From contig CASDWY010000010.1 of assembly GCA_949284985.1 (NCBI GenBank), positions 1 through 64,000 on the forward strand: DNA of 64,000 nucleotides. The letters run 5' to 3'. The stretch's first letter is position 1. Every line of letters starts with the position of its first letter. The notes under the pieces are model-generated. The model did not search any database. It was given only the letters and a program-made list of their open reading frames with translations, and had not been told where the DNA came from. Made by a program: the position numbers and the translations under genes. Origin of the DNA: an uncultured bacterium (GTDB lineage Bacteria > Cyanobacteriota > Vampirovibrionia > Gastranaerophilales > Gastranaerophilaceae). This document shows, in pieces, positions 1 through 64,000 of this stretch.

Positions 1-780
1 ACTAAAAAATCTATTTTTGATAAGTTTTATCTAGAAAAAGCCGCTTTTACTTTAGCTGAAACATTAATTACTCTCACTATTATTGGTGTTGTTGCTGCTT
101 TAACCATTCCTAATTTAATCTCTAGCTATCAAAAACATACCTATGTTGTTGGGCTTAAAAAAGCCTACTCTCAACTTCAAAATGCTATGAAGATGATTCC
201 TATCACCCAAGGTTGTCCTGCTGGGGATTTTGACTGTGTTGGGTGGAATTATAGATACTATGATAGCAATGGGGACTGGGTTTATACTCCTGTAACAAAC
301 ATTGAGGGGCAGGAGTTTGATGGAAATCGATACAACAAACAGGCATATCTTCTTTCTAAACAGTTTAAAATTAATAAATTGTGTTACGATGACTCAACTG
401 ATCCAGAATGTGTTAAAACAACAAACCACTTTTATCCTAATATAAATACCTCGCTGTTTATTACTAATGATGGAATGATATGGCTTTCTTATGGTGGTGA
501 CTATGATTTAATAGACATAAATGGCCTTAAAGGTCCAAACAAATGGGGTAGAGATCAGTTTGCATTTGATATAACAGGTCAAGATACAGAAAATCGCTAT
601 GGCATCCCTCAAGGTACTGTTGTTCCTAAGGGTTCAAAATTGCATGCTGATATAAACAATTTCCCAGAATACTACTGGAGAAATAACAACTACTGCACGA
701 CTGAAAATGTTAACATAGGATCTCATTTTGCAGAATACTGCACAGGAAGAGTATTGGAAGAAGATGCGATGAATTATTAA
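1..780 (+). CDS. Type IV prepilin-like protein (5' partial)
   Basis: The frame is open from base 1, so the first in-frame ATG at 187 is not the start and the gene begins outside the window. The visible N-terminus carries a class III prepilin signal: a basic/polar leader ending ...KAA, then FTLAETL with Glu at +5, then a hydrophobic helix running into IPNLI. The rest is a roughly 200-residue globular, Cys-containing region typical of type II secretion or type IV pilus major and minor pilins. After processing by prepilin peptidase it would be assembled into a pilus or pseudopilus in the cell envelope. The residue before the cut is Ala rather than the usual Gly. No pilus assembly genes lie in the window; such prepilins are often scattered in this lineage. 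The family assignment is firm; the specific role is unknown. Confidence 0.8.
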   Translation, partial: TKKSIFDKFYLEKAAFTLAETLITLTIIGVVAALTIPNLISSYQKHTYVVGLKKAYSQLQNAMKMIPITQGCPAGDFDCVGWNYRYYDSNGDWVYTPVTNIEGQEFDGNRYNKQAYLLSKQFKINKLCYDDSTDPECVKTTNHFYPNINTSLFITNDGMIWLSYGGDYDLIDINGLKGPNKWGRDQFAFDITGQDTENRYGIPQGTVVPKGSKLHADINNFPEYYWRNNNYCTTENVNIGSHFAEYCTGRVLEEDAMNY

Positions 781-839
781 CTCAGCTATATAATTCTATT
801 TATATTGCATTTTATTTGATGTTAAAATACCTCACAATC

Positions 840-868
840 TTGATTTTAATAGATGCATGAATTATACT
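840..868 (+). promoter_or_regulatory. Sigma70-type promoter of the hydrogenase operon
   Basis: TTGATT at 840-845 and TATACT at 863-868 are separated by 17 bp. Transcription would begin near 875, about 20 nt before the ATG at 895. The upstream in-frame ATG at 853 lies inside this promoter, which argues for the start at 895. No Rex-type or other operator was recognised. Confidence 0.55.
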
Positions 869-894
869 GTAATAAGTTATACATAGGTGTGAAA

Positions 895-1140
895 ATGAGC
901 AAAGAAATTAATATTACAGTCTGTCTTGGAAGTGCATGTTTTGCAAGAGGTAATGAAGATCACTTAAACTACATAGAGGATTATGTAAAAGCACACAATC
1001 TGGATGCCAAAATAGAAATTACAGGTTCACGCTGTGAGGGGCTATGTGCAGACGGTCCAAATATAATCATAAACGGAACTGTATACAATAATATGACTTC
1101 TGTCAAATTAAAGGAAATTTTAGATAAATTAAGAGGTTAA
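895..1140 (+). CDS. Thioredoxin-like [2Fe-2S] ferredoxin (NuoE/HydC-like), first gene of the hydrogenase operon
   Basis: An 81-residue thioredoxin-fold ferredoxin of the NuoE C-terminal type. The likely [2Fe-2S] ligands are Cys10, Cys15, Cys47 and Cys51 (C-x4-C ... C-x3-C). Such proteins shuttle electrons to or from hydrogenase modules in the cytoplasm. An earlier ATG at 853 is in frame but falls within the putative promoter, so the start at 895 is preferred. The gene is followed after 1 nt by the PAS-containing hydrogenase, so the two are co-transcribed. A second, diverged copy lies at 4033-4299 just before the other hydrogenase, which suggests that each hydrogenase has its own small electron carrier. 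The family is clear; partner specificity is inferred from gene order. Confidence 0.8.
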   Translation: MSKEINITVCLGSACFARGNEDHLNYIEDYVKAHNLDAKIEITGSRCEGLCADGPNIIINGTVYNNMTSVKLKEILDKLRG

Positions 1141-1141
1141 T

Positions 1142-2860
1142 ATGGACAAACTATATCCCGTCTATACCTTAAAAAACGAGTGTCACGACTGCTACAAGTG
1201 CATTCGTGAATGTCATATTAAAGCCATAAGTATCCAAAACGGACATGCCTCAGTTTTGCCGGAAAAATGTATTGCTTGCGGAAATTGTGTAAAAACCTGC
1301 CCAAGCAACGCAAAACGGGTAAGAAACGATATTGAAAAAGTTAAAAATTTATTTAGAGCTCAAAAAGAAGTTTTTGTATCTCTTGCTCCGAGCTGGGCTG
1401 GAATATTTGAGCATAGTCCTGCTAAAATGATTTCTATTCTAAAAAAATTAGGATTTTCTCACGTTAGTGAAACTGCTCTTGGCGCTCAAGAAGTTTCAAT
1501 TGAAACCAGCAAGATAATGTCACAACAAGAAAAAGGCTTGTTTATCTCAAGTGCCTGCCCTGTTGTCGTTGATTACATAAGACTTTACAATCCAAAATTT
1601 ATTAACAACATTGTACCAATTGCCTCACCTGCACTAACACACGCAAAACTTCTTAAAGAAATATATGGAAACCAAATTGCAGTAGTTTTTATAGGTCCTT
1701 GTATAGCTAAAAAAAATGAATCTGACAGACATCAGGATCTCATTGATGTAGCTTTAACTTTTGAAGAACTTAAACTCTGGATAACAGAAGACCTTGGATC
1801 TACTCAAGGAATTAATTTTAACAGTGCTGAGCGATTTGTTCCAGAAGCAGCCTTTGAGGGTTCGCTTTATGCAGTAGAAGGCGGTATGAATGAAACTTTA
1901 AAAAAAGGTGGCAACACAACTGACGTCCAACTTCTAAACATAAGCTCAATTGAAAATCTTGAAAAAGCACTTATAGGTTTAGAACCTCAAAATATTAACA
2001 AAAAAATTTTTATAGAAGCACTTGCCTGCAATGGTGGTTGTCTCGCTGGACCTTGTAATTCTACAAAAAAATCAGAACTCTTACGTATTTCTGATGTCCT
2101 TTCAAAAATCCAAGAAAGAGAAACTATTCCAACAGAGCCAAAAACTGTTGTGGAAGAAGAATATAAACCTAAAAAAATTGAGCATCACACCTACAGTTCA
2201 GAACAAATAATAAATGCCCTAAAAAAAATCGGTAAACATACTGAAGAAGACGAGCTAAACTGCGGTGGCTGCGGCTATAACACTTGCCGAGAACTTGCGG
2301 CTGCAATGATTTCCGGAGAAGCAGAACCATCAATGTGTGTCTCTTATATGAGAAAAATCGCAATGAGAAAAGCAGCAGCAATGCTCCGTTGCATGCCATC
2401 TGCTATCGTTATGGTCGATAGTAATTTAAAAATTGTAGAATCTAACGACGCCTTTATGAAAATGTTTTGCGGTGAAATGTATGATGTTTTTGCAGAACGA
2501 CCTGAAGGCGTTAATGGTGCTTGCATAGATAGAATAGTAGATTTTAGTGATATTTTTAAAGAAACATTAAAAACTTCTCGTGATATTCACCGCGAACGAT
2601 ATCCTGTATATGATAAACTTTATGATATAACAGCTTTTTCTATTGAAAAAAATGAACTTGTTGGTGCTGTAATTACCGACGTTACAAAAACAGAATTAGG
2701 TCGTGAACAAATAGCTCACAGAGCACAAGAAGTTATTTCAAAAAATATTGCAATTGTTCAAGAAATCGCAGGGCTTTTAGGAGAACATATGGTTGAAACT
2801 GAACTTCTTTTAAGTACAATTGCCCAAGATTACGACTACTCCGAGGAAAAACAACAATAA
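1142..2860 (+). CDS. Putative sensory [FeFe] hydrogenase (HydS-like, group C) with PAS domain
   Basis: 572 residues. Order of domains: two [4Fe-4S] ferredoxin motifs (Cys14/17/20/24 and Cys43/46/49/53), an H-cluster domain (about 70-320), a further four-Cys cluster motif (CGGCGYNTC plus a later Cys, about 375-405) and a C-terminal PAS domain (about 410-510). Motif L1 reads SSACP, so the proton-relay Cys of TSCCP is Ala138 while the cluster ligand Cys139 is kept. L2 has Cys187 in GPCIAKK; L3 has Cys296 and Cys300. Loss of the proton-relay Cys and a PAS tail are hallmarks of group C hydrogenases, which are thought to sense H2 or redox state rather than turn over quickly. It overlaps the phosphatase gene by one base (TAATG), suggesting that signal passes from this protein to the phosphatase. 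Confidence 0.85.
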   Translation: MDKLYPVYTLKNECHDCYKCIRECHIKAISIQNGHASVLPEKCIACGNCVKTCPSNAKRVRNDIEKVKNLFRAQKEVFVSLAPSWAGIFEHSPAKMISILKKLGFSHVSETALGAQEVSIETSKIMSQQEKGLFISSACPVVVDYIRLYNPKFINNIVPIASPALTHAKLLKEIYGNQIAVVFIGPCIAKKNESDRHQDLIDVALTFEELKLWITEDLGSTQGINFNSAERFVPEAAFEGSLYAVEGGMNETLKKGGNTTDVQLLNISSIENLEKALIGLEPQNINKKIFIEALACNGGCLAGPCNSTKKSELLRISDVLSKIQERETIPTEPKTVVEEEYKPKKIEHHTYSSEQIINALKKIGKHTEEDELNCGGCGYNTCRELAAAMISGEAEPSMCVSYMRKIAMRKAAAMLRCMPSAIVMVDSNLKIVESNDAFMKMFCGEMYDVFAERPEGVNGACIDRIVDFSDIFKETLKTSRDIHRERYPVYDKLYDITAFSIEKNELVGAVITDVTKTELGREQIAHRAQEVISKNIAIVQEIAGLLGEHMVETELLLSTIAQDYDYSEEKQQ

Positions 2861-4023
2861 TGTTTATTGATATAGACTGCGCACAAGAAAAAAAATACGG
2901 TCAAAATGCTTATGGGGATTGTTTTATGTCAAAACGTGACCCGGTAAAAGGTGAACTTATTGCTGTTCTTTCTGATGGACTAGGTAGTGGGATTAAAGCC
3001 AATATCCTTGCATCAATGACCGCAACAATGCTTTTAAAATTTGTTGAAGCCGGAAGAAGTATTAAAAGAACTTGCGAAGTGGTTATGAACGCACTTCCTG
3101 TCTGTCAAGTGCGAAAAATAAGTTACTCAACTTTTTCAGTTGCCGTTTGCAGTGAGGATGGCGCAGTTAAAATTGTTGAAGAAGGTAATCCACAATTTAT
3201 ATATATTAGTGATGGCAGGGTTATAGAACCGGAATTTACAGTAATTGATTCTGAAACCTTTAAAAACAGACATATGCATATATATAAATTAAATTTAAAA
3301 CTAAATGATCGGCTTATATTCTGCTCTGATGGCGTAACTCAAGCAGGACTAGGTAATCCGGAACTAAAACTTGGATTAAGACGCAGTGGACTTATAAAAT
3401 GCCTTTTGGAAAGAATTAACCAAGATCCGAATGTCCCCAGCAACGAGCTTTCCAACTATGTTGTAAAGCTTGCCAAAAATACCGAAGTTGACAGAAAAGC
3501 AAAAGATGACATTTCTTGCTGTGTAATTCATTACAGAGAACCCAGAAAAGCCCTAATTTTTACAGGTCCACCTTATCATATGGAAAAAGATCGCGATTAT
3601 GCACTTGAATTTTGGAATTCTGAAAGTAAAAAAGCTATATGCGGAGGAACAACAGCAAATCTTATTTCCAGAGAATTAAATATTCCTGTTAAATGTGATA
3701 TCACCGGCAGTGTAGGAAAGCTTCCTGCTGTTTCCAAAATGGAGGGCATTGATCTCGTTACTGAAGGTATTTTAACACTAACACGTGCAGTTGATTATCT
3801 TGAAAACGGATTTAAAGAAAAAGAAAAAAATGCAGCCTATGAACTTGTAAATTTTCTTTTAACTAGTGATTGCATTGAGTTTATGGTTGGTGCTAAGCTA
3901 AATCAAGCACACTATGATCCAAACTTGCCTGTTGAAATTGAAATAAGAAAAAATATTATAAAAAAAATGGCAAAAATTTTAGAAGATAAATATATCAAAA
4001 AAGTTATAGTAAGATATATATAA
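2860..4023 (+). CDS. SpoIIE-family PP2C-type serine phosphatase, hydrogenase-linked
   Basis: 387 residues. The N-terminal two thirds form a SpoIIE/PP2C phosphatase domain: the metal-binding LSDGLGSG motif near residue 45 and the C-terminal KDDISCCVI motif near 220 hold the expected acidic residues. About 150 further residues (from the FTGPPYH segment on) form an extra C-terminal domain that is characteristic of the hydrogenase-associated members. The enzyme would remove phosphate from Ser/Thr of a regulatory protein in the cytoplasm. The start codon overlaps the stop of the PAS-bearing hydrogenase, so the two proteins are translationally coupled and probably act as sensor and output. The target is not encoded nearby: no anti-sigma factor or kinase gene is in the operon. 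Confidence 0.82.
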   Translation: MFIDIDCAQEKKYGQNAYGDCFMSKRDPVKGELIAVLSDGLGSGIKANILASMTATMLLKFVEAGRSIKRTCEVVMNALPVCQVRKISYSTFSVAVCSEDGAVKIVEEGNPQFIYISDGRVIEPEFTVIDSETFKNRHMHIYKLNLKLNDRLIFCSDGVTQAGLGNPELKLGLRRSGLIKCLLERINQDPNVPSNELSNYVVKLAKNTEVDRKAKDDISCCVIHYREPRKALIFTGPPYHMEKDRDYALEFWNSESKKAICGGTTANLISRELNIPVKCDITGSVGKLPAVSKMEGIDLVTEGILTLTRAVDYLENGFKEKEKNAAYELVNFLLTSDCIEFMVGAKLNQAHYDPNLPVEIEIRKNIIKKMAKILEDKYIKKVIVRYI

Positions 4024-4032
4024 GGAGCAAAA

Positions 4033-4299
4033 ATGAGCAAAATCCAAGTAAAAATTTGTATGGGCACAACATGTTTTGTTATGGGAGCATCAAATCTTCA
4101 AGAACTTATAGAACTTATCCCAGAAAAATACTCTGATTCGGTAGAAGTTTGCGGTGTACCTTGTCTTGGTTTATGCTCAGAAACAAAAAAATATTCCGGT
4201 GCACCATATGTTAAAGTTAATGACGAAGTTGTAGCGGAAGCAACTACAGAAAAAGTACTTAAGCAAATAGAGAGAATATTGAAAAATGGACAAGAATAA
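4033..4299 (+). CDS. Thioredoxin-like [2Fe-2S] ferredoxin (second copy)
   Basis: 88 residues, same family as the protein at 895-1140. Likely [2Fe-2S] ligands are Cys9, Cys14, Cys44 and Cys48, with an extra Cys40. It has a strong ribosome-binding site (AAGGAG, 4023-4028). Its 3' end overlaps the following hydrogenase gene by 14 bases, so translation is probably coupled. It is expected to pass electrons to or from that hydrogenase. The electron donor it would take from (NADH dehydrogenase-type subunit or soluble ferredoxin) is not encoded here. Confidence 0.8.
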   Translation: MSKIQVKICMGTTCFVMGASNLQELIELIPEKYSDSVEVCGVPCLGLCSETKKYSGAPYVKVNDEVVAEATTEKVLKQIERILKNGQE

Positions 4300-5731
4300 C
4301 CAAGCACAACATTTAAAAAGAGAAATTTTAGTCAGAACTATTGAAGCATTTTTTTCTGACAATTTTGAAGAAAATACAAGATTAATTGCATATGACATGC
4401 GCCCTCAGGGATGCGAAGTGCCATATAGATGCTGTATTCACAAAGAAAGAGATGTAATTCAACACCGTATTATAGCAAACCTTGGACTTTCTATGGAAGA
4501 AATTGACGAAAGAAAACTTCTTTCGGACTATGCAAGAAAAGCTAAAGAGAGAACAGAACTGGAAAAAGACGTTCTTACCGTACTAGAAACAGCTTGTCAG
4601 GCATGCGTTCCGAGCAGAATGTTTGTTACAGATTTGTGTCAAGGCTGTGTTGCAAGACCTTGCGTTGAAAGTTGTAAATTTGGCGCAATATCTATTCAAA
4701 ATGGAAGATCTGTTATAGACGGCTCAAAATGCAAAAATTGTACAAAATGTATGCAAGTATGCCCCTACCACGCTATTGTAAAAATAGTAGTACCTTGTGA
4801 AGACGCCTGCCCTGTTGGTGCAATTGCTAAAGACCAAAGCGGTCATGCAACAATTGATTTTGATAAATGCATAACTTGTGGTAAATGTGTTGCGGCGTGT
4901 CCTTTTGGAGCAATACACGAAAAATCACAAATTATAGATATATTAAATCGCATAAAAGAAGGTAAAAAAGTTATAGCGATGATCGCCCCTTCTGTAGCAG
5001 GTCAATTACCTTGTTCAATATATCAACTTAATACCGCACTTTTACAATGCGGATTTAATGAAGTAGTTGAAGTTGCCCAAGGTGCAGATATTACAGCATT
5101 AAACGAAGCAGAAGAGTTTAAAGAACGAATGCAAAACGGTGATAAATTTATGACAACTTCTTGTTGTGCAGGATATAACAATCTTATTGCCCAACATTTA
5201 CCTGAAATCAAACCATTTGCTTCAGACACAAAAACACCTCTTTATTACACTGCAGAATTATGTAGAAAAGAAAATCCTGATGCAATAACAGTTTTTGTAA
5301 GCCCTTGTGTTGCAAAAAGAAGAGAATGCTTAGATAACCCCAATATAGATTATCTTCTAAGTTATGAAGAAATGGGTGCGTTATTTATAGCTAAAAAAAT
5401 AGAAGTTTCAACACTTGAACCAACTCCATTTAAAACTGAAGCATCAAGAGAAGGTCGCAATTTTGGTATTCTAGGAGGCGTTGCAAAATCTGTGGAAGTT
5501 GCAGACCAAGGACAATCTGAAATAAAACCTTATATAATTAATGGCTTAAATAAACAAACCATAAGAGAACTTCGTAATTATGCTAAAAAAGGTGAATGTG
5601 AAATGGGTAATCTTATTGAAGTTATGTGTTGCGAAGGCGGTTGCGTAGGCGGTAATTGCTGCGTTAATAACGCTAAAACTGCTACAAAAACTATCACTGA
5701 CTTTACAAAAGATAGCAAACCATTAAAATAA
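4286..5731 (+). CDS. [FeFe] hydrogenase, group B-like, with multiple [4Fe-4S] clusters
   Basis: 481 residues. A group-specific N-terminal region (1-105) is followed by Cys-rich ferredoxin segments (about 110-215) able to hold three or more [4Fe-4S] clusters, including CxxCxxCxxxCP repeats near 150 and 195, then the H-cluster domain. L1 is TTSCCAG: the proton-relay and ligand Cys293/Cys294 are both kept but the usual Pro is Ala. L2 is SPCVAKR (Cys341); L3 is EVMCCEGGC (Cys449, Cys453). This combination and length fit the group B1/B3 [FeFe] hydrogenases of anaerobes, probably H2-evolving from reduced ferredoxin. Unlike the PAS-bearing protein in the same operon it keeps the catalytic Cys. No hydE, hydF or hydG maturases are in the window. 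Group assignment rests on remembered family traits. Confidence 0.85.
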   Translation: MDKNNQAQHLKREILVRTIEAFFSDNFEENTRLIAYDMRPQGCEVPYRCCIHKERDVIQHRIIANLGLSMEEIDERKLLSDYARKAKERTELEKDVLTVLETACQACVPSRMFVTDLCQGCVARPCVESCKFGAISIQNGRSVIDGSKCKNCTKCMQVCPYHAIVKIVVPCEDACPVGAIAKDQSGHATIDFDKCITCGKCVAACPFGAIHEKSQIIDILNRIKEGKKVIAMIAPSVAGQLPCSIYQLNTALLQCGFNEVVEVAQGADITALNEAEEFKERMQNGDKFMTTSCCAGYNNLIAQHLPEIKPFASDTKTPLYYTAELCRKENPDAITVFVSPCVAKRRECLDNPNIDYLLSYEEMGALFIAKKIEVSTLEPTPFKTEASREGRNFGILGGVAKSVEVADQGQSEIKPYIINGLNKQTIRELRNYAKKGECEMGNLIEVMCCEGGCVGGNCCVNNAKTATKTITDFTKDSKPLK

Positions 5732-5752
5732 ATAATTTAAATTTAAATTATA

Positions 5753-5789
5753 AAATTACTCCGGTAAAATACATCGGAGTAATTTTTTT
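5753..5789 (+). terminator. Rho-independent terminator of the hydrogenase operon
   Basis: An 11-bp perfect stem (5753-5763 with 5775-5785) with an 11-nt loop, running into seven T (5783-5789), sits 22 nt after the last hydrogenase stop codon. Confidence 0.85.
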
Positions 5790-5814
5790 ATGTATAAATT
5801 TATGTATATTCTAA

Positions 5815-5844
5815 TTGACATACAAAAATAATAATATGTATAAT
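5815..5844 (+). promoter_or_regulatory. Consensus sigma70-type promoter for the pseudopeptidase operon
   Basis: TTGACA at 5815-5820 and TATAAT at 5839-5844, both perfect consensus, are separated by 18 bp. Transcription would start near 5851, about 20 nt upstream of the ATG at 5873. Confidence 0.7.
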
Positions 5845-5872
5845 TAAATAAGTTTAATCTTGGAGTTTGTTA

Positions 5873-6547
5873 ATGAGAACATTCTTAATAATACTTACAT
5901 TGCTTTTGTACTCCTGCAACTACTGCATTGCACACTCCAACAATCAAAATGATAATATCTTTTATCAAAAACAGCTCAACGAAACAGGGTTTAAAATTTT
6001 AAATGCTAATAATATAACAAACCGCATGAATTTTCGTTACAAAGATAGCCCTAAACTCAAAATCTCAACATCCTTAATGAAAAAAAATATCTACGTTTAT
6101 AAAGGAGCATTTGAACTGGTTGAAGATGAAAATGAACTTGCTGCATTACTTTGCAGAGAAATTTCATACATTAATAATGCTTCTAACGGCTTGTTGAGAC
6201 GAACATCCATGAGCTACTCTCCTTTAAAATACGAAAAAAAAGCTGATAGAAGAGCTGTTGATTATATGGTAAACGCAGGATACAACCCAATATCTTTAAT
6301 AATTTTTTTAAACAAACGAACTGGCGAACCAAAATGGTTTGAACAATATTTTATATCTCATAATGGTCTAAAAAGACAACTTTATACTTATGAATATATT
6401 TATGAAAAATACCCGTCCTTTATAGCTCAAAATAATTATTTAAAAAACCCATATTATCAAAACTTTCTACGTAACTCAATATCAGAACGCAAAGAAATTT
6501 ATGAATCAACCAAGTTAAAATTAAAAATTAAAGATGAAACAAATTAA
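5873..6547 (+). CDS. Secreted degenerate M48-like metallopeptidase (pseudopeptidase), copy 1
   Basis: 224 residues with an N-terminal signal sequence (hydrophobic 4-14, possible cleavage after CIA or at a Cys). The start is the ATG at 5873, preceded by TGGAG; an upstream in-frame TTG at 5867 overlaps this spacing. The central part resembles M48 peptidases: ENELAALLCREISY sits where the HExxH zinc helix should be, and YEKKADRRAVDYMVNAGYNP matches the third-ligand ExxAD helix and the following AGY-P segment. The zinc-binding His residues are replaced (Arg95, Tyr99) though Glu96 is kept, so catalysis is unlikely. Homologues are at 7306 and 31409. It probably acts outside the membrane as a binding or scaffold protein. 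The fold assignment is inference from motif alignment. Confidence 0.7.
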   Translation: MRTFLIILTLLLYSCNYCIAHSNNQNDNIFYQKQLNETGFKILNANNITNRMNFRYKDSPKLKISTSLMKKNIYVYKGAFELVEDENELAALLCREISYINNASNGLLRRTSMSYSPLKYEKKADRRAVDYMVNAGYNPISLIIFLNKRTGEPKWFEQYFISHNGLKRQLYTYEYIYEKYPSFIAQNNYLKNPYYQNFLRNSISERKEIYESTKLKLKIKDETN

Positions 6548-6548
6548 T

Positions 6549-7304
6549 ATGAAGAAAAAACTATATACAATAATTTTAACAACTATATTATTAACACAAA
6601 TAGTACAACCTATCGCATTTTGCCATGAAAATAATTTAAATCAAAAAATTGAGACAAACTACTCTTTTGAGTTAGAGAAAGATGAATTGGCGGAAACCCT
6701 AGATGCATCAAAACTACCTAAAAAAATAACCTACACCCCAATTTACTTAGAAGACGAAAAAACAATATCACAAACTTCTGCCTCCCTACCACACAAAAAA
6801 AAATATAAAACTCAGACGCCATTTGAAGACGGTATTGAGGTTGTACTCAAACCTGTAAAAAAAGTAAAAACAAAAAATTCCTACGTAAAAATTAAAAAAG
6901 GCAAAAAATATAAACACCATAAAGTTGTTCTTCCCAGACTAAACAAGACTATAGAATTTAAAGTTGTCAAAGATGTAATCAACACTAAAGGTCAAATTGT
7001 TATTCCTAAAAATACAATTGTTCACGCCAAAGTAGGAAACGTCTCGCCTAAAGCAATGGGAGGGGCACCGGCAGAAATTATTATTGAAAATTTTGAAGCA
7101 ATAAAAAAAGACGGAACAATAATTCCGCTTACCGGTAATATTAGCGAAGATGGTTTTTCCCTAGCTATATGGGTCGCAATTGCAGAACTTGCAACTACCC
7201 CTTTTCTTATCGGAATTGCTGTTCCTATACTTAGAGTGTTACCAGGCGGCCAAGCTGTAATCTCGCCTAAAAAAAAATACATAGTTTATTATCAGGAGAA
7301 TTAA
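6549..7304 (+). CDS. Secreted protein paired with pseudopeptidases
   Basis: 251 residues from ATG 6549; an in-frame ATG at 6534, overlapping the previous gene, would add five residues. The basic N-terminus plus hydrophobic stretch is a signal peptide with likely cleavage near residue 25. A Lys-rich middle (about 75-130) leads to a conserved domain (about 135-200) with the pattern IPKNTIVHAKV...GAPAEIIIENF, reminiscent of the beta-rich VirB10/TrbI core but too weak to name. A hydrophobic segment lies at about 205-235. The C-terminal half is clearly related to the protein at 32097-32663, which is likewise next to an M48-like pseudopeptidase. The two partners therefore form a repeated gene pair. 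Function unknown; envelope location is inferred. Confidence 0.6.
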   Translation: MKKKLYTIILTTILLTQIVQPIAFCHENNLNQKIETNYSFELEKDELAETLDASKLPKKITYTPIYLEDEKTISQTSASLPHKKKYKTQTPFEDGIEVVLKPVKKVKTKNSYVKIKKGKKYKHHKVVLPRLNKTIEFKVVKDVINTKGQIVIPKNTIVHAKVGNVSPKAMGGAPAEIIIENFEAIKKDGTIIPLTGNISEDGFSLAIWVAIAELATTPFLIGIAVPILRVLPGGQAVISPKKKYIVYYQEN

Positions 7305-7305
7305 T

Positions 7306-8016
7306 ATGAAATTCAAAAAAACATTACTTTTACTAAGTATTAGCACTATTATGTCAACAAATTTGCAAGTATTAGCCCACACACCAAATGTTGATACTAC
7401 ATATCAACAAGAAATTATGGAAACAGGATTTAGAATACTAAATGCAAATAAAATAGATAAACGAATAACTTTTTTCTACAAACAAGACGACGCGATAAAA
7501 ACCAGAGCATTATCCAGAACAAAAAGAATCCTTATTTACAGCGGAATAACTCCTTTCATAGATGATAGAAATGAAATAGCAGCAATAATAAGTCACCAAA
7601 TTGCTCGAGAATTAGACAATCACAAAGGGATCATGCGACGAAGTGCAAGAGCCATCAGACCTCAATTATATACAAAAAAAGCAGACAATACTGCTGTAGA
7701 TTTAATGGTAAATGCCGGATATAATCCGATAGCCCTAATCTCTGTTATGAACAAAATTCTATCTGAACCGAATTGGTTTGATTTCTTTGGGGGCAGTAAA
7801 GGCTCAAAAAGAATGATTAGTATTTATGAATATATCTACAACAATTATCCCCAATATTTGTCCAAAAACGATTATTTAACAAACATTTACTATCAAAATT
7901 TCTTAATAACTTCAAAAAAAGAACGTTATGAACTAAAGAAAAAATATGAAGAAAAAAATATGATTTCTGTTAAGTATCAAACTAAAAAATCAAAACAGCA
8001 ATCAATGCAAAAATAA
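7306..8016 (+). CDS. Secreted degenerate M48-like metallopeptidase (pseudopeptidase), copy 2
   Basis: 236 residues with a clear signal peptide ending VLA-HT near residue 24, and a good ribosome-binding site (CAGGAGA). Shares with copies 1 and 3 the ETGFRILNANKI segment, the RNEIAAIISHQIAR helix and the KKADNTAVDLMVNAGYNP segment. At the zinc motif it keeps His97 but has Gln98 for the catalytic Glu and Arg101 for the second His; the usual third-ligand Glu is Thr. It is thus even less likely to bind zinc than copy 1. The 3' end overlaps the convergent transporter gene by 35 bases. Role unknown, presumably together with the protein encoded just upstream. Confidence 0.7.
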   Translation: MKFKKTLLLLSISTIMSTNLQVLAHTPNVDTTYQQEIMETGFRILNANKIDKRITFFYKQDDAIKTRALSRTKRILIYSGITPFIDDRNEIAAIISHQIARELDNHKGIMRRSARAIRPQLYTKKADNTAVDLMVNAGYNPIALISVMNKILSEPNWFDFFGGSKGSKRMISIYEYIYNNYPQYLSKNDYLTNIYYQNFLITSKKERYELKKKYEEKNMISVKYQTKKSKQQSMQK

Positions 8017-9304
8017 TTAAAGCAATGTTGTAATGTAAAAACGTAGGAATGCAAGTATCTATAATATGATTATGCTGACCATCCGCATTGAGTCCTGCAG
8101 TAGGTCCAAGAGTAGTATCAGATGCAGGAGAGCCTGCATCACCTAAAGCTGCGGCTGCCGCAACTATTATCACCGTTGCAGGAACACTAAAACCTAACTT
8201 CACACAAACCGGAACAAACAAAACTGCTAAAATTGGTATTGTTCCAAATGACGTACCAATTCCAATTGTTACAAAAAGACCAACCAGCAACATAAAACAC
8301 GCAGCAAAAATTTTATTAGCTCCGATTATAGGCAATATCTCATGAACTAACGACTCTATTCCGCCAGTTTCTTTTAATACAAGTGCAAAACCTGCCGCAA
8401 CAAGCATAACAAAAGCAACATATCCCATCAAACCAATTCCCTCATTAATAAGCTTATCCATTTTTTGATGAGAAACCGCTCCACCTCCAAAAATTATTCC
8501 TAATCCCACCAGAGCACCTAAAGGTAAAGAACTTGTTAATAGTTGAACAACCAGCGTAGCTAATGCCCCAATTAACGTTACATAATGCGTTTTATTAAAC
8601 TTCAAAGACTGCTTTTCAAATTCAAGACTACTATCACAATTAACTATAGATAAATCTCTATATTCTCTTTGTTTGCGATAACTTACCAGTACCGCAAAAA
8701 CAAACCCAACCAACATTGCAACACCTAAAAACCAAGTGTAATGCCATATTTCACTTGTAGTAATTTTTACTCCGTTAAGCGTCAAATTCTCTGCTATTAA
8801 TCCTTGGAAAATAAGCCCAAATCCTGCTGGAATTGCAATATATGGCATTTTTAATCCAAAAGCTAAGGCACAAGCAACCGCACGTCTATCCATCTTTAAC
8901 TTATTCATAACGCCCAAAAGCGGCGGTATAACTATAGGAATAAAAGCTATATGCACAGGAATTAAATTCTGGGACATCATAGCTATTACTGTAATAATCA
9001 CTATCAACAACATTGCATTATTTTTTATAATACTAGCTATTTTTTTAGACAAAATCGCAGCTAACCCTGTGTGCGTCATAGCTGCTGCGAATGCTCCTAA
9101 CAATATATAACTAAGCGCTGTTTCAGAATTTGCACCCATTCCTTCTATAAAAGTATGCATTATTTCTGAAATAGGCATCCCTGAAACTATACCTGCAACT
9201 ATTGCTGCTATTATTATCGATAACAAAACATTCACCTTGCACAAACACATTATACAAAGTGCCACTACTGAAACTATTACAGGATTAAAAATTATTTCTA
9301 CCAT
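7982..9304 (-). CDS. NhaC-superfamily transporter, YuiF-like
   Basis: 440 residues, almost entirely hydrophobic with about 11-12 predicted membrane helices. The conserved segment GDAGSPASDTTLGPT near residue 395 and the VIPPLLGVMNKL segment match the YuiF/HI0325-type branch of the NhaC ion-transporter superfamily, annotated variously as Na+/H+ antiporter or amino-acid (histidine/arginine) transporter. It sits in the cytoplasmic membrane; substrate cannot be told from sequence. No clear Shine-Dalgarno precedes the ATG. The gene is divergent from 9445 and its 3' end overlaps the convergent gene at 7306 by 35 bases, so the two transcripts would be mutually antisense there. Confidence 0.8.
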   Translation of the reverse strand: MVEIIFNPVIVSVVALCIMCLCKVNVLLSIIIAAIVAGIVSGMPISEIMHTFIEGMGANSETALSYILLGAFAAAMTHTGLAAILSKKIASIIKNNAMLLIVIITVIAMMSQNLIPVHIAFIPIVIPPLLGVMNKLKMDRRAVACALAFGLKMPYIAIPAGFGLIFQGLIAENLTLNGVKITTSEIWHYTWFLGVAMLVGFVFAVLVSYRKQREYRDLSIVNCDSSLEFEKQSLKFNKTHYVTLIGALATLVVQLLTSSLPLGALVGLGIIFGGGAVSHQKMDKLINEGIGLMGYVAFVMLVAAGFALVLKETGGIESLVHEILPIIGANKIFAACFMLLVGLFVTIGIGTSFGTIPILAVLFVPVCVKLGFSVPATVIIVAAAAALGDAGSPASDTTLGPTAGLNADGQHNHIIDTCIPTFLHYNIALIIFALIAVLIF

Positions 9305-9364
9305 ATTTTGATACTAACATGAGCAAATACACCACTCAAGAAACTTAATTGTTTTTCAATTTAC

Positions 9365-9385
9365 TTTTGTAAATTTATTACAAAA
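9365..9385. promoter_or_regulatory. Perfect dyad between divergent genes (operator candidate)
   Basis: TTTTGTAA (9365-9372) and TTACAAAA (9378-9385) form an 8-bp perfect inverted repeat around ATTTA. It lies between the divergent starts at 9304 and 9445. It lacks a T-run placing it as a terminator, so an operator is more likely. The regulator is unknown. Confidence 0.35.
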
Positions 9386-9444
9386 AATGAGCAATTATTA
9401 AAATTTACCTCTTTATATTAAAATAGAATTAAAGGAGTAATGTT

Positions 9445-10443
9445 TTGATTATACCACCTTTATTATCAATAAATCCATACTCAAACAAGAACAAACCTTC
9501 CCCAAGGTCAAAAAGCTTTTTCGTAAATAACAATCTCTCCTTTAAAGGAAATCCTTTACAAAAGCTTGATTATGACGATTTCCTGCAAAAATTTAAAACA
9601 GCATACTCACAAAAACTTGAAAATGTTTTATACTCCATTATTGGCGTAAAAGAACATCTGCTTGGTGCAGGATGCGAAAAAAGTGTTTACAAAATTCCAA
9701 AAGTTAATGACTACGTTGTAACTTATCCTAAAAATCAAGACCGGTTTCAATATATGATTATACACAGGACTATGAAACCAGCAGTAGATAAATTTCCGGA
9801 ACACAATTTTGGACAAGCAGTAGGAGATAACGGAGGCGGAGTTTATATACTAAAAAAAGTAAATGGAATTGCTCACTCTTTTCCAGATTGGATTACTAAA
9901 TTTAGTAGATTGTTTAAAAATAACATGAATGTTGATATTGAAAATGCAGAAATCTTTGTAAATCAATTAAAGAAAATATCAGAATTTCCTCAAAAAGCTT
10001 TTGAAAAGCTTGCTGAAGAACTCCAACTTTTAAACCAAGCATCCATTCGAGCAGATGCTATTAATCCAAATAACCTACTAGTTGATGATGCAAAAAAAAT
10101 CTTTACGCTTATTGATATTGATCAAATTGAAAAGCAATATCCTTATCTCAATAAACCATACAATGGCACAATGGATATGATTACAATTTTACTCGACCCA
10201 ATATTCCACTATGCTTGCTACAAAAAATTACCACCTGACAAACAAAAAGAATTAATCTTTATATCAAACACAATTATCGCAAAATGCAAAACTGCTGCAA
10301 AAAAAATCGGACTTCCTTTTAACTCTCAAAATAACGAAAAAATCTTTTTAGCACAAAATGCAACTAAAATGCCGGAAAACCCCAGCAAAGTACTAATGCC
10401 CCCATATAACAAATTCAAAGAATTATATCCGGCTTTAAATTAA
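9445..10443 (+). CDS. Kinase-fold protein with N-terminal SFKG motif
   Basis: 332 residues. TTG at 9445 is the start: AAAGGAG at 9431-9437 is well spaced and the nearby ATG at 9440 is out of frame and stops at once. The first 35 residues are Ser/Pro/Asn-rich and contain NNLSFKGNP, an N-terminal signature I associate with Gastranaerophilales proteins. The remainder resembles small protein-kinase-like or aminoglycoside-phosphotransferase folds: a Gly-rich GAGCEKSVYKI segment near 72, RADAINPNNLLVDD near 199 in place of HxD...N, and TLIDID near 216 in place of DFG. The Asp and Asn are kept but the His is Arg. Substrate unknown; no neighbouring gene helps, since the next gene is convergent. Confidence 0.6.
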   Translation: MIIPPLLSINPYSNKNKPSPRSKSFFVNNNLSFKGNPLQKLDYDDFLQKFKTAYSQKLENVLYSIIGVKEHLLGAGCEKSVYKIPKVNDYVVTYPKNQDRFQYMIIHRTMKPAVDKFPEHNFGQAVGDNGGGVYILKKVNGIAHSFPDWITKFSRLFKNNMNVDIENAEIFVNQLKKISEFPQKAFEKLAEELQLLNQASIRADAINPNNLLVDDAKKIFTLIDIDQIEKQYPYLNKPYNGTMDMITILLDPIFHYACYKKLPPDKQKELIFISNTIIAKCKTAAKKIGLPFNSQNNEKIFLAQNATKMPENPSKVLMPPYNKFKELYPALN

Positions 10444-10934
10444 CATTTATAAAGAACTATTTCCCCACATTCCAATGTTTTAGGAACATCAATTATTCTT
10501 TGGTTAGAACTGCCAATCCAATGAAGATTATTATCATTTAATTCCTTAACGAATCTACCATCAATAAATACATCAACGTATTTTAATTCATCAAGCTTGT
10601 CCTTAAAATCTTCCCATAAAAAACCTGTATAAACCCAAACCGTTTTTTGCGGAAAAAGCTCCTTACACTTTTTCATTAAACGAAAAACTTCAGGTTGATT
10701 AAATGGGTGCAAAGGATCACCACCGCTAAAAGTTATACCGGAAATATGCGGCTTATCCAACGCCTCAAACAACTCGGCTTCTGCTTTTTCGTCAAACGGC
10801 AACCCACCTGCAAAATCCCAAGTAATCGGGTTTTGACATCCATCACAATGGTGAGAGCATCCTGCTACCCACAAAACAACTCTCAACCCATCACCATTGA
10901 GCATATCATCTTTAGTTATATTGTGATAATTCAT
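10440..10934 (-). CDS. nrdG: Anaerobic ribonucleotide reductase activating protein
   Basis: 164 residues. A radical SAM activase that uses S-adenosylmethionine and a [4Fe-4S] cluster to install the glycyl radical on NrdD. The cluster motif is CSHHCDGC (about residues 26-33), followed by NPITWDF and the FSGGDPL SAM-binding segment near 70. Length and features are normal for NrdG. It lies 2 nt after nrdD on the same strand, so the pair is one operon and works as one system for anaerobic dNTP synthesis. Its last four bases overlap the convergent gene at 9445. Confidence 0.95.
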   Translation of the reverse strand: MNYHNITKDDMLNGDGLRVVLWVAGCSHHCDGCQNPITWDFAGGLPFDEKAEAELFEALDKPHISGITFSGGDPLHPFNQPEVFRLMKKCKELFPQKTVWVYTGFLWEDFKDKLDELKYVDVFIDGRFVKELNDNNLHWIGSSNQRIIDVPKTLECGEIVLYKC

Positions 10935-10936
10935 TA

Positions 10937-13204
10937 TTACATGCTCACTCTGTCTTTAATTTCTTCCATTTTTGCTTCGTTCAAACGAGTATCTCCATTA
11001 ACTCTGGAATATGAAAGATATCCATTCATACGATCAATTTTGGTCAAATTATGACTGCCGCACTTTGGACAAACATCCATCGCCAACTCTTGGTGTCCAC
11101 AATCATCACAATACGCTAATGAAAGATTAACTCCTTCATAAAAGCCTAAATCCATTGCTCTATGAATTAAAGTTTCAATTGCTTCAGTATTATATGAAAT
11201 TGGATATTTTACATATTGAATTTTTCCGCCATTAAACAAATTCCAAAAACGGTTTTCCAAATCTTGCTTTTCAATCGGAGTTATATCCTCAGATACATGG
11301 CAATGGAAACTATTAGAAACATACCCTCTATCAGAAACCTTCTCTTTAATTCCATATTTTTTTCTAAATTGTTTAATTTGCAATCCGCAAAGGTTTTCTG
11401 CCGGAGTTCCATATATAGCATAAAGATTTCCGTCTTGCTCTTTATATTCTGTAATTTTATTATTTATATACTCCATTACTTCCAACGCAAACTGACCGTC
11501 TTCGACCAGCGATTTTCCGTTATAAAGTTCTTGAAGCTCATTAAGAGCCGTAACTCCAAATGATGCGGTTGCTGTTTTAAGCAGCGGTTTAATTTTGTCA
11601 GACGGTTTTAAATGTCCACCATAAAAGCCACCTTCACAGTATGCCAAAGGATTAACTGATGCTCTCATCTCTCCAAGATACTCATATGTTTTGATGTGTA
11701 TTTTCCTAATCAATTCCATATAGTAATCAAGTACTGAATAAAAGTCTTTTGATTCCTTTTGAGCCTTTGCATAAATCATAGGTAAGTGAAGACTAATCGC
11801 ACCAATATTAAATCTACCGACAAATACCGGAGAATCATTTTCATCAGCCGGAGACATTCCTCCTCTTTCGTACCAAGGGGATAAAAATGCTCTGCATCCC
11901 ATAGGAGAAATGACTTTCTTGTATTTTTTGTACATACTTGCAACATAACCTTCACCGGTTAAAGATAACCAGTCCGGATACATTGCTTTTTTAGAGCATT
12001 CAACTCCTGCTCTGTAAACATCTTCAAGCTCTTTTCCAACACCATGAAGATCCTTATCATACAAGAAAACAATCTTTGGGAATAAAACAGGTTTTTTATT
12101 TTCTTTTTTACCTTGACCTTTTTCTCTGACTTTTAACATTGTAATTGAGGCCATTCTTTCAAATTCACCTGTTCCCAAACCAATTGTAACAGTAATAAAA
12201 GGATAATCTCCACGACTTGATGCTACTGTATTGAATTTATACTCCCAACCTTGGAAACCTTGTTCAAAATCATGTTGAACATCTTTCAGTGCTTCTTCTT
12301 TTGCCTTTTCAAAAGAAAGCCCTAAGCAAACATATTTGTTATATTGTCTTTCGTAAGTTTTTTTAGCATAAGGTGCGAGAAGCTTATCCGCTTCCGGAAC
12401 AGTAAAACCACCATACTGCTGACTAGCAGCTGCCATTACAATATCTCCGACAACATCAAACGCTACATCCAACGATTTGGGCTCATTATACCATATGTTG
12501 CCCATTTCAAATCCGTCTTTCAAGACCGATTGAACATCAAACAAGCAACAATTCATTGTATCTCTTCTTGCAGACATGTCATGAATATAAATATACCCAT
12601 CTCTAATCGCTTGCAACTCATCAACATTTAAAAAGAATTTCTTGTACAATTCTTTGTTCAATTGATTAAAGATCAAAGAACGCTTTGTTGAAACCAATGC
12701 TGAATCAGCATTTGAGTTCTCCTTGTCTCCTATATACATTATTTTTTGACTTTCTTGAAACACCTTATCAAGCATTCTTACAAAGTCTGTTTTATAATTT
12801 CTATAATTCCTGTAGCTTTCTGCAACCTTCGGATTTACACTTTCCAAAGCGCTTTCTACAATATTATGAATTTCCAGAATATCAATATCTTTTTTACCTA
12901 AAGTCAAAACTTCTTTAATAACAAAATTGCAAATGCTATTCATTTCTTCTTCGCTAAATGTAACAATCATTCTAGCCGCAGATTTTGAAACAGCGCTTTG
13001 AACTTTTTTTATGTTAAATTCTTCTTTTGTACCGTCTTTTTTTATTATCGACAGCCCATTAAGATTGAAAGCACCGTTTAGCAAAGTTTTTGGCGTAAAT
13101 TTTGCTTCATTTTCAGATGCCGCTTTCATTTTTTCTGTCACTTTAGCCAAATTCATTTGTACTACATTTTCTGCATTGTTATTTTTATTGACCGCATTTT
13201 GCAT
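10937..13204 (-). CDS. nrdD: Anaerobic ribonucleoside-triphosphate reductase (class III)
   Basis: 755 residues from the ATG at 13204, which has GAGGAG about 10 nt upstream; the in-frame TTG at 13222 overlaps that ribosome-binding site and is rejected. An N-terminal ATP-cone (about 48-140) gives allosteric control by ATP/dATP. The large glycyl radical enzyme domain follows, with a zinc-type C-x2-C pair of motifs near the end (YCDDCG and CPKCGSH) and the radical site in RMNGYLS (Gly about 728). It reduces ribonucleoside triphosphates to deoxy forms with formate as reductant under strict anoxia. Followed by its activase nrdG. The gene has a leader of about 180 nt with two hairpins, so post-transcriptional control is possible. 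Confidence 0.96.
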   Translation of the reverse strand: MQNAVNKNNNAENVVQMNLAKVTEKMKAASENEAKFTPKTLLNGAFNLNGLSIIKKDGTKEEFNIKKVQSAVSKSAARMIVTFSEEEMNSICNFVIKEVLTLGKKDIDILEIHNIVESALESVNPKVAESYRNYRNYKTDFVRMLDKVFQESQKIMYIGDKENSNADSALVSTKRSLIFNQLNKELYKKFFLNVDELQAIRDGYIYIHDMSARRDTMNCCLFDVQSVLKDGFEMGNIWYNEPKSLDVAFDVVGDIVMAAASQQYGGFTVPEADKLLAPYAKKTYERQYNKYVCLGLSFEKAKEEALKDVQHDFEQGFQGWEYKFNTVASSRGDYPFITVTIGLGTGEFERMASITMLKVREKGQGKKENKKPVLFPKIVFLYDKDLHGVGKELEDVYRAGVECSKKAMYPDWLSLTGEGYVASMYKKYKKVISPMGCRAFLSPWYERGGMSPADENDSPVFVGRFNIGAISLHLPMIYAKAQKESKDFYSVLDYYMELIRKIHIKTYEYLGEMRASVNPLAYCEGGFYGGHLKPSDKIKPLLKTATASFGVTALNELQELYNGKSLVEDGQFALEVMEYINNKITEYKEQDGNLYAIYGTPAENLCGLQIKQFRKKYGIKEKVSDRGYVSNSFHCHVSEDITPIEKQDLENRFWNLFNGGKIQYVKYPISYNTEAIETLIHRAMDLGFYEGVNLSLAYCDDCGHQELAMDVCPKCGSHNLTKIDRMNGYLSYSRVNGDTRLNEAKMEEIKDRVSM

Positions 13205-13385
13205 AACAACAAATCTCCTCAATCATTTTTTGATTTCTAGTATCTTTAATATGTGACTTTGACTGTATCGGCTACAATCTAGTTCAAATTTCGGGATATC
13301 ATAACCCAAAACCTTTTCCCGAACGGCACTTTATCATCAAAAGCACCTCTGCTTTTCCATGCTTTCGCCTTTCTTTAATATAATA
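13205..13385 (-). promoter_or_regulatory. Structured 5' leader of nrdDG
   Basis: The leader contains a 7-bp perfect hairpin with a 4-nt GAGG loop (13339-13356) and a second stem pairing TTCGGG with CCCGAA (13290-13295 with 13318-13323). A GGCGAAAGC segment precedes them. The sequence did not match the conserved cores of cobalamin, SAM, TPP or other common riboswitches I know. This accounts for most of the 360-bp gap to the next gene at 13564; nothing else coding was seen there. Confidence 0.4.
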
Positions 13386-13414
13386 ATTTTAGTACAAAAT
13401 TTAGAGTGTGTAAA
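13386..13414 (-). promoter_or_regulatory. Sigma70-type promoter of nrdDG
   Basis: On the minus strand TTTACA (13414-13409) and TAAAAT (13391-13386) are separated by 17 bp. Transcription would start near 13379, giving a leader of about 175 nt. Confidence 0.5.
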
Positions 13415-13563
13415 CATGATTTGAAAAATATCCTCTACTTGAAGTATTTGTTTTATACAATTCTTAATATATAATTATAAACCCTTTTCTAACAATAATC
13501 TTGCCTTTTTTTACAGTTTAGTCTATCCTTATTATTGGATTTTAGTTTGATTTGAGAGGGAAA

Positions 13564-14724
13564 ATGATTATTATAGAAAAACCTTATGCTTCGGAATTGC
13601 TACTCAAAACTATTGCTAATTGTGATGTTTCTGTATTAAGTAACAATTCTGCAAAAGAACTTAATAACAAAAAATACAACTTAAAATATCTTGATGAAGA
13701 ATCTGCAATAAACTTATTTAAAGATGGCAAAGAATATCTTCTTTACTCTAATTCAGAAAATTCATTGGAGTGGATTACAAAAAATCTTCCATTTTCAAAT
13801 GCGGCAAAAAATATTGAAATATTTAAAAACAAAGCAAAATTTAGAAAAATATTAACCTCAATTTACCCGGACTTCTTTTACAGAGAAATAGACTTTGAAG
13901 CCCTATGGGAGGTTAATTTTGATGAGTTGCCTTTACCTTTTGTAATAAAACCGACGGTAGGTTTTTTAAGCTTTGGGGTTTACACAATCCGCTCCAAAAA
14001 AGATTGGGATGAGACACTAAATTCGATAAAAGACGATATAAAAAAAGTTGCAAATATTTTTCCAAAAGTCGTTGTTGATTCATCTAAATTCATCATTGAA
14101 GAAATGATTGAAGGAGATGAATATGCTGTAGACGTTTATTTTTCTAAGCAAAGCACTCCGGTAATATTAAACATTTTTCAACATCCATTTTTGAATGAAA
14201 AAGACGTTTCAGACCGAATTTATATCACCTCTAAAAACATTATTAAAGATAATCTAAATGCTTTTAACTCATTACTTGAACAATTAGGTAAACTTATTGA
14301 CCTTAATTATTTTCCAATGCACATTGAATTAAGAAAAACTCCAAACGGAAAAGTCATTCCAATTGAAGCTAACCCAATGAGATTTGCAGGGTGGTGTACA
14401 ACTGATATGGCTTTTGGCGCATATGGCATAAATGTTTACGAGCATTATTTTAATCAAACCACACCTGATTGGGATGCCATTTTGGCACAAGCTGACGACA
14501 AAATTAGCTATTTTGCAATGGCTGAAGTCCCTGCTTCTGCTCGCCAAGAGGAAAAATTTTCGTTTGATTATAATGGATTTTGTAAAAACTTTTCAGAAAT
14601 ATATGATTTAAGAAAGCTTGATTACAAAAAGCACCCTCTTTTTGCAATAATATTTGGCAAAGCCAAGGAATATTCTGAAGTTGAAAAAATCCTCGCACTA
14701 AAAACATCTGATTATATTTGCTAA
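13564..14724 (+). CDS. ATP-grasp family ligase
   Basis: 386 residues from ATG 13564, preceded by GAGAGG; an in-frame TTG at 13552 lies before the ribosome-binding site. ATP-grasp features: PFVIKPTVGFLSFGV (nucleotide-binding strand and Gly-rich loop, about 135), FIIEEMIEGDEYAVDVY (about 180), and IELR...VIPIEANPMRFAG (metal-binding Glu/Asn near 280). Such enzymes join a carboxylate to an amine or thiol through an acyl phosphate. It opens the stretch of glycosyltransferase genes, so ligation of an amino acid onto a sugar or carrier is possible but unproven. The C-terminal 80 residues are not recognised. Convergent with the GT2 gene at 14743. Confidence 0.75.
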   Translation: MIIIEKPYASELLLKTIANCDVSVLSNNSAKELNNKKYNLKYLDEESAINLFKDGKEYLLYSNSENSLEWITKNLPFSNAAKNIEIFKNKAKFRKILTSIYPDFFYREIDFEALWEVNFDELPLPFVIKPTVGFLSFGVYTIRSKKDWDETLNSIKDDIKKVANIFPKVVVDSSKFIIEEMIEGDEYAVDVYFSKQSTPVILNIFQHPFLNEKDVSDRIYITSKNIIKDNLNAFNSLLEQLGKLIDLNYFPMHIELRKTPNGKVIPIEANPMRFAGWCTTDMAFGAYGINVYEHYFNQTTPDWDAILAQADDKISYFAMAEVPASARQEEKFSFDYNGFCKNFSEIYDLRKLDYKKHPLFAIIFGKAKEYSEVEKILALKTSDYIC

Positions 14725-14742
14725 AACATTCTTAGCGGCAAC

Positions 14743-15408
14743 TTATTTGTTATTTTTTGACAGTCTTTGCCTTAAGAGTTTTGCATAATCTTTGTACTCA
14801 TCTGCTTGATTAGTTCTTCCATAGTTCAAATCATGAATACGTCTTGCACAAGTAACCATATCAACTTTTTTTATGCCTATATTATGTTGAGCCAATCTTG
14901 TAGTCAAATCAATAACATCGCCTGTAATTAAATCCTCTCTAAAAAAGCCAACAATATCAAAAATTTCTTTTTTAAACATAGTTGTACCAGTTAGAATTCC
15001 TCTGCGTGGATTTGGGTTACAAAATCTTTTTTGATCCGGGGTGTCCGGCGAACAAAAATCTTTAAACTGCGCCATAACTATTTTAGTATCAGGCTCTTTA
15101 TCAAACTCTTTTAACAAATATTCTAATGCTCCTTCTACAAGTTTATCATCCTGATCTATAGTAAGCCAATAACAACCGCTCGACTCTCGAATGCCTGTAT
15201 TTTTACCCGCAACTTGTCCTTTGTGCACATCATTAACAATAACCTTAACTCCCATTTGTTTAGCAATTTCGACAGTATTATCCGTTGAAATATCGTCAAT
15301 AACGATTATTTCTGTATTAATTCCTTGAGCATAAATACTCTCAATGCACTCTCTGATATATTTACTTCCATTATATGTAGGAATTGTTATTGATATTAAA
15401 TTTTGCAT
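14743..15408 (-). CDS. Family 2 glycosyltransferase
   Basis: 221 residues from ATG 15408, which has GAGGGGC at good spacing; an in-frame ATG at 15438 would add ten residues but lacks a ribosome-binding site. GT-A fold signature: ISITIPTYNGSKYI at the N-terminus, IIVIDDISTDNT near 40 (nucleotide-binding Asp), and ITIDQDDKL near 90 as the DxD-like metal motif. Transfers a sugar from a nucleotide donor in the cytoplasm or at the membrane face; no membrane helices. It is on the opposite strand from the main glycosyltransferase run and is shorter than the others, ending soon after the catalytic domain. Confidence 0.82.
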   Translation of the reverse strand: MQNLISITIPTYNGSKYIRECIESIYAQGINTEIIVIDDISTDNTVEIAKQMGVKVIVNDVHKGQVAGKNTGIRESSGCYWLTIDQDDKLVEGALEYLLKEFDKEPDTKIVMAQFKDFCSPDTPDQKRFCNPNPRRGILTGTTMFKKEIFDIVGFFREDLITGDVIDLTTRLAQHNIGIKKVDMVTCARRIHDLNYGRTNQADEYKDYAKLLRQRLSKNNK

Positions 15409-15539
15409 ACGCAGCCCCTCATTGCAATTTGTTTTCATGTAAACACAAAAACAATTAAATAAAAACCTTATTATTTAACCAAATATTTTGTGATAAAATC
15501 ATAATAAGAATCATGATTAAAAATTAATTGAAAAAACAT

Positions 15540-17432
15540 ATGACCAAAGTTTCTATTATAGTTCCTGTATATAATACAGAAAAATATTTAAAAAAATGCT
15601 TAGACAGCCTTTGTAATCAAACGCTTAAAGATATTGAAATTATTTGTATAAATGACGCCTCAACTGACAAGTCATTGGAAATTTTAAATACCTATGCACA
15701 AAAAGATCAACGTGTTAAACTGATTAATTTTACAGAAAATAAAGGTGCAGCTGCGGCAAGAAATGCAGGTATAAATGCAAGTTCAGGCGAATATATAGGT
15801 TTTGTTGATTCAGATGATTTTGTAGATTTAGATTTTTATGAAAAATTGTACACTAAAGCAATTGAAACAAATTCTGAAATTGCAAAAGCAAACTGTAAAC
15901 ACTTATCCCTCGATGGAACTGAAATAACAACACAAACAGTACTGTCTCAAGATAAAATTCTGTTTTGCTCTTTATATGGTTCCGCAATATATAAACACAG
16001 CCTAATTGTTGATAACCACATAAATTTTATTGAAAATTGCAATTGGGGAGAAGACAGACTTTTTCCAATAAAAGCTTGTTATTTTTCCAATAAAATTACT
16101 ATAGACAACAGCACATTCTATCACTACATAAGAAGAAGCTCTTCATTGACCTGCTCAAATTATAACTATACAAAATTTTTAGATGGATTCAATTCAACAC
16201 AGCAAGTTTTAACTTTTTTAAATAATGCAAATATTAAAGAGTCTGAATACAATAGACTTTTTAACATTTTTTTCAAAGATTTATTGTCACTGTTTATAAA
16301 AAATTTTGATACGTTTAAAACAAACCCGTCCCTACAATTTACAACACTCGCTCATTCATACAAATATCAAAATAAATTTTATACTGATTTTTACCAAAAT
16401 ATAATTTCTTACATAGAAAAAAATGACCTATCAAACATTAAATCAGAAATGAATAACTTTGAAAAAAAATTAGCAAAAAAACAACTTTTTGATTTGTTGA
16501 AAAACAATATAAAAACTGCTCAAACGCATATACCTATTTTTTTAGCATCGGATGATAATTATGCCCCGTTTGTAGCTACAACAATTGCAAGCATATGTGA
16601 CAATACAAAATCATATTGCGAGTTTTATATTTTAGACGGTGGAATTTTAGAAGAAAATAAATCAAAAATTTGCAAGTTGAAAAAAAAGTTTTCAAATTTT
16701 TCAATCGAATTTTTAAATATTGATTTAGATACTCACTTTAATGACTTACCAGAAACTCAATATATTTCCAAATCAATGTACTCAAGGTTTTTAATTCCAG
16801 AATTGAAACCTGAAATTGATAAAGCCATTTACTCTGATGTTGATGTTATTTTTTTAGGTGATATTGCAGAAATATGCAAAGAGGATTTAGAAGGATATAC
16901 TTTAGGTGCCGTTTGGGAAGAATACGCAGAAGGTACAATAAATATGGAAAGAAAAAGACAACTAAATTTATCTTTAAATCATAAATATTTTAGCTCCGGC
17001 TTTTTATTAATCGATTGTAAAAAATGGCGCAAGGATAACAGTTTTAAAAAATTACTTGAAATATTTAAAACTATTGATAATGAACTAAGTTGTCCAGATC
17101 AGGACATCTTAAATATTTACTTTAATGATAATTACAAAATACTTTCTCAAAAATACTGCTGGATAAATCAAAATTACAATTACTATAAAACAACCCCAGA
17201 AATAATTATACGACATTTTAACGGTCAAATAAAACCTTGGCACATAAGCCCAACCAGAAAAACAACTCTAATACCAGAAATTAATAGTTTTTGGTATTAT
17301 GCAAAAATAACTGATTTCTATGAAGAAATATACAGCAAGGTGCTTCCTCAAGCAGAACAAGATAAAATTTTAAGACAATTACATTTATCCAATTTAAAAC
17401 ACAAACTAATAGGAGCTGCAAATGAACACTAA
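15540..17432 (+). CDS. Bifunctional GT2-GT8 fusion glycosyltransferase
   Basis: 630 residues from ATG 15540 (an in-frame TTG at 15528 is possible; neither has a strong ribosome-binding site). Residues 1-240 are a family 2 transferase (VSIIVPVYNTEKYL, ICINDASTDKSL, GFVDSDDF). About 335-610 is a family 8 transferase (IPIFLASDDNYAPF, AIYSDVDVIFLGDI with DxD, FSSGFLLIDCKKW, PDQDILN). The GT2 half is closely similar to the separate protein at 19102 and the GT8 half to that at 18191, so this is a fusion with split paralogues nearby. It could add two successive sugars to a surface glycan. It overlaps the next gene by 11 bases. Confidence 0.88.
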   Translation: MTKVSIIVPVYNTEKYLKKCLDSLCNQTLKDIEIICINDASTDKSLEILNTYAQKDQRVKLINFTENKGAAAARNAGINASSGEYIGFVDSDDFVDLDFYEKLYTKAIETNSEIAKANCKHLSLDGTEITTQTVLSQDKILFCSLYGSAIYKHSLIVDNHINFIENCNWGEDRLFPIKACYFSNKITIDNSTFYHYIRRSSSLTCSNYNYTKFLDGFNSTQQVLTFLNNANIKESEYNRLFNIFFKDLLSLFIKNFDTFKTNPSLQFTTLAHSYKYQNKFYTDFYQNIISYIEKNDLSNIKSEMNNFEKKLAKKQLFDLLKNNIKTAQTHIPIFLASDDNYAPFVATTIASICDNTKSYCEFYILDGGILEENKSKICKLKKKFSNFSIEFLNIDLDTHFNDLPETQYISKSMYSRFLIPELKPEIDKAIYSDVDVIFLGDIAEICKEDLEGYTLGAVWEEYAEGTINMERKRQLNLSLNHKYFSSGFLLIDCKKWRKDNSFKKLLEIFKTIDNELSCPDQDILNIYFNDNYKILSQKYCWINQNYNYYKTTPEIIIRHFNGQIKPWHISPTRKTTLIPEINSFWYYAKITDFYEEIYSKVLPQAEQDKILRQLHLSNLKHKLIGAANEH

Positions 17433-18198
17433 TGACTACAAAATAATAGAACGCATAGGTGCTATGTTGTGCTCGCCTGAAGAAAGACTCCTAAAAAAGA
17501 AACATCTAACTGATGAAAATAAACAAAAATTGCTAGCACTAAAAAATATACATAAAGGAAAAAGATGTTTTATTGTAGGGTCGGCTCCTTCCTTAAACTT
17601 ACTTGACTTAACACATTTGAACAATGAATACACTTTTACCGTAAATCGCGGCTATATGCTCCAATCTAAAGGATTAATGCACTCTACTTATCATATAATT
17701 TCTGACAAAGAAACTTTTAAAGATAAAGATTCTTGTTACCAAAACTTACAAAACTTTAGTAATATACTGTTTTGCTATGCTGGCATGAACAAACCTGAAA
17801 TAAATCTTGAAACTTATTATTTTGATTACATAAACCCTAAAAATTTTAAAAACGAGTATATTACATTCTGTGAAAACCTAACCTCACCACTTATTATGTA
17901 TGATTCAGTTATACATTTTGGCATTCAAATTGCCTACTATATGGGATTTACAGAAATATATTTGATAGGTGTTGATCTGGATTTTGCCCAAAATAAAGGG
18001 CATGCATACAAAGAAACTGCAGAAGAAACTATAAGACAACAAGAACATTCTATAAAAATGGCACAATTTATGCTTGAAGGTATTAAAAAGTGTGGAGAGT
18101 TTTTAACATTAAAAAATGTGAGCTTAATTAACGCTTCTCCTAAAGGTATAGTAGATTGTATTGAAAGAAGAAATTTTGAGGAGATATTTAGTGAATAA
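17422..18198 (+). CDS. MptE-like / DUF115 family protein in glycan cluster
   Basis: 258 residues. Contains KGKRCFIVGSAPSLNLLDL near residue 45, matching the GNGPSL-type nucleotide-binding loop of the 6-hydroxymethylpterin diphosphokinase MptE-like/DUF115 family, and IGVDLDFAQNKGHAY near 190, typical of its C-terminal half. Relatives occur in flagellin-glycosylation and capsule loci and are believed to act on nucleotide-activated sugars or transfer glycans. Good ribosome-binding site (AGGAG). It overlaps both neighbours (11 bases upstream, 8 downstream), so it is an integral part of the glycosyltransferase operon. Exact reaction unknown. Confidence 0.72.
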   Translation: MNTNDYKIIERIGAMLCSPEERLLKKKHLTDENKQKLLALKNIHKGKRCFIVGSAPSLNLLDLTHLNNEYTFTVNRGYMLQSKGLMHSTYHIISDKETFKDKDSCYQNLQNFSNILFCYAGMNKPEINLETYYFDYINPKNFKNEYITFCENLTSPLIMYDSVIHFGIQIAYYMGFTEIYLIGVDLDFAQNKGHAYKETAEETIRQQEHSIKMAQFMLEGIKKCGEFLTLKNVSLINASPKGIVDCIERRNFEEIFSE

Positions 18199-19114
18199 TA
18201 TACCAATTTTTTTAATATGTGATGATAATTATACCCCCTATATGGCAACTATGATTGCAAGTATTTGCTATAATACAAAAAGTCTAATTAATTTTCACGT
18301 CATAGGTAAAGGCACCTCAGACAACAACAAAGCCCAAATAGAAAAAATGAAAAATACCTTTAAAAACTTTGCTATAGATTACAAGGTTTTTGATGCGACT
18401 GAGTCCTTTAATATACCTTATTTATCATTATCAAGAATGACATCTTCTACCTTTATCAGAATGTCATTGCCGGATTTATACCCTGAATTAACACGAGCTT
18501 TAGTAATGGATGTCGACATAATTTCTTTACAAGATATTGTTAAACTTTGGGAAATAGATTTGGAAGATTATCATTTTGCAGCAGCTTTGGATAAACCTTT
18601 TGACGCCTATTACAAATTTAAAGAATGCATGAACGTAGATGTTGACTGTAATTATGCAAATTGTGGCGTTATGCTGCTGAACTGTGAAAAATGGAGAAAA
18701 GATAAAATTACTCAAAAGTGTTTAGATATTGAAAAAAAATATAGGGACAATTTAACCTGCGCTGATCAAGATGTAATTAACAAAATATTTTTAGGTAAAT
18801 TTAAGCTTCTAGACTGCAAATATAACAGTCTGCTTGGTAATGACAATGACATTATAAACAGACATTTCTGTCATTTAAGAAAACCTTGGCTTTCTAAATA
18901 CAATATAGAAGGTGATGAAATTAAAAATTTCGATGACTGGTGGAGGTTTGCTAAAATGACTCCATTTTATAACCAATTAAAATTAAAATATGAAGAATTT
19001 AATAATGGCTCCAAAAACAATTCTCCTAAAGAAACTCAAACTCAATATAGAAAAATGGAAGCAATAGCACTTGCCAGAAATTTATTAAAGAGGAAACAAA
19101 ATTGCCCCAAATAA
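18191..19114 (+). CDS. Family 8 glycosyltransferase
   Basis: 307 residues from GTG 18191, chosen because GAGGAG lies 7 nt upstream within the end of the previous gene; the longer reading from ATG 18161 has no such site. Signature elements: IPIFLICDDNYTPYM, ALVMDVDIISLQDI (DxD, retaining galactosyl/glucosyl transferases), ANCGVMLLNCEKW, ADQDVINKIF and a late HFCHLRKPW segment. Probably adds a hexose to a lipopolysaccharide or capsule intermediate. Strongly similar to the C-terminal half of the fusion at 15540. Overlaps the next gene by 13 bases. Confidence 0.87.
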   Translation: MNNIPIFLICDDNYTPYMATMIASICYNTKSLINFHVIGKGTSDNNKAQIEKMKNTFKNFAIDYKVFDATESFNIPYLSLSRMTSSTFIRMSLPDLYPELTRALVMDVDIISLQDIVKLWEIDLEDYHFAAALDKPFDAYYKFKECMNVDVDCNYANCGVMLLNCEKWRKDKITQKCLDIEKKYRDNLTCADQDVINKIFLGKFKLLDCKYNSLLGNDNDIINRHFCHLRKPWLSKYNIEGDEIKNFDDWWRFAKMTPFYNQLKLKYEEFNNGSKNNSPKETQTQYRKMEAIALARNLLKRKQNCPK

Positions 19115-20055
19115 CTATAATAATACCCATATACAATACAGAAAAATACTTGGAAAAATGTTTAGATAGTATTTGCTTGCAATCATTAAAAGATATTGAA
19201 ATTATTTGCGTAAATGATTGTTCTACAGATAATTCTTTGAAAATTCTAAAAAAATATGCGCAAAGAGATAACAGAATTAAAATTATAAATTTCACAGAAA
19301 ACAAAGGCGTATCAATCGCCAGAAACGTTGGTATAAATGAAGCTAAAGGAGAATTTATAGGTTTTGTAGACAGCGATGATTATATTAGTATTAATTTTTA
19401 CGAAAAACTCTACAATAAAGCTAAAGAAGAAAACTGTGTATGCGCAAAAGGAAATATTTACGATATAGACGAAAAAACCCAACAACCTACTCTTACAGAA
19501 TTTTATAATCAAAACGATAAAATCGCACAAAATAAATTCAATTTTTTATATGGATTTTCATCTGCTATATATAAATTATCTTTTATAAAAGAAAATAATA
19601 TTATTTTTCCTAAAAATATAAAATACTTTGAAGATCCTTATTTCTCAATAAAAAATGCTATATATGCAGATAAAATTGCCATTGAAAATGACGCACAATA
19701 TTTTTACTTAAGACACCCACTAGCCGCAACTTCTTATAACAATCTTGATAAACAAAAAGAAAATGCACAAAGTATTATAAATATCTTAAGCGAAATAAAT
19801 AAAATTACACTTAAAAAAGAAGATTATTGTATTATATGCAATTTTTTATTTAAGTCTTTACTAGCATTATGTCAAAGCAGAAAAGCTTCTAATGAATATA
19901 ACATAGTAGCAGCTAAGTCAATGCACAAATTTTTACTTGATTGCAAATTCTTAGAAGATTTTCTTATATATTATTTTTTAGAAGAAAAATCACTATACCA
20001 AAAAAATATAATGTTAAAGCTCAAAAACAAGGTAAAACAAAATGCAGGAAACTGA
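19102..20055 (+). CDS. Family 2 glycosyltransferase
   Basis: 317 residues from TTG 19102, with an AGAGGAAA ribosome-binding site about 5-10 nt upstream; no ATG fits the conserved N-terminus. ITIIIPIYNTEKYL, IICVNDCSTDNSL and GFVDSDDY are the GT-A donor-binding and metal motifs. The catalytic half is very similar to residues 1-120 of the GT2-GT8 fusion, with the shared stretch INFTENKG, so the two are recent paralogues. The C-terminal 150 residues diverge and probably set acceptor choice. Cytoplasmic, member of the overlapping glycan operon. Confidence 0.87.
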   Translation: MPQITIIIPIYNTEKYLEKCLDSICLQSLKDIEIICVNDCSTDNSLKILKKYAQRDNRIKIINFTENKGVSIARNVGINEAKGEFIGFVDSDDYISINFYEKLYNKAKEENCVCAKGNIYDIDEKTQQPTLTEFYNQNDKIAQNKFNFLYGFSSAIYKLSFIKENNIIFPKNIKYFEDPYFSIKNAIYADKIAIENDAQYFYLRHPLAATSYNNLDKQKENAQSIINILSEINKITLKKEDYCIICNFLFKSLLALCQSRKASNEYNIVAAKSMHKFLLDCKFLEDFLIYYFLEEKSLYQKNIMLKLKNKVKQNAGN

Positions 20056-20890
20056 ATTATTAAAAACATATTCTAATATAAATAAAAATTCACTTTACCC
20101 AATAGTAAAAATCCTTGTTAGCTATATTAAGCCGTCTTTTTTATTTAAATCTGATATTTTAACTCCTATTCACCTAGGAAGAGCCGTAGCAAAATCAAAT
20201 TCAAAAGATGGCGTAATATCTGACAAAGACTTATGTTGGCTTTACGAAAATTGTATTGGGGATGATGATTTTGAAGGAAACATTTCTTCTGCTAACCGTA
20301 GAGTTGGCTTTTTTACAGGTACATATTGGGCTTGGAAAAATTATGAAAAACTTGGCAACCCTCAATATTTTGGCTCATTTGGCTACAGAAGACTCTTAGA
20401 TCCATCCTTTTTAGATCAAATAACTGAATATGATGCTATTATCCCAAGAGAATTGGACTTCAAAATTTCCTCTATAAAAAAACAAATTACACTTTTTCAT
20501 GGAGAAGAAATTTTAACAAGAATGCTTGAATGCTTTAAAAAAGTTTACCCTAACGAATACAACGATTTTGAAACCTATTTGAATAAAACCAAAGGCTTTT
20601 TCTGGGAGCTTTATGTTTTTAAAAAAGAAATTTTTTTCGACTTCTGCAGTTGGATTTTACCTATACTCCAAACTTGCTTACAAACTACCCAAATAAAACT
20701 GCCTAATAATGACTTGCGAGATATAGGGTTTATTATGGAAAGATTAACAGGATACTATTGCTTTAAACTAACCAATGACAAAAACCTAAAAATATTGAAA
20801 ACATCTATGATTCTAACAGAAAAAGCACTAATTAACAAAAATGCCATCAACCCAAGCATTATTGCCAATTTAAGAAATAAATTAAAATAA
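20042..20890 (+). CDS. DUF4422-type capsule biosynthesis protein
   Basis: 282 residues. The run VGFFTGTYWAWKNYEKL followed by GSFGYRRLL (residues about 90-120) matches the TGLYWxWKN ... HYRR pattern of DUF4422 proteins, which are found in capsule and lipopolysaccharide loci and are regarded as glycosyltransferases. LYVFKKEIFFDFCSWILPIL and ERLTGYYCFKL in the C-terminal half are also typical. Last gene of the rightward glycan operon, overlapping the preceding gene by 14 bases. Convergent with the transketolase genes, with 11 bp between the stop codons and no visible terminator. Confidence 0.72.
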   Translation: MQETELLKTYSNINKNSLYPIVKILVSYIKPSFLFKSDILTPIHLGRAVAKSNSKDGVISDKDLCWLYENCIGDDDFEGNISSANRRVGFFTGTYWAWKNYEKLGNPQYFGSFGYRRLLDPSFLDQITEYDAIIPRELDFKISSIKKQITLFHGEEILTRMLECFKKVYPNEYNDFETYLNKTKGFFWELYVFKKEIFFDFCSWILPILQTCLQTTQIKLPNNDLRDIGFIMERLTGYYCFKLTNDKNLKILKTSMILTEKALINKNAINPSIIANLRNKLK

Positions 20891-20901
20891 CTTAAATTAA
20901 A

Positions 20902-22005
20902 TTAGAGAATTCTTATTCCGCCAAAAAGAAATACTTTGTAAGAAAGCTTACCCTTTTTAGAAAAAGGTCTCTCAACGAGCTTTAAGATAGTAATATTAAA
21001 TAATTTATATTTAATTATCAAAGTCCCATCTTTGTATGAAAAATTTTTACCTGTTAACTTATTAGCAGACTGTATCTCTCCCAAACCTTTATATAATTCA
21101 TCAAAATTATACAAATGCTTAAAGACATTTTCTTTAGTTGCAGCAACAAAATTATATTTTTCATTTTGAATATACATAGGGAAAAATTTAATACCCTTTC
21201 CTCTCTTAACAATTGATTGAGCGATTATAGAAGACAATCCGCCATTAACATGCTCTTCAAATACAATAATAACTTCATTTTTATCAATTATTCTATTTAT
21301 TGATAATTTATCAAAAGGTTTTATTGTATGACAAGAATAAATACTTGGATTCAAAGAAAGCTTAACCAACTTTTTTCTACAATCAACAGCCTCTTTCAGC
21401 ATTCCTCCACTTGAAATAATAGCAATTTTTTCTCCAGATTTAACTTTTGAAATTTTACCAAATTTAACATCATAATCCAAATTAACATGCTTCATATAAG
21501 GACAATCCATTCTTATATAAACCGGTCCGCACATTTCAAAGCTTTCATCCATTAGCTTATAAAATTCACAATCTGTAGGCGCTATATCTACAATAGAGAC
21601 ATTTGGCAATGCGTTCATCAGTGCTATATCTTCTATTGCCCAATGAGAATACCCGGCAATTTTAGGTCCAACAACACCACCATGTATTCCAATTACCTTG
21701 ACATTACAATTATTATAACAAACATCAAGCTTCAATTGTTCAAAGGCACGACAAGTTAAAAACGCCGCCAATCCCAAAACAACAACTGTTTTACCAGATT
21801 GAGCAAGCCCTGCAGCTACACTAATACTATTTGCTTCGGAAATACCTGTGTTTATAAGCCTTGACAATACTTCTTCATCTAAATATTGCTTATGTTCTCC
21901 AAAAAAATAACATTCCCAGACATCCGCAACCAATACATACAAGTTTTTGTCTTCTTTTAATTTTCTGACCAAATACTTAGACACTAATTCAAATTTATCA
22001 CTCAT
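20902..22005 (-). CDS. Transketolase-like protein, C-terminal (pyrimidine-binding) subunit
   Basis: 367 residues. Matches the pyrimidine-binding and C-terminal domains of transketolase: INTGISEANSISVAAGLAQSGKTV (the Glu that activates thiamine diphosphate, about 55), GVVGPKIAGYSHWAIEDIALM and SIVDIAPTD, then a lower-similarity end. It overlaps the N-terminal subunit gene by 8 bases, giving a two-subunit enzyme. Split transketolases of this type in glycan loci move two-carbon units between sugar phosphates or build unusual branched or long-chain sugars; a dedicated role in a surface sugar is therefore plausible but inferred. The last 60 residues are unusual and not assigned. Confidence 0.82.
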   Translation of the reverse strand: MSDKFELVSKYLVRKLKEDKNLYVLVADVWECYFFGEHKQYLDEEVLSRLINTGISEANSISVAAGLAQSGKTVVVLGLAAFLTCRAFEQLKLDVCYNNCNVKVIGIHGGVVGPKIAGYSHWAIEDIALMNALPNVSIVDIAPTDCEFYKLMDESFEMCGPVYIRMDCPYMKHVNLDYDVKFGKISKVKSGEKIAIISSGGMLKEAVDCRKKLVKLSLNPSIYSCHTIKPFDKLSINRIIDKNEVIIVFEEHVNGGLSSIIAQSIVKRGKGIKFFPMYIQNEKYNFVAATKENVFKHLYNFDELYKGLGEIQSANKLTGKNFSYKDGTLIIKYKLFNITILKLVERPFSKKGKLSYKVFLFGGIRIL

Positions 22006-22816
22006 TTTTTATTGTCTCCAATGCCTTTTTAAACTCTTCCTTTGTCAGACTAGAATGATGGAACATAGCAAAAGACCTATCATTCTGCAAATACTCCAAC
22101 CCATGCCCTTTAACGGTATCTGCTATAATACACTTTGGTTTTGACGTTTTTTTGCTTAACAATTCCGCTAACTGAGATACATCATGCCCATTGCACAAGT
22201 ATGCTTCAAATCCAAAAGCACTTAGTTTCTTTTCTAAATCTGTTGCTGTGTCTATAATATTTTTTGTATAATTGTCTATTTGCATATAATTTCTATCTAT
22301 AATCAATGTAAAATTCAATAAATTATGCTGCGCTACAAACAAAAATGCTTCCCAAAGGGCTCCCTCTTGCAGCTCGCCATCTCCGCATATGCAATAAACT
22401 TTTCTATCCTTATTACCTAACGCAAGACCTGCACCAACTCCGGCACCATGCCCCAATGAACCAGATGCCACATCTACTGCCATTATTTTTTCCGAACCTA
22501 CCAAATTATAAATATCATGCCCCAAAAAACCATCATCACAACAAAATGTTTGCAATAAAGATTTATCAAGCAATCCCAACTCTGCTAAAACACATATTTG
22601 TGCTAACCGACAATGCTCCTTAGATATAATTACTTTATCTCTATTAATATCATTCAAATTTGATAAACTTATATTAGAATCCTTATAAACAGCATACAAT
22701 ATTTCCACCGAAGACAATGAAGAGGTTATATGTCCAGGATTCATAATTGCTGCTGTTTCTAATATATTTATTTTTATGTTTTTTATTTGTCTATTTGTTT
22801 CTTCACTTATTAACAA
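21998..22816 (-). CDS. Transketolase-like protein, N-terminal (TPP-binding) subunit
   Basis: 272 residues from TTG 22816; GGAG at 22827-22824 is 7 nt upstream. Holds the thiamine diphosphate-binding domain: GHITSSLSSVEILYAVY near 28, GSLGHGAGVGAGLAL near 118 and CICGDGELQEGALWEAF near 143 (GDG...N-type motif, with RNYMQIDN following). Together with the partner encoded directly downstream it would form a heteromeric transketolase. The usual whole-length transketolase is not in the window, so a housekeeping role in the pentose pathway cannot be excluded, but its position among glycan genes suggests precursor synthesis. Confidence 0.85.
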   Translation of the reverse strand: MLISEETNRQIKNIKINILETAAIMNPGHITSSLSSVEILYAVYKDSNISLSNLNDINRDKVIISKEHCRLAQICVLAELGLLDKSLLQTFCCDDGFLGHDIYNLVGSEKIMAVDVASGSLGHGAGVGAGLALGNKDRKVYCICGDGELQEGALWEAFLFVAQHNLLNFTLIIDRNYMQIDNYTKNIIDTATDLEKKLSAFGFEAYLCNGHDVSQLAELLSKKTSKPKCIIADTVKGHGLEYLQNDRSFAMFHHSSLTKEEFKKALETIKNE

Positions 22817-22849
22817 AACAATTCTCCTTATTGCAATAATTTATTTAAC

Positions 22850-23827
22850 TTATTCTACTTGTTCTCCACAAGGCAAACCATATTGAATGCTATCAAAATG
22901 ACAATAGTGGCAAAACTCAGAATATTGCTTGCTATAAAATTTAATAAACTTCTCAGTTAAATCTTTTGACGATATCTCCTCTCTTAAATTAATCAATTCG
23001 TCTTTTATACCTTCTGTTAACTCCAAATTTCTGTGCATATACATAGAACAAACACACTGGGAGAAAATTCCCTCACAAATAATATTGCAATACAAACCAA
23101 AACATCTGGAATATATTTTTTTCAATTTTTCGCTGTCTTGAACATCCTTAAACAATTGAGGCATTGTCTGCCAATTATTTGCATCTAATTTTTCTTGTAT
23201 ATAACTAATCTTAATTTTGTTATCAACTAAAAGTTTCTTTATCGTGTTATATTTAACAGTAACATTATTTTTTATATTTTTAACCTGTCTGTAATCCGAT
23301 AATTGCACTGCAAATTTTTTATTTTTCATTACCTTTAGCAACTCATCTGATGGTAAAATTGTACAATTTGTGCACATAAAAACATAATGAATTTGTCTTT
23401 TACTTAATGCGTATTCTACCATTTTATACAAGTCATTTACCAACAAAGGTTCTCCGCCAACAAAACCAAAAATATTAATATAGTCAACTGCTTCCAGCAT
23501 CTTATCCAAATTTTTTTTAAATTGCTCAAAAGAAATCGGTTTTGCATGCGTCTGAGTAGTAAAATAAGGAATAAACGAATTACAATTTTTGCAATTTAAA
23601 GTACACCTTGTAGTAACTGCATATTGACAAACAGGTATAATTGGTTTTCTTTTTATCAAATAGCGTAGCTTTAAAAAGTTATAAAATATTTTTTGTCCAC
23701 TTTTAATTTTTTTTAAAAACTTAATCAATGGAAAATCAAATAACTCAGAAATCCAACACTCATTAGAGGTTCTCCATATATGTTTCAGATTATACTGCTT
23801 ATAATTTTTCCACTCTAATTTGTTCAT
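22850..23827 (-). CDS. Radical SAM enzyme A (left arm of switchable pair)
   Basis: 325 residues. The radical SAM cluster motif is Cys75-x3-Cys79-x2-Cys82 (RCTLNCKNC), with FGFVGGEPLL near 120 as the SAM-binding GGE motif. The C-terminal part has additional Cys-rich segments (CFGLYCNIIC, QCVCS, FCHYCHF) that could hold auxiliary Fe-S clusters as in SPASM-type enzymes. A paralogue with the same layout is encoded divergently at 24002. Substrate unknown: glycan-locus radical SAM proteins and peptide-modifying ones both look like this. The 174-bp region between the two starts carries the inverted repeats and a promoter that, as read here, points at this gene. Confidence 0.82.
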   Translation of the reverse strand: MNKLEWKNYKQYNLKHIWRTSNECWISELFDFPLIKFLKKIKSGQKIFYNFLKLRYLIKRKPIIPVCQYAVTTRCTLNCKNCNSFIPYFTTQTHAKPISFEQFKKNLDKMLEAVDYINIFGFVGGEPLLVNDLYKMVEYALSKRQIHYVFMCTNCTILPSDELLKVMKNKKFAVQLSDYRQVKNIKNNVTVKYNTIKKLLVDNKIKISYIQEKLDANNWQTMPQLFKDVQDSEKLKKIYSRCFGLYCNIICEGIFSQCVCSMYMHRNLELTEGIKDELINLREEISSKDLTEKFIKFYSKQYSEFCHYCHFDSIQYGLPCGEQVE

Positions 23828-23848
23828 AAAATATCCTTAACCCAAAGC

Positions 23849-23982
23849 ACAATTTTTAGAAAATGTGCTAATAATTATCATTCTTAAATCCTACTATAAA
23901 TATATCAGTTTGTAAAATAATATCAAGGTCAAATTCCTTATAAATATTTGTTTTTAATCTTGTTACATTTTCTAAAAATTGT
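23849..23982. repeat. Invertible promoter element candidate (18-bp perfect inverted repeats)
   Basis: The 18-mer ACAATTTTTAGAAAATGT at 23849-23866 recurs exactly, inverted, at 23965-23982. The enclosed segment is 98 bp. Identity stops abruptly at both edges of each repeat. Each repeat is itself roughly symmetrical, as expected for a tyrosine-recombinase site. The element lies between the starts of two divergent radical SAM paralogues and 1.0 kb from a short tyrosine recombinase gene. An alternative explanation is a shared 5' segment left from inverted duplication of the genes. Confidence 0.65.
23899..23926 (-). promoter_or_regulatory. Promoter inside the putative invertible segment, facing radical SAM gene A
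   Basis: On the minus strand TTGATA (23926-23921) and TATATT (23904-23899) are 16 bp apart; each matches consensus at five of six bases. No comparable plus-strand promoter was found in the segment. In this orientation gene A would be on and gene B off. Confidence 0.5.
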
Positions 23983-24001
23983 TAAAGGCAAAGGATTAAA
24001 A

Positions 24002-24991
24002 ATGAATAAAAAAAACTGGGATAACTATAAAAATAACAATCTAAAATTAGTTTGGAGAAATGCTACGATAAGCTGGTGCAATACCTTACCATTTAAGCTG
24101 AAACTAATAAACTTTTTAAAACGAAACTTTTCCCCTGAAAAAATTCATTTTACATTACACAAACTAAGATTTTTCTTAACCAGAAAAGCCATAATGCCGA
24201 CATGTGAATACGTTCTTACTACAAGATGTACTATGAATTGTAAACACTGTAACACATTCATTCCTTATTTTACTCCTCAAACACACTCTAAAGCTGTATC
24301 TTTTGAGCAATTTAAAAAAGATTTGGATACACTTTTAAAAGCAGTTGATTACATTGACTATTTTGGTTTTGTTGGTGGTGAACCTTTAATAGTAAAAGAC
24401 TTAGACAAAATGATTAAGTATGCCTGCTCCAAAAGAAAGCTACACCACATTTTTTTAGCAACAAATTGTACAATTTTACCCTCCAAAAATCTTCTTAAGG
24501 CAATGAAAAATAAAAAATTTGCAGTACAATTATCAGATTATAGAAATGTAGAATTTAAAACAAACATAACCGTAAAATATAACGAATGGAAACAATTATT
24601 ACAAGAAAATAACATATTATTCTCACACCCGGAAGAAGATAGAGATGCAATGTGTTTTCAATCTATGCCTGAATTATATCAAGACAAACAAGACCCTAAT
24701 CAATTAAAAAAAATATTTGATAAATGCTGGGGCCAGTATTGCAATATGCTCTGTGATGGGATACTAACTCAATGTGCTTTATCTGTTTATATATCAAGAA
24801 ATCTTCCGCTAACAGAGGACATAAAAAAAGAAATTATAAATATCAGAGCATCAAAATCTGCTAAACAATTAACAAAAGACCTTATTGACTTTTATGCAAA
24901 ACCATATTCCGCATTTTGTCACTATTGTCACATGGAAAACATTCAATACGGTCTACCGGTAGGGGAGCAGGCTGAATATATTACAAAATAA
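24002..24991 (+). CDS. Radical SAM enzyme B (right arm of switchable pair)
   Basis: 329 residues from ATG 24002, preceded by AAAGGA; the frame is open upstream through the right inverted repeat, but that longer reading (from 23948) has no support. Radical SAM motif Cys76-x3-Cys80-x2-Cys83 (RCTMNCKHC) and FGFVGGEPL. The C-terminal Cys pattern (CWGQYCNMLC, FCHYCHM) mirrors enzyme A, and the two proteins can be aligned end to end, from the N-terminal NW/EW..YK..NLK..WR segment to the final YGLPxGEQ. Divergence is higher in the C-terminal half, so substrate preference may differ. It would be silent in the present orientation of the upstream element if the promoter call is right. Confidence 0.82.
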   Translation: MNKKNWDNYKNNNLKLVWRNATISWCNTLPFKLKLINFLKRNFSPEKIHFTLHKLRFFLTRKAIMPTCEYVLTTRCTMNCKHCNTFIPYFTPQTHSKAVSFEQFKKDLDTLLKAVDYIDYFGFVGGEPLIVKDLDKMIKYACSKRKLHHIFLATNCTILPSKNLLKAMKNKKFAVQLSDYRNVEFKTNITVKYNEWKQLLQENNILFSHPEEDRDAMCFQSMPELYQDKQDPNQLKKIFDKCWGQYCNMLCDGILTQCALSVYISRNLPLTEDIKKEIINIRASKSAKQLTKDLIDFYAKPYSAFCHYCHMENIQYGLPVGEQAEYITK

Positions 24992-25523
24992 AACGCAAAT
25001 AACTCTTTTCTATTTGAGTTTGCTCTATTCCTATATATCTCAAGGTAACCCATGGCGATGTATGATTAAATATTTTTTGAAGCATTACAATATCCTTAAA
25101 CCTTTTATAATAATGATAGCCAAAAGTCTTCCTTAAACTATGTGTACCTATATTCTCATTAAGCCCAGCTAAACAACATGCTTTGTTAATAATTTTATAC
25201 GCTTCAAATCTATTCATTCTCTCCCCAGAAGAAGATTTAAATAATGGTTCATTAAGATTTAATCGCTTTGTATATTTATTTATTAAAGGTTTTAACTTGG
25301 AATTTAAAGGAATTTTTTTAAATTTTCCTGTTTTCTTTTCCTTAAGCTGAATATATTTTTTATTCTTAACATCTTTAACATCAAGTGCCAATATATCAGA
25401 AATTCTAAGTCCACAATTAATACCTATAACAAAAAACATAAAATCTCTAATATTTTGTTTAAACAATATACTTTCAACTTTTTTAATATCATTAAACTTT
25501 CTAATTGGTTCAACTACTGCCAT
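24981..25523 (-). CDS. Short tyrosine recombinase (FimB-sized, candidate DNA invertase)
   Basis: 180 residues from ATG 25523 with AAGGAAG upstream; a longer reading to 25577 lacks support. All catalytic residues of the tyrosine recombinase domain are present: Arg40 (GLRISDIL), Lys64, His128 and Arg131 (HSLRKTFG), His154 (FNHTS) and nucleophile Tyr163 (TLRYIG). There is almost no N-terminal core-binding domain, as in fimbrial phase-switch invertases of the FimB/FimE type rather than phage integrases. It overlaps the convergent radical SAM gene B by 11 bases. No excisionase, phage gene or tRNA attachment site adjoins it. It is the obvious candidate to act on the repeats at 23849-23982. Confidence 0.88.
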   Translation of the reverse strand: MAVVEPIRKFNDIKKVESILFKQNIRDFMFFVIGINCGLRISDILALDVKDVKNKKYIQLKEKKTGKFKKIPLNSKLKPLINKYTKRLNLNEPLFKSSSGERMNRFEAYKIINKACCLAGLNENIGTHSLRKTFGYHYYKRFKDIVMLQKIFNHTSPWVTLRYIGIEQTQIEKSYLRFIL

Positions 25524-25601
25524 AATTAACTTCCTTTCTTCTATTAAGTACAAATTTAAAAAAGAAAAAAGTGACAAATAGTTTACACCTAACTAACTTC
25601 T

Positions 25602-25760
25602 TTAGTTCAAACGCTTAAATTCTACTAAACTACCATCCTCAGCTTTATAATTGTTGAGATAAACTCCTCCACAATCTATACTTTCAGAACAATTCCAATT
25701 TATCTGTCTATATGGGTTTTTCTTCACTTTATAAATTAAATATTTAGAAGACTTATACAA
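25602..25760 (-). CDS. Possible small ORF or gene remnant upstream of the recombinase
   Basis: A 52-codon frame from TTG 25760 to TAA 25602, with GGAG four bases before the TTG. The predicted product is Tyr/Lys-rich in its first half with two Cys in the middle (NWNCSESIDCGG). It resembles the tail of a larger lost gene as much as a real peptide, since the frame is closed just upstream of the TTG by a stop. The rest of the 320-bp gap between 25523 and 25843 holds a terminator and otherwise nothing recognisable. Confidence 0.25.
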   Translation of the reverse strand: MYKSSKYLIYKVKKNPYRQINWNCSESIDCGGVYLNNYKAEDGSLVEFKRLN

Positions 25761-25788
25761 TCCACTCCATAATTTTTATTTATAAAAT

Positions 25789-25822
25789 ATAAAAAAGCAG
25801 ACTTTGTTAGCCTGCTTTTTTA
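25789..25822 (-). terminator. Terminator after the kinase/PqqD operon
   Basis: A perfect stem of about 10 bp (AAAAAAGCAG at 25791-25800 with its complement at 25812-25821) with an 11-nt loop and flanking A and T runs, so it can work in both directions. It ends the leftward operon 20 nt past the stop at 25843. Confidence 0.8.
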
Positions 25823-25842
25823 TTAAACTTATGATTTTCTAA

Positions 25843-26313
25843 CTACCCTTCTACCTTAGCTTCACGCTCTTTTGTTTCTTCCTTTGTATACCCTATAGAA
25901 TCTTTTTCAGGAGTCCAGCCAATATCTTCTTTAACCTCATGAATAGGATCAGCAAGGAGAAGTTCCTGTGCATCATTATACTCTTTCACAGAAAGCTCAA
26001 AGTTATCTTCTTGAGCAACATTTTCATCCAAATTGACTTCTGCAGATGATGCTTCTGCTTCTACTATAAGTTCATTATCTACCATTGATTTAATATAAGC
26101 ATTTAATCTTTCTTCTATATCTGCAGGAGCACCTGGTATAACTTTTAATTTTGCCAAAATATCTTCTACACTTGCACCATTAACTATATTTTCATATACT
26201 GCTGTACCCAGTAAATTCATACCATAATAAATTCCTGTCTCGCTATTAATAATAATTGCTATGCCATCTGTAACATCAGCAAACATTTTTTCGTCATTTA
26301 ATACATAATTCAT
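25843..26313 (-). CDS. PqqD-family protein with long acidic tail
   Basis: 156 residues from ATG 26313 with AAAGGAGA upstream. Residues about 8-85 form a PqqD-like winged-helix domain (DVTDGIAIIINSETGIYYGMN, then GTAVYENI and a DIEERLNAYI helix). PqqD domains bind leader peptides in several modified-peptide pathways, and standalone ones accompany HprK-related kinases. The remaining 70 residues are acidic and contain LLLADPIHEV and IGWTPEKD, which could be a docking tail or even a substrate. The domain is homologous to the C-terminal part of the kinase encoded upstream, whose gene overlaps by 20 bases. No separate precursor-peptide gene was found. Function beyond peptide or partner binding is inference. 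Confidence 0.72.
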   Translation of the reverse strand: MNYVLNDEKMFADVTDGIAIIINSETGIYYGMNLLGTAVYENIVNGASVEDILAKLKVIPGAPADIEERLNAYIKSMVDNELIVEAEASSAEVNLDENVAQEDNFELSVKEYNDAQELLLADPIHEVKEDIGWTPEKDSIGYTKEETKEREAKVEG

Positions 26314-27799
26314 TTTTATTCTCCTTTTTTGGACTTATTAATTCTATATTTTTTTCTTGATTATATTCAATAAAAGACATTTTACCATTGCATTCTTCTA
26401 TAAATTCAAAATTTATATTAGGCTTTTGCGTTAAATCCTCTTTTGCATCTAAAACTTCTGTATCTTTTAATGCGCTATCAAAAATTTCTATATCTCTTTC
26501 TGCATTCGGTATATCTTTTAATGCTTCTATTATTAATTTTTTGGCAACTCCTCTTTTAAGATTTTCGTATACATTTGTAGCAAACTTATTCATAACATAT
26601 ATGGTATAAGTTTCTCTATTTATTATACTTGCAATATCATAAGTTACATCAACTAAAATCTTACCTTCAGCAAATTCTTTTCTTTCTCTTTTATCAAAAT
26701 TTTCTAAAAATTCTCTTAAAAATACTGTATTTCGTTCAATATCACTACACAAATTTAACTTATAAAAATCAAAATCTTTTACCATATTATAAAGTTTTTG
26801 TATAGTATCTCTATCATTCAAATCTCTTGTTTGCGAAAGTGTTGATTGAATAAGCTGCACAATAGCACGACCTTTTTCACAAGGCTCAATACTTGGATCC
26901 TTATCAGAAACAATTTCCGGAAAAAGACAAAACTTAATCGGATACTTGTATTTAAATCTATCATGAAAATTCGAAATATTTACAACATACTTATCTTTTC
27001 TTGCATTATTTGAAACAAAACGAGTACCATCAAGCTCATCATATAATTCATTGTACATCCTTGGCGACAAAGTAATTATAGAATAAATCGGATAAGAATA
27101 AACACCGCTTTTTTCTTTTTCCAATATCAAATAATCATCTGAAACATACTCAAATCCCCTAATCATAGACAAAACAGCCAAAGTTGACTTTCCTCTTTGT
27201 CCTCTTGCACAAAATAATGCGCCAATGTTGTTCCAGCCTATTACTGCTCCATGCACAATTCCGGAAACCGGAGTTTTTACTATGTCATTAAGCAATTGTA
27301 TAAATATATGTCCCTGTTTAATAAACTCCTCAGGTTCAAGATTATTTACACCATAATAATACTTATGCTCATTTGGACAAAATGCAAGAAAAACTTTTTG
27401 ATTGAGATTAAAATCAAGCTGTGCTTTACACTTTGAATATTCATCGTTATATATTTGCAAATCTAATTGTTTAGTTTTTGTCAAAACCTGTTCTAATCTC
27501 ACCCTATGGTTTATTTTTGGGTTAAATGTAGGATCAACCTTTTGCTCTAACGCAGCTATATCCTCTTCTTTCCAAATAACTAAAGTATCATCAAAATTGT
27601 TTACACTATCTTTCAGCACATATGTTAATTGTTTCTCAACATGTGGCTTAAATTCCTCACTATAAGATATCAAACGAACAACTTTTACCCCTAAATCCAA
27701 ATACTTTATCCAAACAGGTTCACCCAATGTTTTTATATACTCATCCAAATTATTAAAATATGATTTAATTTGCTGCGATGTTGTATTTTTTATCTGCAT
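26294..27799 (-). CDS. HprK-related kinase with C-terminal PqqD-like domain
   Basis: 501 residues. The central part (about 180-345) resembles HPr kinase/phosphorylase: P-loop ARGQRGKST at 198-206 and SDDYLILE at 220-227 for metal binding. Residues about 1-175 form an unassigned N-terminal region. About 385-460 is a PqqD-like domain (DVTYDIASIINRETYTIYVMN) homologous to the next gene product. HprK-like kinases of this class occur with PqqD and nucleotidyltransferase genes, in lasso-peptide loci (where one phosphorylates the peptide) and in polysaccharide loci with unknown target. The protein probably phosphorylates a peptide, protein or small hydroxyl substrate. Cytoplasmic; no membrane helices. 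It follows the nucleotidyltransferase gene by 11 bp. Confidence 0.75.
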   Translation of the reverse strand: MQIKNTTSQQIKSYFNNLDEYIKTLGEPVWIKYLDLGVKVVRLISYSEEFKPHVEKQLTYVLKDSVNNFDDTLVIWKEEDIAALEQKVDPTFNPKINHRVRLEQVLTKTKQLDLQIYNDEYSKCKAQLDFNLNQKVFLAFCPNEHKYYYGVNNLEPEEFIKQGHIFIQLLNDIVKTPVSGIVHGAVIGWNNIGALFCARGQRGKSTLAVLSMIRGFEYVSDDYLILEKEKSGVYSYPIYSIITLSPRMYNELYDELDGTRFVSNNARKDKYVVNISNFHDRFKYKYPIKFCLFPEIVSDKDPSIEPCEKGRAIVQLIQSTLSQTRDLNDRDTIQKLYNMVKDFDFYKLNLCSDIERNTVFLREFLENFDKRERKEFAEGKILVDVTYDIASIINRETYTIYVMNKFATNVYENLKRGVAKKLIIEALKDIPNAERDIEIFDSALKDTEVLDAKEDLTQKPNINFEFIEECNGKMSFIEYNQEKNIELISPKKENKNELCIK

Positions 27800-27810
27800 A
27801 TTAACCCCTT

Positions 27811-28998
27811 TTAAGCTCGTTCTTCCTTAAAACCATAGATTTTTATTATTATATCATAAAATTTTTTAACAAAAAATGGATGCTTTTTTAGTTGTTTTAA
27901 GATAAAATAACCGGGTTTTAATCTCATATATTCTTTCATTTTTTCTAAAGATTTAATTGACTCTTTTAACTTAATAGGTCTACATTTCGTTTGCATATCC
28001 AAAAAGAAAAATCTCTCAAACATAATAAATCTGCTATACTCAAGAACCTCTTTAGCAAAAATACTTTTTAAAAACTCTGGAAGCAAACCAGGAACTATTT
28101 TGTTTATAAAAGTCACAGCAAAACTTAACTGAACTTGAGTCTTAGTTTTCTTTGCATTATTAATAACAATATTCCAATCAAAATCTTTTTTATGTGAAAC
28201 CAAATAATCACAATCAAACAAGTTATACAATAGTCCCGGCGTACTTGTGTTGTATCTTAAATTCTTTGCCAAATTAATCAAAGCAAGAAACACAATATCT
28301 TCATAACTGGGCACCAGAACATCAACACCAAAAGCCTTAGCCTTAAGCGCTCTGTTAAAAATATCCGCATTAATTTGAGATTCATATCCCGTACTCATAT
28401 CCACATACCTGTGAATATCAACCGTTCCTGTTTCTGTGCCTGGAGGATGCAAATCTATAGAATGATTTGCTATGTTTACATCATAACCAAGGTCTTTTGC
28501 TATTTGAATTGTTCTCTTAAAATCATTCCAAGGAACCAAAATATCTATATCACCCATTACTCTTGGCAGTTCTTGTCGAATATATTTTATAGCTCCACCT
28601 TTTATTATCATAACAGGAATCCCTGCCTCATTAAAAGCTCTTCCAATCTTAGTAAAATGCGCAATCACCTTTAAATTGTGGAACCTATAATACTTTAACA
28701 ACCCTTCTAAACGCGGCTTTACATAATCAGAAAACTTCAAATCCGGATGCAACTTCATAAAATAAGCGAGCATTAATGCTTTGTGCCCACCAACTGCCTC
28801 TATATCCCACTTCTCTAAAAATTTATCAATATCTTCTTGCGTTGTTTCTTTAGAAAAAGCTAACTCCAAAAGCAGTTTATCCTTATCATACATAAACTCT
28901 TTAAAAAAATTATCTATTAACTTATCTTCTAAATTATTACTGGCAAGTTTTAATTTGTTTGCTTTAACACTTTCAACCAATTTTTCTGTAACAAACAT
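27811..28998 (-). CDS. Nucleotidyltransferase family protein (NTP_transf_5-like)
   Basis: 395 residues. The motif IIKGGAIKYI...RVMGDIDILV (about 125-150) is the nucleotidyltransferase Gly-Gly and DxD centre, and TVDIHRYVDM (about 193) supplies the third acidic residue. This matches the family usually annotated as NTP_transf_5, found beside HprK-related kinases and PqqD proteins. It would transfer a nucleotidyl group to an unknown acceptor. First gene of the leftward three-gene operon, with ribosome-binding site GAGGGG just before the ATG. The N-terminal 100 residues are helical and not assigned. Confidence 0.75.
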   Translation of the reverse strand: MFVTEKLVESVKANKLKLASNNLEDKLIDNFFKEFMYDKDKLLLELAFSKETTQEDIDKFLEKWDIEAVGGHKALMLAYFMKLHPDLKFSDYVKPRLEGLLKYYRFHNLKVIAHFTKIGRAFNEAGIPVMIIKGGAIKYIRQELPRVMGDIDILVPWNDFKRTIQIAKDLGYDVNIANHSIDLHPPGTETGTVDIHRYVDMSTGYESQINADIFNRALKAKAFGVDVLVPSYEDIVFLALINLAKNLRYNTSTPGLLYNLFDCDYLVSHKKDFDWNIVINNAKKTKTQVQLSFAVTFINKIVPGLLPEFLKSIFAKEVLEYSRFIMFERFFFLDMQTKCRPIKLKESIKSLEKMKEYMRLKPGYFILKQLKKHPFFVKKFYDIIIKIYGFKEERA

Positions 28999-29292
28999 TT
29001 CCCCTCACTTATTAATTGATTTTCAAAATACTTATTATTTTACAATTACATAAGCATTTAAATAATAACATAAACATAAAATTCATCTTATAATATTACT
29101 TAAAATATATTAAAGATTATTAAAGTTAATACTAAAAATCTAATTCAATAAAACAAACCTTACAAAAAGCTTTAACTTAGCTGCAAATTTAACAATAATC
29201 CCCTAATAAATGTATTTAATAAAATTAAAATAATTGTATTTTATATTTATTTTAGATATATTTCCATTAGGATAAAAATTAATGTAAAACAA
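28999..29292. other. AT-rich intergenic region between divergent operons
   Basis: 294 bp between the nucleotidyltransferase gene (leftward) and the MarR gene (rightward). It must hold both promoters, but several AT-rich hexamer pairs compete and none stands out. No repeats matching the element at 23849 were seen. Confidence 0.5.
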
Positions 29293-29772
29293 ATGAATAC
29301 AAAAAAAGCTAAACAATATGTAACCTATAATGAATCTGTAATTTATGCAGCTGAATGCTTTGCTAAAGTAATAAAAGAATTTATACGAATTACCCATAAG
29401 AAATTTTCAATTAAAATTAGTCATAATGAATATTTATTATTAGAGCAAATTTTGCTAAATCCCGGTATCAATCAAGGTGATTTAGCAAGAAAAATTTCTA
29501 TTCAGAGAAATTATGTAAGCAAACTGCTCTCTACACTGGAAAATAGCGGATATATAACAAGAGAACAAGAAACAAAATCAAAACAAATTATTGCAGTTAA
29601 AAGTTACATAACAAAAAATGGTGAAGATATTTACAAAGAATCACGAGACATTATTTTATCTGAAGCGCTACAAATGTTTACAGAACAAGATATTGAAGAG
29701 TTAAACGATATCAGCCTAAAACTTTTTAAACAAATTGACAAAATAAAAAAAATTCACAATATAAAATTTTAA
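29293..29772 (+). CDS. MarR-family transcriptional regulator
   Basis: 159 residues. A winged helix-turn-helix lies at about 45-115: SHNEYLLLEQILLNPGINQGDLA, RNYVSKLLSTLENSGYI (recognition helix) and a wing with TREQETKSKQ. N- and C-terminal helices would form the dimer interface. MarR proteins usually repress neighbouring efflux genes until a small phenolic or lipophilic compound binds. Directly downstream is an extended dyad (29775-29833) and then an MFS exporter, so local control of the exporter is likely. No strong Shine-Dalgarno precedes the ATG. Confidence 0.85.
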   Translation: MNTKKAKQYVTYNESVIYAAECFAKVIKEFIRITHKKFSIKISHNEYLLLEQILLNPGINQGDLARKISIQRNYVSKLLSTLENSGYITREQETKSKQIIAVKSYITKNGEDIYKESRDIILSEALQMFTEQDIEELNDISLKLFKQIDKIKKIHNIKF

Positions 29773-29774
29773 AT

Positions 29775-29833
29775 ACCTATTGAAAATTCAATACTCTTAA
29801 TATATAGTATTAAGTGTTGAATATTCAATAGGT
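29775..29833. promoter_or_regulatory. Extended dyad, probable MarR operator
   Basis: A 59-bp near-perfect inverted repeat begins ACCTATTGAA and ends TTCAATAGGT. Within it are two shorter palindromes, TTGAAAATTCAA (29780-29791) and TTGAATATTCAA (29817-29828), 37 bp centre to centre. It starts 3 bp after the MarR stop codon and precedes the exporter gene. A transcript hairpin is also possible but no T-run follows. Confidence 0.6.
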
Positions 29834-29899
29834 GTAGATGTAAACGAAGCTACTACAAAGCAAAACGAACCAAACAAATGGCTAATTTTAGCACCGACA

Positions 29900-31390
29900 A
29901 TGTTTGCCGCATTTATGTTTGCGCTTGATGAAACAATCGCAAATATTGCTTTGCCTCACATTGCAGGAAGTTTTTCAGTTAGCAGTCAAGAATCTATTTG
30001 GATATTAACAAGTTACTTAATTGCCAGCTGCTTAACAGTACCAATGCTAGACTGGTTATGCAGATTAGTAGGAAGAAAAAATATATTTATTTTAATGGTT
30101 TCAATATTTACAGTATCTTCTTTTGTCTGCGGAATTTCCACTTCTATGCCGCTTATGCTTATAGGACGATTTTTCCAAGGTTTTGGCGGCGGTATTTTGC
30201 TGCCTATTGCACAAGCAATAGTAATGGAAAATTTTAAAGGTAAAGATTTAACAACAGCAATAACAATCTTTGGGCTTGTAGTTATTGTTGCACCAATTAT
30301 TGGGCCGGTTTTAGGCGGGTGGATAACTGAAAACTATTCTTGGCATTGGATATTTTTCATGAATATTCCGATTGGAGCATTTATAGTCACTATGGCAAAA
30401 ACCTTAATTGTTGATCCTCCATATGCTCAAAAACAAAAAAATGTTAAAACTGATTGGTGGGGACTAATCTTTTTAATTATGTTTGCTGTCGCATTTGAAA
30501 TAATGATGGACAAGGGAAATGATGAAGATTGGTTTAACTCAGTTTTTATTTGCAGATTAACAGTTATATGGATAATCGGTTTAATCGGCTTTATTATTTC
30601 GCAAATAAAAGGAAAAGAAACTCTTGTAAGACTTAATGTTTTAACCAATTGGAATTTTACAATGGGAACTATATGTATAACCGTAATGAATGCAATATTG
30701 CTAGGCTCCTTAGCAATGATTCCCCAATTCATGCAAACTATGATGGGATATGATGCATATACCAGCGGACTATCTATGATGCCACGAGGTATTGGCTGTA
30801 TGATTGGTTTAATCCTAAATAAGTATTTACAAATGAAAGTAGATGTAAGATTTTTTGCTTCCGTAGGAATTCTTTTATTATCGATAGGAAGTTGGTTATT
30901 AGGTGACATTAACTTAGAAATATCTCAATCATCTATATTTATACCTAATATTTTATTTGGTATAGGTATGACTATTGCAATGATTCCTCTGGTTTCTTTT
31001 TCTTGTTTAACTGTTCCGCCAAAAGAAATGTCTAATGCCAGCGGATTACAAAATTTTATAAAAACTATTGGCGGAGCAATAGGAACCTCACTCGTTGCAA
31101 CTTTCATTTCAAGATTTTCTCAAATACATCAATCTATGTTGGTTAAAAATTTAACTGACACAAATAGTATCTATCTTGAAAGATTATCTGCATATGCCTC
31201 TGCTTTTGCACAAAGTACAGATTTAAATACTGCTAATTTTATGGGGCAAAATATTTTATATAATCAATTACTTAAACAAGCAAGATTATGGGCGTATATA
31301 GACTCTTTTAGAATTTATGCTGTTTGGGGGCTTGCTATTATACTTTTAATTTTCTTAATGAAAACAAACAAAGATAAAAAGTTAACTTAG
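29900..31390 (+). CDS. MFS drug exporter, DHA2 (EmrB/QacA) family
   Basis: 496 residues from ATG 29900, with 14 predicted membrane helices. LDETIANIALPHIAGSF in helix 1, SYLIASCLTVP, GRFFQGFGGGILLPIAQAI (motif A/B region) and GPVLGGWI (motif C) mark a proton-coupled drug:H+ antiporter. The frame is open upstream to 29801 and encodes a plausible N-terminus (TKQNEPNKWLILAP), so the ATG at 29900 truncates helix 1; however, no ATG, GTG or TTG lies in frame there. An ATG at 29838 is out of frame and stops at once. Either an unusual start codon is used or a one-base error or frameshift exists near 29838. Probably repressed by the MarR protein upstream. Substrate unknown. Confidence 0.82.
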   Translation: MFAAFMFALDETIANIALPHIAGSFSVSSQESIWILTSYLIASCLTVPMLDWLCRLVGRKNIFILMVSIFTVSSFVCGISTSMPLMLIGRFFQGFGGGILLPIAQAIVMENFKGKDLTTAITIFGLVVIVAPIIGPVLGGWITENYSWHWIFFMNIPIGAFIVTMAKTLIVDPPYAQKQKNVKTDWWGLIFLIMFAVAFEIMMDKGNDEDWFNSVFICRLTVIWIIGLIGFIISQIKGKETLVRLNVLTNWNFTMGTICITVMNAILLGSLAMIPQFMQTMMGYDAYTSGLSMMPRGIGCMIGLILNKYLQMKVDVRFFASVGILLLSIGSWLLGDINLEISQSSIFIPNILFGIGMTIAMIPLVSFSCLTVPPKEMSNASGLQNFIKTIGGAIGTSLVATFISRFSQIHQSMLVKNLTDTNSIYLERLSAYASAFAQSTDLNTANFMGQNILYNQLLKQARLWAYIDSFRIYAVWGLAIILLIFLMKTNKDKKLT

Positions 31391-31408
31391 TAACAAAAGG
31401 ATAAACAA

Positions 31409-32104
31409 ATGAAAATTATTAACATTATATTCGCATTATTATTAACACTTTCTTCGAATTATGCTTTTGCAAATGAGCAGGAATTGATAAAAGAACAGAC
31501 AATTCAATCAAAAATTAATGACTGCGGGTATAAAATTCTTAATAGTAATCAAATTCAAAATAGAATTATATTTGTTTATAACAATAGTGAAAAAAAATCC
31601 GTTTTAAAAAATGATAAAACTCTAGCTAATAGAGAAATAGTCGTATTTGGAAATACCTACAAAAATATAGAAAACCAAGATGAATTAGCTGCTTTTTTAG
31701 CAAGAGAAATAGTAATAGCAGCAAGAAGTTATGATGGTATTGCAAACGGTTTTTTAAGAAGTTTACAAATAAAAGCTGCTCCCAAAAAATTTGAAATAGT
31801 TGCAGATAAGCGTGCCGTTGATTTTATGGTTGTTTCCGGTTATAACCCGATCGGGTTAATAACTTTTATTCAAAAAACCAATTCACAACAAAGACAAGGC
31901 ACTTTTTCGACTCACAATTTAACCTCTAAAAGACTTGCTATAATTTATGAATATATTTATAAAAAATACCCTTATTATTTAAAAGAAAATCCATATTTTT
32001 ATACTGAAAGCTATCAAAACTTTCTCTTAACCTCACAAAATAACAGAAAAATGCTTGCAGAAAAAATAAAAAACAATTCAAAGGAAAATTTAAAATATGA
32101 ATAA
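31409..32104 (+). CDS. Secreted degenerate M48-like metallopeptidase (pseudopeptidase), copy 3
   Basis: 231 residues with a signal peptide ending AFA-NE near residue 21; ribosome-binding site AAAGGA. Shares with the copies at 5873 and 7306 the GYKILNSNQIQNRI start, the DELAAFLAREIVI helix and VADKRAVDFMVVSGYNPIGLI. In the HExxH position it has Arg99-Glu100-Ile-Val-Ile103, so both zinc His residues are missing, although the general-base Glu and the third-ligand Glu (FEIVAD) remain. It overlaps the next gene by 8 bases. All three copies share the pattern of lost His residues, which suggests a family whose members work without zinc. Confidence 0.7.
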   Translation: MKIINIIFALLLTLSSNYAFANEQELIKEQTIQSKINDCGYKILNSNQIQNRIIFVYNNSEKKSVLKNDKTLANREIVVFGNTYKNIENQDELAAFLAREIVIAARSYDGIANGFLRSLQIKAAPKKFEIVADKRAVDFMVVSGYNPIGLITFIQKTNSQQRQGTFSTHNLTSKRLAIIYEYIYKKYPYYLKENPYFYTESYQNFLLTSQNNRKMLAEKIKNNSKENLKYE

Positions 32105-32663
32105 ATTTTTAATAATACTATTTATATTTATATATTTTACACTACCTGTCTATTGTTATGAAAACGATTTTATAGTAGATGAGTTTTTATCAAATAAAGA
32201 CATTGAACAAATCATTCCAAATAGCAATTATAACTACCAAAGTACATATTATATTCCGATAAAAAATTCAATTATAGATTCCATTACATCAGAGCAGAAT
32301 GTTTATGAAGGACAGATTATAAAATTCAAAGTCGTAGAAAATGTATTTGAAAATAAAAAAATACTCATCAAGAAAGGTACAATTTGTACAGCAAGGGTTG
32401 AAACCATAATTAAAAACGGAATGAATGGTATTCCTGCAAGTATTATATTAGGTAATTTCAAAATACCTGAAATAGATTCAAACAAACTACAAAAGGAATA
32501 TGAAAAATTTTGGCTTGATTTAAGTCTTCTGGTATATCCAATAAAATGGCTACTTACCCCTTTTCCTCCAACAGGTTCTTTAACAAATTTTATAAAAGGA
32601 GGACATGCAAAAATTAGTCAAAATCAAATTATTACAATAAATTATTATCCAAATTTTAAATAA
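32097..32663 (+). CDS. Secreted partner protein of pseudopeptidase, second copy
   Basis: 188 residues with a signal peptide ending near PVYC-YE (residue 20). The domain at about 60-125 (GQIIKFKVVENVF, IKKGTICTARV, GIPASIILGNF) matches the corresponding domain of the protein at 6549 in spacing and key Gly, Lys-Gly-Thr and Pro-Ala positions. The Lys-rich middle of that paralogue is absent here. The overlap with the upstream pseudopeptidase gene shows that the two are made together. Likely envelope-located; function unknown. Confidence 0.6.
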   Translation: MNKFLIILFIFIYFTLPVYCYENDFIVDEFLSNKDIEQIIPNSNYNYQSTYYIPIKNSIIDSITSEQNVYEGQIIKFKVVENVFENKKILIKKGTICTARVETIIKNGMNGIPASIILGNFKIPEIDSNKLQKEYEKFWLDLSLLVYPIKWLLTPFPPTGSLTNFIKGGHAKISQNQIITINYYPNFK

Positions 32664-32679
32664 AAAGGAAAGGAAATAA

Positions 32680-33711
32680 ATGTTTGACTCTTTATTTGAA
32701 AAACACATAACAAGAAAAAATTTAATATTTGCATTTGCAGTTATTGCAGTGACAATATTAGTTATGCAAATGCAAGATATAGCAATAATGTTTTTTGCCT
32801 CATATGTAATTGCCTGCTCATTAAATCCTTTGGTTGATAAATTGACAAAAAAATATCCAAGAAATATTGCCAGCATAATTGTTTTAACTTGTACAATTGT
32901 TATTTTAGCATTATTTTTTATCCCACTAATTATTTTAGTTGGGCATGAAACAAAACAACTATTAATTATGTTTCCATCATATATTGATAACATCCAAGAA
33001 TTTATAAACAAGCAACAATTTCCAATGCAATCTGATATTACAACACCACATTTTGATGGTTTAATATCTGCAGTTACAAATTTTACAACTAATCTTGTTC
33101 ATCAAATTATAAATTTTAGTAAAAATATAAGTTCGGGTCTTGTTTATTTAATTGCGTCTATTATGATTACTTATTATTTTATGGCAGATAAAGCTATGAT
33201 AAAAAACGCATATAGCTGCCTATTTCCAACACAAATGCGGCAAAAAGCGAATGAGGTATTAGATATAATCTCACAAAAAGTCGGAGGTTATATTGTAGGA
33301 CAAGTCGCAGCAATGACAAGCGTAGGAATTATAATGAGCATAGGACTTATTATTTTAAAAGTTGATTATGCAGTCCTATTAGGGTTAATTGCTGCTATTT
33401 TAGATATTATTCCTGTAGCTGGTCCCACCATAGCATTAATTATTTGTCTGCTTGCAGCCTATAAATATGGAGCCATTGTATTAGTATCAGTAGCTATAGT
33501 TTTTGCTATTGCGCAATTAGTAGAAAATAGTCTAGTAAGACCATATGTTTTTGGGAAACTCCTAGATATTCATCCTATTTTAATATATTTATTTTTATTT
33601 ATTACAGCAAAATATATGGGTATAGTTGGAGTTGTATTTGCTCCTGCAATAGCAACAACAGTATATGTTTTGATTCAAGAATTGTACATAAAAACCATTA
33701 AAAATGGGTAA
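32680..33711 (+). CDS. AI-2E family transporter (PerM/YtvI-like)
   Basis: 343 residues. Two closely spaced N-terminal helices, a third near 70, a large polar region and four to five C-terminal helices containing GLIAAILDIIPVAGPTIALI and ENSLVRPYVFGKLLDIHPI are typical of the AI-2E/PerM permease family. Members have been linked to autoinducer-2 export, Na+/H+ exchange and sporulation, so substrate cannot be inferred. Strong ribosome-binding site (AAAGGAAAGG). It lies 16 bp after the pseudopeptidase pair and may be co-transcribed with it. Confidence 0.85.
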   Translation: MFDSLFEKHITRKNLIFAFAVIAVTILVMQMQDIAIMFFASYVIACSLNPLVDKLTKKYPRNIASIIVLTCTIVILALFFIPLIILVGHETKQLLIMFPSYIDNIQEFINKQQFPMQSDITTPHFDGLISAVTNFTTNLVHQIINFSKNISSGLVYLIASIMITYYFMADKAMIKNAYSCLFPTQMRQKANEVLDIISQKVGGYIVGQVAAMTSVGIIMSIGLIILKVDYAVLLGLIAAILDIIPVAGPTIALIICLLAAYKYGAIVLVSVAIVFAIAQLVENSLVRPYVFGKLLDIHPILIYLFLFITAKYMGIVGVVFAPAIATTVYVLIQELYIKTIKNG

Positions 33712-33815
33712 TTAATCTAATCCTATTTACTTAAAATGAGAGATAGTTGTTTTATCCGTACAGATAAAATGTCCCGTTAAAGTACAAGCATCACATAAAA
33801 CTCAATAAACAAAAT

Positions 33816-33904
33816 CGGAAAAGGAGGGATTCGAACCCTCGATGCAGATTACTCCACATAACACCTTAGCAGGGTGCCGCCTTCAGCCACTCGGCCACTT
33901 TTCC
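33816..33904 (-). tRNA. tRNA-Ser (GCT)
   Basis: 89 nt on the minus strand with a 7-bp acceptor stem (GGAAAAG/CTTTTCC), D arm, anticodon loop CTGCTAA (anticodon GCT), the long variable arm of class II tRNAs and the GGTTCGAAT T-loop. The discriminator is G and the CCA end is not encoded. The rest of the 33712-34048 gap shows no other gene. Confidence 0.95.
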
Positions 33905-34011
33905 ATGATTACTTTGTCAACTGCATTTTATCATAACACAAAACTTATTTTCTTATCAAGTTTTTATTATTCAACTATTTAAAGTTTTGTTTAAACTTTT
34001 ACTATCTTCAT

Positions 34012-34039
34012 TATAATAAATAGAAATTTATACTATAAT
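34012..34039 (+). promoter_or_regulatory. -10 elements close to the start of the PHP-domain gene
   Basis: TATAAT occurs at 34012-34017 and again at 34034-34039. The second is only 9 nt from the ATG at 34049, which has no Shine-Dalgarno, so a leaderless or very short-leader mRNA is possible. -35 matches are weak. Confidence 0.35.
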
Positions 34040-34048
34040 AAATATATC

Positions 34049-35674
34049 ATGATAAAGTTTTTGCCATCTACACCATCAACAACATTCCCAAAAACAAGCT
34101 CGGTTTCTATTGCTAACCACGCTGTAACCCCTACGGGAAAAAACGGCTACATTCCACCTAAAGAAGATTCATCCCTGCTTTTTAAATCTTTGGGAATTCT
34201 TGCTGCGGCGGCTATTGGTGGAGTTTTAATTTATAAATCCCATACAAACTCCCTAAAATCTGTTTTTATTAAACAAATTGAAAAATTTAAAAACGATATA
34301 GGGTACAAAAAAGCTCTTGCATATTCAATTGGTCTGCCTAAAGAACAGTTTTATAAACTCCGTCCAATATTAGGCTCTGAAGAATACTTTTCTATAATTA
34401 AAGCTTTTGAAAATAATTCAATTTTTTACACACCCGGAAAACTATTTGCAGCTAAAGGCTCTTCTAATATTGACTTAACAGGGGTTAAAAATTTATCTTA
34501 TCGCGCAAATCTTCATATGCATACAATCAATTCTGACGGAAAACTTTCTGTAAAAAAACTTCTTGACTATGCATCAGATTACGCAAATAAAGTTGCCGCC
34601 TCAAAACCCAAAATAGCTAGCCACGCACCTTTTACAATAGCTATTACTGACCACAATACAGTAGATGGTTGTCAGGAAGCAGTAAAATTAATCGCACAAA
34701 ATCCTCAAAAATATAAAAATCTTAGATTAGTCTTAGGTTGTGAGCTTAATGTCGAAGCAACACAACTATCCCAAAATCTTAAAACTCCTGTTTCTGTTCA
34801 CATGCTTCTTCACAATATTAATCCATTTGATAAAAAACTGAATGACTTACTAATATCAATAAAAAGTAAAAAAATAACCCAAACCAAACAATTAATTGAA
34901 GAATGCAAAAAAGCACTTCCGAAAGAATTAGCGTTTATTGCTAAATCCTTTTCTTTCAACAATCTGACATATCTTTACCCAATGCTCAAAAAAGGATTAA
35001 ATCATAATAATTTAGACCTTATAAGCGCAATTCACATTCAAACAATTTTTTCTGCGTGTATTCAAAATAATAAGGAGTTAATAAAAAAATTATCCCAACA
35101 CAATGTTGACGCAAAAGCATTAAACTTTAACTCTCTTAAAAAATATTTTAGCCAAATTAATGATAACTTTGAAACAAATTATTGGGAAAAATATGAAACA
35201 TCATTAGCTAAATACCTAGCAGAAAAGCTCCAAATAACAGAAGCTGCAGCGCAAAAATACATAAAAATTCCACAAGTATTAATTGATTACTTAAAAACTA
35301 CCAATAACATTATAATGTCGACGCTGCCAAAACTCAACTTGCAACCGGAATATCTTGAAATAAATACAGCTCAAAAAATTCTAAATGATCAAAAATATGT
35401 AACACTTGGCATTGCACATCCGGGTCTTCTAAATATTGAGCAATGTTTGGAACAACCAGAAAAATGGGTAGATGCACTAGACAACCTTTTTCATAATTTT
35501 AAGAAGAAAAGTCCAAGAAAAGCATTCTTTACAGAAATATATTATAAATACCCTCCAAAACTTGCTGAAAATCAAGGACATTTAGAGACAATAAAAAATT
35601 TAGCCAAAAAAAATGGGCTAAGCTCATGTGGCGGTTTAGATACACATTCTGACAATATTTTTAAAGGACATTAA
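34049..35674 (+). CDS. Membrane-anchored PHP-domain phosphoesterase
   Basis: 541 residues. A Ser/Thr/Pro-rich start is followed by a single membrane helix (about 45-64), then a metal-dependent PHP domain: NLHMHTINSDG (about 156), ITDHNTVDG (about 200), GCELNVE (about 231), GIAHPGL (about 453) and GGLDTHSDN near the C-terminus supply the expected His, Asp and Glu metal ligands. PHP domains hydrolyse phosphoesters (histidinol phosphate, nucleoside phosphates). An insertion of about 200 mostly helical residues separates the N- and C-terminal motif groups, so it is not a plain YciV- or HisK-type enzyme. Substrate unknown. Downstream is manC, but a separate promoter lies between. Confidence 0.72.
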   Translation: MIKFLPSTPSTTFPKTSSVSIANHAVTPTGKNGYIPPKEDSSLLFKSLGILAAAAIGGVLIYKSHTNSLKSVFIKQIEKFKNDIGYKKALAYSIGLPKEQFYKLRPILGSEEYFSIIKAFENNSIFYTPGKLFAAKGSSNIDLTGVKNLSYRANLHMHTINSDGKLSVKKLLDYASDYANKVAASKPKIASHAPFTIAITDHNTVDGCQEAVKLIAQNPQKYKNLRLVLGCELNVEATQLSQNLKTPVSVHMLLHNINPFDKKLNDLLISIKSKKITQTKQLIEECKKALPKELAFIAKSFSFNNLTYLYPMLKKGLNHNNLDLISAIHIQTIFSACIQNNKELIKKLSQHNVDAKALNFNSLKKYFSQINDNFETNYWEKYETSLAKYLAEKLQITEAAAQKYIKIPQVLIDYLKTTNNIIMSTLPKLNLQPEYLEINTAQKILNDQKYVTLGIAHPGLLNIEQCLEQPEKWVDALDNLFHNFKKKSPRKAFFTEIYYKYPPKLAENQGHLETIKNLAKKNGLSSCGGLDTHSDNIFKGH

Positions 35675-35681
35675 TCCACCC

Positions 35682-35711
35682 TTGCATAGAAACCACTGAT
35701 TGGAGTATAAT
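35682..35711 (+). promoter_or_regulatory. Sigma70-type promoter of manC
   Basis: TTGCAT (35682-35687) and a perfect TATAAT (35706-35711) are 18 bp apart. The start codon at 35742 has GGGAGAAAG upstream. Confidence 0.6.
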
Positions 35712-35741
35712 TTAAAAAAATAATAAGTTTGGGAGAAAGTA

Positions 35742-37187
35742 ATGTCAAAAGATTTATACGCACTAATACTTGCTGGAGGAAGCGGATCAAGACTCTGGCC
35801 AATGAGTCGTGAGCTGTACCCTAAACAACTACTCAAACTTAATCAAGAAAATACACTTTTTCAATCAACATTTTTACGTCTAATTGAAAATTTTGACGAT
35901 AAAAACATTATAAGTATAACAAATATCAAGCATGAACCAGGAGTAAAAGTTCAATTAAAGGAGCTGCAAGAAAAATTTTGCCGTACTGAAGACTATAAAA
36001 TAATTACAGAACCAATCGGAAGAAATACAGCCCCTGCAATTGCCATTTCTTTAAAATACATAAAAAACATAGCTGGTAGAAAAATTGATCCAATAATAAT
36101 GGTGGTTCCTTCAGATCATTTGATTACAAATAACAAAAATTTTTCTCGTTCAGTAGAAGCCGGAATTAAACTAGCTCAAGAGGGTTTTATAGTAACTTTT
36201 GGAATTAAACCGACTAAAATTGATACAGGATTTGGCTATATAAAAACCCAGAAAAATAAAAAAATTTCAGAAATATTTTCAGAAGCATTAAAAGCTGCAG
36301 AATTTAAAGAAAAACCTGACTATACTACTGCGCAAGAATATATTGATTCAGGTAAATATTTTTGGAATAGTGGAATGTTTATGTTCAAAGCTTCCATAAT
36401 GGAAGCAGAAATGAAAAAATATGCCAAAGAAATACATTCTTTATTAGCCTCAATTGAACTTCAGCTGGGTCAACCTACTGTGGAATACCAAAAATTTAAA
36501 GAATTTCCTGATATATCAATAGATTATGCCGTAATGGAAAAATCAAAAAAAATTGCACTTGTCCCACTTGATTGTGGTTGGAACGATCTTGGGTCTTGGG
36601 AGGCAATATATGACATCTCTGAAAAAGATCATAATGGAAACTGTATAACAGGTAATGTAATTGATATTAATTCTCAAAATTCAATGATATATTCAACTTC
36701 TAAACTTGTCACCACAGTAGGACTAAAAAATACTGTAGTAATAGAAACAGAAGACGCTGTTCTTGTGTGCGATAAATCACAAACACAAGACGTTAAAAAA
36801 ATATATAATGAACTTAAAGAACGAAACGATGATTCTCACAAAGTTCATAAAACTGTATTCCGCCCTTGGGGATATTATACAGTAATACAAGAAGGACAAG
36901 GATTTTTAACAAAATGCATTATGGTTAACCCAAAAGGCAAACTTAGTCTGCAATTACACCATCATCGCTCCGAACATTGGGTAGTGCTTGAAGGAAAAGC
37001 CTTAGTAATAAAAGGCGAAGAAAAACACGAATTACTCCCGGGTGAACACATTGATTTAGCTATTGAAGAAATTCACTCATTACAAAACCCATATGATGAA
37101 CCTGTTAAAATTTTAGAAGTTCAACGCGGTGATATTCTTGATGAAAATGATATTGAACGACTAGAAGATATTTATGGTAGAGCATAA
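35742..37187 (+). CDS. manC: Mannose-1-phosphate guanylyltransferase / mannose-6-phosphate isomerase
   Basis: 481 residues, the usual length of the bifunctional type II PMI/GMP enzyme. The N-terminal pyrophosphorylase domain shows LILAGGSGSRLWPMSRE-PKQ at 8-27 and ITEPIGRNTAPAIA near 90; FVEKP is replaced by FKEKPD (about 190), with WNSGMF following. The C-terminal cupin isomerase domain (about 365-481) has RPWGYYTVIQEG, LHHHRSEHWVVLEG metal-binding residues and ENPY-like QNPYDEPVKILEVQ. It makes GDP-mannose from mannose 1-phosphate, and mannose 6-phosphate from fructose 6-phosphate, feeding surface glycans or glycolipids. The gene stands alone; phosphomannomutase is not in the window. Confidence 0.93.
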   Translation: MSKDLYALILAGGSGSRLWPMSRELYPKQLLKLNQENTLFQSTFLRLIENFDDKNIISITNIKHEPGVKVQLKELQEKFCRTEDYKIITEPIGRNTAPAIAISLKYIKNIAGRKIDPIIMVVPSDHLITNNKNFSRSVEAGIKLAQEGFIVTFGIKPTKIDTGFGYIKTQKNKKISEIFSEALKAAEFKEKPDYTTAQEYIDSGKYFWNSGMFMFKASIMEAEMKKYAKEIHSLLASIELQLGQPTVEYQKFKEFPDISIDYAVMEKSKKIALVPLDCGWNDLGSWEAIYDISEKDHNGNCITGNVIDINSQNSMIYSTSKLVTTVGLKNTVVIETEDAVLVCDKSQTQDVKKIYNELKERNDDSHKVHKTVFRPWGYYTVIQEGQGFLTKCIMVNPKGKLSLQLHHHRSEHWVVLEGKALVIKGEEKHELLPGEHIDLAIEEIHSLQNPYDEPVKILEVQRGDILDENDIERLEDIYGRA

Positions 37188-37220
37188 ATCTGTTTTAGTA
37201 TAATCTTTATCTAAACAAAG

Positions 37221-38180
37221 TTAAAAAACAAAGTCCATTTTTTGAGAGGTATCTTCTGTTATACAGCTAACATCATAATCATTAAACATCTTAATGTATC
37301 TGGTAATTGGTACACCGTTTCCATCTTTAGGAATTTTTTTTCCGCCAGATCTTAAAAATACCCTTAAGGACCCGGTACCACACAAGTGTGCACCACCTAA
37401 TAACCCGGATTCAGACAGCTTTATATTTTGTTTTTGTCCATTTTCGTCAATGTATTCTATTGTTTTCCCTATATATTTTTTAAGTCCTTTATTCTTTATC
37501 TCTTTCCACTGTACTTTTTTATACTCATCACTAATTAATTCTTGAGCAGCCGGATTCTTTAAAAAATCATCTTTCGAGTATATGCCATATTTCCCAGTAA
37601 ATTTACCTCTATAGTTATTATTTTGCCTTCTTTCAGCTGCTTCTTCCGCCGATCTTTTATAAACACCTACGGCTTCTAATGCTTCTTTACCCATTTGATA
37701 TTTACCAAGATAACCAAATTGATTTTCTTGATTATAAAAACCCGAAGCTTCGACAAAAGACAATTTTTCTTTAAATTTTTGATAAGAATGACCTGACTCA
37801 TGAGCATTAATGCTTTTTTGATTTGGCATAACTTTTGGCACACCTTGCTTAAGTTGCGGAAGTTCTAAAACACTCCCAACTCTTAAACAATCCGGATTTC
37901 TCTTTAACTCGGGGTTTTTCGCCAAAATTTCATTAACAGTAACCCCATATTCCCTTGCTATTTCCCACATCGAATCACCCGGTTTTATTATATAACTTAC
38001 TGAGTCTTTAGTACTGTTTATATTTTTAGGTTTTTCCCTAGGAATTACTATACCTTGCCCGGGATAAATAGTCTCTTTATTGCCCATTGTATTGTACGCT
38101 TTTAGTGCATTAATTGAGACATCATATCTTTTTGAAATTCCCCATAATGTATCGCCTTGCTGAACTGTATAAACAGTCAT
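37221..38180 (-). CDS. LysM-containing peptidoglycan hydrolase candidate
   Basis: 319 residues from ATG 38180 (GAGGGG directly upstream); the longer reading to 38276 is unsupported. Two LysM repeats (about 3-47 and 60-105: YTVQQGDTLWGISKRY, YIIKPGDSMWEIAREY) bind glycan strands. The C-terminal domain (about 125-319) has VEASGFYNQENQFGYLGKYQMGKEAL, resembling lysozyme/transglycosylase-like cell-wall enzymes with a Glu in the active-site region. There is no signal peptide, so export would need another route; phage or tailocin-like lysins share that trait. The exact family of the catalytic domain is uncertain. Confidence 0.7.
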   Translation of the reverse strand: MTVYTVQQGDTLWGISKRYDVSINALKAYNTMGNKETIYPGQGIVIPREKPKNINSTKDSVSYIIKPGDSMWEIAREYGVTVNEILAKNPELKRNPDCLRVGSVLELPQLKQGVPKVMPNQKSINAHESGHSYQKFKEKLSFVEASGFYNQENQFGYLGKYQMGKEALEAVGVYKRSAEEAAERRQNNNYRGKFTGKYGIYSKDDFLKNPAAQELISDEYKKVQWKEIKNKGLKKYIGKTIEYIDENGQKQNIKLSESGLLGGAHLCGTGSLRVFLRSGGKKIPKDGNGVPITRYIKMFNDYDVSCITEDTSQKMDFVF

Positions 38181-38250
38181 ATTTCCCCTCAAAATTATCC
38201 TTATATTTATATAAAGTAATTTTGTACAAAAAAATTGCTCATAATTACCA

Positions 38251-38284
38251 AAAAGAATGTGCACCATACGATGCACATTCTTTT
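38251..38284 (-). terminator. Rho-independent terminator after the alcohol dehydrogenase gene
   Basis: A 13-bp perfect stem (38251-38263 with 38272-38284) with an 8-nt loop, followed on the minus strand by a T-run. It separates the dehydrogenase gene from the LysM gene. Confidence 0.8.
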
Positions 38285-38296
38285 AATAAAATCAAA

Positions 38297-39514
38297 CTAC
38301 TTACAATAAGGAGTCAATGACTCAGAATAAATAGCCGAAACAATTTCCTCAGTAGCATTATTTGGTGCTATACTTAAAAGTCCATCTAAAGATGGTGTAT
38401 TAAAAGCTAAATGAGTAAGTTTCTTTACGTCATTTTCACAAAAACCTTCATCTGAAAGCTTTTGAGTAATACCTAATTCAAACAACCATTTTTCTACAGC
38501 GTCAGCAACATATTGGGCTTCAGATGCCTCGCCCTTTAATCCTGCTACAATCGGACTTAATATATCTGCTAAAACATTTGCTTTTTCAGCATAAATATAC
38601 TTAATTACAGCCGGAAGCAACATAGCCAAACCAAGCCCATGAGATAATTCATGCTTAACTGCACTTAAAGGATGCTCTAAAGCATGTGTATAATGCAACA
38701 AACCATTATCAAAACTTACCCCACCCAGCAAAGACGCATACGATAAGAAATATCTCGCCTCTAAATCTTCCGGATTGGAAATAGCCTTAGGTAAATATTT
38801 TGCAACCAATCTAATTGTTTCTTTAGCCAAAGTTATAGAATAAGGAGAAGCGACCTTAGATGTTGCAGCTTCTACAACGTGATTTACTGCATCTACTGAA
38901 ACATAAAGTGTTTGAGATGGGGATAATTTTACCATCAACTGTGGGTCATCTATTGACGCATACGGATAAATACAATCATATGCAATAGCAGGTTTAAAAT
39001 CTTTTTCTGGAATAGTTACAACCGCAAAACGATTAGTTTCAGACCCTGTTCCATGAGTAAGATTAATTGCTACAATAGGAGCTGCTTTTTGCGGTGCAAA
39101 TTTAAACTCATAAAGATCATTACAAGTTTTATCAGGATATTCCATCAAAATTGCCGTACTTTTCCCTGCATCAACAGGAGAACCTCCACCAATAGCAATT
39201 ACAGCTTTTGCACCAAAATCCAATGCCATTTTTACAGCTTCATCTACGTGATGTGTGGTTGGATTAGGTGTAACTTTGTCAAAATTAATATAACCAATGC
39301 CGTTAGACTTTAATGCTGCTTCTACATAATCCCAAGCACCTGTTGCTTTATAAGCACCTCGACCGGAAACAACAATTACTTTATCTACATTTTTTTCTGA
39401 TTTTAATGCTTTCAAAATATCATCAATTTTTTTTATTGCCCCAACTCCAAAATATACATTCGGGCGCACTCTAATTTCTCTTACTTCTTGAATATTAATG
39501 TCTTTTTCCCACAT
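38297..39514 (-). CDS. Iron-containing alcohol dehydrogenase
   Basis: 405 residues. Group III metal-dependent alcohol dehydrogenase: IAIGGGSPVDAGKS (NAD(P) binding, about 95), ATLTHGTGSE-like INLTHGTGSETNRFA (about 150), and metal ligands in the SVDAVNHVVEA and LHYTHALEHPLSAV...HELSHGLG segments (Asp and three His). It probably reduces aldehydes such as acetaldehyde or butyraldehyde to alcohols in fermentation, regenerating NAD+. GGAG lies upstream of the start in AAAGGAG. Alone in its transcription unit with a strong terminator. Confidence 0.9.
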   Translation of the reverse strand: MWEKDINIQEVREIRVRPNVYFGVGAIKKIDDILKALKSEKNVDKVIVVSGRGAYKATGAWDYVEAALKSNGIGYINFDKVTPNPTTHHVDEAVKMALDFGAKAVIAIGGGSPVDAGKSTAILMEYPDKTCNDLYEFKFAPQKAAPIVAINLTHGTGSETNRFAVVTIPEKDFKPAIAYDCIYPYASIDDPQLMVKLSPSQTLYVSVDAVNHVVEAATSKVASPYSITLAKETIRLVAKYLPKAISNPEDLEARYFLSYASLLGGVSFDNGLLHYTHALEHPLSAVKHELSHGLGLAMLLPAVIKYIYAEKANVLADILSPIVAGLKGEASEAQYVADAVEKWLFELGITQKLSDEGFCENDVKKLTHLAFNTPSLDGLLSIAPNNATEEIVSAIYSESLTPYCK

Positions 39515-39576
39515 AAAAAACTCCTTTCTGCATAAACTACAGCTATATTTTACACCAAAAATGATTTTATAACTGT

Positions 39577-40107
39577 TTATTCTTTATATATAATTTTAGC
39601 CAAAATAGCACTATACATGGTATAAGTTGCATTACTTGAGTCACCAAGTTTGTTTTTTGATTTAATTGCAACTTCAACAAGAGCCTTTTGAGAATTTTTA
39701 GTTAAATTAGATGTATCTATGGGCTCAAGTCCTAAATTTAACTCATCTATCAATTTATTTGCAAGAGAAAAAACGTCTTCATCGTTGGCTGACTTAACAC
39801 CATACAACTCAGATACAGTCTTTTTTTCTATAGCATCAGCAAGTTCAGCCTCACTTATATTAGCAATTTTATTTGATAAACTCCCTGCTGTTTCAATATC
39901 TACAATCTGTGGCATATTATTATCGGTTACATTAGACGAATTTCCGGAACTTTCATTAAAACCTTCCGCATTTATATTATTAATTTTTGTCATACTCAAC
40001 ATGTTATAATTTTTGTTTCCAAAAAACATAAAAACAGAAACCACTACAATTAAAACAATTATTATCAAAGCCACTAGTTCTATTGTATTTTGAGCTTTTA
40101 ATTTCAT
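39577..40107 (-). CDS. Pilin-like protein with class III-type signal sequence
   Basis: 176 residues, GGAGG upstream of the start. The N-terminus MKLKAQNTIE followed by a 17-residue hydrophobic run fits the class III (archaellin/Flp-like) signal pattern: a short basic leader, Gln at +1 and Glu at +5. The rest is soluble, Asn/Ser-rich, then helical. It would be a Tad/Flp or related pseudopilin, or simply a single-pass membrane protein. No tad genes are in the window. Function otherwise unknown. Confidence 0.5.
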   Translation of the reverse strand: MKLKAQNTIELVALIIIVLIVVVSVFMFFGNKNYNMLSMTKINNINAEGFNESSGNSSNVTDNNMPQIVDIETAGSLSNKIANISEAELADAIEKKTVSELYGVKSANDEDVFSLANKLIDELNLGLEPIDTSNLTKNSQKALVEVAIKSKNKLGDSSNATYTMYSAILAKIIYKE

Positions 40108-40181
40108 AAGACCTCCGCAAAAAACATTACATATTATAATATACCCATTTTAAAATAAAAAATAACATTTTTTTATTATTG

Positions 40182-40211
40182 TTTACATTCTGTAAAATTA
40201 AGTAGTATAAT
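40182..40211 (+). promoter_or_regulatory. Sigma70-type promoter of ilvD
   Basis: TTTACA (40182-40187) and a perfect TATAAT (40206-40211) with an 18-bp spacer; transcription would begin about 25 nt before the ATG at 40243. Confidence 0.65.
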
Positions 40212-40242
40212 CAATATTGCACAATGAATTAAAGGAGTTACA

Positions 40243-41901
40243 ATGAAGAGTGATAATGTAAAAAAAGGAATAAACAAAGCCCCACACCGTTCTTTATTAT
40301 ACGCAACCGGTGTAAGCAAAAATAATATGAAAAAGCCTTTTATAGGAATAGCAAGCTCATTTTCTGATTTGGTTCCGGGTCATATCGGAATGAGAGATTT
40401 AGAACGACAAATTGAAAAAGGGATTCACTCCGGAGGCGGACAATCATTCATTTTTGGTGTTCCTGCTATATGTGATGGAATAGCAATGGGGCATTCAGGA
40501 ATGCATTATTCATTACCTTCAAGGGACCTAATTGCAGATTGCGTAGAAAGCGTCGCAAGCGCACATCAGCTTGACGGATTAGTCCTATTAACCAACTGCG
40601 ACAAGATTACTCCCGGGATGTTAATTGCCGCATTAAGAATGGATATTCCCTGCATAGTAGTAACTGCAGGTCCTATGCTCGACGGCAAATGCAAAAATGA
40701 AACACTCACAATGATAAGAGGAACTTTTGAAGCAATAGGAAAATATAGAAATGGTGAAATTTCTGAAGCAAAATTATGTGAAATGGAAGAAACATGCTGT
40801 CCATCTGCTGGCGCTTGCCAAGGATTATATACGGCAAACACAATGGCTTGCCTAACAGAAGTTATGGGCATGAGTTTACCTTTCTGCTCCACTGCTGCTG
40901 CCGTTTCCTCACAAAAACGACAAATTGCTTTTGATAGCGGCTTAAAAATAGTTGAACTAGTAGAAAAAAATATAAAACCTTCAGATATAATTACTCGTGA
41001 TGCAATTAGAAACGCCATCACTGTTGATCTTGCACTTGGTGGTTCTACAAACTCAATTCTACATCTATTAGCAATTGCTAATTCAGGCGAAATAGATATT
41101 ACATTGGAAGATTTTGCAGAACTTTCAAGTAAAGTCAGACAGATTATCAAACTTGATCCATCTGCTCTACCAACAATGACTGACCTACACAATGCAGGTG
41201 GTATACCAGGTGTCATAAAAACAATTATGGAAAAAGATGGCTTCTTGAAAGATCTTAAAACGCTATCTGGACTAAAGCTTAAAGAAATCGCAAAACACGC
41301 CTGGGTAGACAATAATATTATCCATACTATGGACAACCCAATTTCTACAGAAGCAGGTTTAGCAGTTCTCAAAGGTAATCTTGCTCCTGACGGCGCTGTT
41401 GTAAAAATTTCCGGTGTTGAAAAAGAATGCTGGACTTTTGAAGGCAAAGCCAAAGTATTTAATTCAGAAGAAGAAGCAATGGAAGGCATTGAAAAAAACA
41501 AAGTAATCGCAGGTGATGTTGTAGTTATTCGCTACGAAGGTCCTAAAGGCGGTCCGGGTATGAGAGAAATGCTTGCACCCACTTCCCTTTTGGTTGGAAA
41601 AGGCCTCGGAAAAAAATGTGCACTAATTACAGACGGTAGATTTTCAGGCGGTACTCGTGGTTTATGTATTGGACATGTTTGCCCTGAAGCTCCTGATGCT
41701 GGCTTAATTGCTCTTGTTCAAAACGGTGACACAATAAAAATTGATATCCCTAACAGAACCGTTACACTTGATGTTCCAGATGAAGTTTTGTTAGAAAGAA
41801 AAAATAATTTTGTAAAACCAATTCAAAAACCACTTAAAGGTTATCTAAGTAAATATATAAAAACCGTACAAAGTGCCAGCCAGGGCGCAATTACAAAGTA
41901 A
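40243..41901 (+). CDS. ilvD: Dihydroxy-acid dehydratase
   Basis: 552 residues, normal for IlvD. It dehydrates 2,3-dihydroxy-isovalerate and 2,3-dihydroxy-3-methylvalerate in valine, leucine and isoleucine synthesis. Fe-S cluster and substrate residues are in [12 protein letters not shown] (about 115) and [17 protein letters not shown] (about 186), with [14 protein letters not shown] (about 468) at the C-terminal domain. Ribosome-binding site AAAGGAG. It stands apart from any other ilv gene in the window. The long minus-strand frame inside it (40566-41501) is a shadow. Confidence 0.96.
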
Positions 41902-41914
41902 TGTAAAAAAATAC

Positions 41915-41943
41915 TTGACTACAAACTTTGTGCTTGCTATTTT
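41915..41943 (+). promoter_or_regulatory. Possible promoter for tRNA-Lys
   Basis: TTGACT (41915-41920) and TATTTT (41938-41943) are 17 bp apart. A short hairpin (AAAGAG/CTCTTT, 41961-41978) lies between it and the tRNA and may be the weak end of the ilvD transcript instead. Confidence 0.35.
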
Positions 41944-42026
41944 ATAGTAACAAGCCGAACAAAGAGTTTAACTCTTTTATAAAGTGGAAATTGAAAACAG
42001 AATAAATTAGCATAGATAAAAATCTT

Positions 42027-42099
42027 GCGCTTGTAGCTCAGCAGGTAGAGCACTCCCCTTTTAAGGGATAGGTCGCGCGTTCGAATCGCGCCAAGCGCA
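42027..42099 (+). tRNA. tRNA-Lys (TTT)
   Basis: 73 nt with acceptor stem GCGCTTG/CAAGCGC, D arm, anticodon loop CTTTTAA (anticodon TTT), T arm with GTTCGAATC, and discriminator A. CCA is not encoded. The following 230 bp up to the hcp gene are AT-rich with nothing recognisable apart from the likely hcp promoter region. Confidence 0.96.
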
Positions 42100-42332
42100 A
42101 TTTTTTTATTTTTTATCACTTTAGCTTACATTCTTATTAACCACTGAATAAGATTTTTTATTTTGAAGATTACTACCTTGATGATGGATTTAATCTCTGT
42201 ATTAACAATTTAAACTTTTAATTACTAAATTTCATTAAAAATTTTAAATTACTATTTAATCCAAACAAATATTAACATCATCAATAATACCAACTTTAAT
42301 TTGTAATCTAATAAAATAGGAGAATTACAACT

Positions 42333-43871
42333 ATGGATATGTTCTGTTTTCAATGCGAACAAACAGCAAAAGGAGAAGCTTGTACCTCAGTGGGAGTCTG
42401 CGGTAAAAATTCTAATGTCTCAAACCTGCAAGATGATTTAATAAATTCAATAATTGAACTTGTAAACTGTGGCAAAGAATCTGAAATAATAACTGACTTA
42501 ATCATCCGAGGACTTTTTACTACCATAACTAATGTCAATTTTGACGAAAAATCAATAAAAGAACTTATTACAGCAATAAAAAATCAAATTAATTGCCAAA
42601 ACAACTTCAACATAAAAAATATCTGGAATAACAATGATGATACTAAAAGTTTAAAGGCTTTAATTTTATTTGGGCTAAAAGGTATGGCTGCATATGCATA
42701 CCACGCAAAAATTTTAGGTTATGAAGATAAAACAATTAATTCCTTTTTCTATAAAGCACTTAGAGATATATCAAAAGAATTAAGTACAGATGAACTTTTT
42801 AACTTAGCATTAAAAGTAGGGGAAGTTAATCTTAAATGCATGGAACTCTTAGACAAAGCAAATACTGAGACTTACGGACAACCGGTTCCAACAAAAATAA
42901 CAACAAATATTTTACCGGGTCCATTTATTGTTATAAGCGGACATGATTTAAGAGACCTCGAGTTATTACTAGAACAAACAAAAAATAAAGGAATAAACAT
43001 CTATACTCATGGTGAAATGCTCCCTTGTCATTCTTATCCGAAGTTAAACAAATACCCACATCTTAAAGGAAACTTTGGAACAGCTTGGCAAAATCAACAA
43101 AAAGAATTTGACAATATTCCCGGTGCGATACTTTTTACGACTAACTGCATTATGCCTGTAAAAAACAGTTACGCAGACAGGGTTTTTACAACCTCTATCG
43201 TTCACTATCCTAATATAACTCATATTGGAGAAGATAAAAATTTTGAACCAGTTATAGAAAAAGCTTTGGAGCTTGGGGGCTATAATGAAACCCAAAATTT
43301 TACCGGTATAAACGGAGGAAATATCTTAACCTCAGGATTTGCTCATAACACTGTTTTATCTATAAAAGATAAAATCCTTGAAGCAATAAACTCAAACAGC
43401 ATAAAACACATCTTCCTTGTTGGTGGTTGCGATGGTGCAAAAACAGGAAGAAATTACTATACCAATTTCGTAAAACAAACTCCAGACAACTCAATCGTTC
43501 TCACTTTAGCCTGCGGTAAATATAGATTCAATGACTTGGATTTAAAAGATATAAACGGAATCCCAAGATTACTTGATTTGGGACAATGCAACGATGCATA
43601 TTCAGCAATAAAAATTGCTGTTGAACTCGCTAAAAGCTTAAATTGCTCCGTAAACAATCTACCTTTATCAATTATACTCTCATGGTATGAACAAAAAGCC
43701 GTTTGCATTTTATTATCTTTACTATATCTTGGTATTGAAAATATCCGACTTGGCCCAACTCTGCCTGCATTTGTCTCTCCTAATATCTGGAAACTTTTAG
43801 TTGAAAAATTTAAAATCAAACAAATTTCTACACCAGAAAATGACTTAAAAGATATTTTGTCTTCTTATTAA
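42333..43871 (+). CDS. hcp: Hybrid cluster protein (hydroxylamine reductase)
   Basis: 512 residues. The N-terminal cluster motif is MFCFQCEQTAKGEAC...GVCGK (Cys5, Cys8, Cys17, Cys23), as in the shorter Hcp forms. Downstream ligands to the hybrid Fe-S-O cluster appear in THGEMLPCHSYP (about 231), LFTTNCIMPV (about 271), LVGGCDGAK (about 369) and LTLACGKYRF (about 392). The enzyme reduces nitric oxide or hydroxylamine and protects anaerobes from nitrosative stress. Ribosome-binding site AGGAG. No hcr reductase partner follows; a strong terminator does, so it is monocistronic. Confidence 0.94.
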   Translation: MDMFCFQCEQTAKGEACTSVGVCGKNSNVSNLQDDLINSIIELVNCGKESEIITDLIIRGLFTTITNVNFDEKSIKELITAIKNQINCQNNFNIKNIWNNNDDTKSLKALILFGLKGMAAYAYHAKILGYEDKTINSFFYKALRDISKELSTDELFNLALKVGEVNLKCMELLDKANTETYGQPVPTKITTNILPGPFIVISGHDLRDLELLLEQTKNKGINIYTHGEMLPCHSYPKLNKYPHLKGNFGTAWQNQQKEFDNIPGAILFTTNCIMPVKNSYADRVFTTSIVHYPNITHIGEDKNFEPVIEKALELGGYNETQNFTGINGGNILTSGFAHNTVLSIKDKILEAINSNSIKHIFLVGGCDGAKTGRNYYTNFVKQTPDNSIVLTLACGKYRFNDLDLKDINGIPRLLDLGQCNDAYSAIKIAVELAKSLNCSVNNLPLSIILSWYEQKAVCILLSLLYLGIENIRLGPTLPAFVSPNIWKLLVEKFKIKQISTPENDLKDILSSY

Positions 43872-43884
43872 ATTCTGATTTTAT

Positions 43885-43934
43885 AAAAAAGCCAAAAACA
43901 AATACTATGTTTTAGTATAAGTTTTTGGCTTTTT
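43885..43934 (+). terminator. Rho-independent terminator of hcp
   Basis: A 14-bp stem (GCCAAAAAC and flanking A at 43886-43899 with 43921-43934) around a 21-nt loop, rich in A before and T after, so it may act on both convergent transcripts. Confidence 0.8.
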
Positions 43935-43967
43935 CTAAATTCATAAAATACAACTATCTGCTATTAC

Positions 43968-44357
43968 CTATTTAACTTTTGCAAGCTTTCTAGTAATTTC
44001 ACTCAAGCCTTTTTTAATTTCTTGTTCACTTAAACCGGATTTTAACAAATTTGCTTTTAATTCTGCTTCAATCATTTTCAAAGTTCTCATTGCGTGTTCT
44101 TTTGCTTCTGCAGACATTTTATTCATCTTAGACATTATGTTTCTTGCTTCAATAATCATCTGTTCACTTAATGTTAATTTCATCATTGACTTTTTTTGGT
44201 ATCCTACAGAATCTTTAACTAAACTTGATGCACGATTAGGGGTAAAAATTTGGCCGTAAGCTTCGTGTTTTCTTTCTGCAATTTTTTTAGCCAAACGAGT
44301 TAAGCCGGTTTGCTTCTCAGGTTTTATCGGTTGCATGCTAATTTTCATAAGGGTCAT
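43968..44357 (-). CDS. Small basic helical protein, unknown
   Basis: 129 residues, start supported by AGGAGG. Lys-rich and predicted almost wholly helical, with a short disordered N-terminus (MKISMQPIKPEKQ). The C-terminal 75 residues (AELKANLLKSGLSEQEI...) can be aligned with those of the next minus-strand gene, suggesting tandem paralogues. No enzyme motif, signal peptide or membrane helix. Not recognised as any named family. Confidence 0.55.
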   Translation of the reverse strand: MTLMKISMQPIKPEKQTGLTRLAKKIAERKHEAYGQIFTPNRASSLVKDSVGYQKKSMMKLTLSEQMIIEARNIMSKMNKMSAEAKEHAMRTLKMIEAELKANLLKSGLSEQEIKKGLSEITRKLAKVK

Positions 44358-44447
44358 TTTTTTTCCTCCTATTTTTTAGTGATAATAAACCTTGTAAATT
44401 TTCTTTATTGTCACTTTATTTTATTTTGTTACAATACTTTACAATAA

Positions 44448-44852
44448 CTAATGACCCAATTTGCTGTACTTTACTGCGATAATATGACCAAGGTTTTTAA
44501 GGCTTGATTGTATTATATCCTTATTAACATTTAACAATTTTAAATTCTCTTTTAGCGCTTTCCCTAATATTTTTAGTTCAGCCAAAATTTTATTTCTTCG
44601 AAGATAATTAAAACGATTACTAAGTTCCATTAACTGCTCAATAATATCTTGATTAATTATCATTGCATTATTAGCATATTTTGTTTGAGCATTCAACTTT
44701 GGGTCTAAAACTCTAATATTTTTTGAAAAATAATCAATATTAAGTCGTCTATAAGCCTCTGTTCTAATAACATCTATAATTTCAGTCAATTTTTTATATT
44801 TGACTCTTTTAGGTTTTGAAATATTCATACTTACATATGGATTAATCTTCAT
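44448..44852 (-). CDS. Small basic helical protein, unknown (paralogue of the neighbour)
   Basis: 134 residues from ATG 44852, with AGGTGC upstream; a start at 44873 would add seven residues. Opening MKINPYVSMNISKPKR has the same style as its neighbour at 43968, and the C-terminal ALKENLKLLNVNKDIIQSSL matches that protein's helix pattern. Basic, soluble, helical; no recognised domain. The gene is separate from its neighbour by 90 bp. A role as a small DNA- or protein-binding factor would be speculation. Confidence 0.5.
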   Translation of the reverse strand: MKINPYVSMNISKPKRVKYKKLTEIIDVIRTEAYRRLNIDYFSKNIRVLDPKLNAQTKYANNAMIINQDIIEQLMELSNRFNYLRRNKILAELKILGKALKENLKLLNVNKDIIQSSLKNLGHIIAVKYSKLGH

Positions 44853-44990
44853 TTTGCACCTATTAATACGCATACATTTAATAAATGTAAAATAAATTAT
44901 TTGCGCATAAAAATCAATTTATTTACAAAACATTACAATTTAAATTCCAATAATAAATCATCAATATGATTACTAGAAAAGAAAATATAG

Positions 44991-44996
44991 TATAAT
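44991..44996 (+). promoter_or_regulatory. -10 element 6 nt from the dGTPase start (leaderless candidate)
   Basis: A perfect TATAAT ends 6 nt before the ATG at 45003 and no Shine-Dalgarno is present, so transcription would begin at or next to the A of the ATG. The -35 match is weak. Confidence 0.4.
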
Positions 44997-45002
44997 GTAA
45001 GT

Positions 45003-46250
45003 ATGACTTTAGAACAAAATCAAAAACTTATAAAATACAGATTTTCACAAGTTGCTACAACACCTAATAATGAAAAATGGAAAAACGCAATATCTCGTGT
45101 TTACCCTATGTACAAGCGACCTGATGATATTAGAACCGACTTTGAACGAGATTATGACCGGATTCTACATTGCAATGCCTATAGACGATTAAAAAGAAAA
45201 ACACAAGTTATTTTTGCTACAAGCAACGATCATATATGTACACGTATTGAACATGTACAACTTGTTGCCTCTATTGGAAGCACAATTGCTAGGTCTTTAG
45301 GACTTAATGAAGATCTAGTTTCAGCTATTGCAATAGGTCATGATATTGGACACTCTCCATTTGGGCATCATGGAGAAACCGTCATAAATGATATTGTTAA
45401 AAGTTATGACATCCACAATAAATTTTGGCACGAAGGCAATAGCTTACGCTTCGCAGATGACATCGAAACCCTTATTGACTATGAAGGATACGAACAAAAC
45501 CTTAATCTTACTTACGCTGTTCGTGACGGAATGATTTGTCACTGCGGAGAAGTTGATGACAACTGGATATATCCCAGAGAACAATTTTTGGATTTAAGAA
45601 CTATAAACAATGCAAGCGAAATTAATCCTTATACTTTTGAAGGTTGTGTAATAAAAATTGCCGACAAAATTTCCTATCTTGGTCGAGATATTGAAGATGC
45701 TCTTATTTTTAATATTTTAGATGAATCACAACAAAAAGAACTCGAAAAAATGATTCAAAGATTATTTAAAGATGCAAAACTCTCAAGATTAAACCACACC
45801 GCACTTGCACACAAATTTACAGTAGATCTTTGTAAACACTCCAGTCCACAAAGAGGGATTGGTTTTTCTCAAGAGTACTTTGAAATAATGAATGAAATAA
45901 AAAGCTTTAACTTCTGGAACATATGTTCTCACAAACGTCTTTACTACTTTAAACGTTACGCTAAACTTGTATTGGAAACTATTTACGAGGTTTTACTCAG
46001 TTATTATGACGGTATGGGGACAATCGACAGACTAATGAAAGATGCTCAACATTACCCTATTTTAACACATAACTACAAAGAATGGCTTGAAAAATATACT
46101 AATATAACACCAAGAAACCCTTACTACAAAAACAAAATCTTATACGATCTAAACTCCATAGACGATTATCGAAATTCTTGTATAGACTTTATTTCAGGGG
46201 CAACTGACAACTTTGCAATAAAACTGTTTACAGAAATAACCAGCTTTTAA
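45003..46250 (+). CDS. dgt: dGTPase-like HD-domain triphosphohydrolase
   Basis: 415 residues. HD motif residues: RIEHVQLVASIG (His about 83), AIGHDIGHSPFGHHGE (HD pair about 117-118) and a later KIADKISYLGRDIEDA (Asp about 220). N-terminal DFERDYDRILHCNAYRRLKRKTQVI is the typical substrate-binding start of this family. It cleaves dGTP or other dNTPs to deoxynucleoside and triphosphate, balancing dNTP pools. Stop codon is 3 bp from the convergent gene. Probable leaderless mRNA. Confidence 0.9.
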   Translation: MTLEQNQKLIKYRFSQVATTPNNEKWKNAISRVYPMYKRPDDIRTDFERDYDRILHCNAYRRLKRKTQVIFATSNDHICTRIEHVQLVASIGSTIARSLGLNEDLVSAIAIGHDIGHSPFGHHGETVINDIVKSYDIHNKFWHEGNSLRFADDIETLIDYEGYEQNLNLTYAVRDGMICHCGEVDDNWIYPREQFLDLRTINNASEINPYTFEGCVIKIADKISYLGRDIEDALIFNILDESQQKELEKMIQRLFKDAKLSRLNHTALAHKFTVDLCKHSSPQRGIGFSQEYFEIMNEIKSFNFWNICSHKRLYYFKRYAKLVLETIYEVLLSYYDGMGTIDRLMKDAQHYPILTHNYKEWLEKYTNITPRNPYYKNKILYDLNSIDDYRNSCIDFISGATDNFAIKLFTEITSF

Positions 46251-46253
46251 TTC

Positions 46254-46856
46254 TTAATTTTCAATATAATCTTCATCATACATTGTTTGAGAAGATTCTG
46301 AAACAGCACGCTGATTAGTCATCCCTTGATAGGCTTCTGCTTTCATTTTTTCAAGATAGACCTGTCCGTTTCGAACAATTTGCTGCAACTGTGTCAAATC
46401 AGTATCAATATTATTCAAAACTTGCTCTGCATAATTTTCTGCACCTTGTCTAATTTTCATAGCTTCATCAGCTGCTTGAACTCTAACATTATCGGCTTCT
46501 TCAAAAGCTTTACGCTTAATATTTTCACAGTCTTGAATAACCTGCTCTCTAATTTTTTGTCCTTCTTGATGAACAGCTCTCATAATTTCATTCTCAGATA
46601 AGATTCTTGCTGCTTCATTTTGCGCATCTGCAATAATTCTATCAGCACGATTTTGCGCCTCAATTATAATTTCATCGCGACGTTTCAAAATCATTTCAGC
46701 CTCTTTAATATCCTCTGGCACTGATGCATTTATTCGATCAAGCAACCCTTCCATAGCAGAACTTTTAATTGTAACAAATCCGGGCATAATATGGAAGCCT
46801 TTGTCAAGAAGTATATTTGCTCTTTCTAACAATTCATTAATACGAAGCTGACTCAT
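46254..46856 (-). CDS. DivIVA-like / coiled-coil protein
   Basis: 200 residues with a long coiled coil (about 50-175) of alternating Ala/Glu/Lys/Arg heptads (AQNRADRIIADAQNEAARIL, EEADNVRVQAADEAMKIRQ), like cyanobacterial DivIVA-type or subunit b/E-like ATPase stalk proteins. The N-terminus RINELLERANILLDKG is not the classic DivIVA membrane-binding loop. Such proteins in this lineage sit next to coaD, as here (17 bp). Probably a structural or cell-division factor on the membrane. Assignment to DivIVA is tentative. Confidence 0.55.
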   Translation of the reverse strand: MSQLRINELLERANILLDKGFHIMPGFVTIKSSAMEGLLDRINASVPEDIKEAEMILKRRDEIIIEAQNRADRIIADAQNEAARILSENEIMRAVHQEGQKIREQVIQDCENIKRKAFEEADNVRVQAADEAMKIRQGAENYAEQVLNNIDTDLTQLQQIVRNGQVYLEKMKAEAYQGMTNQRAVSESSQTMYDEDYIEN

Positions 46857-46873
46857 AAAATTATTCCTACCTT

Positions 46874-47356
46874 TTATTTATTTTCTATATTATCACAAAA
46901 ATATTTTACCACACATTCTGGTACAAATTTCTCAACATTTCCTCCGGCAAATGCAATTTCTTTAACCGTACTAGAAGAAATAAAACTATACTTTGGTCTT
47001 GTAATCAGAAAAACCGTTGTAATTTCTGGTGCAAGTGCATTATTCATCTGTGACATCTGCATCTCATATTCAAAATCCGAAACAGCGCGCAATCCTCTAA
47101 TCAGTATATTTGCGTTTTTTGCTCTTGCATACTCTATTGTTAAACCATCAAAACTGTCGACCTCAACATTTTTTAAATCCTTAGAGGCTTCTTTTATTAA
47201 TGCAACTCTATCTTCAATTGGCAAAAAACCTTTTTTAGCATTATTTTTTAATACAGCAATAATAACTTTTTCAAACATTTCCGACGCTTTTATAAGCACA
47301 TCTAAATGTCCTTTTGTTATTGGGTCAAAACTTCCCGGATAAATTGCAATTTTCAC
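46874..47356 (-). CDS. coaD: Phosphopantetheine adenylyltransferase
   Basis: 160 residues, standard length. Catalyses the fourth step of coenzyme A synthesis, from 4'-phosphopantetheine and ATP to dephospho-CoA. Signature: AIYPGSFDPITKGHLDVL (T/HxGH nucleotidyltransferase motif at the N-terminus), LIRGLRAVSDFEYEMQM near 87 and FISSSTVKEIA near 126 (the ISSSxxR/K ATP-binding loop). Essential housekeeping gene, 17 bp upstream of the coiled-coil gene on the same strand. Confidence 0.96.
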   Translation of the reverse strand: MKIAIYPGSFDPITKGHLDVLIKASEMFEKVIIAVLKNNAKKGFLPIEDRVALIKEASKDLKNVEVDSFDGLTIEYARAKNANILIRGLRAVSDFEYEMQMSQMNNALAPEITTVFLITRPKYSFISSSTVKEIAFAGGNVEKFVPECVVKYFCDNIENK

Positions 47357-47442
47357 AGTATTTAAGCCCTCTAATTAGCGTACAATACAATTGTATTACA
47401 AAATTTTGAACAAAAGTGTATAATTTAAAAAAACTTTACGAT

Positions 47443-49245
47443 TTACACTAAATCTTCTTCTTGCTCAATTACTTTAACAGGAAGCCTAAAGCCAAACGTT
47501 GATCCTTGATTTGGTTTAGAATTAACAAACACTTTACCTTGATGATGTTTTTCTATAGTTATTTTAACCAAATGCAGCCCTAATCCAGTTCCTTTTACTG
47601 TATGAGTATCATTTTCAACTCTATAAAACCGGTCAAAGATTTTATCTAAATGCTCAGGTGGAATACCTATACCGTTGTCTTCTACTGACACCTCAAGATA
47701 ATTACTGTCTGCTGCTAACTCAGCTCTTACTTTGACTCGTGAATTCTCTGGAGAATATTTTATCGCATTAGATATTAAATTATTTAACGCTCTTTGAATA
47801 CCCTCACGATTTACTTTTATAATAGGAAGCTCCGGCTCTTTTATTACAGAAATAACTATGTTTTTCTCATCTGCTAAAATTTTCATTGAAGCAACACTTT
47901 CATCAACAAGATTTCCTATATCACAATCCTCTTTTACAAAATTAGCTTCCGGTGATTCCAGACGTGAAAAATCTAATACATCATTAACCATTTTTTGAAG
48001 TCTTGTAGTTTCGTTATTAATAACCTCTATAAATTCTTTTCTTGTTGCTTCATCAAAATCATTCGGGTGAGAATAAAGGGTATCAACATAAGTCCGCAAT
48101 ATTGTCACCGGAGTCCTAAGCTCATGACTTACATTTGAAATAAATTGACTCTTAAGCTTATCTACCTCAACCTCTCTTGTAACATCAATCAGCACTATAA
48201 TATAACCAACGTAATCTTGATTTTTTGAAAACATCGGAGAAATTACTGACTTTATAATACGCTTCCCTACAGAAATATTAAACTCCAATGGTTTTGTTTC
48301 AATAATATCCAGCGGAGTATCTTTAAACTGCTCTATTTTCTCTCTAAAACAAAGTTCGCCATCCGTATCACAATACATTTGAATTTTTGTATTCAAAATA
48401 TCACTTTCTTCAACATCAAGAATTTTTTTAGCAGAATTATTTATCAATACAACATTATCAAAATTATCGCAAACAACGACCCCATTAATAATAGACATTA
48501 AAACAGTTTCAAATTTATTTCTTTCCAAGGTAAGTTGGTCAATATTTTTTTCCTCATAGGCATGAAGTCTTTTAGACATATCATTAAAAGCGTCTATCAA
48601 CTCTTTAATATCTCCGCTGGCATCTTCATCTTTTAATGTATAACCAAACTGACCTCCGGATATTTTCTTTACTCCATGATGTAAACTGTGCAACTCACGA
48701 GTAATCAACCATGTATTTATCACCGCAACAGCACTTAAGACCAACCAAGCAAGCGCAAAAACAAAAAACATCGAATTTTTGGTAGTTAATATAACAGACT
48801 TAATCATCTTGCCTGAAAAACCTACCGTAACTACACCAATATTCTTAACTCCCAAATCAGTTTTTATACTCATCGGAGCCGAAACACTTGATTTTGTTTC
48901 CTTAGCTCGGTTTTTTTCTACATCTTTACTGGAATAAATTACTTGACCTTTATCATTCTTAAACTCAATGTAAGAAATACTATCATTTGTATTTAGTATC
49001 AAATTTGTGTGATATGCAAGTGTATCATATTTTTTAGTGTCTTCAATATCTTTAATAAGCTCTACGCTCTCAATCGCAACTGTTTTGGTTAAAAGCTGCG
49101 CCAACTCATTATAACTCTGCGATAGTTTCTCTTGTACTTTATTAGTTAAAAATACCGCAATAATAAATATTAGCAACGTACTAAAAACTAACCCTACTAA
49201 TATCATTTTATTTTGAGTATTTAAATTAATTTTAAAATTCTTCAT
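47443..49245 (-). CDS. Sensor histidine kinase (PhoR/WalK-like)
   Basis: 600 residues from ATG 49245; the in-frame TTG at 49281 overlaps the CDF gene and is less likely. Order: membrane helix 1 (about 12-32), extracytoplasmic sensor (about 33-155), helix 2 (about 160-182), HAMP (about 183-235), PAS (about 245-355), HisKA with the phosphorylated His in FISNVSHELRTPVTIL (about 372), and HATPase_c with N, G1 (VEDNGIGIPPEHL) and G2 (GTGLGLHLVK) boxes. Autophosphorylates and passes phosphate to a response regulator that is not adjacent, so it is an orphan here. Signal unknown. It follows the CDF exporter gene by 28 bp. Confidence 0.9.
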   Translation of the reverse strand: MKNFKINLNTQNKMILVGLVFSTLLIFIIAVFLTNKVQEKLSQSYNELAQLLTKTVAIESVELIKDIEDTKKYDTLAYHTNLILNTNDSISYIEFKNDKGQVIYSSKDVEKNRAKETKSSVSAPMSIKTDLGVKNIGVVTVGFSGKMIKSVILTTKNSMFFVFALAWLVLSAVAVINTWLITRELHSLHHGVKKISGGQFGYTLKDEDASGDIKELIDAFNDMSKRLHAYEEKNIDQLTLERNKFETVLMSIINGVVVCDNFDNVVLINNSAKKILDVEESDILNTKIQMYCDTDGELCFREKIEQFKDTPLDIIETKPLEFNISVGKRIIKSVISPMFSKNQDYVGYIIVLIDVTREVEVDKLKSQFISNVSHELRTPVTILRTYVDTLYSHPNDFDEATRKEFIEVINNETTRLQKMVNDVLDFSRLESPEANFVKEDCDIGNLVDESVASMKILADEKNIVISVIKEPELPIIKVNREGIQRALNNLISNAIKYSPENSRVKVRAELAADSNYLEVSVEDNGIGIPPEHLDKIFDRFYRVENDTHTVKGTGLGLHLVKITIEKHHQGKVFVNSKPNQGSTFGFRLPVKVIEQEEDLV

Positions 49246-49273
49246 TCCCAAATGATACAACAATTCATGCTTT

Positions 49274-50167
49274 TTATGCAAGCTTATTACTTACATCAGA
49301 ATTTTCCGGTTCCAAATGTATAACAACATCAACATTAGAAAAAACTGCTTTTATTTCATTTTCAATTTTATCACAAATCTTATGTCCCTCTTTTATAGTA
49401 ATACTTTCATTAACAGAGAGCTTTAAGTTTATAGTACGCAAAGGTCCTGATTTTCTTGTTTGCAAAGAAATACAACGCACAATATCATTACCAGAATGCA
49501 AACTTAACACCTTATTTATTAATTCTAAATCTTCTTTAGGCAAAGAACCATCAAGCAAATTATTTAATGATTTTTTACAAACAACCATACCGGCATGGGC
49601 AATAATTACAGCAACTATAAAAGCCATAACTGAATCAATAAAATTTAATGAAGTAATCTTTATCGCAATTAATCCGCCCAATACCGCCAAAGATGACCAA
49701 ACATCAGTTTTTATATGCTCTGCATCAGCATATAAAGCCATTGAATCCGTTTTTTGAGCTACCTTTGATAAATAAAAGCTTAAAAAGCTATTACATATAA
49801 CAGCCACAAACATAACCGTAATACCAATAGCTGTATCAATCGGTTTTACTGAATTATAATGCATCAACTTTTCAACAGCTTCTCCAATTATATAAACAGC
49901 TGCAAATATAATCAAACCACCCTCTATCAAACCGGAAAAATCTTCATATTTTCCATGCCCGAATGGATGCTCACTATCTGCCGGCTGTGAAGATCTGCTA
50001 ACAGAAAAAAGCGCTAAAAAAGACGCAAGCAAATCACTTGCCGAATGAATCGCCTCTGAAATAATACTTATTGATCCTGAAACAGTACCTGCAAATAATT
50101 TCAATACTACTAATAACGTATTTGAAATAACAGAAAGGGATGCCGCTTTTTTTGTTAACCTGCTCAT
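49274..50167 (-). CDS. Cation diffusion facilitator metal exporter
   Basis: 297 residues: six membrane helices in the first 200, then a cytoplasmic metal-binding domain. Metal-site residues: SEAIHSASDLLAS (helix 2, about 38) and DAEHIKTDVWSS (helix 5, HxxxD, about 148), with HPFGHGKYEDF in the loop between helices 2 and 3. The C-terminal VHLEPE His/Glu is present. It would export Zn2+, Fe2+, Mn2+ or similar divalent metal in exchange for protons. First position after fliT in the leftward gene run. Confidence 0.9.
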   Translation of the reverse strand: MSRLTKKAASLSVISNTLLVVLKLFAGTVSGSISIISEAIHSASDLLASFLALFSVSRSSQPADSEHPFGHGKYEDFSGLIEGGLIIFAAVYIIGEAVEKLMHYNSVKPIDTAIGITVMFVAVICNSFLSFYLSKVAQKTDSMALYADAEHIKTDVWSSLAVLGGLIAIKITSLNFIDSVMAFIVAVIIAHAGMVVCKKSLNNLLDGSLPKEDLELINKVLSLHSGNDIVRCISLQTRKSGPLRTINLKLSVNESITIKEGHKICDKIENEIKAVFSNVDVVIHLEPENSDVSNKLA

Positions 50168-50173
50168 AATGTC

Positions 50174-50530
50174 CTATTCTACTGTATCAACAATAACACC
50201 ACTTTCTATTATAGGTGAATACTTATTTAAAATTTTTGATTTTTTTACCGACTGTATATACTTTTTATAAAAAATATTACGTTTTGCTTTTAATAAGTTT
50301 ATATTTTCCAATTCTTGCTCTTGAATCTTTCTTAACATAACATCAAAAAGAGTCATCTGTGAGTCTTCAAGAAATTTTTTATTTTTTTCCAACAACTTAA
50401 TCTTTTTTGCTTTTCTTGCAACAAGGTCACTAAGTTCAGCTTCATCCTCTGTATTTATCGCATTATTTATTGCAATAGAACAATCATATATTTGATTAAG
50501 CAACAACTCCAACTGCGATTTATGCATCAT
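50174..50530 (-). CDS. FliT-like flagellar chaperone candidate
   Basis: 118 residues, mostly helical and coiled-coil, highly charged. It starts within the end of fliS (11-base overlap) and follows it in the order seen for fliS-fliT pairs. FliT-type proteins bind FliD and other late flagellar substrates. Sequence similarity to characterised FliT is too low to be sure from motif alone; placement is the main evidence. Cytoplasmic. Confidence 0.5.
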   Translation of the reverse strand: MMHKSQLELLLNQIYDCSIAINNAINTEDEAELSDLVARKAKKIKLLEKNKKFLEDSQMTLFDVMLRKIQEQELENINLLKAKRNIFYKKYIQSVKKSKILNKYSPIIESGVIVDTVE

Positions 50531-50930
50531 TAGTCTCCAATTCAGCTTTTTCTTTATTCGATATCTCTATGGCCTGAGACCAAGTTTCACGCAATTTCAC
50601 CAAATGTTCCAAAACTTCATCTAAAATCTCAGGTTTATTTTTTATATTTGATTCGACTAACCTATTATACAAATAATCGTAAAGTGCATATAGGTTTTTT
50701 GCCATTTCACCACCCAAATCCATATCAAGAGTGGTCATAAACTCCAAAATAATTTTTTCTGCAGCTACAATATTATTATGCGCCTCAACTTTATCAGCAG
50801 CTTCATATGCAATTTTAGCCTTTTTTATAAAATTAATTGCTGCATTATAAAGCATAATAAGTATTTTTTCAGGAGGAGCTGTTTCCAACTGGGATTTTTG
50901 GTATTGTTTTAAATATGGATTTTGATTCAA
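50520..50930 (-). CDS. fliS: Flagellar export chaperone FliS
   Basis: 136 residues from TTG 50930, which is preceded by GGAG; this gives the usual LNQNPYLKQYQKSQLETA start, whereas an upstream reading to 50984 adds an unusual hydrophobic leader. PEKILIMLYNAAINFIKKA (about 25-45) is the FliS core that clamps the flagellin C-terminal helix and stops early polymerisation. Implies that the organism makes flagella, although no flagellin or basal-body genes are in the window. Coupled to the next gene by overlap. Confidence 0.88.
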   Translation of the reverse strand: MNQNPYLKQYQKSQLETAPPEKILIMLYNAAINFIKKAKIAYEAADKVEAHNNIVAAEKIILEFMTTLDMDLGGEMAKNLYALYDYLYNRLVESNIKNKPEILDEVLEHLVKLRETWSQAIEISNKEKAELETNDA

Positions 50931-51052
50931 TTTATTACTCCGCTTAGCAAGTAATATTATAATCTTGTTTTTTAAAAATTTCAAACATTTTGTAAAAACT
51001 TGTAGAATATTAAATTATAAGCTAATATAAAAAAAGAAAAAAGGTAAAAATT

Positions 51053-51325
51053 ATGCAAGAAGAAGAAAATAAAGTTGTAAGCCTATCTGGCGCTAAACAC
51101 AAGGACAAAAAACAAAGTGAGCAATCTGCCTCTCAAGGTTTTGAGCCAATATATTGCAGTTTTTGCGGACGGCCAAATACCCAAGTAGTTAAAATGGTTC
51201 AAGGTCCAGGCGTTAATATTTGCTCAGAATGTACTATGATTGCAGTTCAATATCTTATACTCGATGATAGAATGCCATCCGGCGAAGCACAAAAAATTCT
51301 TGATTTATTTTGGAGCAAAATATAA
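51053..51325 (+). CDS. Stand-alone ClpX-type C4 zinc finger protein
   Basis: 90 residues. The C-terminal half has C-x2-C (Cys35, Cys38: YCSFCGRP) and C-x2-C (Cys57, Cys60: ICSECT), matching the zinc-binding dimerisation domain of ClpX, including VKMVQGPGVNICSEC. The AAA+ ATPase part is absent. The N-terminal 30 residues are charged and probably disordered. It may act as an adaptor or competitor for ClpX partners; this is inferred. It precedes the HEAT-like gene by 3 bp and is co-transcribed with it. Confidence 0.8.
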   Translation: MQEEENKVVSLSGAKHKDKKQSEQSASQGFEPIYCSFCGRPNTQVVKMVQGPGVNICSECTMIAVQYLILDDRMPSGEAQKILDLFWSKI

Positions 51326-51328
51326 AAT

Positions 51329-52990
51329 ATGACTAAATCTTTAAACAAGCTTCAAATACGAGCTGAACTTCTTAATGCCGTAAAAATGCTTGAAAGCGGA
51401 CAAAAACATACTCAAACATTTTTAGAAGAAGTTTTATCTCCTCTTTTAGAAATTGAAGATAAAAAAACAATTCTTGATATCCTAATAAAAGAAATAATTT
51501 CTTCTAACAATAATGAGCGATTTTTTATACTATCATTTCTTATCGAAAATATTATTCCAAAAGAACTTTTAGAAAATGAACTATGGAAACTTTTAGAATT
51601 ACCTCATATAAATGATGCGGCAAAAGCAAACATAATAAATATTCTTAAAGATCTTGGCAATCAAATTAATTACGAAAAATATACAGAATACTTTGAAAAC
51701 CCTGACTCAATTATTGATGCAGATACGGAAAAAATGCTCAAAAGTGCAATTTACAATCCCGAAGCACTTATTGATTTTTTGGATTTTATTGAAGCACTTC
51801 CGGAAACAGATAAAAGCATGCTAATAGACTCATTGTGCCAAGATTATAACGGTGATGAACTTGCAAACTTATTTATACCGGTTATTTATGCAAACCCAAA
51901 CTCAAACTTATGTCTATATGCAATTCAAAGATTAGGCGACTCAAAATCAACTCTTGCAATAAGACCTCTAAATTTCATTTTGGAACATTCTCATAATGAT
52001 GAAATTCTCACTGCTGCAAAAAAAAGCCTCTCAGCATTGAAACTTGCAGGAGCTCGGATTGACAACACAGAAGAATTCTACGAAAAAATATATGCAGACT
52101 CAAAAGTTGACGATATTTTAATAAGCATGCCCGATGGACATGGTAATGTCGGTATACTTGTTAGCAGAAAAAGAAATAATAAAGATTCTCTACAAATGTT
52201 TGCAGTTGTTTTCAATGATACCTTCGGTATAATAGACTGCTTTGGGTTTAACGATATAACAACAATTGAGTTCAATCGTATAGTAAACCGATTTTATTCT
52301 AACCAAGAAAAAATTGGTTTGTGCGCATCTGTTGCAAAATTGTTGTTAGACAATGCAGAAAAACTAGCACTGAAAAAAACCGGAAAAGTTTCATATGAAT
52401 ATGTATGCTGGAAAAATATTCTAAACGGTACACCTAAAACTAATCAAAGTATAGAAGAAGTTTTGTCTGCAAAGTTAGAAAAAGTAGAGCTTACTCAAGA
52501 TAACCTAAGAAAATTATACTCAACATCTATTTTTGATAAATGGTTTTTATACAACTCTAATAACCAAGCCTTTGATGAAATGATAACTGAAATGGTTCAA
52601 AACTTTCAACCCACTGACTCATCGCCATCTTTATTATTAATAAATAATCTTATAGAACAAAATTTTAATAAAATTTGGGATGATGAAACAATAAACCATA
52701 TTGAATTTAGACTACTTTTAAGTGCTTATTTGCTAAACCTAAATGGTCTAAAAAGCTACGCCAATATTTTGTTCTCAATAATTTATGATAAACCAATAAA
52801 AAACCTGCTCCTCTTAAATATGCTTAGGCAAAGTATTTATGAGTTTTTGCTTAGAGAAAAATACAAATATCAAAACACAACTATCTCTACAAATATCTTC
52901 TCTAAAAGAAATAAAGCAAACAAAGCACTAATTAGCAAACAAACCCTTGATTTTTTAATAAAAGAACTTGAACAAAATTGGAGTATATAA
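51329..52990 (+). CDS. Large helical HEAT-repeat-like protein
   Basis: 553 residues. The first 250 residues consist of repeated antiparallel helices (LSPLLEIEDKKTILDILIKEI..., LIDFLDFIEALPETDKSMLI...) reminiscent of HEAT/ARM repeats. The remainder is mixed and contains KVDDILISMPDGHGNVGILVSRKR, a likely beta-rich insert. No catalytic motif or signal peptide. Sits between the zinc finger and ruvX genes, overlapping ruvX by one base, so it belongs to a housekeeping operon. Function unknown. Confidence 0.6.
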   Translation: MTKSLNKLQIRAELLNAVKMLESGQKHTQTFLEEVLSPLLEIEDKKTILDILIKEIISSNNNERFFILSFLIENIIPKELLENELWKLLELPHINDAAKANIINILKDLGNQINYEKYTEYFENPDSIIDADTEKMLKSAIYNPEALIDFLDFIEALPETDKSMLIDSLCQDYNGDELANLFIPVIYANPNSNLCLYAIQRLGDSKSTLAIRPLNFILEHSHNDEILTAAKKSLSALKLAGARIDNTEEFYEKIYADSKVDDILISMPDGHGNVGILVSRKRNNKDSLQMFAVVFNDTFGIIDCFGFNDITTIEFNRIVNRFYSNQEKIGLCASVAKLLLDNAEKLALKKTGKVSYEYVCWKNILNGTPKTNQSIEEVLSAKLEKVELTQDNLRKLYSTSIFDKWFLYNSNNQAFDEMITEMVQNFQPTDSSPSLLLINNLIEQNFNKIWDDETINHIEFRLLLSAYLLNLNGLKSYANILFSIIYDKPIKNLLLLNMLRQSIYEFLLREKYKYQNTTISTNIFSKRNKANKALISKQTLDFLIKELEQNWSI

Positions 52991-53394
52991 TGGAAAGACT
53001 TATGGGGCTTGATGTTGGGACAAAACGTATTGGAGTAGCCATAGGCGATGATATGGGTATTGTCATTTCCGGAAAAGAAGCAATTTCAAGAAAACCAGAA
53101 AACTTAGCTGTAGCTAAAATTAAAAACATATGCACTGAATATAATATAAAAAAAATAGTAATAGGGCTTCCCTATCACGCAAACGGCGACTTCGGAGAGC
53201 AAGCAAAAGATTGCCAAAATTTTGCAAAACTCCTTGAGCCGGAATACAAAATTTTTTTTGAAGATGAAAGATATTCAAGCTTTGAAGCAGAAGAACATCT
53301 TAAAGAAAAGGGAGTAAATTTAAGAAAAAATAAAGAATTGATAGATATTGAAAGTGCATGTATAATTTTAAAACAGTTTATAAATAGAAAGTGA
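52990..53394 (+). CDS. ruvX: Putative pre-16S rRNA nuclease / Holliday junction resolvase-like (YqgF)
   Basis: 134 residues from ATG 52990, which overlaps the previous stop (TAATG) and has TTGGAG upstream. RNase H-like fold: MGLDVGTKRIGVAIGD at the N-terminus (first Asp), IVIGLPYHANGDFGEQA (about 55) and DERYSSFEAEE (about 95), plus a terminal Asp. YqgF-family enzymes mature the 5' end of 16S rRNA. Followed by a DUF1292 gene after 6 bp, an arrangement also common in Firmicutes. Confidence 0.92.
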   Translation: MERLMGLDVGTKRIGVAIGDDMGIVISGKEAISRKPENLAVAKIKNICTEYNIKKIVIGLPYHANGDFGEQAKDCQNFAKLLEPEYKIFFEDERYSSFEAEEHLKEKGVNLRKNKELIDIESACIILKQFINRK

Positions 53395-53400
53395 GTTAAA

Positions 53401-53712
53401 ATGGCAGAAATTAACGAAAATCAAGAGTTTAAAGCACAAATTATCGAAACCATTGACGAAGAAGGAAAAACAGTAGAACTTGAACTTCTAGACATAGTTG
53501 ACGTCGAAGGGGTAGAATACGCAATTTTAAGAGAAACAAATCAAGATGATAACAATAACGATGAACTTGAAACAGAAGCTGTATTAATGAGATTAATTCG
53601 TAATGGTGATGAGTTCACGTTTGAAACAATAGAAAACGACGAAGAATTTAATATTGTGGCAGAATACATAAGCAGCTTAGAAGAAGACGACGAAGACAAA
53701 CAAGATGATTGA
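53401..53712 (+). CDS. DUF1292 acidic protein
   Basis: 103 residues, strongly acidic with an Asp/Glu-rich tail. TVELELLDIVDVEGVEYAILRE and VLMRLIRNGDEFTFETIENDEEF match the YrzB-like DUF1292 family, which commonly accompanies ruvX. Function unknown. It overlaps the purine nucleoside phosphorylase gene by 8 bases. Confidence 0.85.
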   Translation: MAEINENQEFKAQIIETIDEEGKTVELELLDIVDVEGVEYAILRETNQDDNNNDELETEAVLMRLIRNGDEFTFETIENDEEFNIVAEYISSLEEDDEDKQDD

Positions 53713-54505
53713 AACTATTAATTTCATAACCAATATAATAAAAGACTTTAAGCCACAAATAGGTTTAATCTTAGGCTCCGGATTAGGTAGCTTGGCAGAT
53801 GGACTAGATGGAATAAGAATTCCATACTGTGAAATTCCAGGATTTGCGAACTCTACTGTTCAAGGGCATAAAGGCAGCCTTGTTTTTGCAAGAGTCAATG
53901 GTAAAAAATGTATGTTTATGCAGGGTAGATATCATTTTTATGAAGGACATACACTTCAAAAAATAATTTTTCCAATTAGATTAATGAAAAAAATCGGAGT
54001 CAAAACCATAATTTTAACAAACGCAGCAGGCGGTATAAATCCGGATTTTAAAAGCGGAGATTTAATGCTCATTAGTGATCATATTAACTTTATGGGAACA
54101 AACCCTCTTATAGGAATGAACGATGAAACAATTGGACCTAGATTTCCTGATATGAGTGAAATATATAACAAAAAATTACGAGAAATAGCCTTAAACACTG
54201 CCAAAAAACTAAATATAGAATTAAAACAAGGTGTTTACCTTGCAGCAACCGGACCAAGCTATGAAACACCTGCCGAAGTCAAAATGTATCGACTCTTTGG
54301 TGCTGATGCTTGTGGAATGTCAACTGTTCCAGAAGCAATAGCTGCAGCACATGCCGGAATAAAAGTGCTTGGCATAAGCTGTATAACAAACCTTGCCGCA
54401 GGTATACAAACTACCCCTCTATCACATGAAGAAGTTGTCTATACAGCTGATAAAATAAAAAATCACTTTAAAAATCTTATTTTAGGTATAATTGAAAATA
54501 TATAA
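53705..54505 (+). CDS. Purine nucleoside phosphorylase (trimeric type)
   Basis: 266 residues. LILGSGLGSLAD (phosphate-binding, about 20), VQGHKGSLVFARV (about 58), MQGRYHFYEGH (about 75), LTNAAGGINP (about 110) and CGMSTVPEAIAA (about 198) are the signature segments of the PunA/DeoD2 trimeric family. It cleaves inosine and guanosine with phosphate into base and ribose 1-phosphate for salvage. Cytoplasmic. The gene is followed 15 bp later by the lipid-sugar transferase genes on the same strand. Confidence 0.94.
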   Translation: MIETINFITNIIKDFKPQIGLILGSGLGSLADGLDGIRIPYCEIPGFANSTVQGHKGSLVFARVNGKKCMFMQGRYHFYEGHTLQKIIFPIRLMKKIGVKTIILTNAAGGINPDFKSGDLMLISDHINFMGTNPLIGMNDETIGPRFPDMSEIYNKKLREIALNTAKKLNIELKQGVYLAATGPSYETPAEVKMYRLFGADACGMSTVPEAIAAAHAGIKVLGISCITNLAAGIQTTPLSHEEVVYTADKIKNHFKNLILGIIENI

Positions 54506-54520
54506 AATAAAGGATAATAA

Positions 54521-55426
54521 ATGGAAGTATCAATAGTTGTACCTTGCTATAACGAAGAATCATCAATAATGGTATTTTGGGAAAAAATTTCAAGTATTTG
54601 CACCCAGAATAATATTGAATTTGAAATCATATTTGTAGACGACGGCTCAACTGATTATACTTTGTCAAAAATCAAAGAATTAACACAAAAAAATCACAAT
54701 ATAAGATATGCAAGCTTATCAAGAAATTTTGGAAAAGATGCAGCAATACTTGCAGGCTTGAAAAAAGTTCAAGGCAATTATTGTGCGGTTATGGACGTAG
54801 ACTTACAAGATCCGCCTGAACTTTTACCACAAATGTTAGAAGCTATTAAAAATCCTGAAATTGATTGCGTAGAAACAAGACGAGAATCAAGAATTGGAGA
54901 ACCAGCTATTCGCTCTTTTTTTGCTAAAGCCTTTTGCAAAATAATGAACGCTATATCAAATGTTCACATTACAGATGGCATAAGAGATTTTAGACTTATG
55001 AAACAAAATGTTTTAGATGCTGTAATTTCTATTCAAGAATCCAATAGGTTTTCAAAAGGTCTTTTCAGTTGGGTTGGCTTTAAAACAATATGTATAACCT
55101 ATCCAAACACAAAAAGAATAAACGGAATTTCAAAATGGTCATTTTGGAGTTTATTTAAATACGCTGCAAATGGAATAATATCATTTTCCACATTACCTTT
55201 ATATATTCCATTGATTTTTGGTGCGCTGTTACTTTTAGTTGGCACAGTAGGCTTCATATATTGTCTATTATACCTAAAATCTATCTCAACTCCATTTTAC
55301 CTGTTTTTTATAACCTTTATGTTTGGATTTAACTTTTTATTTATAGGTTTTCTAGGGCTATATCTCGCCAAAATCCATACAGAAACCCAAAAAAGACCCT
55401 TGTACATAATAAGAGAAGAAAACTAA
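54521..55426 (+). CDS. DPM1/GtrB-like polyprenyl-phosphate glycosyltransferase
   Basis: 301 residues. GT2 catalytic domain (VSIVVPCYNEESSI, IIFVDDGSTDYT, AVMDVDLQDPPEL with DxD) and two C-terminal membrane helices (about 232-255 and 265-290) are typical of enzymes that link a sugar to undecaprenyl or dolichyl phosphate on the inner face of the membrane. The adjacent gene, overlapping by one base, encodes a multi-spanning glycosyltransferase that would use the product, so the pair forms a glycan-decorating unit. Which sugar is used is unknown. Confidence 0.88.
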   Translation: MEVSIVVPCYNEESSIMVFWEKISSICTQNNIEFEIIFVDDGSTDYTLSKIKELTQKNHNIRYASLSRNFGKDAAILAGLKKVQGNYCAVMDVDLQDPPELLPQMLEAIKNPEIDCVETRRESRIGEPAIRSFFAKAFCKIMNAISNVHITDGIRDFRLMKQNVLDAVISIQESNRFSKGLFSWVGFKTICITYPNTKRINGISKWSFWSLFKYAANGIISFSTLPLYIPLIFGALLLLVGTVGFIYCLLYLKSISTPFYLFFITFMFGFNFLFIGFLGLYLAKIHTETQKRPLYIIREEN

Positions 55427-57015
55427 TGTCAGAAACAAAAAAAAATAAATGGTTAATTATCAGTTGTATAATTGTTTTTATAATAACACTTTTGCTTAGA
55501 TTACATTTTATATCCCAAAAACAAGGCATACACGGAGATGAAGTTTTCTCTATAAGCATATCTAATCGCAACACATACGGTTGGATGTTGTACTATCCGG
55601 AAAACAGATTTTATACCGGAAAAGAATTAAAAAACTTATCACTGTTTAATGATACATCATTAAAAGATACCTTAAGCGATATAAAACAAATGCATGTAAA
55701 AGTAAATGATCCCCCACATACAAACTTATATTATAGTGCACTTAGGCTTTGGTGTAATGGATTTGAATCCACCAATTTACATAAAATTTTATGGAGAGGA
55801 TTATCTCTAAATCTGGTTTTTTTCTCGTTTTCCTTTTTGATACTATTCAAAATTCTTAGGAAATTGTTTAAAAATAGTTCTTTAATTCCTTTTGGTCTAC
55901 TATGCGCATTCGCTAATACCGGAAGTATTTCCGAAACAATATTTATGAGACCTTATCAACTGCAGGAAACAATTTTTCTTTTACTAACTTACTGCGTAAT
56001 AAATTTTTGGTTTGATATTGAACAGAAAAAGCTTATTAGCATAAAAAACTTTATTATTGCATCATTCTCGCTTGCATTTGCACTATTATCAGGATATTTT
56101 GCCCCAATGTATATAGGTCTGCTCGGAATAGTGCTAATTGTTAAGTCGATAAAAGAAAATCAATACAAAAATATTATTTTTCTTTTCTTTAGCTTAATAA
56201 CCTCTGTTGCACTTGCATACACATTTTACAACGGTTATTTTATAGGATTTACAAGCACAAGAGCCCAACATGTGTTTTATAGAATTTCCGGCACTGAGCA
56301 TATGGGGAATTTTAAAGAAACACTTAAAGCTATAACAAATTGCTTTATATATTTTATTTACTATATTCCTTGCATAATAATAGCCGGATTTATACAAATA
56401 AAAAGATTTACAAATAAAACCAAACCTCATTTTCATCTAATAACCGGTTATTTAGTAGCTTGTGCATTTTTATGGTCAATAATCATACTCGCAATATCCC
56501 CCTACAGAGTAGTTAGATACATCACTCCGGTATTCCCTATTTTAGCTCTTGTTTACCCTATGCTTTTAAGTGGTTTTAAAGAAACTCTTCAAAAAAACTT
56601 TATAGCAATTTTCTCCATGTTTATCTTAATTTTTGCGCTATTCCCTCAGCCAATTGAAAGCTATGACACAGAATACCCTAAAGTAGCAAAGCTATTCCCA
56701 TATAGCGCAAGAATCGAAAATCTTTTTATTTCACAAAAATTAATATACACCTTCCCTCAAGATCCTAATGTTCCTGTTTTTATAACAGCAAGAAACAGTA
56801 TTGATATACTTTCGCTTGTCCCGATTATGAACGATAACCAGTTGTATTTTATAAATTACGAAATAGTTGTTCTTCCTACATACTTAAAAGAACTATATCT
56901 TTTAATTGATAAATCAGCATACATTGATGAGAAAATACTTAATAAATCATTTAACATTTCAAACCAACCACCTACAACAAAAAATCTGAGAACAATAAAA
57001 CTTATACACAAATAA
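55426..57015 (+). CDS. Membrane glycosyltransferase (GT39/ArnT-like)
   Basis: 529 residues with about ten to twelve membrane helices. An extracytoplasmic acidic motif near the N-terminus (HGDEVFSISI, about 36) follows the first helix, as in PMT/ArnT GT-C enzymes that use lipid-linked sugars. The one-base overlap with the DPM1-like gene supports transfer of that enzyme's sugar to a surface glycan, lipid or protein. No clear glycan acceptor is nearby. The C-terminal soluble part (about 415-529) is short. Confidence 0.78.
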   Translation: MSETKKNKWLIISCIIVFIITLLLRLHFISQKQGIHGDEVFSISISNRNTYGWMLYYPENRFYTGKELKNLSLFNDTSLKDTLSDIKQMHVKVNDPPHTNLYYSALRLWCNGFESTNLHKILWRGLSLNLVFFSFSFLILFKILRKLFKNSSLIPFGLLCAFANTGSISETIFMRPYQLQETIFLLLTYCVINFWFDIEQKKLISIKNFIIASFSLAFALLSGYFAPMYIGLLGIVLIVKSIKENQYKNIIFLFFSLITSVALAYTFYNGYFIGFTSTRAQHVFYRISGTEHMGNFKETLKAITNCFIYFIYYIPCIIIAGFIQIKRFTNKTKPHFHLITGYLVACAFLWSIIILAISPYRVVRYITPVFPILALVYPMLLSGFKETLQKNFIAIFSMFILIFALFPQPIESYDTEYPKVAKLFPYSARIENLFISQKLIYTFPQDPNVPVFITARNSIDILSLVPIMNDNQLYFINYEIVVLPTYLKELYLLIDKSAYIDEKILNKSFNISNQPPTTKNLRTIKLIHK

Positions 57016-57112
57016 GCTCATATATTTAATGTAAATTTTTCTTAAAACAGACCTTATTCGAACTTATATAGTATAATTAAAGTTAGTTTTGTTAACTTTA
57101 TAGGAGAAACAT

Positions 57113-59521
57113 ATGAAACATTTAAACAAACTCGCAATAGCGGTATGTTCAATTTTAGGTGCACTTATGTTTTCAGCAGTTCCAACGCTAGCCAGCGAAG
57201 CTGATCTTGTTGTACCATCATTTGCAACACACCCAAACAGCTACAATCTGCTTGTAGCCGGAATTATAATTAGTGCAATAGGAATTATTATTGGAATTAT
57301 TCAATATTTTAACGTAAAACGTATAAAAGCTCACCAATCAATGCTTGCGGTGGGTAATTTAATTTTTGAAACCTGCAAAACATATCTTATTCAACAAGGA
57401 AAATTTTTAGTACTTTTAGAAGTATTAATTGCAATATGTATAGGTTTTTATTTTGGAGTACTACAGAACCTTGATGCCAAAGGTGTATTGCTAATCCTAG
57501 GCTGGTCTGTAATTGGGATTCTTGGTTCATACGGAGTTGCTTGGTATGGAATAAGGATGAACACTCTTGCAAATTCAAGAACAGCGTTTGTAGCACTAAA
57601 AGGAAAACCTTATGAAATATTAGGAATTCCTCTTCAAGTAGGAATGAGTATTGGCGTAATCCTTGTGAGTGTTGAGCTTATATTAATGCTAACAATTCTT
57701 TTATTTGTTCCTGGACATCTAGCAGGAGCTTGCTTTATCGGATTTGCAATAGGTGAATCGCTAGGTGCATCAGCTCTTCGTGTTGCAGGAGGAATTTTTA
57801 CCAAAATTGCGGACATTGGTTCTGACTTAATGAAAGTTCAATTTAACATAAAAGAAGATGACCCAAGAAATCCCGGAGTAATTGCCGACTGTACAGGTGA
57901 CAATGCCGGTGATTCAATCGGACCAACAGCAGACGGATTTGAAACCTACGGCGTAACCGGTGTAGCACTGGTAAGCTTTATTCTGCTTGGAGTTTCTGAA
58001 GAATACAGAATTCCTCTATTAACTTGGATTTTTACAATGCGTTTCTTAATGATAGTAACATCTGTCATTGCATACAAAACAAATGATATAATCGCAAAGC
58101 TTCAATATAGAAATGCCAAAGAAATGGATTTTGAAGCTCCATTGACTTCGTTAATTTGGATAACATCAATTCTTTCAATATTAATGACCTTTGGCGTAAG
58201 CTACTGGCAACTTGGAGCATTAGGAAATAACATATGGTTTGTATTATCAACCATCATTTCTTGCGGAACTCTTGGCGCTGCTCTAATCCCAGAGTTCACA
58301 AAAGTATTTACGAGTACAAAAGCTCGTCACACCGAAGAAGTTGTAACAGCCTCAAGAGAAGGCGGCGCCTCATTAACTATTCTTTCTGGTCTTGTTGCGG
58401 GGAACTTCTCTGCATTTTGGATTGGATTAACTATAGCTGCACTAATGGCGGCAGCATATTTTGCAAGTCTTTATATTCCACAAAATATAATGAATTATGC
58501 ATCAGTATTTGCTTTTGGTTTAGTTGCTTTCGGCTTTCTTGGAATGGGACCTATAACAATTGCAGTTGACAGCTACGGACCTGTTACAGACAATGCTCAA
58601 TCCGTTTATGAACTATCTTTGATAGAAAGCATAGATAATATTGAAAATCAAATCAAAGATGATTTTGGATTTGAACCACAATTTGACAAAGCAAAAAAAC
58701 TACTTGAAGCAAATGATGGAGCAGGAAACACCTTTAAAGCAACTTCCAAACCTGTTTTAATAGGTACTGCGGTTGTTGGTGCGACTACAATGATTTTTTC
58801 TCTTATTCTTGTAATTCGAGATACTTTAGGCATAAAACCAGAGACTATACTAAATCTGCTTAATCCATATACTATTCTTGGTTTTATTTTAGGCGGTGCA
58901 ATAATCTACTGGTTTACAGGCAGCTCAATGCAAGCTGTTACAACAGGTGCTTATAGAGCTGTTAAATACATTAAAGAACACATTAACCTCGATGATAACA
59001 AATCTGCAATGGCTGCAACAGAACACTCTAAAGAAGTTGTAAAAATATGTACTCAATATGCTCAATCAGGCATGTTAAACATCTTTATAGCTTTATTCTC
59101 TTTTGCTTTATCCTTTGCATTCTTCTCTGCACCTGTAGGGTCGCATGAACCAGTTGCATTTTTTGTAAGTTACTTAATTGCAATTGCTGTATTCGGCTTA
59201 TTCCAAGCTGTATTTATGGCTAACGCAGGCGGTTGTTGGGATAACGGTAAAAAAATTGTTGAAGTAGACCTTGCTGAAAAAGGAACACCGCTTCATGAAG
59301 CAACTGTTGTTGGCGACACCGTTGGAGATCCTTTTAAAGACACTTCCTCTGTAGCTATGAATCCAATCATTAAATTTACAACTTTATTTGGTCTTCTGGC
59401 TATGGAAATTGCTATTTCTGAAAGCTTTAAAGATTTTGCCCCATACGTTGGAACTATATTCTTCTTTATAGCTTTATTCTTTGTATATCGTTCTTTCTAC
59501 GGAATGAGAATCAAATCATAA
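57113..59521 (+). CDS. hppA: Membrane-bound proton (or sodium)-pumping pyrophosphatase
   Basis: 802 residues with about 16 membrane helices and a signal-like N-terminus. Pyrophosphate site: KEDDPRNPGVIAD and GDNAGDSIGPTADGFETYG (about 250-285), VTDNAQSVYEL (about 488) and the C-terminal NAGGCWDNGKK and GDTVGDPFKDTSS segments. The GNTFKA segment has Lys542 where K+-dependent members have Ala, which in studied enzymes makes activity K+-independent. Couples PPi hydrolysis to ion export, saving ATP in fermenters. The DIGSDLMKVQF variant at the usual DVGADLVGKVE place resembles a subgroup with Na+ dependence or regulation, so the pumped ion is open. Ribosome-binding site AGGAG. Confidence 0.93.
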   Translation: MKHLNKLAIAVCSILGALMFSAVPTLASEADLVVPSFATHPNSYNLLVAGIIISAIGIIIGIIQYFNVKRIKAHQSMLAVGNLIFETCKTYLIQQGKFLVLLEVLIAICIGFYFGVLQNLDAKGVLLILGWSVIGILGSYGVAWYGIRMNTLANSRTAFVALKGKPYEILGIPLQVGMSIGVILVSVELILMLTILLFVPGHLAGACFIGFAIGESLGASALRVAGGIFTKIADIGSDLMKVQFNIKEDDPRNPGVIADCTGDNAGDSIGPTADGFETYGVTGVALVSFILLGVSEEYRIPLLTWIFTMRFLMIVTSVIAYKTNDIIAKLQYRNAKEMDFEAPLTSLIWITSILSILMTFGVSYWQLGALGNNIWFVLSTIISCGTLGAALIPEFTKVFTSTKARHTEEVVTASREGGASLTILSGLVAGNFSAFWIGLTIAALMAAAYFASLYIPQNIMNYASVFAFGLVAFGFLGMGPITIAVDSYGPVTDNAQSVYELSLIESIDNIENQIKDDFGFEPQFDKAKKLLEANDGAGNTFKATSKPVLIGTAVVGATTMIFSLILVIRDTLGIKPETILNLLNPYTILGFILGGAIIYWFTGSSMQAVTTGAYRAVKYIKEHINLDDNKSAMAATEHSKEVVKICTQYAQSGMLNIFIALFSFALSFAFFSAPVGSHEPVAFFVSYLIAIAVFGLFQAVFMANAGGCWDNGKKIVEVDLAEKGTPLHEATVVGDTVGDPFKDTSSVAMNPIIKFTTLFGLLAMEIAISESFKDFAPYVGTIFFFIALFFVYRSFYGMRIKS

Positions 59522-59536
59522 ATAACACAAAAAATA

Positions 59537-59580
59537 AATAAACCGTCTTTTACTTTTTAAGTTTAAGACGGTTTATTTTT
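59537..59580. terminator. Bidirectional terminator between hppA and the glycosylase gene
   Basis: A 13-bp perfect stem (59537-59549 with 59565-59577) with a 15-nt loop and T-run; it serves hppA and, from the other side, overlaps the 3' end of the convergent gene. Confidence 0.85.
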
Positions 59581-60118
59581 TAGAAACCCATTTGTTATCT
59601 TTTATATAAAAACGCCAAGGATAATCAGCAGCGAGCTTAATTCCAACTCTTACTGTCTGCACAATATTTGCTTTTTCTATATCACCATTATCCTCTACCC
59701 ATATCTCAGACTCATCGCTAGTACAATCTATACCATTTTGTTCCTTAGTAATACTAAAAGCCTTACAAAGTTTTGCGGGCCCGTTTGTGCCAAATTCCGT
59801 TTCTTGTAAAGGCTCAACTGCCCTAATTAAAACTGCGCACCCTCGTCCTTTTTTTTCTGTAACAATATTCATACAATAGTGCATTCCATAGGTAAAATAC
59901 ACATACACAGTTCCGGGCGCTTCATACAACGTTTTTGAACGCTCAGTAACGCCTCTATATGCGTGGCAAGACGGATCTTCTTGGGTATATGCTTCTGTTT
60001 CAACAATTTTGCCTTTTAAAACTTTATTCCCTACTTTACGACACAAAATTTTTCCTAAAAGTTTTTGAGCTACTATTAATGTTGGTTGATTGTAAAATTT
60101 ACGTGTTATCGCTTTCAT
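59573..60118 (-). CDS. 3-methyladenine DNA glycosylase (AAG/MPG family)
   Basis: 181 residues from ATG 60118; a longer frame to 60166 has no ribosome-binding site. LLGKILCRKV, KGKIVETEAYTQEDPSCHAYRG (catalytic Glu region, about 50), PGTVYVYFTYGMHYCMNIV (about 80, intercalating Tyr) and GPAKLCKAF (about 125) match the alkyladenine glycosylase fold. It removes alkylated or deaminated purines in base-excision repair. A TATAAA-like -10 (60133-60128) is 9 nt from the start and no Shine-Dalgarno is visible, so it may be leaderless. Confidence 0.92.
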   Translation of the reverse strand: MKAITRKFYNQPTLIVAQKLLGKILCRKVGNKVLKGKIVETEAYTQEDPSCHAYRGVTERSKTLYEAPGTVYVYFTYGMHYCMNIVTEKKGRGCAVLIRAVEPLQETEFGTNGPAKLCKAFSITKEQNGIDCTSDESEIWVEDNGDIEKANIVQTVRVGIKLAADYPWRFYIKDNKWVSKK

Positions 60119-60170
60119 AACAAAAATTTTATACACAAAATTAATTTGGCGCAAACTATTTAACAAAAAA

Positions 60171-60200
60171 TTTATCCTGGCAATCTTTTAATGTTATAAT
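60171..60200 (+). promoter_or_regulatory. Promoter of the polysialyltransferase-like gene
   Basis: TTTATC (60171-60176) and a perfect TATAAT (60195-60200) with an 18-bp spacer; start codon TTG at 60220 has TGGAGG. Confidence 0.5.
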
Positions 60201-60219
60201 ATAAACACTGGAGGTTATA

Positions 60220-61530
60220 TTGAAAAAACGTCTTTTTGCCGGATTTAGCCCATCAAATGCAATAAATGTTCTTGCTGTTTTGGATAGTTTACCTCAATAT
60301 AACTACAAAAATTACTATGCATTTTTAGGTCAAAAAAATCTTTTTGATGAAACTAAAAATATTCTTAATCATTCTAAGTGTATTGAAAAAACCTACAATC
60401 TGGCTTCAAATTCCGCTACTTTTAATATAGAAACTAAACAAATTGAAAAAATTATTGATATTAAATCTTTTGATGAAATATATCTGCAGTTTAATGGTGC
60501 AGATTTTCGTGTTATAACTCGCAAATATAAAAAAGCAACTATATTTCTCATAGAAGATGGACTTAGCTCATACATAAAACAACCCTCCACTCTTTTGTTT
60601 CATAAAAAACCTTTTGCTATATATTCTTATAACTATTTAGAAAACTTTTTACCGCATGAATGCAGATACAACAATATTAAAAATATTCCTATCTCACATA
60701 ACTCACTAAAAAAAATATACTCCACTCTCAACACTGAAATACCCCCAATCTACAATCAAAACAGTATTATTTTATGCACACAAGACCTCTTTACAACAAA
60801 TATAATTACATATGAAGAAGAACTTAAAATGTATTCTGATTGTATTGCTTTAATGTTAGAGAAAAATTATAATGTCTTCCTAAAGGAACATCCACGAACA
60901 AAATTTCCATTCTTCCCCAAATTAAAAGGCTTATTTAATGATAACAGATTTAATAAACTTCCACAAAATTCTATCCCCATAGAAATTTATATCTCAAAAT
61001 TCAAACCCAAAGCAATTGTATCTGTTTTTTCAACGGCAATGTTTCTTGCATCAGACATATTTGGTTGTCCGGTCTACGGGCTCAACTATTATTACTACAA
61101 AACCAATAACTACTCCTTAAAGAATTTTGACTTCGCCTCCTTAATTGCCAAAAGTAAATTCAAACCTGTAGACCAAATAGACCTTCAAACTTTAGATAAA
61201 GTTTCATTTGAAACAAAAAGCTTTCTTCTTTCAATTAAAGAACTCGAACTATACAAAATCTTTATATCAAAAAAAACCTTTTATAAATTTAAACACGCTT
61301 ATAAAAAACTACAAATCACAGATGATTTACTTAAAAAATATCAAATTAATAAAGCTTTTGCACAAATAATTGAAAACGGATTTTATTTTGACTTAATATT
61401 ACATAATTTACCAATATACAAGCAAAACATTAAACTATACACTGAACAACTTATTAAAGCTAAATCTCCAACTGAATTTTGCTGTTATTGTTTAAATGGA
61501 CTAAAAATACTTTTCAACTTAATATTTTAA
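60220..61530 (+). CDS. Polysialyltransferase/sialyltransferase-like glycosyltransferase
   Basis: 436 residues from TTG 60220 (TGGAGG upstream). IFLIEDGLSSY near 110 matches the D/E-D/E-G motif and FLKEHPRTKFP near 230 the HP motif of bacterial (poly)sialyltransferase GT-B enzymes, with AIVSVFSTAMFLASDIFG near 270 as the Ser/Thr motif. These catalyse transfer of sialic acid (or a related ulosonic acid) from CMP-donor to surface glycans. No CMP-sialic acid synthesis genes are in the window, so the donor is unproven. Single gene. The C-terminal 100 residues are helical and lineage-specific. Confidence 0.7.
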   Translation: MKKRLFAGFSPSNAINVLAVLDSLPQYNYKNYYAFLGQKNLFDETKNILNHSKCIEKTYNLASNSATFNIETKQIEKIIDIKSFDEIYLQFNGADFRVITRKYKKATIFLIEDGLSSYIKQPSTLLFHKKPFAIYSYNYLENFLPHECRYNNIKNIPISHNSLKKIYSTLNTEIPPIYNQNSIILCTQDLFTTNIITYEEELKMYSDCIALMLEKNYNVFLKEHPRTKFPFFPKLKGLFNDNRFNKLPQNSIPIEIYISKFKPKAIVSVFSTAMFLASDIFGCPVYGLNYYYYKTNNYSLKNFDFASLIAKSKFKPVDQIDLQTLDKVSFETKSFLLSIKELELYKIFISKKTFYKFKHAYKKLQITDDLLKKYQINKAFAQIIENGFYFDLILHNLPIYKQNIKLYTEQLIKAKSPTEFCCYCLNGLKILFNLIF

Positions 61531-61566
61531 TAACCATTCTTTAAAATATTTATACAAGCTTGTGCA

Positions 61567-62544
61567 TTAATAATTTTTATTTATATACTTATCAATTTTT
61601 TCTGCAATATAAGTTGAAAACATAGGCAAAACTCCATAATAAATTGCTGCAAATATAATAGCCGGTCGCAAAATATTAATACCTTCAATATATTTACCCA
61701 ATTTAGCATCATCAGCATTAATTTTTGAAAACTTTTCTATAAACTTATCTGTCTTTGCTTTAATTATTCTATCTACGCCATATCCACCCAAAAGAGTTAT
61801 TGCAGTTGATATGACATTGTTATAAATAAGTGCTTTTTTCCGATTTTCTTTTATTTTTTTACTTTTGTTAGTTTGAATAGCAAACGATGAACTCAACAAT
61901 ATATCAGTCGCTGCACTCATATGTTTAGCAATATTTTTATCATTAGATTTATATTTATTAACAAACTTTTGAAAAGACTCATTTTGCAAAATTCCACTTA
62001 AAACTCTGCTAATAAAACCAGATGACCCGCCTTTAAAATTTATTGCATTATCCTTTTTTACCTGAGATTTTTTTCTCACATTAAAAAGTTTATCCATCAA
62101 AACAGGAATAAGAGCTATAGTCAGCATAGATTTAGGAACAGCTGTAATCAATCCTGTACTAAGCTTTATAATTTGCGTCGCAAATGCATATCCTTTTTTA
62201 TCAAAAACATTATTAGTCAATTCACTCAATGAATTAACTGCTTGTTTTTTATAATATTTTGCTGCATCTATATCTATTTTTTTTATTGCATTCTCTATAG
62301 GAAGTGAAACTGCAGCTACAATTCCAAATTTTATCAATCCAGATCCTATAGAATTAGCACAGGCATACTGTTTGTTCTCTTTTTCTACATCTGGAGTAGC
62401 TAAAATAGCAATCGGCCGCACCACAGTGGACATAAAAAGTGACGTTCCGGCAGCAACGGAAACCCCATGAGCTGAAATAAATTCGAGACTTTTCAAAACG
62501 TGTCGATTTTTAAATATATTATTTGTAGTTTTCTGTATATTCAT
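61567..62544 (-). CDS. Lineage-specific membrane protein, unknown
   Basis: 325 residues with several hydrophobic segments (about 22-48, 70-88, 125-150, 235-255, 290-315) separated by Lys-rich loops. Contains INFKGGSSGF in the middle, recalling the FKG motif of other proteins in this genome. No enzyme motif. It looks like one of the many integral membrane proteins special to Gastranaerophilales; nothing in its neighbourhood explains it. Confidence 0.5.
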   Translation of the reverse strand: MNIQKTTNNIFKNRHVLKSLEFISAHGVSVAAGTSLFMSTVVRPIAILATPDVEKENKQYACANSIGSGLIKFGIVAAVSLPIENAIKKIDIDAAKYYKKQAVNSLSELTNNVFDKKGYAFATQIIKLSTGLITAVPKSMLTIALIPVLMDKLFNVRKKSQVKKDNAINFKGGSSGFISRVLSGILQNESFQKFVNKYKSNDKNIAKHMSAATDILLSSSFAIQTNKSKKIKENRKKALIYNNVISTAITLLGGYGVDRIIKAKTDKFIEKFSKINADDAKLGKYIEGINILRPAIIFAAIYYGVLPMFSTYIAEKIDKYINKNY

Positions 62545-62605
62545 TAGCCCACCTCTTTATAGTAGACAACACACATACAAAAAAGTAAAACTTTCTGCTA
62601 CAAAG

Positions 62606-62634
62606 TTTAATTTTTATAAATTTTAAATTATAAT
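62606..62634 (+). promoter_or_regulatory. Promoter next to the pnuC start (leaderless candidate)
   Basis: TTTAAT (62606-62611) and a perfect TATAAT (62629-62634) are 17 bp apart. The -10 ends 8 nt before the ATG at 62643 and there is no Shine-Dalgarno, so the mRNA would have no leader or one of one or two bases. Confidence 0.45.
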
Positions 62635-62642
62635 TAAACTCA

Positions 62643-63353
62643 ATGAAAATATTAGATTTTATTTACACAGAATTAAAAGGATGGGGAAAATACGAGCGGT
62701 TTCTTTTCCCTCTTTGCATATTTCTTATAACCTACATTTCTCTACTTTTAAATGACAATAGAATTGCGCTTCTATCCGCAATTTGTGGGATTACATATAC
62801 AATCCTTGCAGGGAAAGGCAAAATTTCTTGTTATATTTTCGGTCTAATAAGCACTATTTGTTACTCTTGGATTGCATATAAAAATACCTTTTATGGCAAT
62901 TTAGCCCTTAATTTATTATATTACTTTCCAATGCAAATTTTAGGAATTATTCATTGGAAAAAACATTTGAAAAAAGAGTCTCATGAAATAATAAAAACAA
63001 AATTACCCCCAAAAGAACAATTTTTATACTATATTACTACTCTAATTGCTGCAAGTTTAACAGCAATAATTTTAAAAAATACAACAGATTCAACTCCATA
63101 CATTGATGCAATAACTACTACTTTTTCTATATTAGGGCTTATTCTAACAGTTAAACGTTGCATAGAGCAATGGTACATATGGACAATAGTAAACACACTT
63201 TCCGCTATTATGTGGATAATAGCCTATATAAAAGGCTCCAACTGCGCTGCCACTATAATAATGTGGTGTATATATTTAATCTTAGGCTTATATTTCTTGC
63301 AGACTTGGAATAAAGAATTAAAAACAAATTCTCTAAATCAATCCCACAACTAA
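62643..63353 (+). CDS. pnuC: Nicotinamide riboside / related vitamin transporter, PnuC family
   Basis: 236 residues, seven predicted membrane helices. GNLALNLLYYFPMQILGIIHWKKH (about 85-105) and RCIEQWYIWTIVNTLSAIMWI (about 175-195) are characteristic of PnuC permeases that carry nicotinamide riboside or other B-vitamin precursors by facilitated diffusion. Substrate cannot be fixed: relatives carry thiamine or riboflavin too. No NadR kinase nearby. Confidence 0.85.
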   Translation: MKILDFIYTELKGWGKYERFLFPLCIFLITYISLLLNDNRIALLSAICGITYTILAGKGKISCYIFGLISTICYSWIAYKNTFYGNLALNLLYYFPMQILGIIHWKKHLKKESHEIIKTKLPPKEQFLYYITTLIAASLTAIILKNTTDSTPYIDAITTTFSILGLILTVKRCIEQWYIWTIVNTLSAIMWIIAYIKGSNCAATIIMWCIYLILGLYFLQTWNKELKTNSLNQSHN

Positions 63354-63368
63354 TAATACCCTAATTTA

Positions 63369-64000
63369 TTATAAAATTTTTATTTCTTCCAACGAGTTCA
63401 CTGTATAAGGAGATGTTTCTGCCAATTTTTTTCTGCTCAACTGTCCTGTCGCAACAAGTATTGTCCTTTGGACTTCAGCATTATTAGCAGCAATATAATC
63501 CATAGGCGCATCGCCTATCATTACTGTATTTAAAGGATTTGAACAAATTAGTTCCAAAGCCATTTTTACAGGTATGCCGCTCTCTTTAGTCTCTTTGGTT
63601 GATTCACGACCTATAACAACATCAAAAAGATTTTCCCAACCAAAATAATTTAACGTTAACATAGTTGATTCTTTCGAATCTGAAGTTATTACTCCAGTTT
63701 TTATCTTCTTGGCTTTCAACTTTCTTATAAAGCTAATTGCGCCATCAATCGGCTTTGTATATTTAAACATTTCTTTGTAAAAAATATTATTCACATAATC
63801 AAATATAGCTTCTAACTCATCTTCTCTTATATTTATACCAAAAGACTTTAAATCACGACAAAAAATTTGAATAATAATTGGTCTGGAATATAATGCCGTA
63901 ATACCCTTAGGAAGCATAATACCACTTGATATGTCATACCCCAACTTCAAACATAATTTAGAAAAAACTTCTGTTGAAAGATTATACCGCTTTATAATTT
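63369..64000 (-). CDS. HAD-superfamily phosphatase (5' partial)
   Basis: At least 210 residues; the frame is open to the window edge, so the N-terminus with the DxD nucleophile motif is missing. Present are the KTGVITSDSKESTM segment (motif II Ser/Thr), KESGIPVKMALELI (motif III Lys) and VMIGDAPMDYIAA (motif IV GDxxxD). The first in-frame start seen (TTG 63950) is not real because coding continues above it. Probably a phosphoglycolate phosphatase-like sugar-phosphate hydrolase; substrate open. Confidence 0.8.
   Translation of the reverse strand, partial: IIKRYNLSTEVFSKLCLKLGYDISSGIMLPKGITALYSRPIIIQIFCRDLKSFGINIREDELEAIFDYVNNIFYKEMFKYTKPIDGAISFIRKLKAKKIKTGVITSDSKESTMLTLNYFGWENLFDVVIGRESTKETKESGIPVKMALELICSNPLNTVMIGDAPMDYIAANNAEVQRTILVATGQLSRKKLAETSPYTVNSLEEIKIL

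Follow-up and report, generated by a model that had tools for sequence, protein, structure and literature searches.

The 98-bp segment between the divergent radical SAM (rSAM) genes A and B of the window (the whole 64-kb stretch of DNA analysed here, from a genome of 1.78 Mb assembled as 35 contigs) is very probably an invertible promoter that chooses between rSAM-A–tkN–tkC on one side and rSAM-B on the other (Table 1). Relatives of the two rSAM genes are found in Candidatus Gastranaerophilales MAGs; the Gastranaerophilales are gut bacteria related to the cyanobacteria, non-photosynthetic and for the most part not in culture. An invertible promoter had already been proposed in a first-pass annotation of this DNA, and the proposal is now strengthened on three counts: the form of the sites recurs beside homologous recombinases, the sites are unique in their genome, and three homologous elements occur in both orientations.

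Table 1. Features of the proposed promoter switch (positions in the window).
Feature	Position	Strand	Basis and remarks
tkC, transketolase pyrimidine-binding and C-terminal half	20902..22005	-	same likely operon as gene A and tkN
tkN, transketolase N-terminal half	21998..22816	-	likely operon with gene A; homologue across the G104 switch
Gene A, radical SAM, C-terminal Cys motifs	22850..23827	-	Pfam PF04055, 1.7e-9; alignment; first gene of the likely operon
Left recombination site (putative)	23849..23866	-	core of 18 bp, ACATTTTCTAAAAATTGT in minus-strand reading; matches the right site exactly in inverted orientation; ACA-N12-TGT form
Invertible segment	23867..23964	.	98 bp; inversion inferred from homologous elements
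Promoter TTGATA-16-TATATT, extended -10 TG	23899..23926	-	best match of the stretch; points at gene A as assembled
Right recombination site (putative)	23965..23982	+	same 18-bp core in inverted orientation; ACA-N12-TGT form
Gene B, radical SAM paralogue	24002..24991	+	Pfam PF04055, 7e-11; 59% identical to gene A
Tyrosine recombinase, catalytic domain only, presumed invertase	24981..25523	-	180 aa; Phage_integrase family, E 1e-23

The 18-bp inverted repeat is exact and its arms lie 98 bp apart, in agreement with the first description of it, coordinates included. The limits of the repeat fall exactly at ACA and TGT, and the left site with its flanks (23846-23869) forms a 24-bp palindrome-like sequence, AGCACATTTTCTAAAAATTGTGCT. 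When the whole genome is searched, zero-mismatch matches to the pattern ACATTTTNNNNAAAWTGT (ACATTTT-N4-AAAWTGT) occur within the 1.78 Mb only at the left and right sites, so that the neighbouring recombinase would have one obvious target pair. The spacing of 98 bp is shared with an element of the genome G077, in which a site pair precedes an rSAM gene (L064:1871-2024). An inverted repeat of at least 18 bp (spacer 40-700 bp) appears in 2 of 200 dinucleotide shuffles of the 64-kb window and in none of 20,000 for the intergenic region (174 bp); a chance origin of the repeat is rejected as unlikely on these shuffle tests.

Three promoter-like matches are present in the intergenic region, all on the minus strand and all directed towards gene A. 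Since three were found where 2.1 are expected, the promoter call is based on the quality of the match and not on the count: the good minus-strand promoter noted earlier (TTGATA-16-TATATT) is the best-scoring match there and carries an extended -10 element. Gene B has no forward promoter in the assembled orientation. Comparison of the interior of homologous segments yields only short common pieces, partly of extended -10 form (e.g. TTTGTGTTATTAT), and no reliable common regulator site.

The recombinase gene ends (3′) approximately 1.0 kb from the right repeat. Its reading frame is listed as 24981-25577 and the start was set by homology at 25523. The protein had been described as a short tyrosine recombinase, which the Phage_integrase match bears out, and the expected catalytic residues are all present: R (GLRISD), K, HxxR (HSLR), H and Y (LRYIG). 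NCBIfam invertase models match it weakly, with 44.7 bits for FimB (NF007371) and 30.4 bits for FimE (NF007370), far below the respective cut-offs of 222 and 221, and it is not a member of either family. The XerA, XerC and XerD models score 80.4, 63.2 and 63.8 bits, far under their cut-offs and with only the C-terminal parts of the models matched; the protein has neither the score nor the N-terminal core-binding domain that membership of these families takes. The recombinase family is present in multiple copies across the lineage, and its co-occurrence with the sites suggests that the neighbouring recombinase is the cognate enzyme of the window sites.

Across the Gastranaerophilales, 61 distinct recombinase homologues (at least 50% identity) were surveyed together with 700 bp of flanking sequence either side. 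Of these 61 loci, 25 have an exact inverted repeat of at least 15 bp with a spacing of 60-750 bp, as against 3 of 123 control segments; in both the repeat and the site surveys, however, the controls contained copies of the elements from the window and from G104, and their counts are superseded by the whole-sequence count over 761 kb given below. The arms share an 18-bp form, ACA-N12-TGT, the two halves of which are imperfectly symmetrical. When up to two mismatches are allowed, inverted pairs of it lie within 700 bp of 18 of the 61 recombinase homologues and at none of 61 shuffled loci. Over 761 kb of loci in which no recombinase was detected, such pairs occur only in the window itself and in L209, L212 and L147, of which L209 and L212 are switches too. 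The remaining 43 of the 61 loci have no such pair within 700 bp; the sites can thus be remote, degenerate or absent. In five recombinase contigs (L073, L075, L079, L089 and L093) the sequence breaks off at, or slightly beyond, a site immediately 3′ of the recombinase gene, as is expected if coexisting orientations break assemblies. Invertible sites may systematically fragment such MAG assemblies. At L086, L088, L097, L137 and L139 a second recombinase-like gene (~35% identical) lies across the invertible segment, and the promoter there may switch this second gene.

Inversion itself is seen at homologous elements. In G104, a MAG from the same bacterial family, an identical 173-bp block of repeat, segment and repeat is found in two contigs. 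In contig C16 the start of a transketolase-half gene is followed by the block and then by an rSAM gene 54% identical to gene A; in contig C35 the start of the same rSAM gene is followed by the block and then by the transketolase pair. Both orientations of the block have therefore been assembled between the same two flanks in one MAG. Each of the two contigs begins 59 bp before the 18-bp repeat (59 + 18 = 77), and 77 is a common assembler k-mer length; the 77 bp would fit a k=77 assembly graph with the repeat borders as true branch points. Recombinase genes are present elsewhere in the G104 genome.

Two further comparisons are between genomes. At orthologous loci of G258 and G364 the flanks are 96% and 90% identical, and the 100-bp segment, bounded by exact ACATTTACTAACAAATGT arms, runs the opposite way (85% identity when one copy is flipped, 53% as they stand). 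In G258 a near-consensus promoter in this segment (TTGACA-17-TATACT) faces a transketolase pair; in G364 it faces an acetolactate-synthase-like gene. A recombinase 57% identical to that of the window lies 2.7 kb away at the G258 locus. This locus (L242:5543-11131, G258:C39) brings together two acetolactate-synthase-like genes, a split transketolase and a sugar epimerase beside the invertible promoter. At the recombinase-linked loci of G142 and G053 the 300-bp flanks are 100% identical and the 247-bp segment between them is 100% identical only when flipped; the recombinase of this locus is ~61% identical to that of the window. A second G053 contig was sought via its site, and just one contig was found. 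The element on contig C9 of the window's own genome is likewise inverted relative to G053. This locus (L126; G000:C9:2500-6712) holds the genome's second recombinase, 61% identical to the first, with its own repeat-bounded segment.

For the window segment one orientation has been seen. Nothing similar to its flipped form was found in other genomes of the genus, nor was a second genome of the species, and a viral-contig scan gave no match to the sequence inside the segment. A switch that was once active and is now locked, with a site or the recombinase impaired and gene A and its operon permanently on, would be compatible with this single orientation and with the recombinase frames at the rSAM loci of G077 and G186, which look shifted in the assemblies through assembly error or decay. 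However, the recombinase of the window is intact, catalytic residues included, its 18-bp cores do not differ from each other, and the frame of gene B is unbroken and still 59% identical to gene A; we consider a locked switch unlikely.

The core is an imperfect palindrome that lies upstream of both genes, and it could for this reason be read as a transcription-factor operator for the two divergent genes, the recombinase being a bystander. It is very improbable that this is so: the same form recurs beside one family of recombinase genes, homologous elements invert exactly between such sites, contigs end there, and the pattern is exact nowhere else in the genome. The operator reading is rejected because it leaves the inversion unexplained. 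The first-pass annotation had allowed that the repeats could instead be relics of inverted gene duplication. It is extremely improbable that they are merely a piece of 5′ untranslated region conserved since the duplication behind A and B, with no inversion taking place. A and B are indeed divergent paralogues, and the regions upstream of them are nearly symmetrical. The boundaries of identity, however, are sharp (18/18 in the repeats versus 43% immediately to either side of their borders and 68% in coding sequence) and coincide with the site of the recombinase family, and the elements of G104 and G258/G364 sit, and flip, between unrelated genes, in G104 between an rSAM and a transketolase gene.

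The invertible promoter would be expected to work as follows. Bound to the two 18-bp ACA-N12-TGT sites, the recombinase would bring them together and turn the intervening DNA around. As assembled, the promoter would drive rSAM-A–tkN–tkC, leaving rSAM-B off; after inversion it would start ~63 bp before rSAM-B, which would be switched on as the operon is silenced. Transcription is presumed to follow orientation, and the behaviour of the homologous elements suggests that the window segment, too, flips in vivo. The outcome would be two cell types in one population.

The two divergent genes had been recognized as radical SAM paralogues, and this holds: PF04055 scores above cut-off in both. Each carries a radical SAM domain with a CxxxCxxC motif, whose cysteines C76, C80 and C83 are invariant (12 homologues). 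For gene B, an AlphaFold model (pLDDT 82.9) has its best structural match in SpeY (PDB 7wzx; E 5e-11, TM-score 0.57-0.59), the twitch radical SAM dehydrogenase that acts in spectinomycin biosynthesis. The likeness is one of fold in the gene B model; the identity is ~18%, and gene B lies in a glycosyltransferase cluster. On the minus-strand side tkN and tkC, which together make up a split transketolase, follow gene A on its strand with a gap of 33 bp after gene A and an overlap between the two halves, and the three genes therefore probably form one operon. The switch had been described as a choice between two versions of one enzyme, which is right for the two rSAM paralogues and incomplete for the minus-strand side with its transketolase pair. 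Judged from the sequence, the choice would lie between rSAM-A with the transketolase-like pair (ON as assembled) and rSAM-B. Operons of rSAM and transketolase genes recur in G079 and G130, and in G232 and G126 the transketolase halves adjoin nucleotide-sugar-like genes of rhamnose type (translations judged by eye). The genes around the switch are glycosyltransferase-like, DUF4422, PqqD-like, HprK-like and NTP_transf_5, and the same ones recur at homologous loci. The switched genes may encode alternative enzymes that tailor a surface glycan or another sugar product.

Invertible promoters and short tyrosine invertases are already well known. The fimS element of Escherichia coli type 1 fimbriae, with FimB and FimE, resembles the window in its short, catalytic-domain-only tyrosine recombinase and in a promoter between short inverted repeats; it turns fimbriae on or off, whereas the promoter of the window chooses between two divergent enzyme units, and the site here is the 18-bp ACA-N12-TGT. 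Surveys of gut bacteria of the PhaseFinder type (Bacteroidales, Clostridia) have described invertons whose invertible promoters lie near surface-related genes and are accompanied by nearby invertases of the tyrosine type (PMC11892184, PMC8748976). The window differs in its lineage, the Gastranaerophilales, and in an element that serves two genes in opposite directions. With Hin/fljBA of Salmonella the window shares the either/or between two alternative products. Hin belongs to the serine recombinases, and its system arrives at the alternative product by way of a repressor; here the recombinase is of the tyrosine type and the promoter itself turns between divergent genes. The new feature is the two-way choice between alternative enzyme sets. 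A literature search, in which subscription journals were sparsely represented, returned no relevant report that connects phase variation or invertons with Gastranaerophilales or Melainabacteria; nor was any description of an invertible promoter for such radical SAM genes apparent within that coverage, in line with the earlier remark that no radical SAM pair had been described under this kind of control.

It seems moderately likely that the window is one instance of a lineage-wide system, in which one family of short tyrosine recombinases, with several copies per genome, serves glycan loci whose two-way promoters select one or another tailoring enzyme (radical SAM dehydrogenase-like, transketolase-like halves or acetolactate-synthase-like), so that each flip would swap sugar chemistry and not turn one gene on or off. 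With alternative enzymes as its outputs, the switch predicts that a single clone makes two products of different chemistry; bet-hedging of this kind may have a part in phage and host recognition. With the recombinase family, the 18-bp site and the flipped elements in hand, surface variation in Gastranaerophilales becomes readable from existing metagenomes, and the switch offers a handle on the roles of the radical SAM and split transketolase enzymes.

Related genes occur with and without the switch. Several homologous rSAM genes, e.g. in G252 (71% identical to gene B), stand in ordinary operons without repeats or recombinase; the switch is thus no fixed partner of the enzyme. Homologous loci with the same repeats and no recombinase, named at the outset as a finding that would speak against a switch, did not turn up: the rSAM-homologue loci without recombinase in G252, G345, G175, G284 and G233 have no such sites. 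No repeats were found upstream of the tkN homologues in G232, G126, G314, G160 and G089, and transketolase pairs are accordingly often not switched. In G186 the recombinase is directly upstream of an rSAM gene. In G077 an rSAM gene lies on each side of the recombinase, which is itself within 26-bp inverted sites and in this respect recalls Hin, a recombinase within its own repeat-bounded segment. At this locus (L064:3730-6376, G077:C13) the flanking rSAM genes are divergent with their first 18 coding bases identical, and the recombinase frame is shifted at an A run.

Beside the glycan genes of the window, the C-terminal part of the HprK-like protein (26294-27799) resembles the PqqD-like protein that follows it (25843-26313), with ~35% identity across homologous loci. 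The HprK-like/PqqD-like pair, which is conserved beside glycan genes, may hold two PqqD-like domains.
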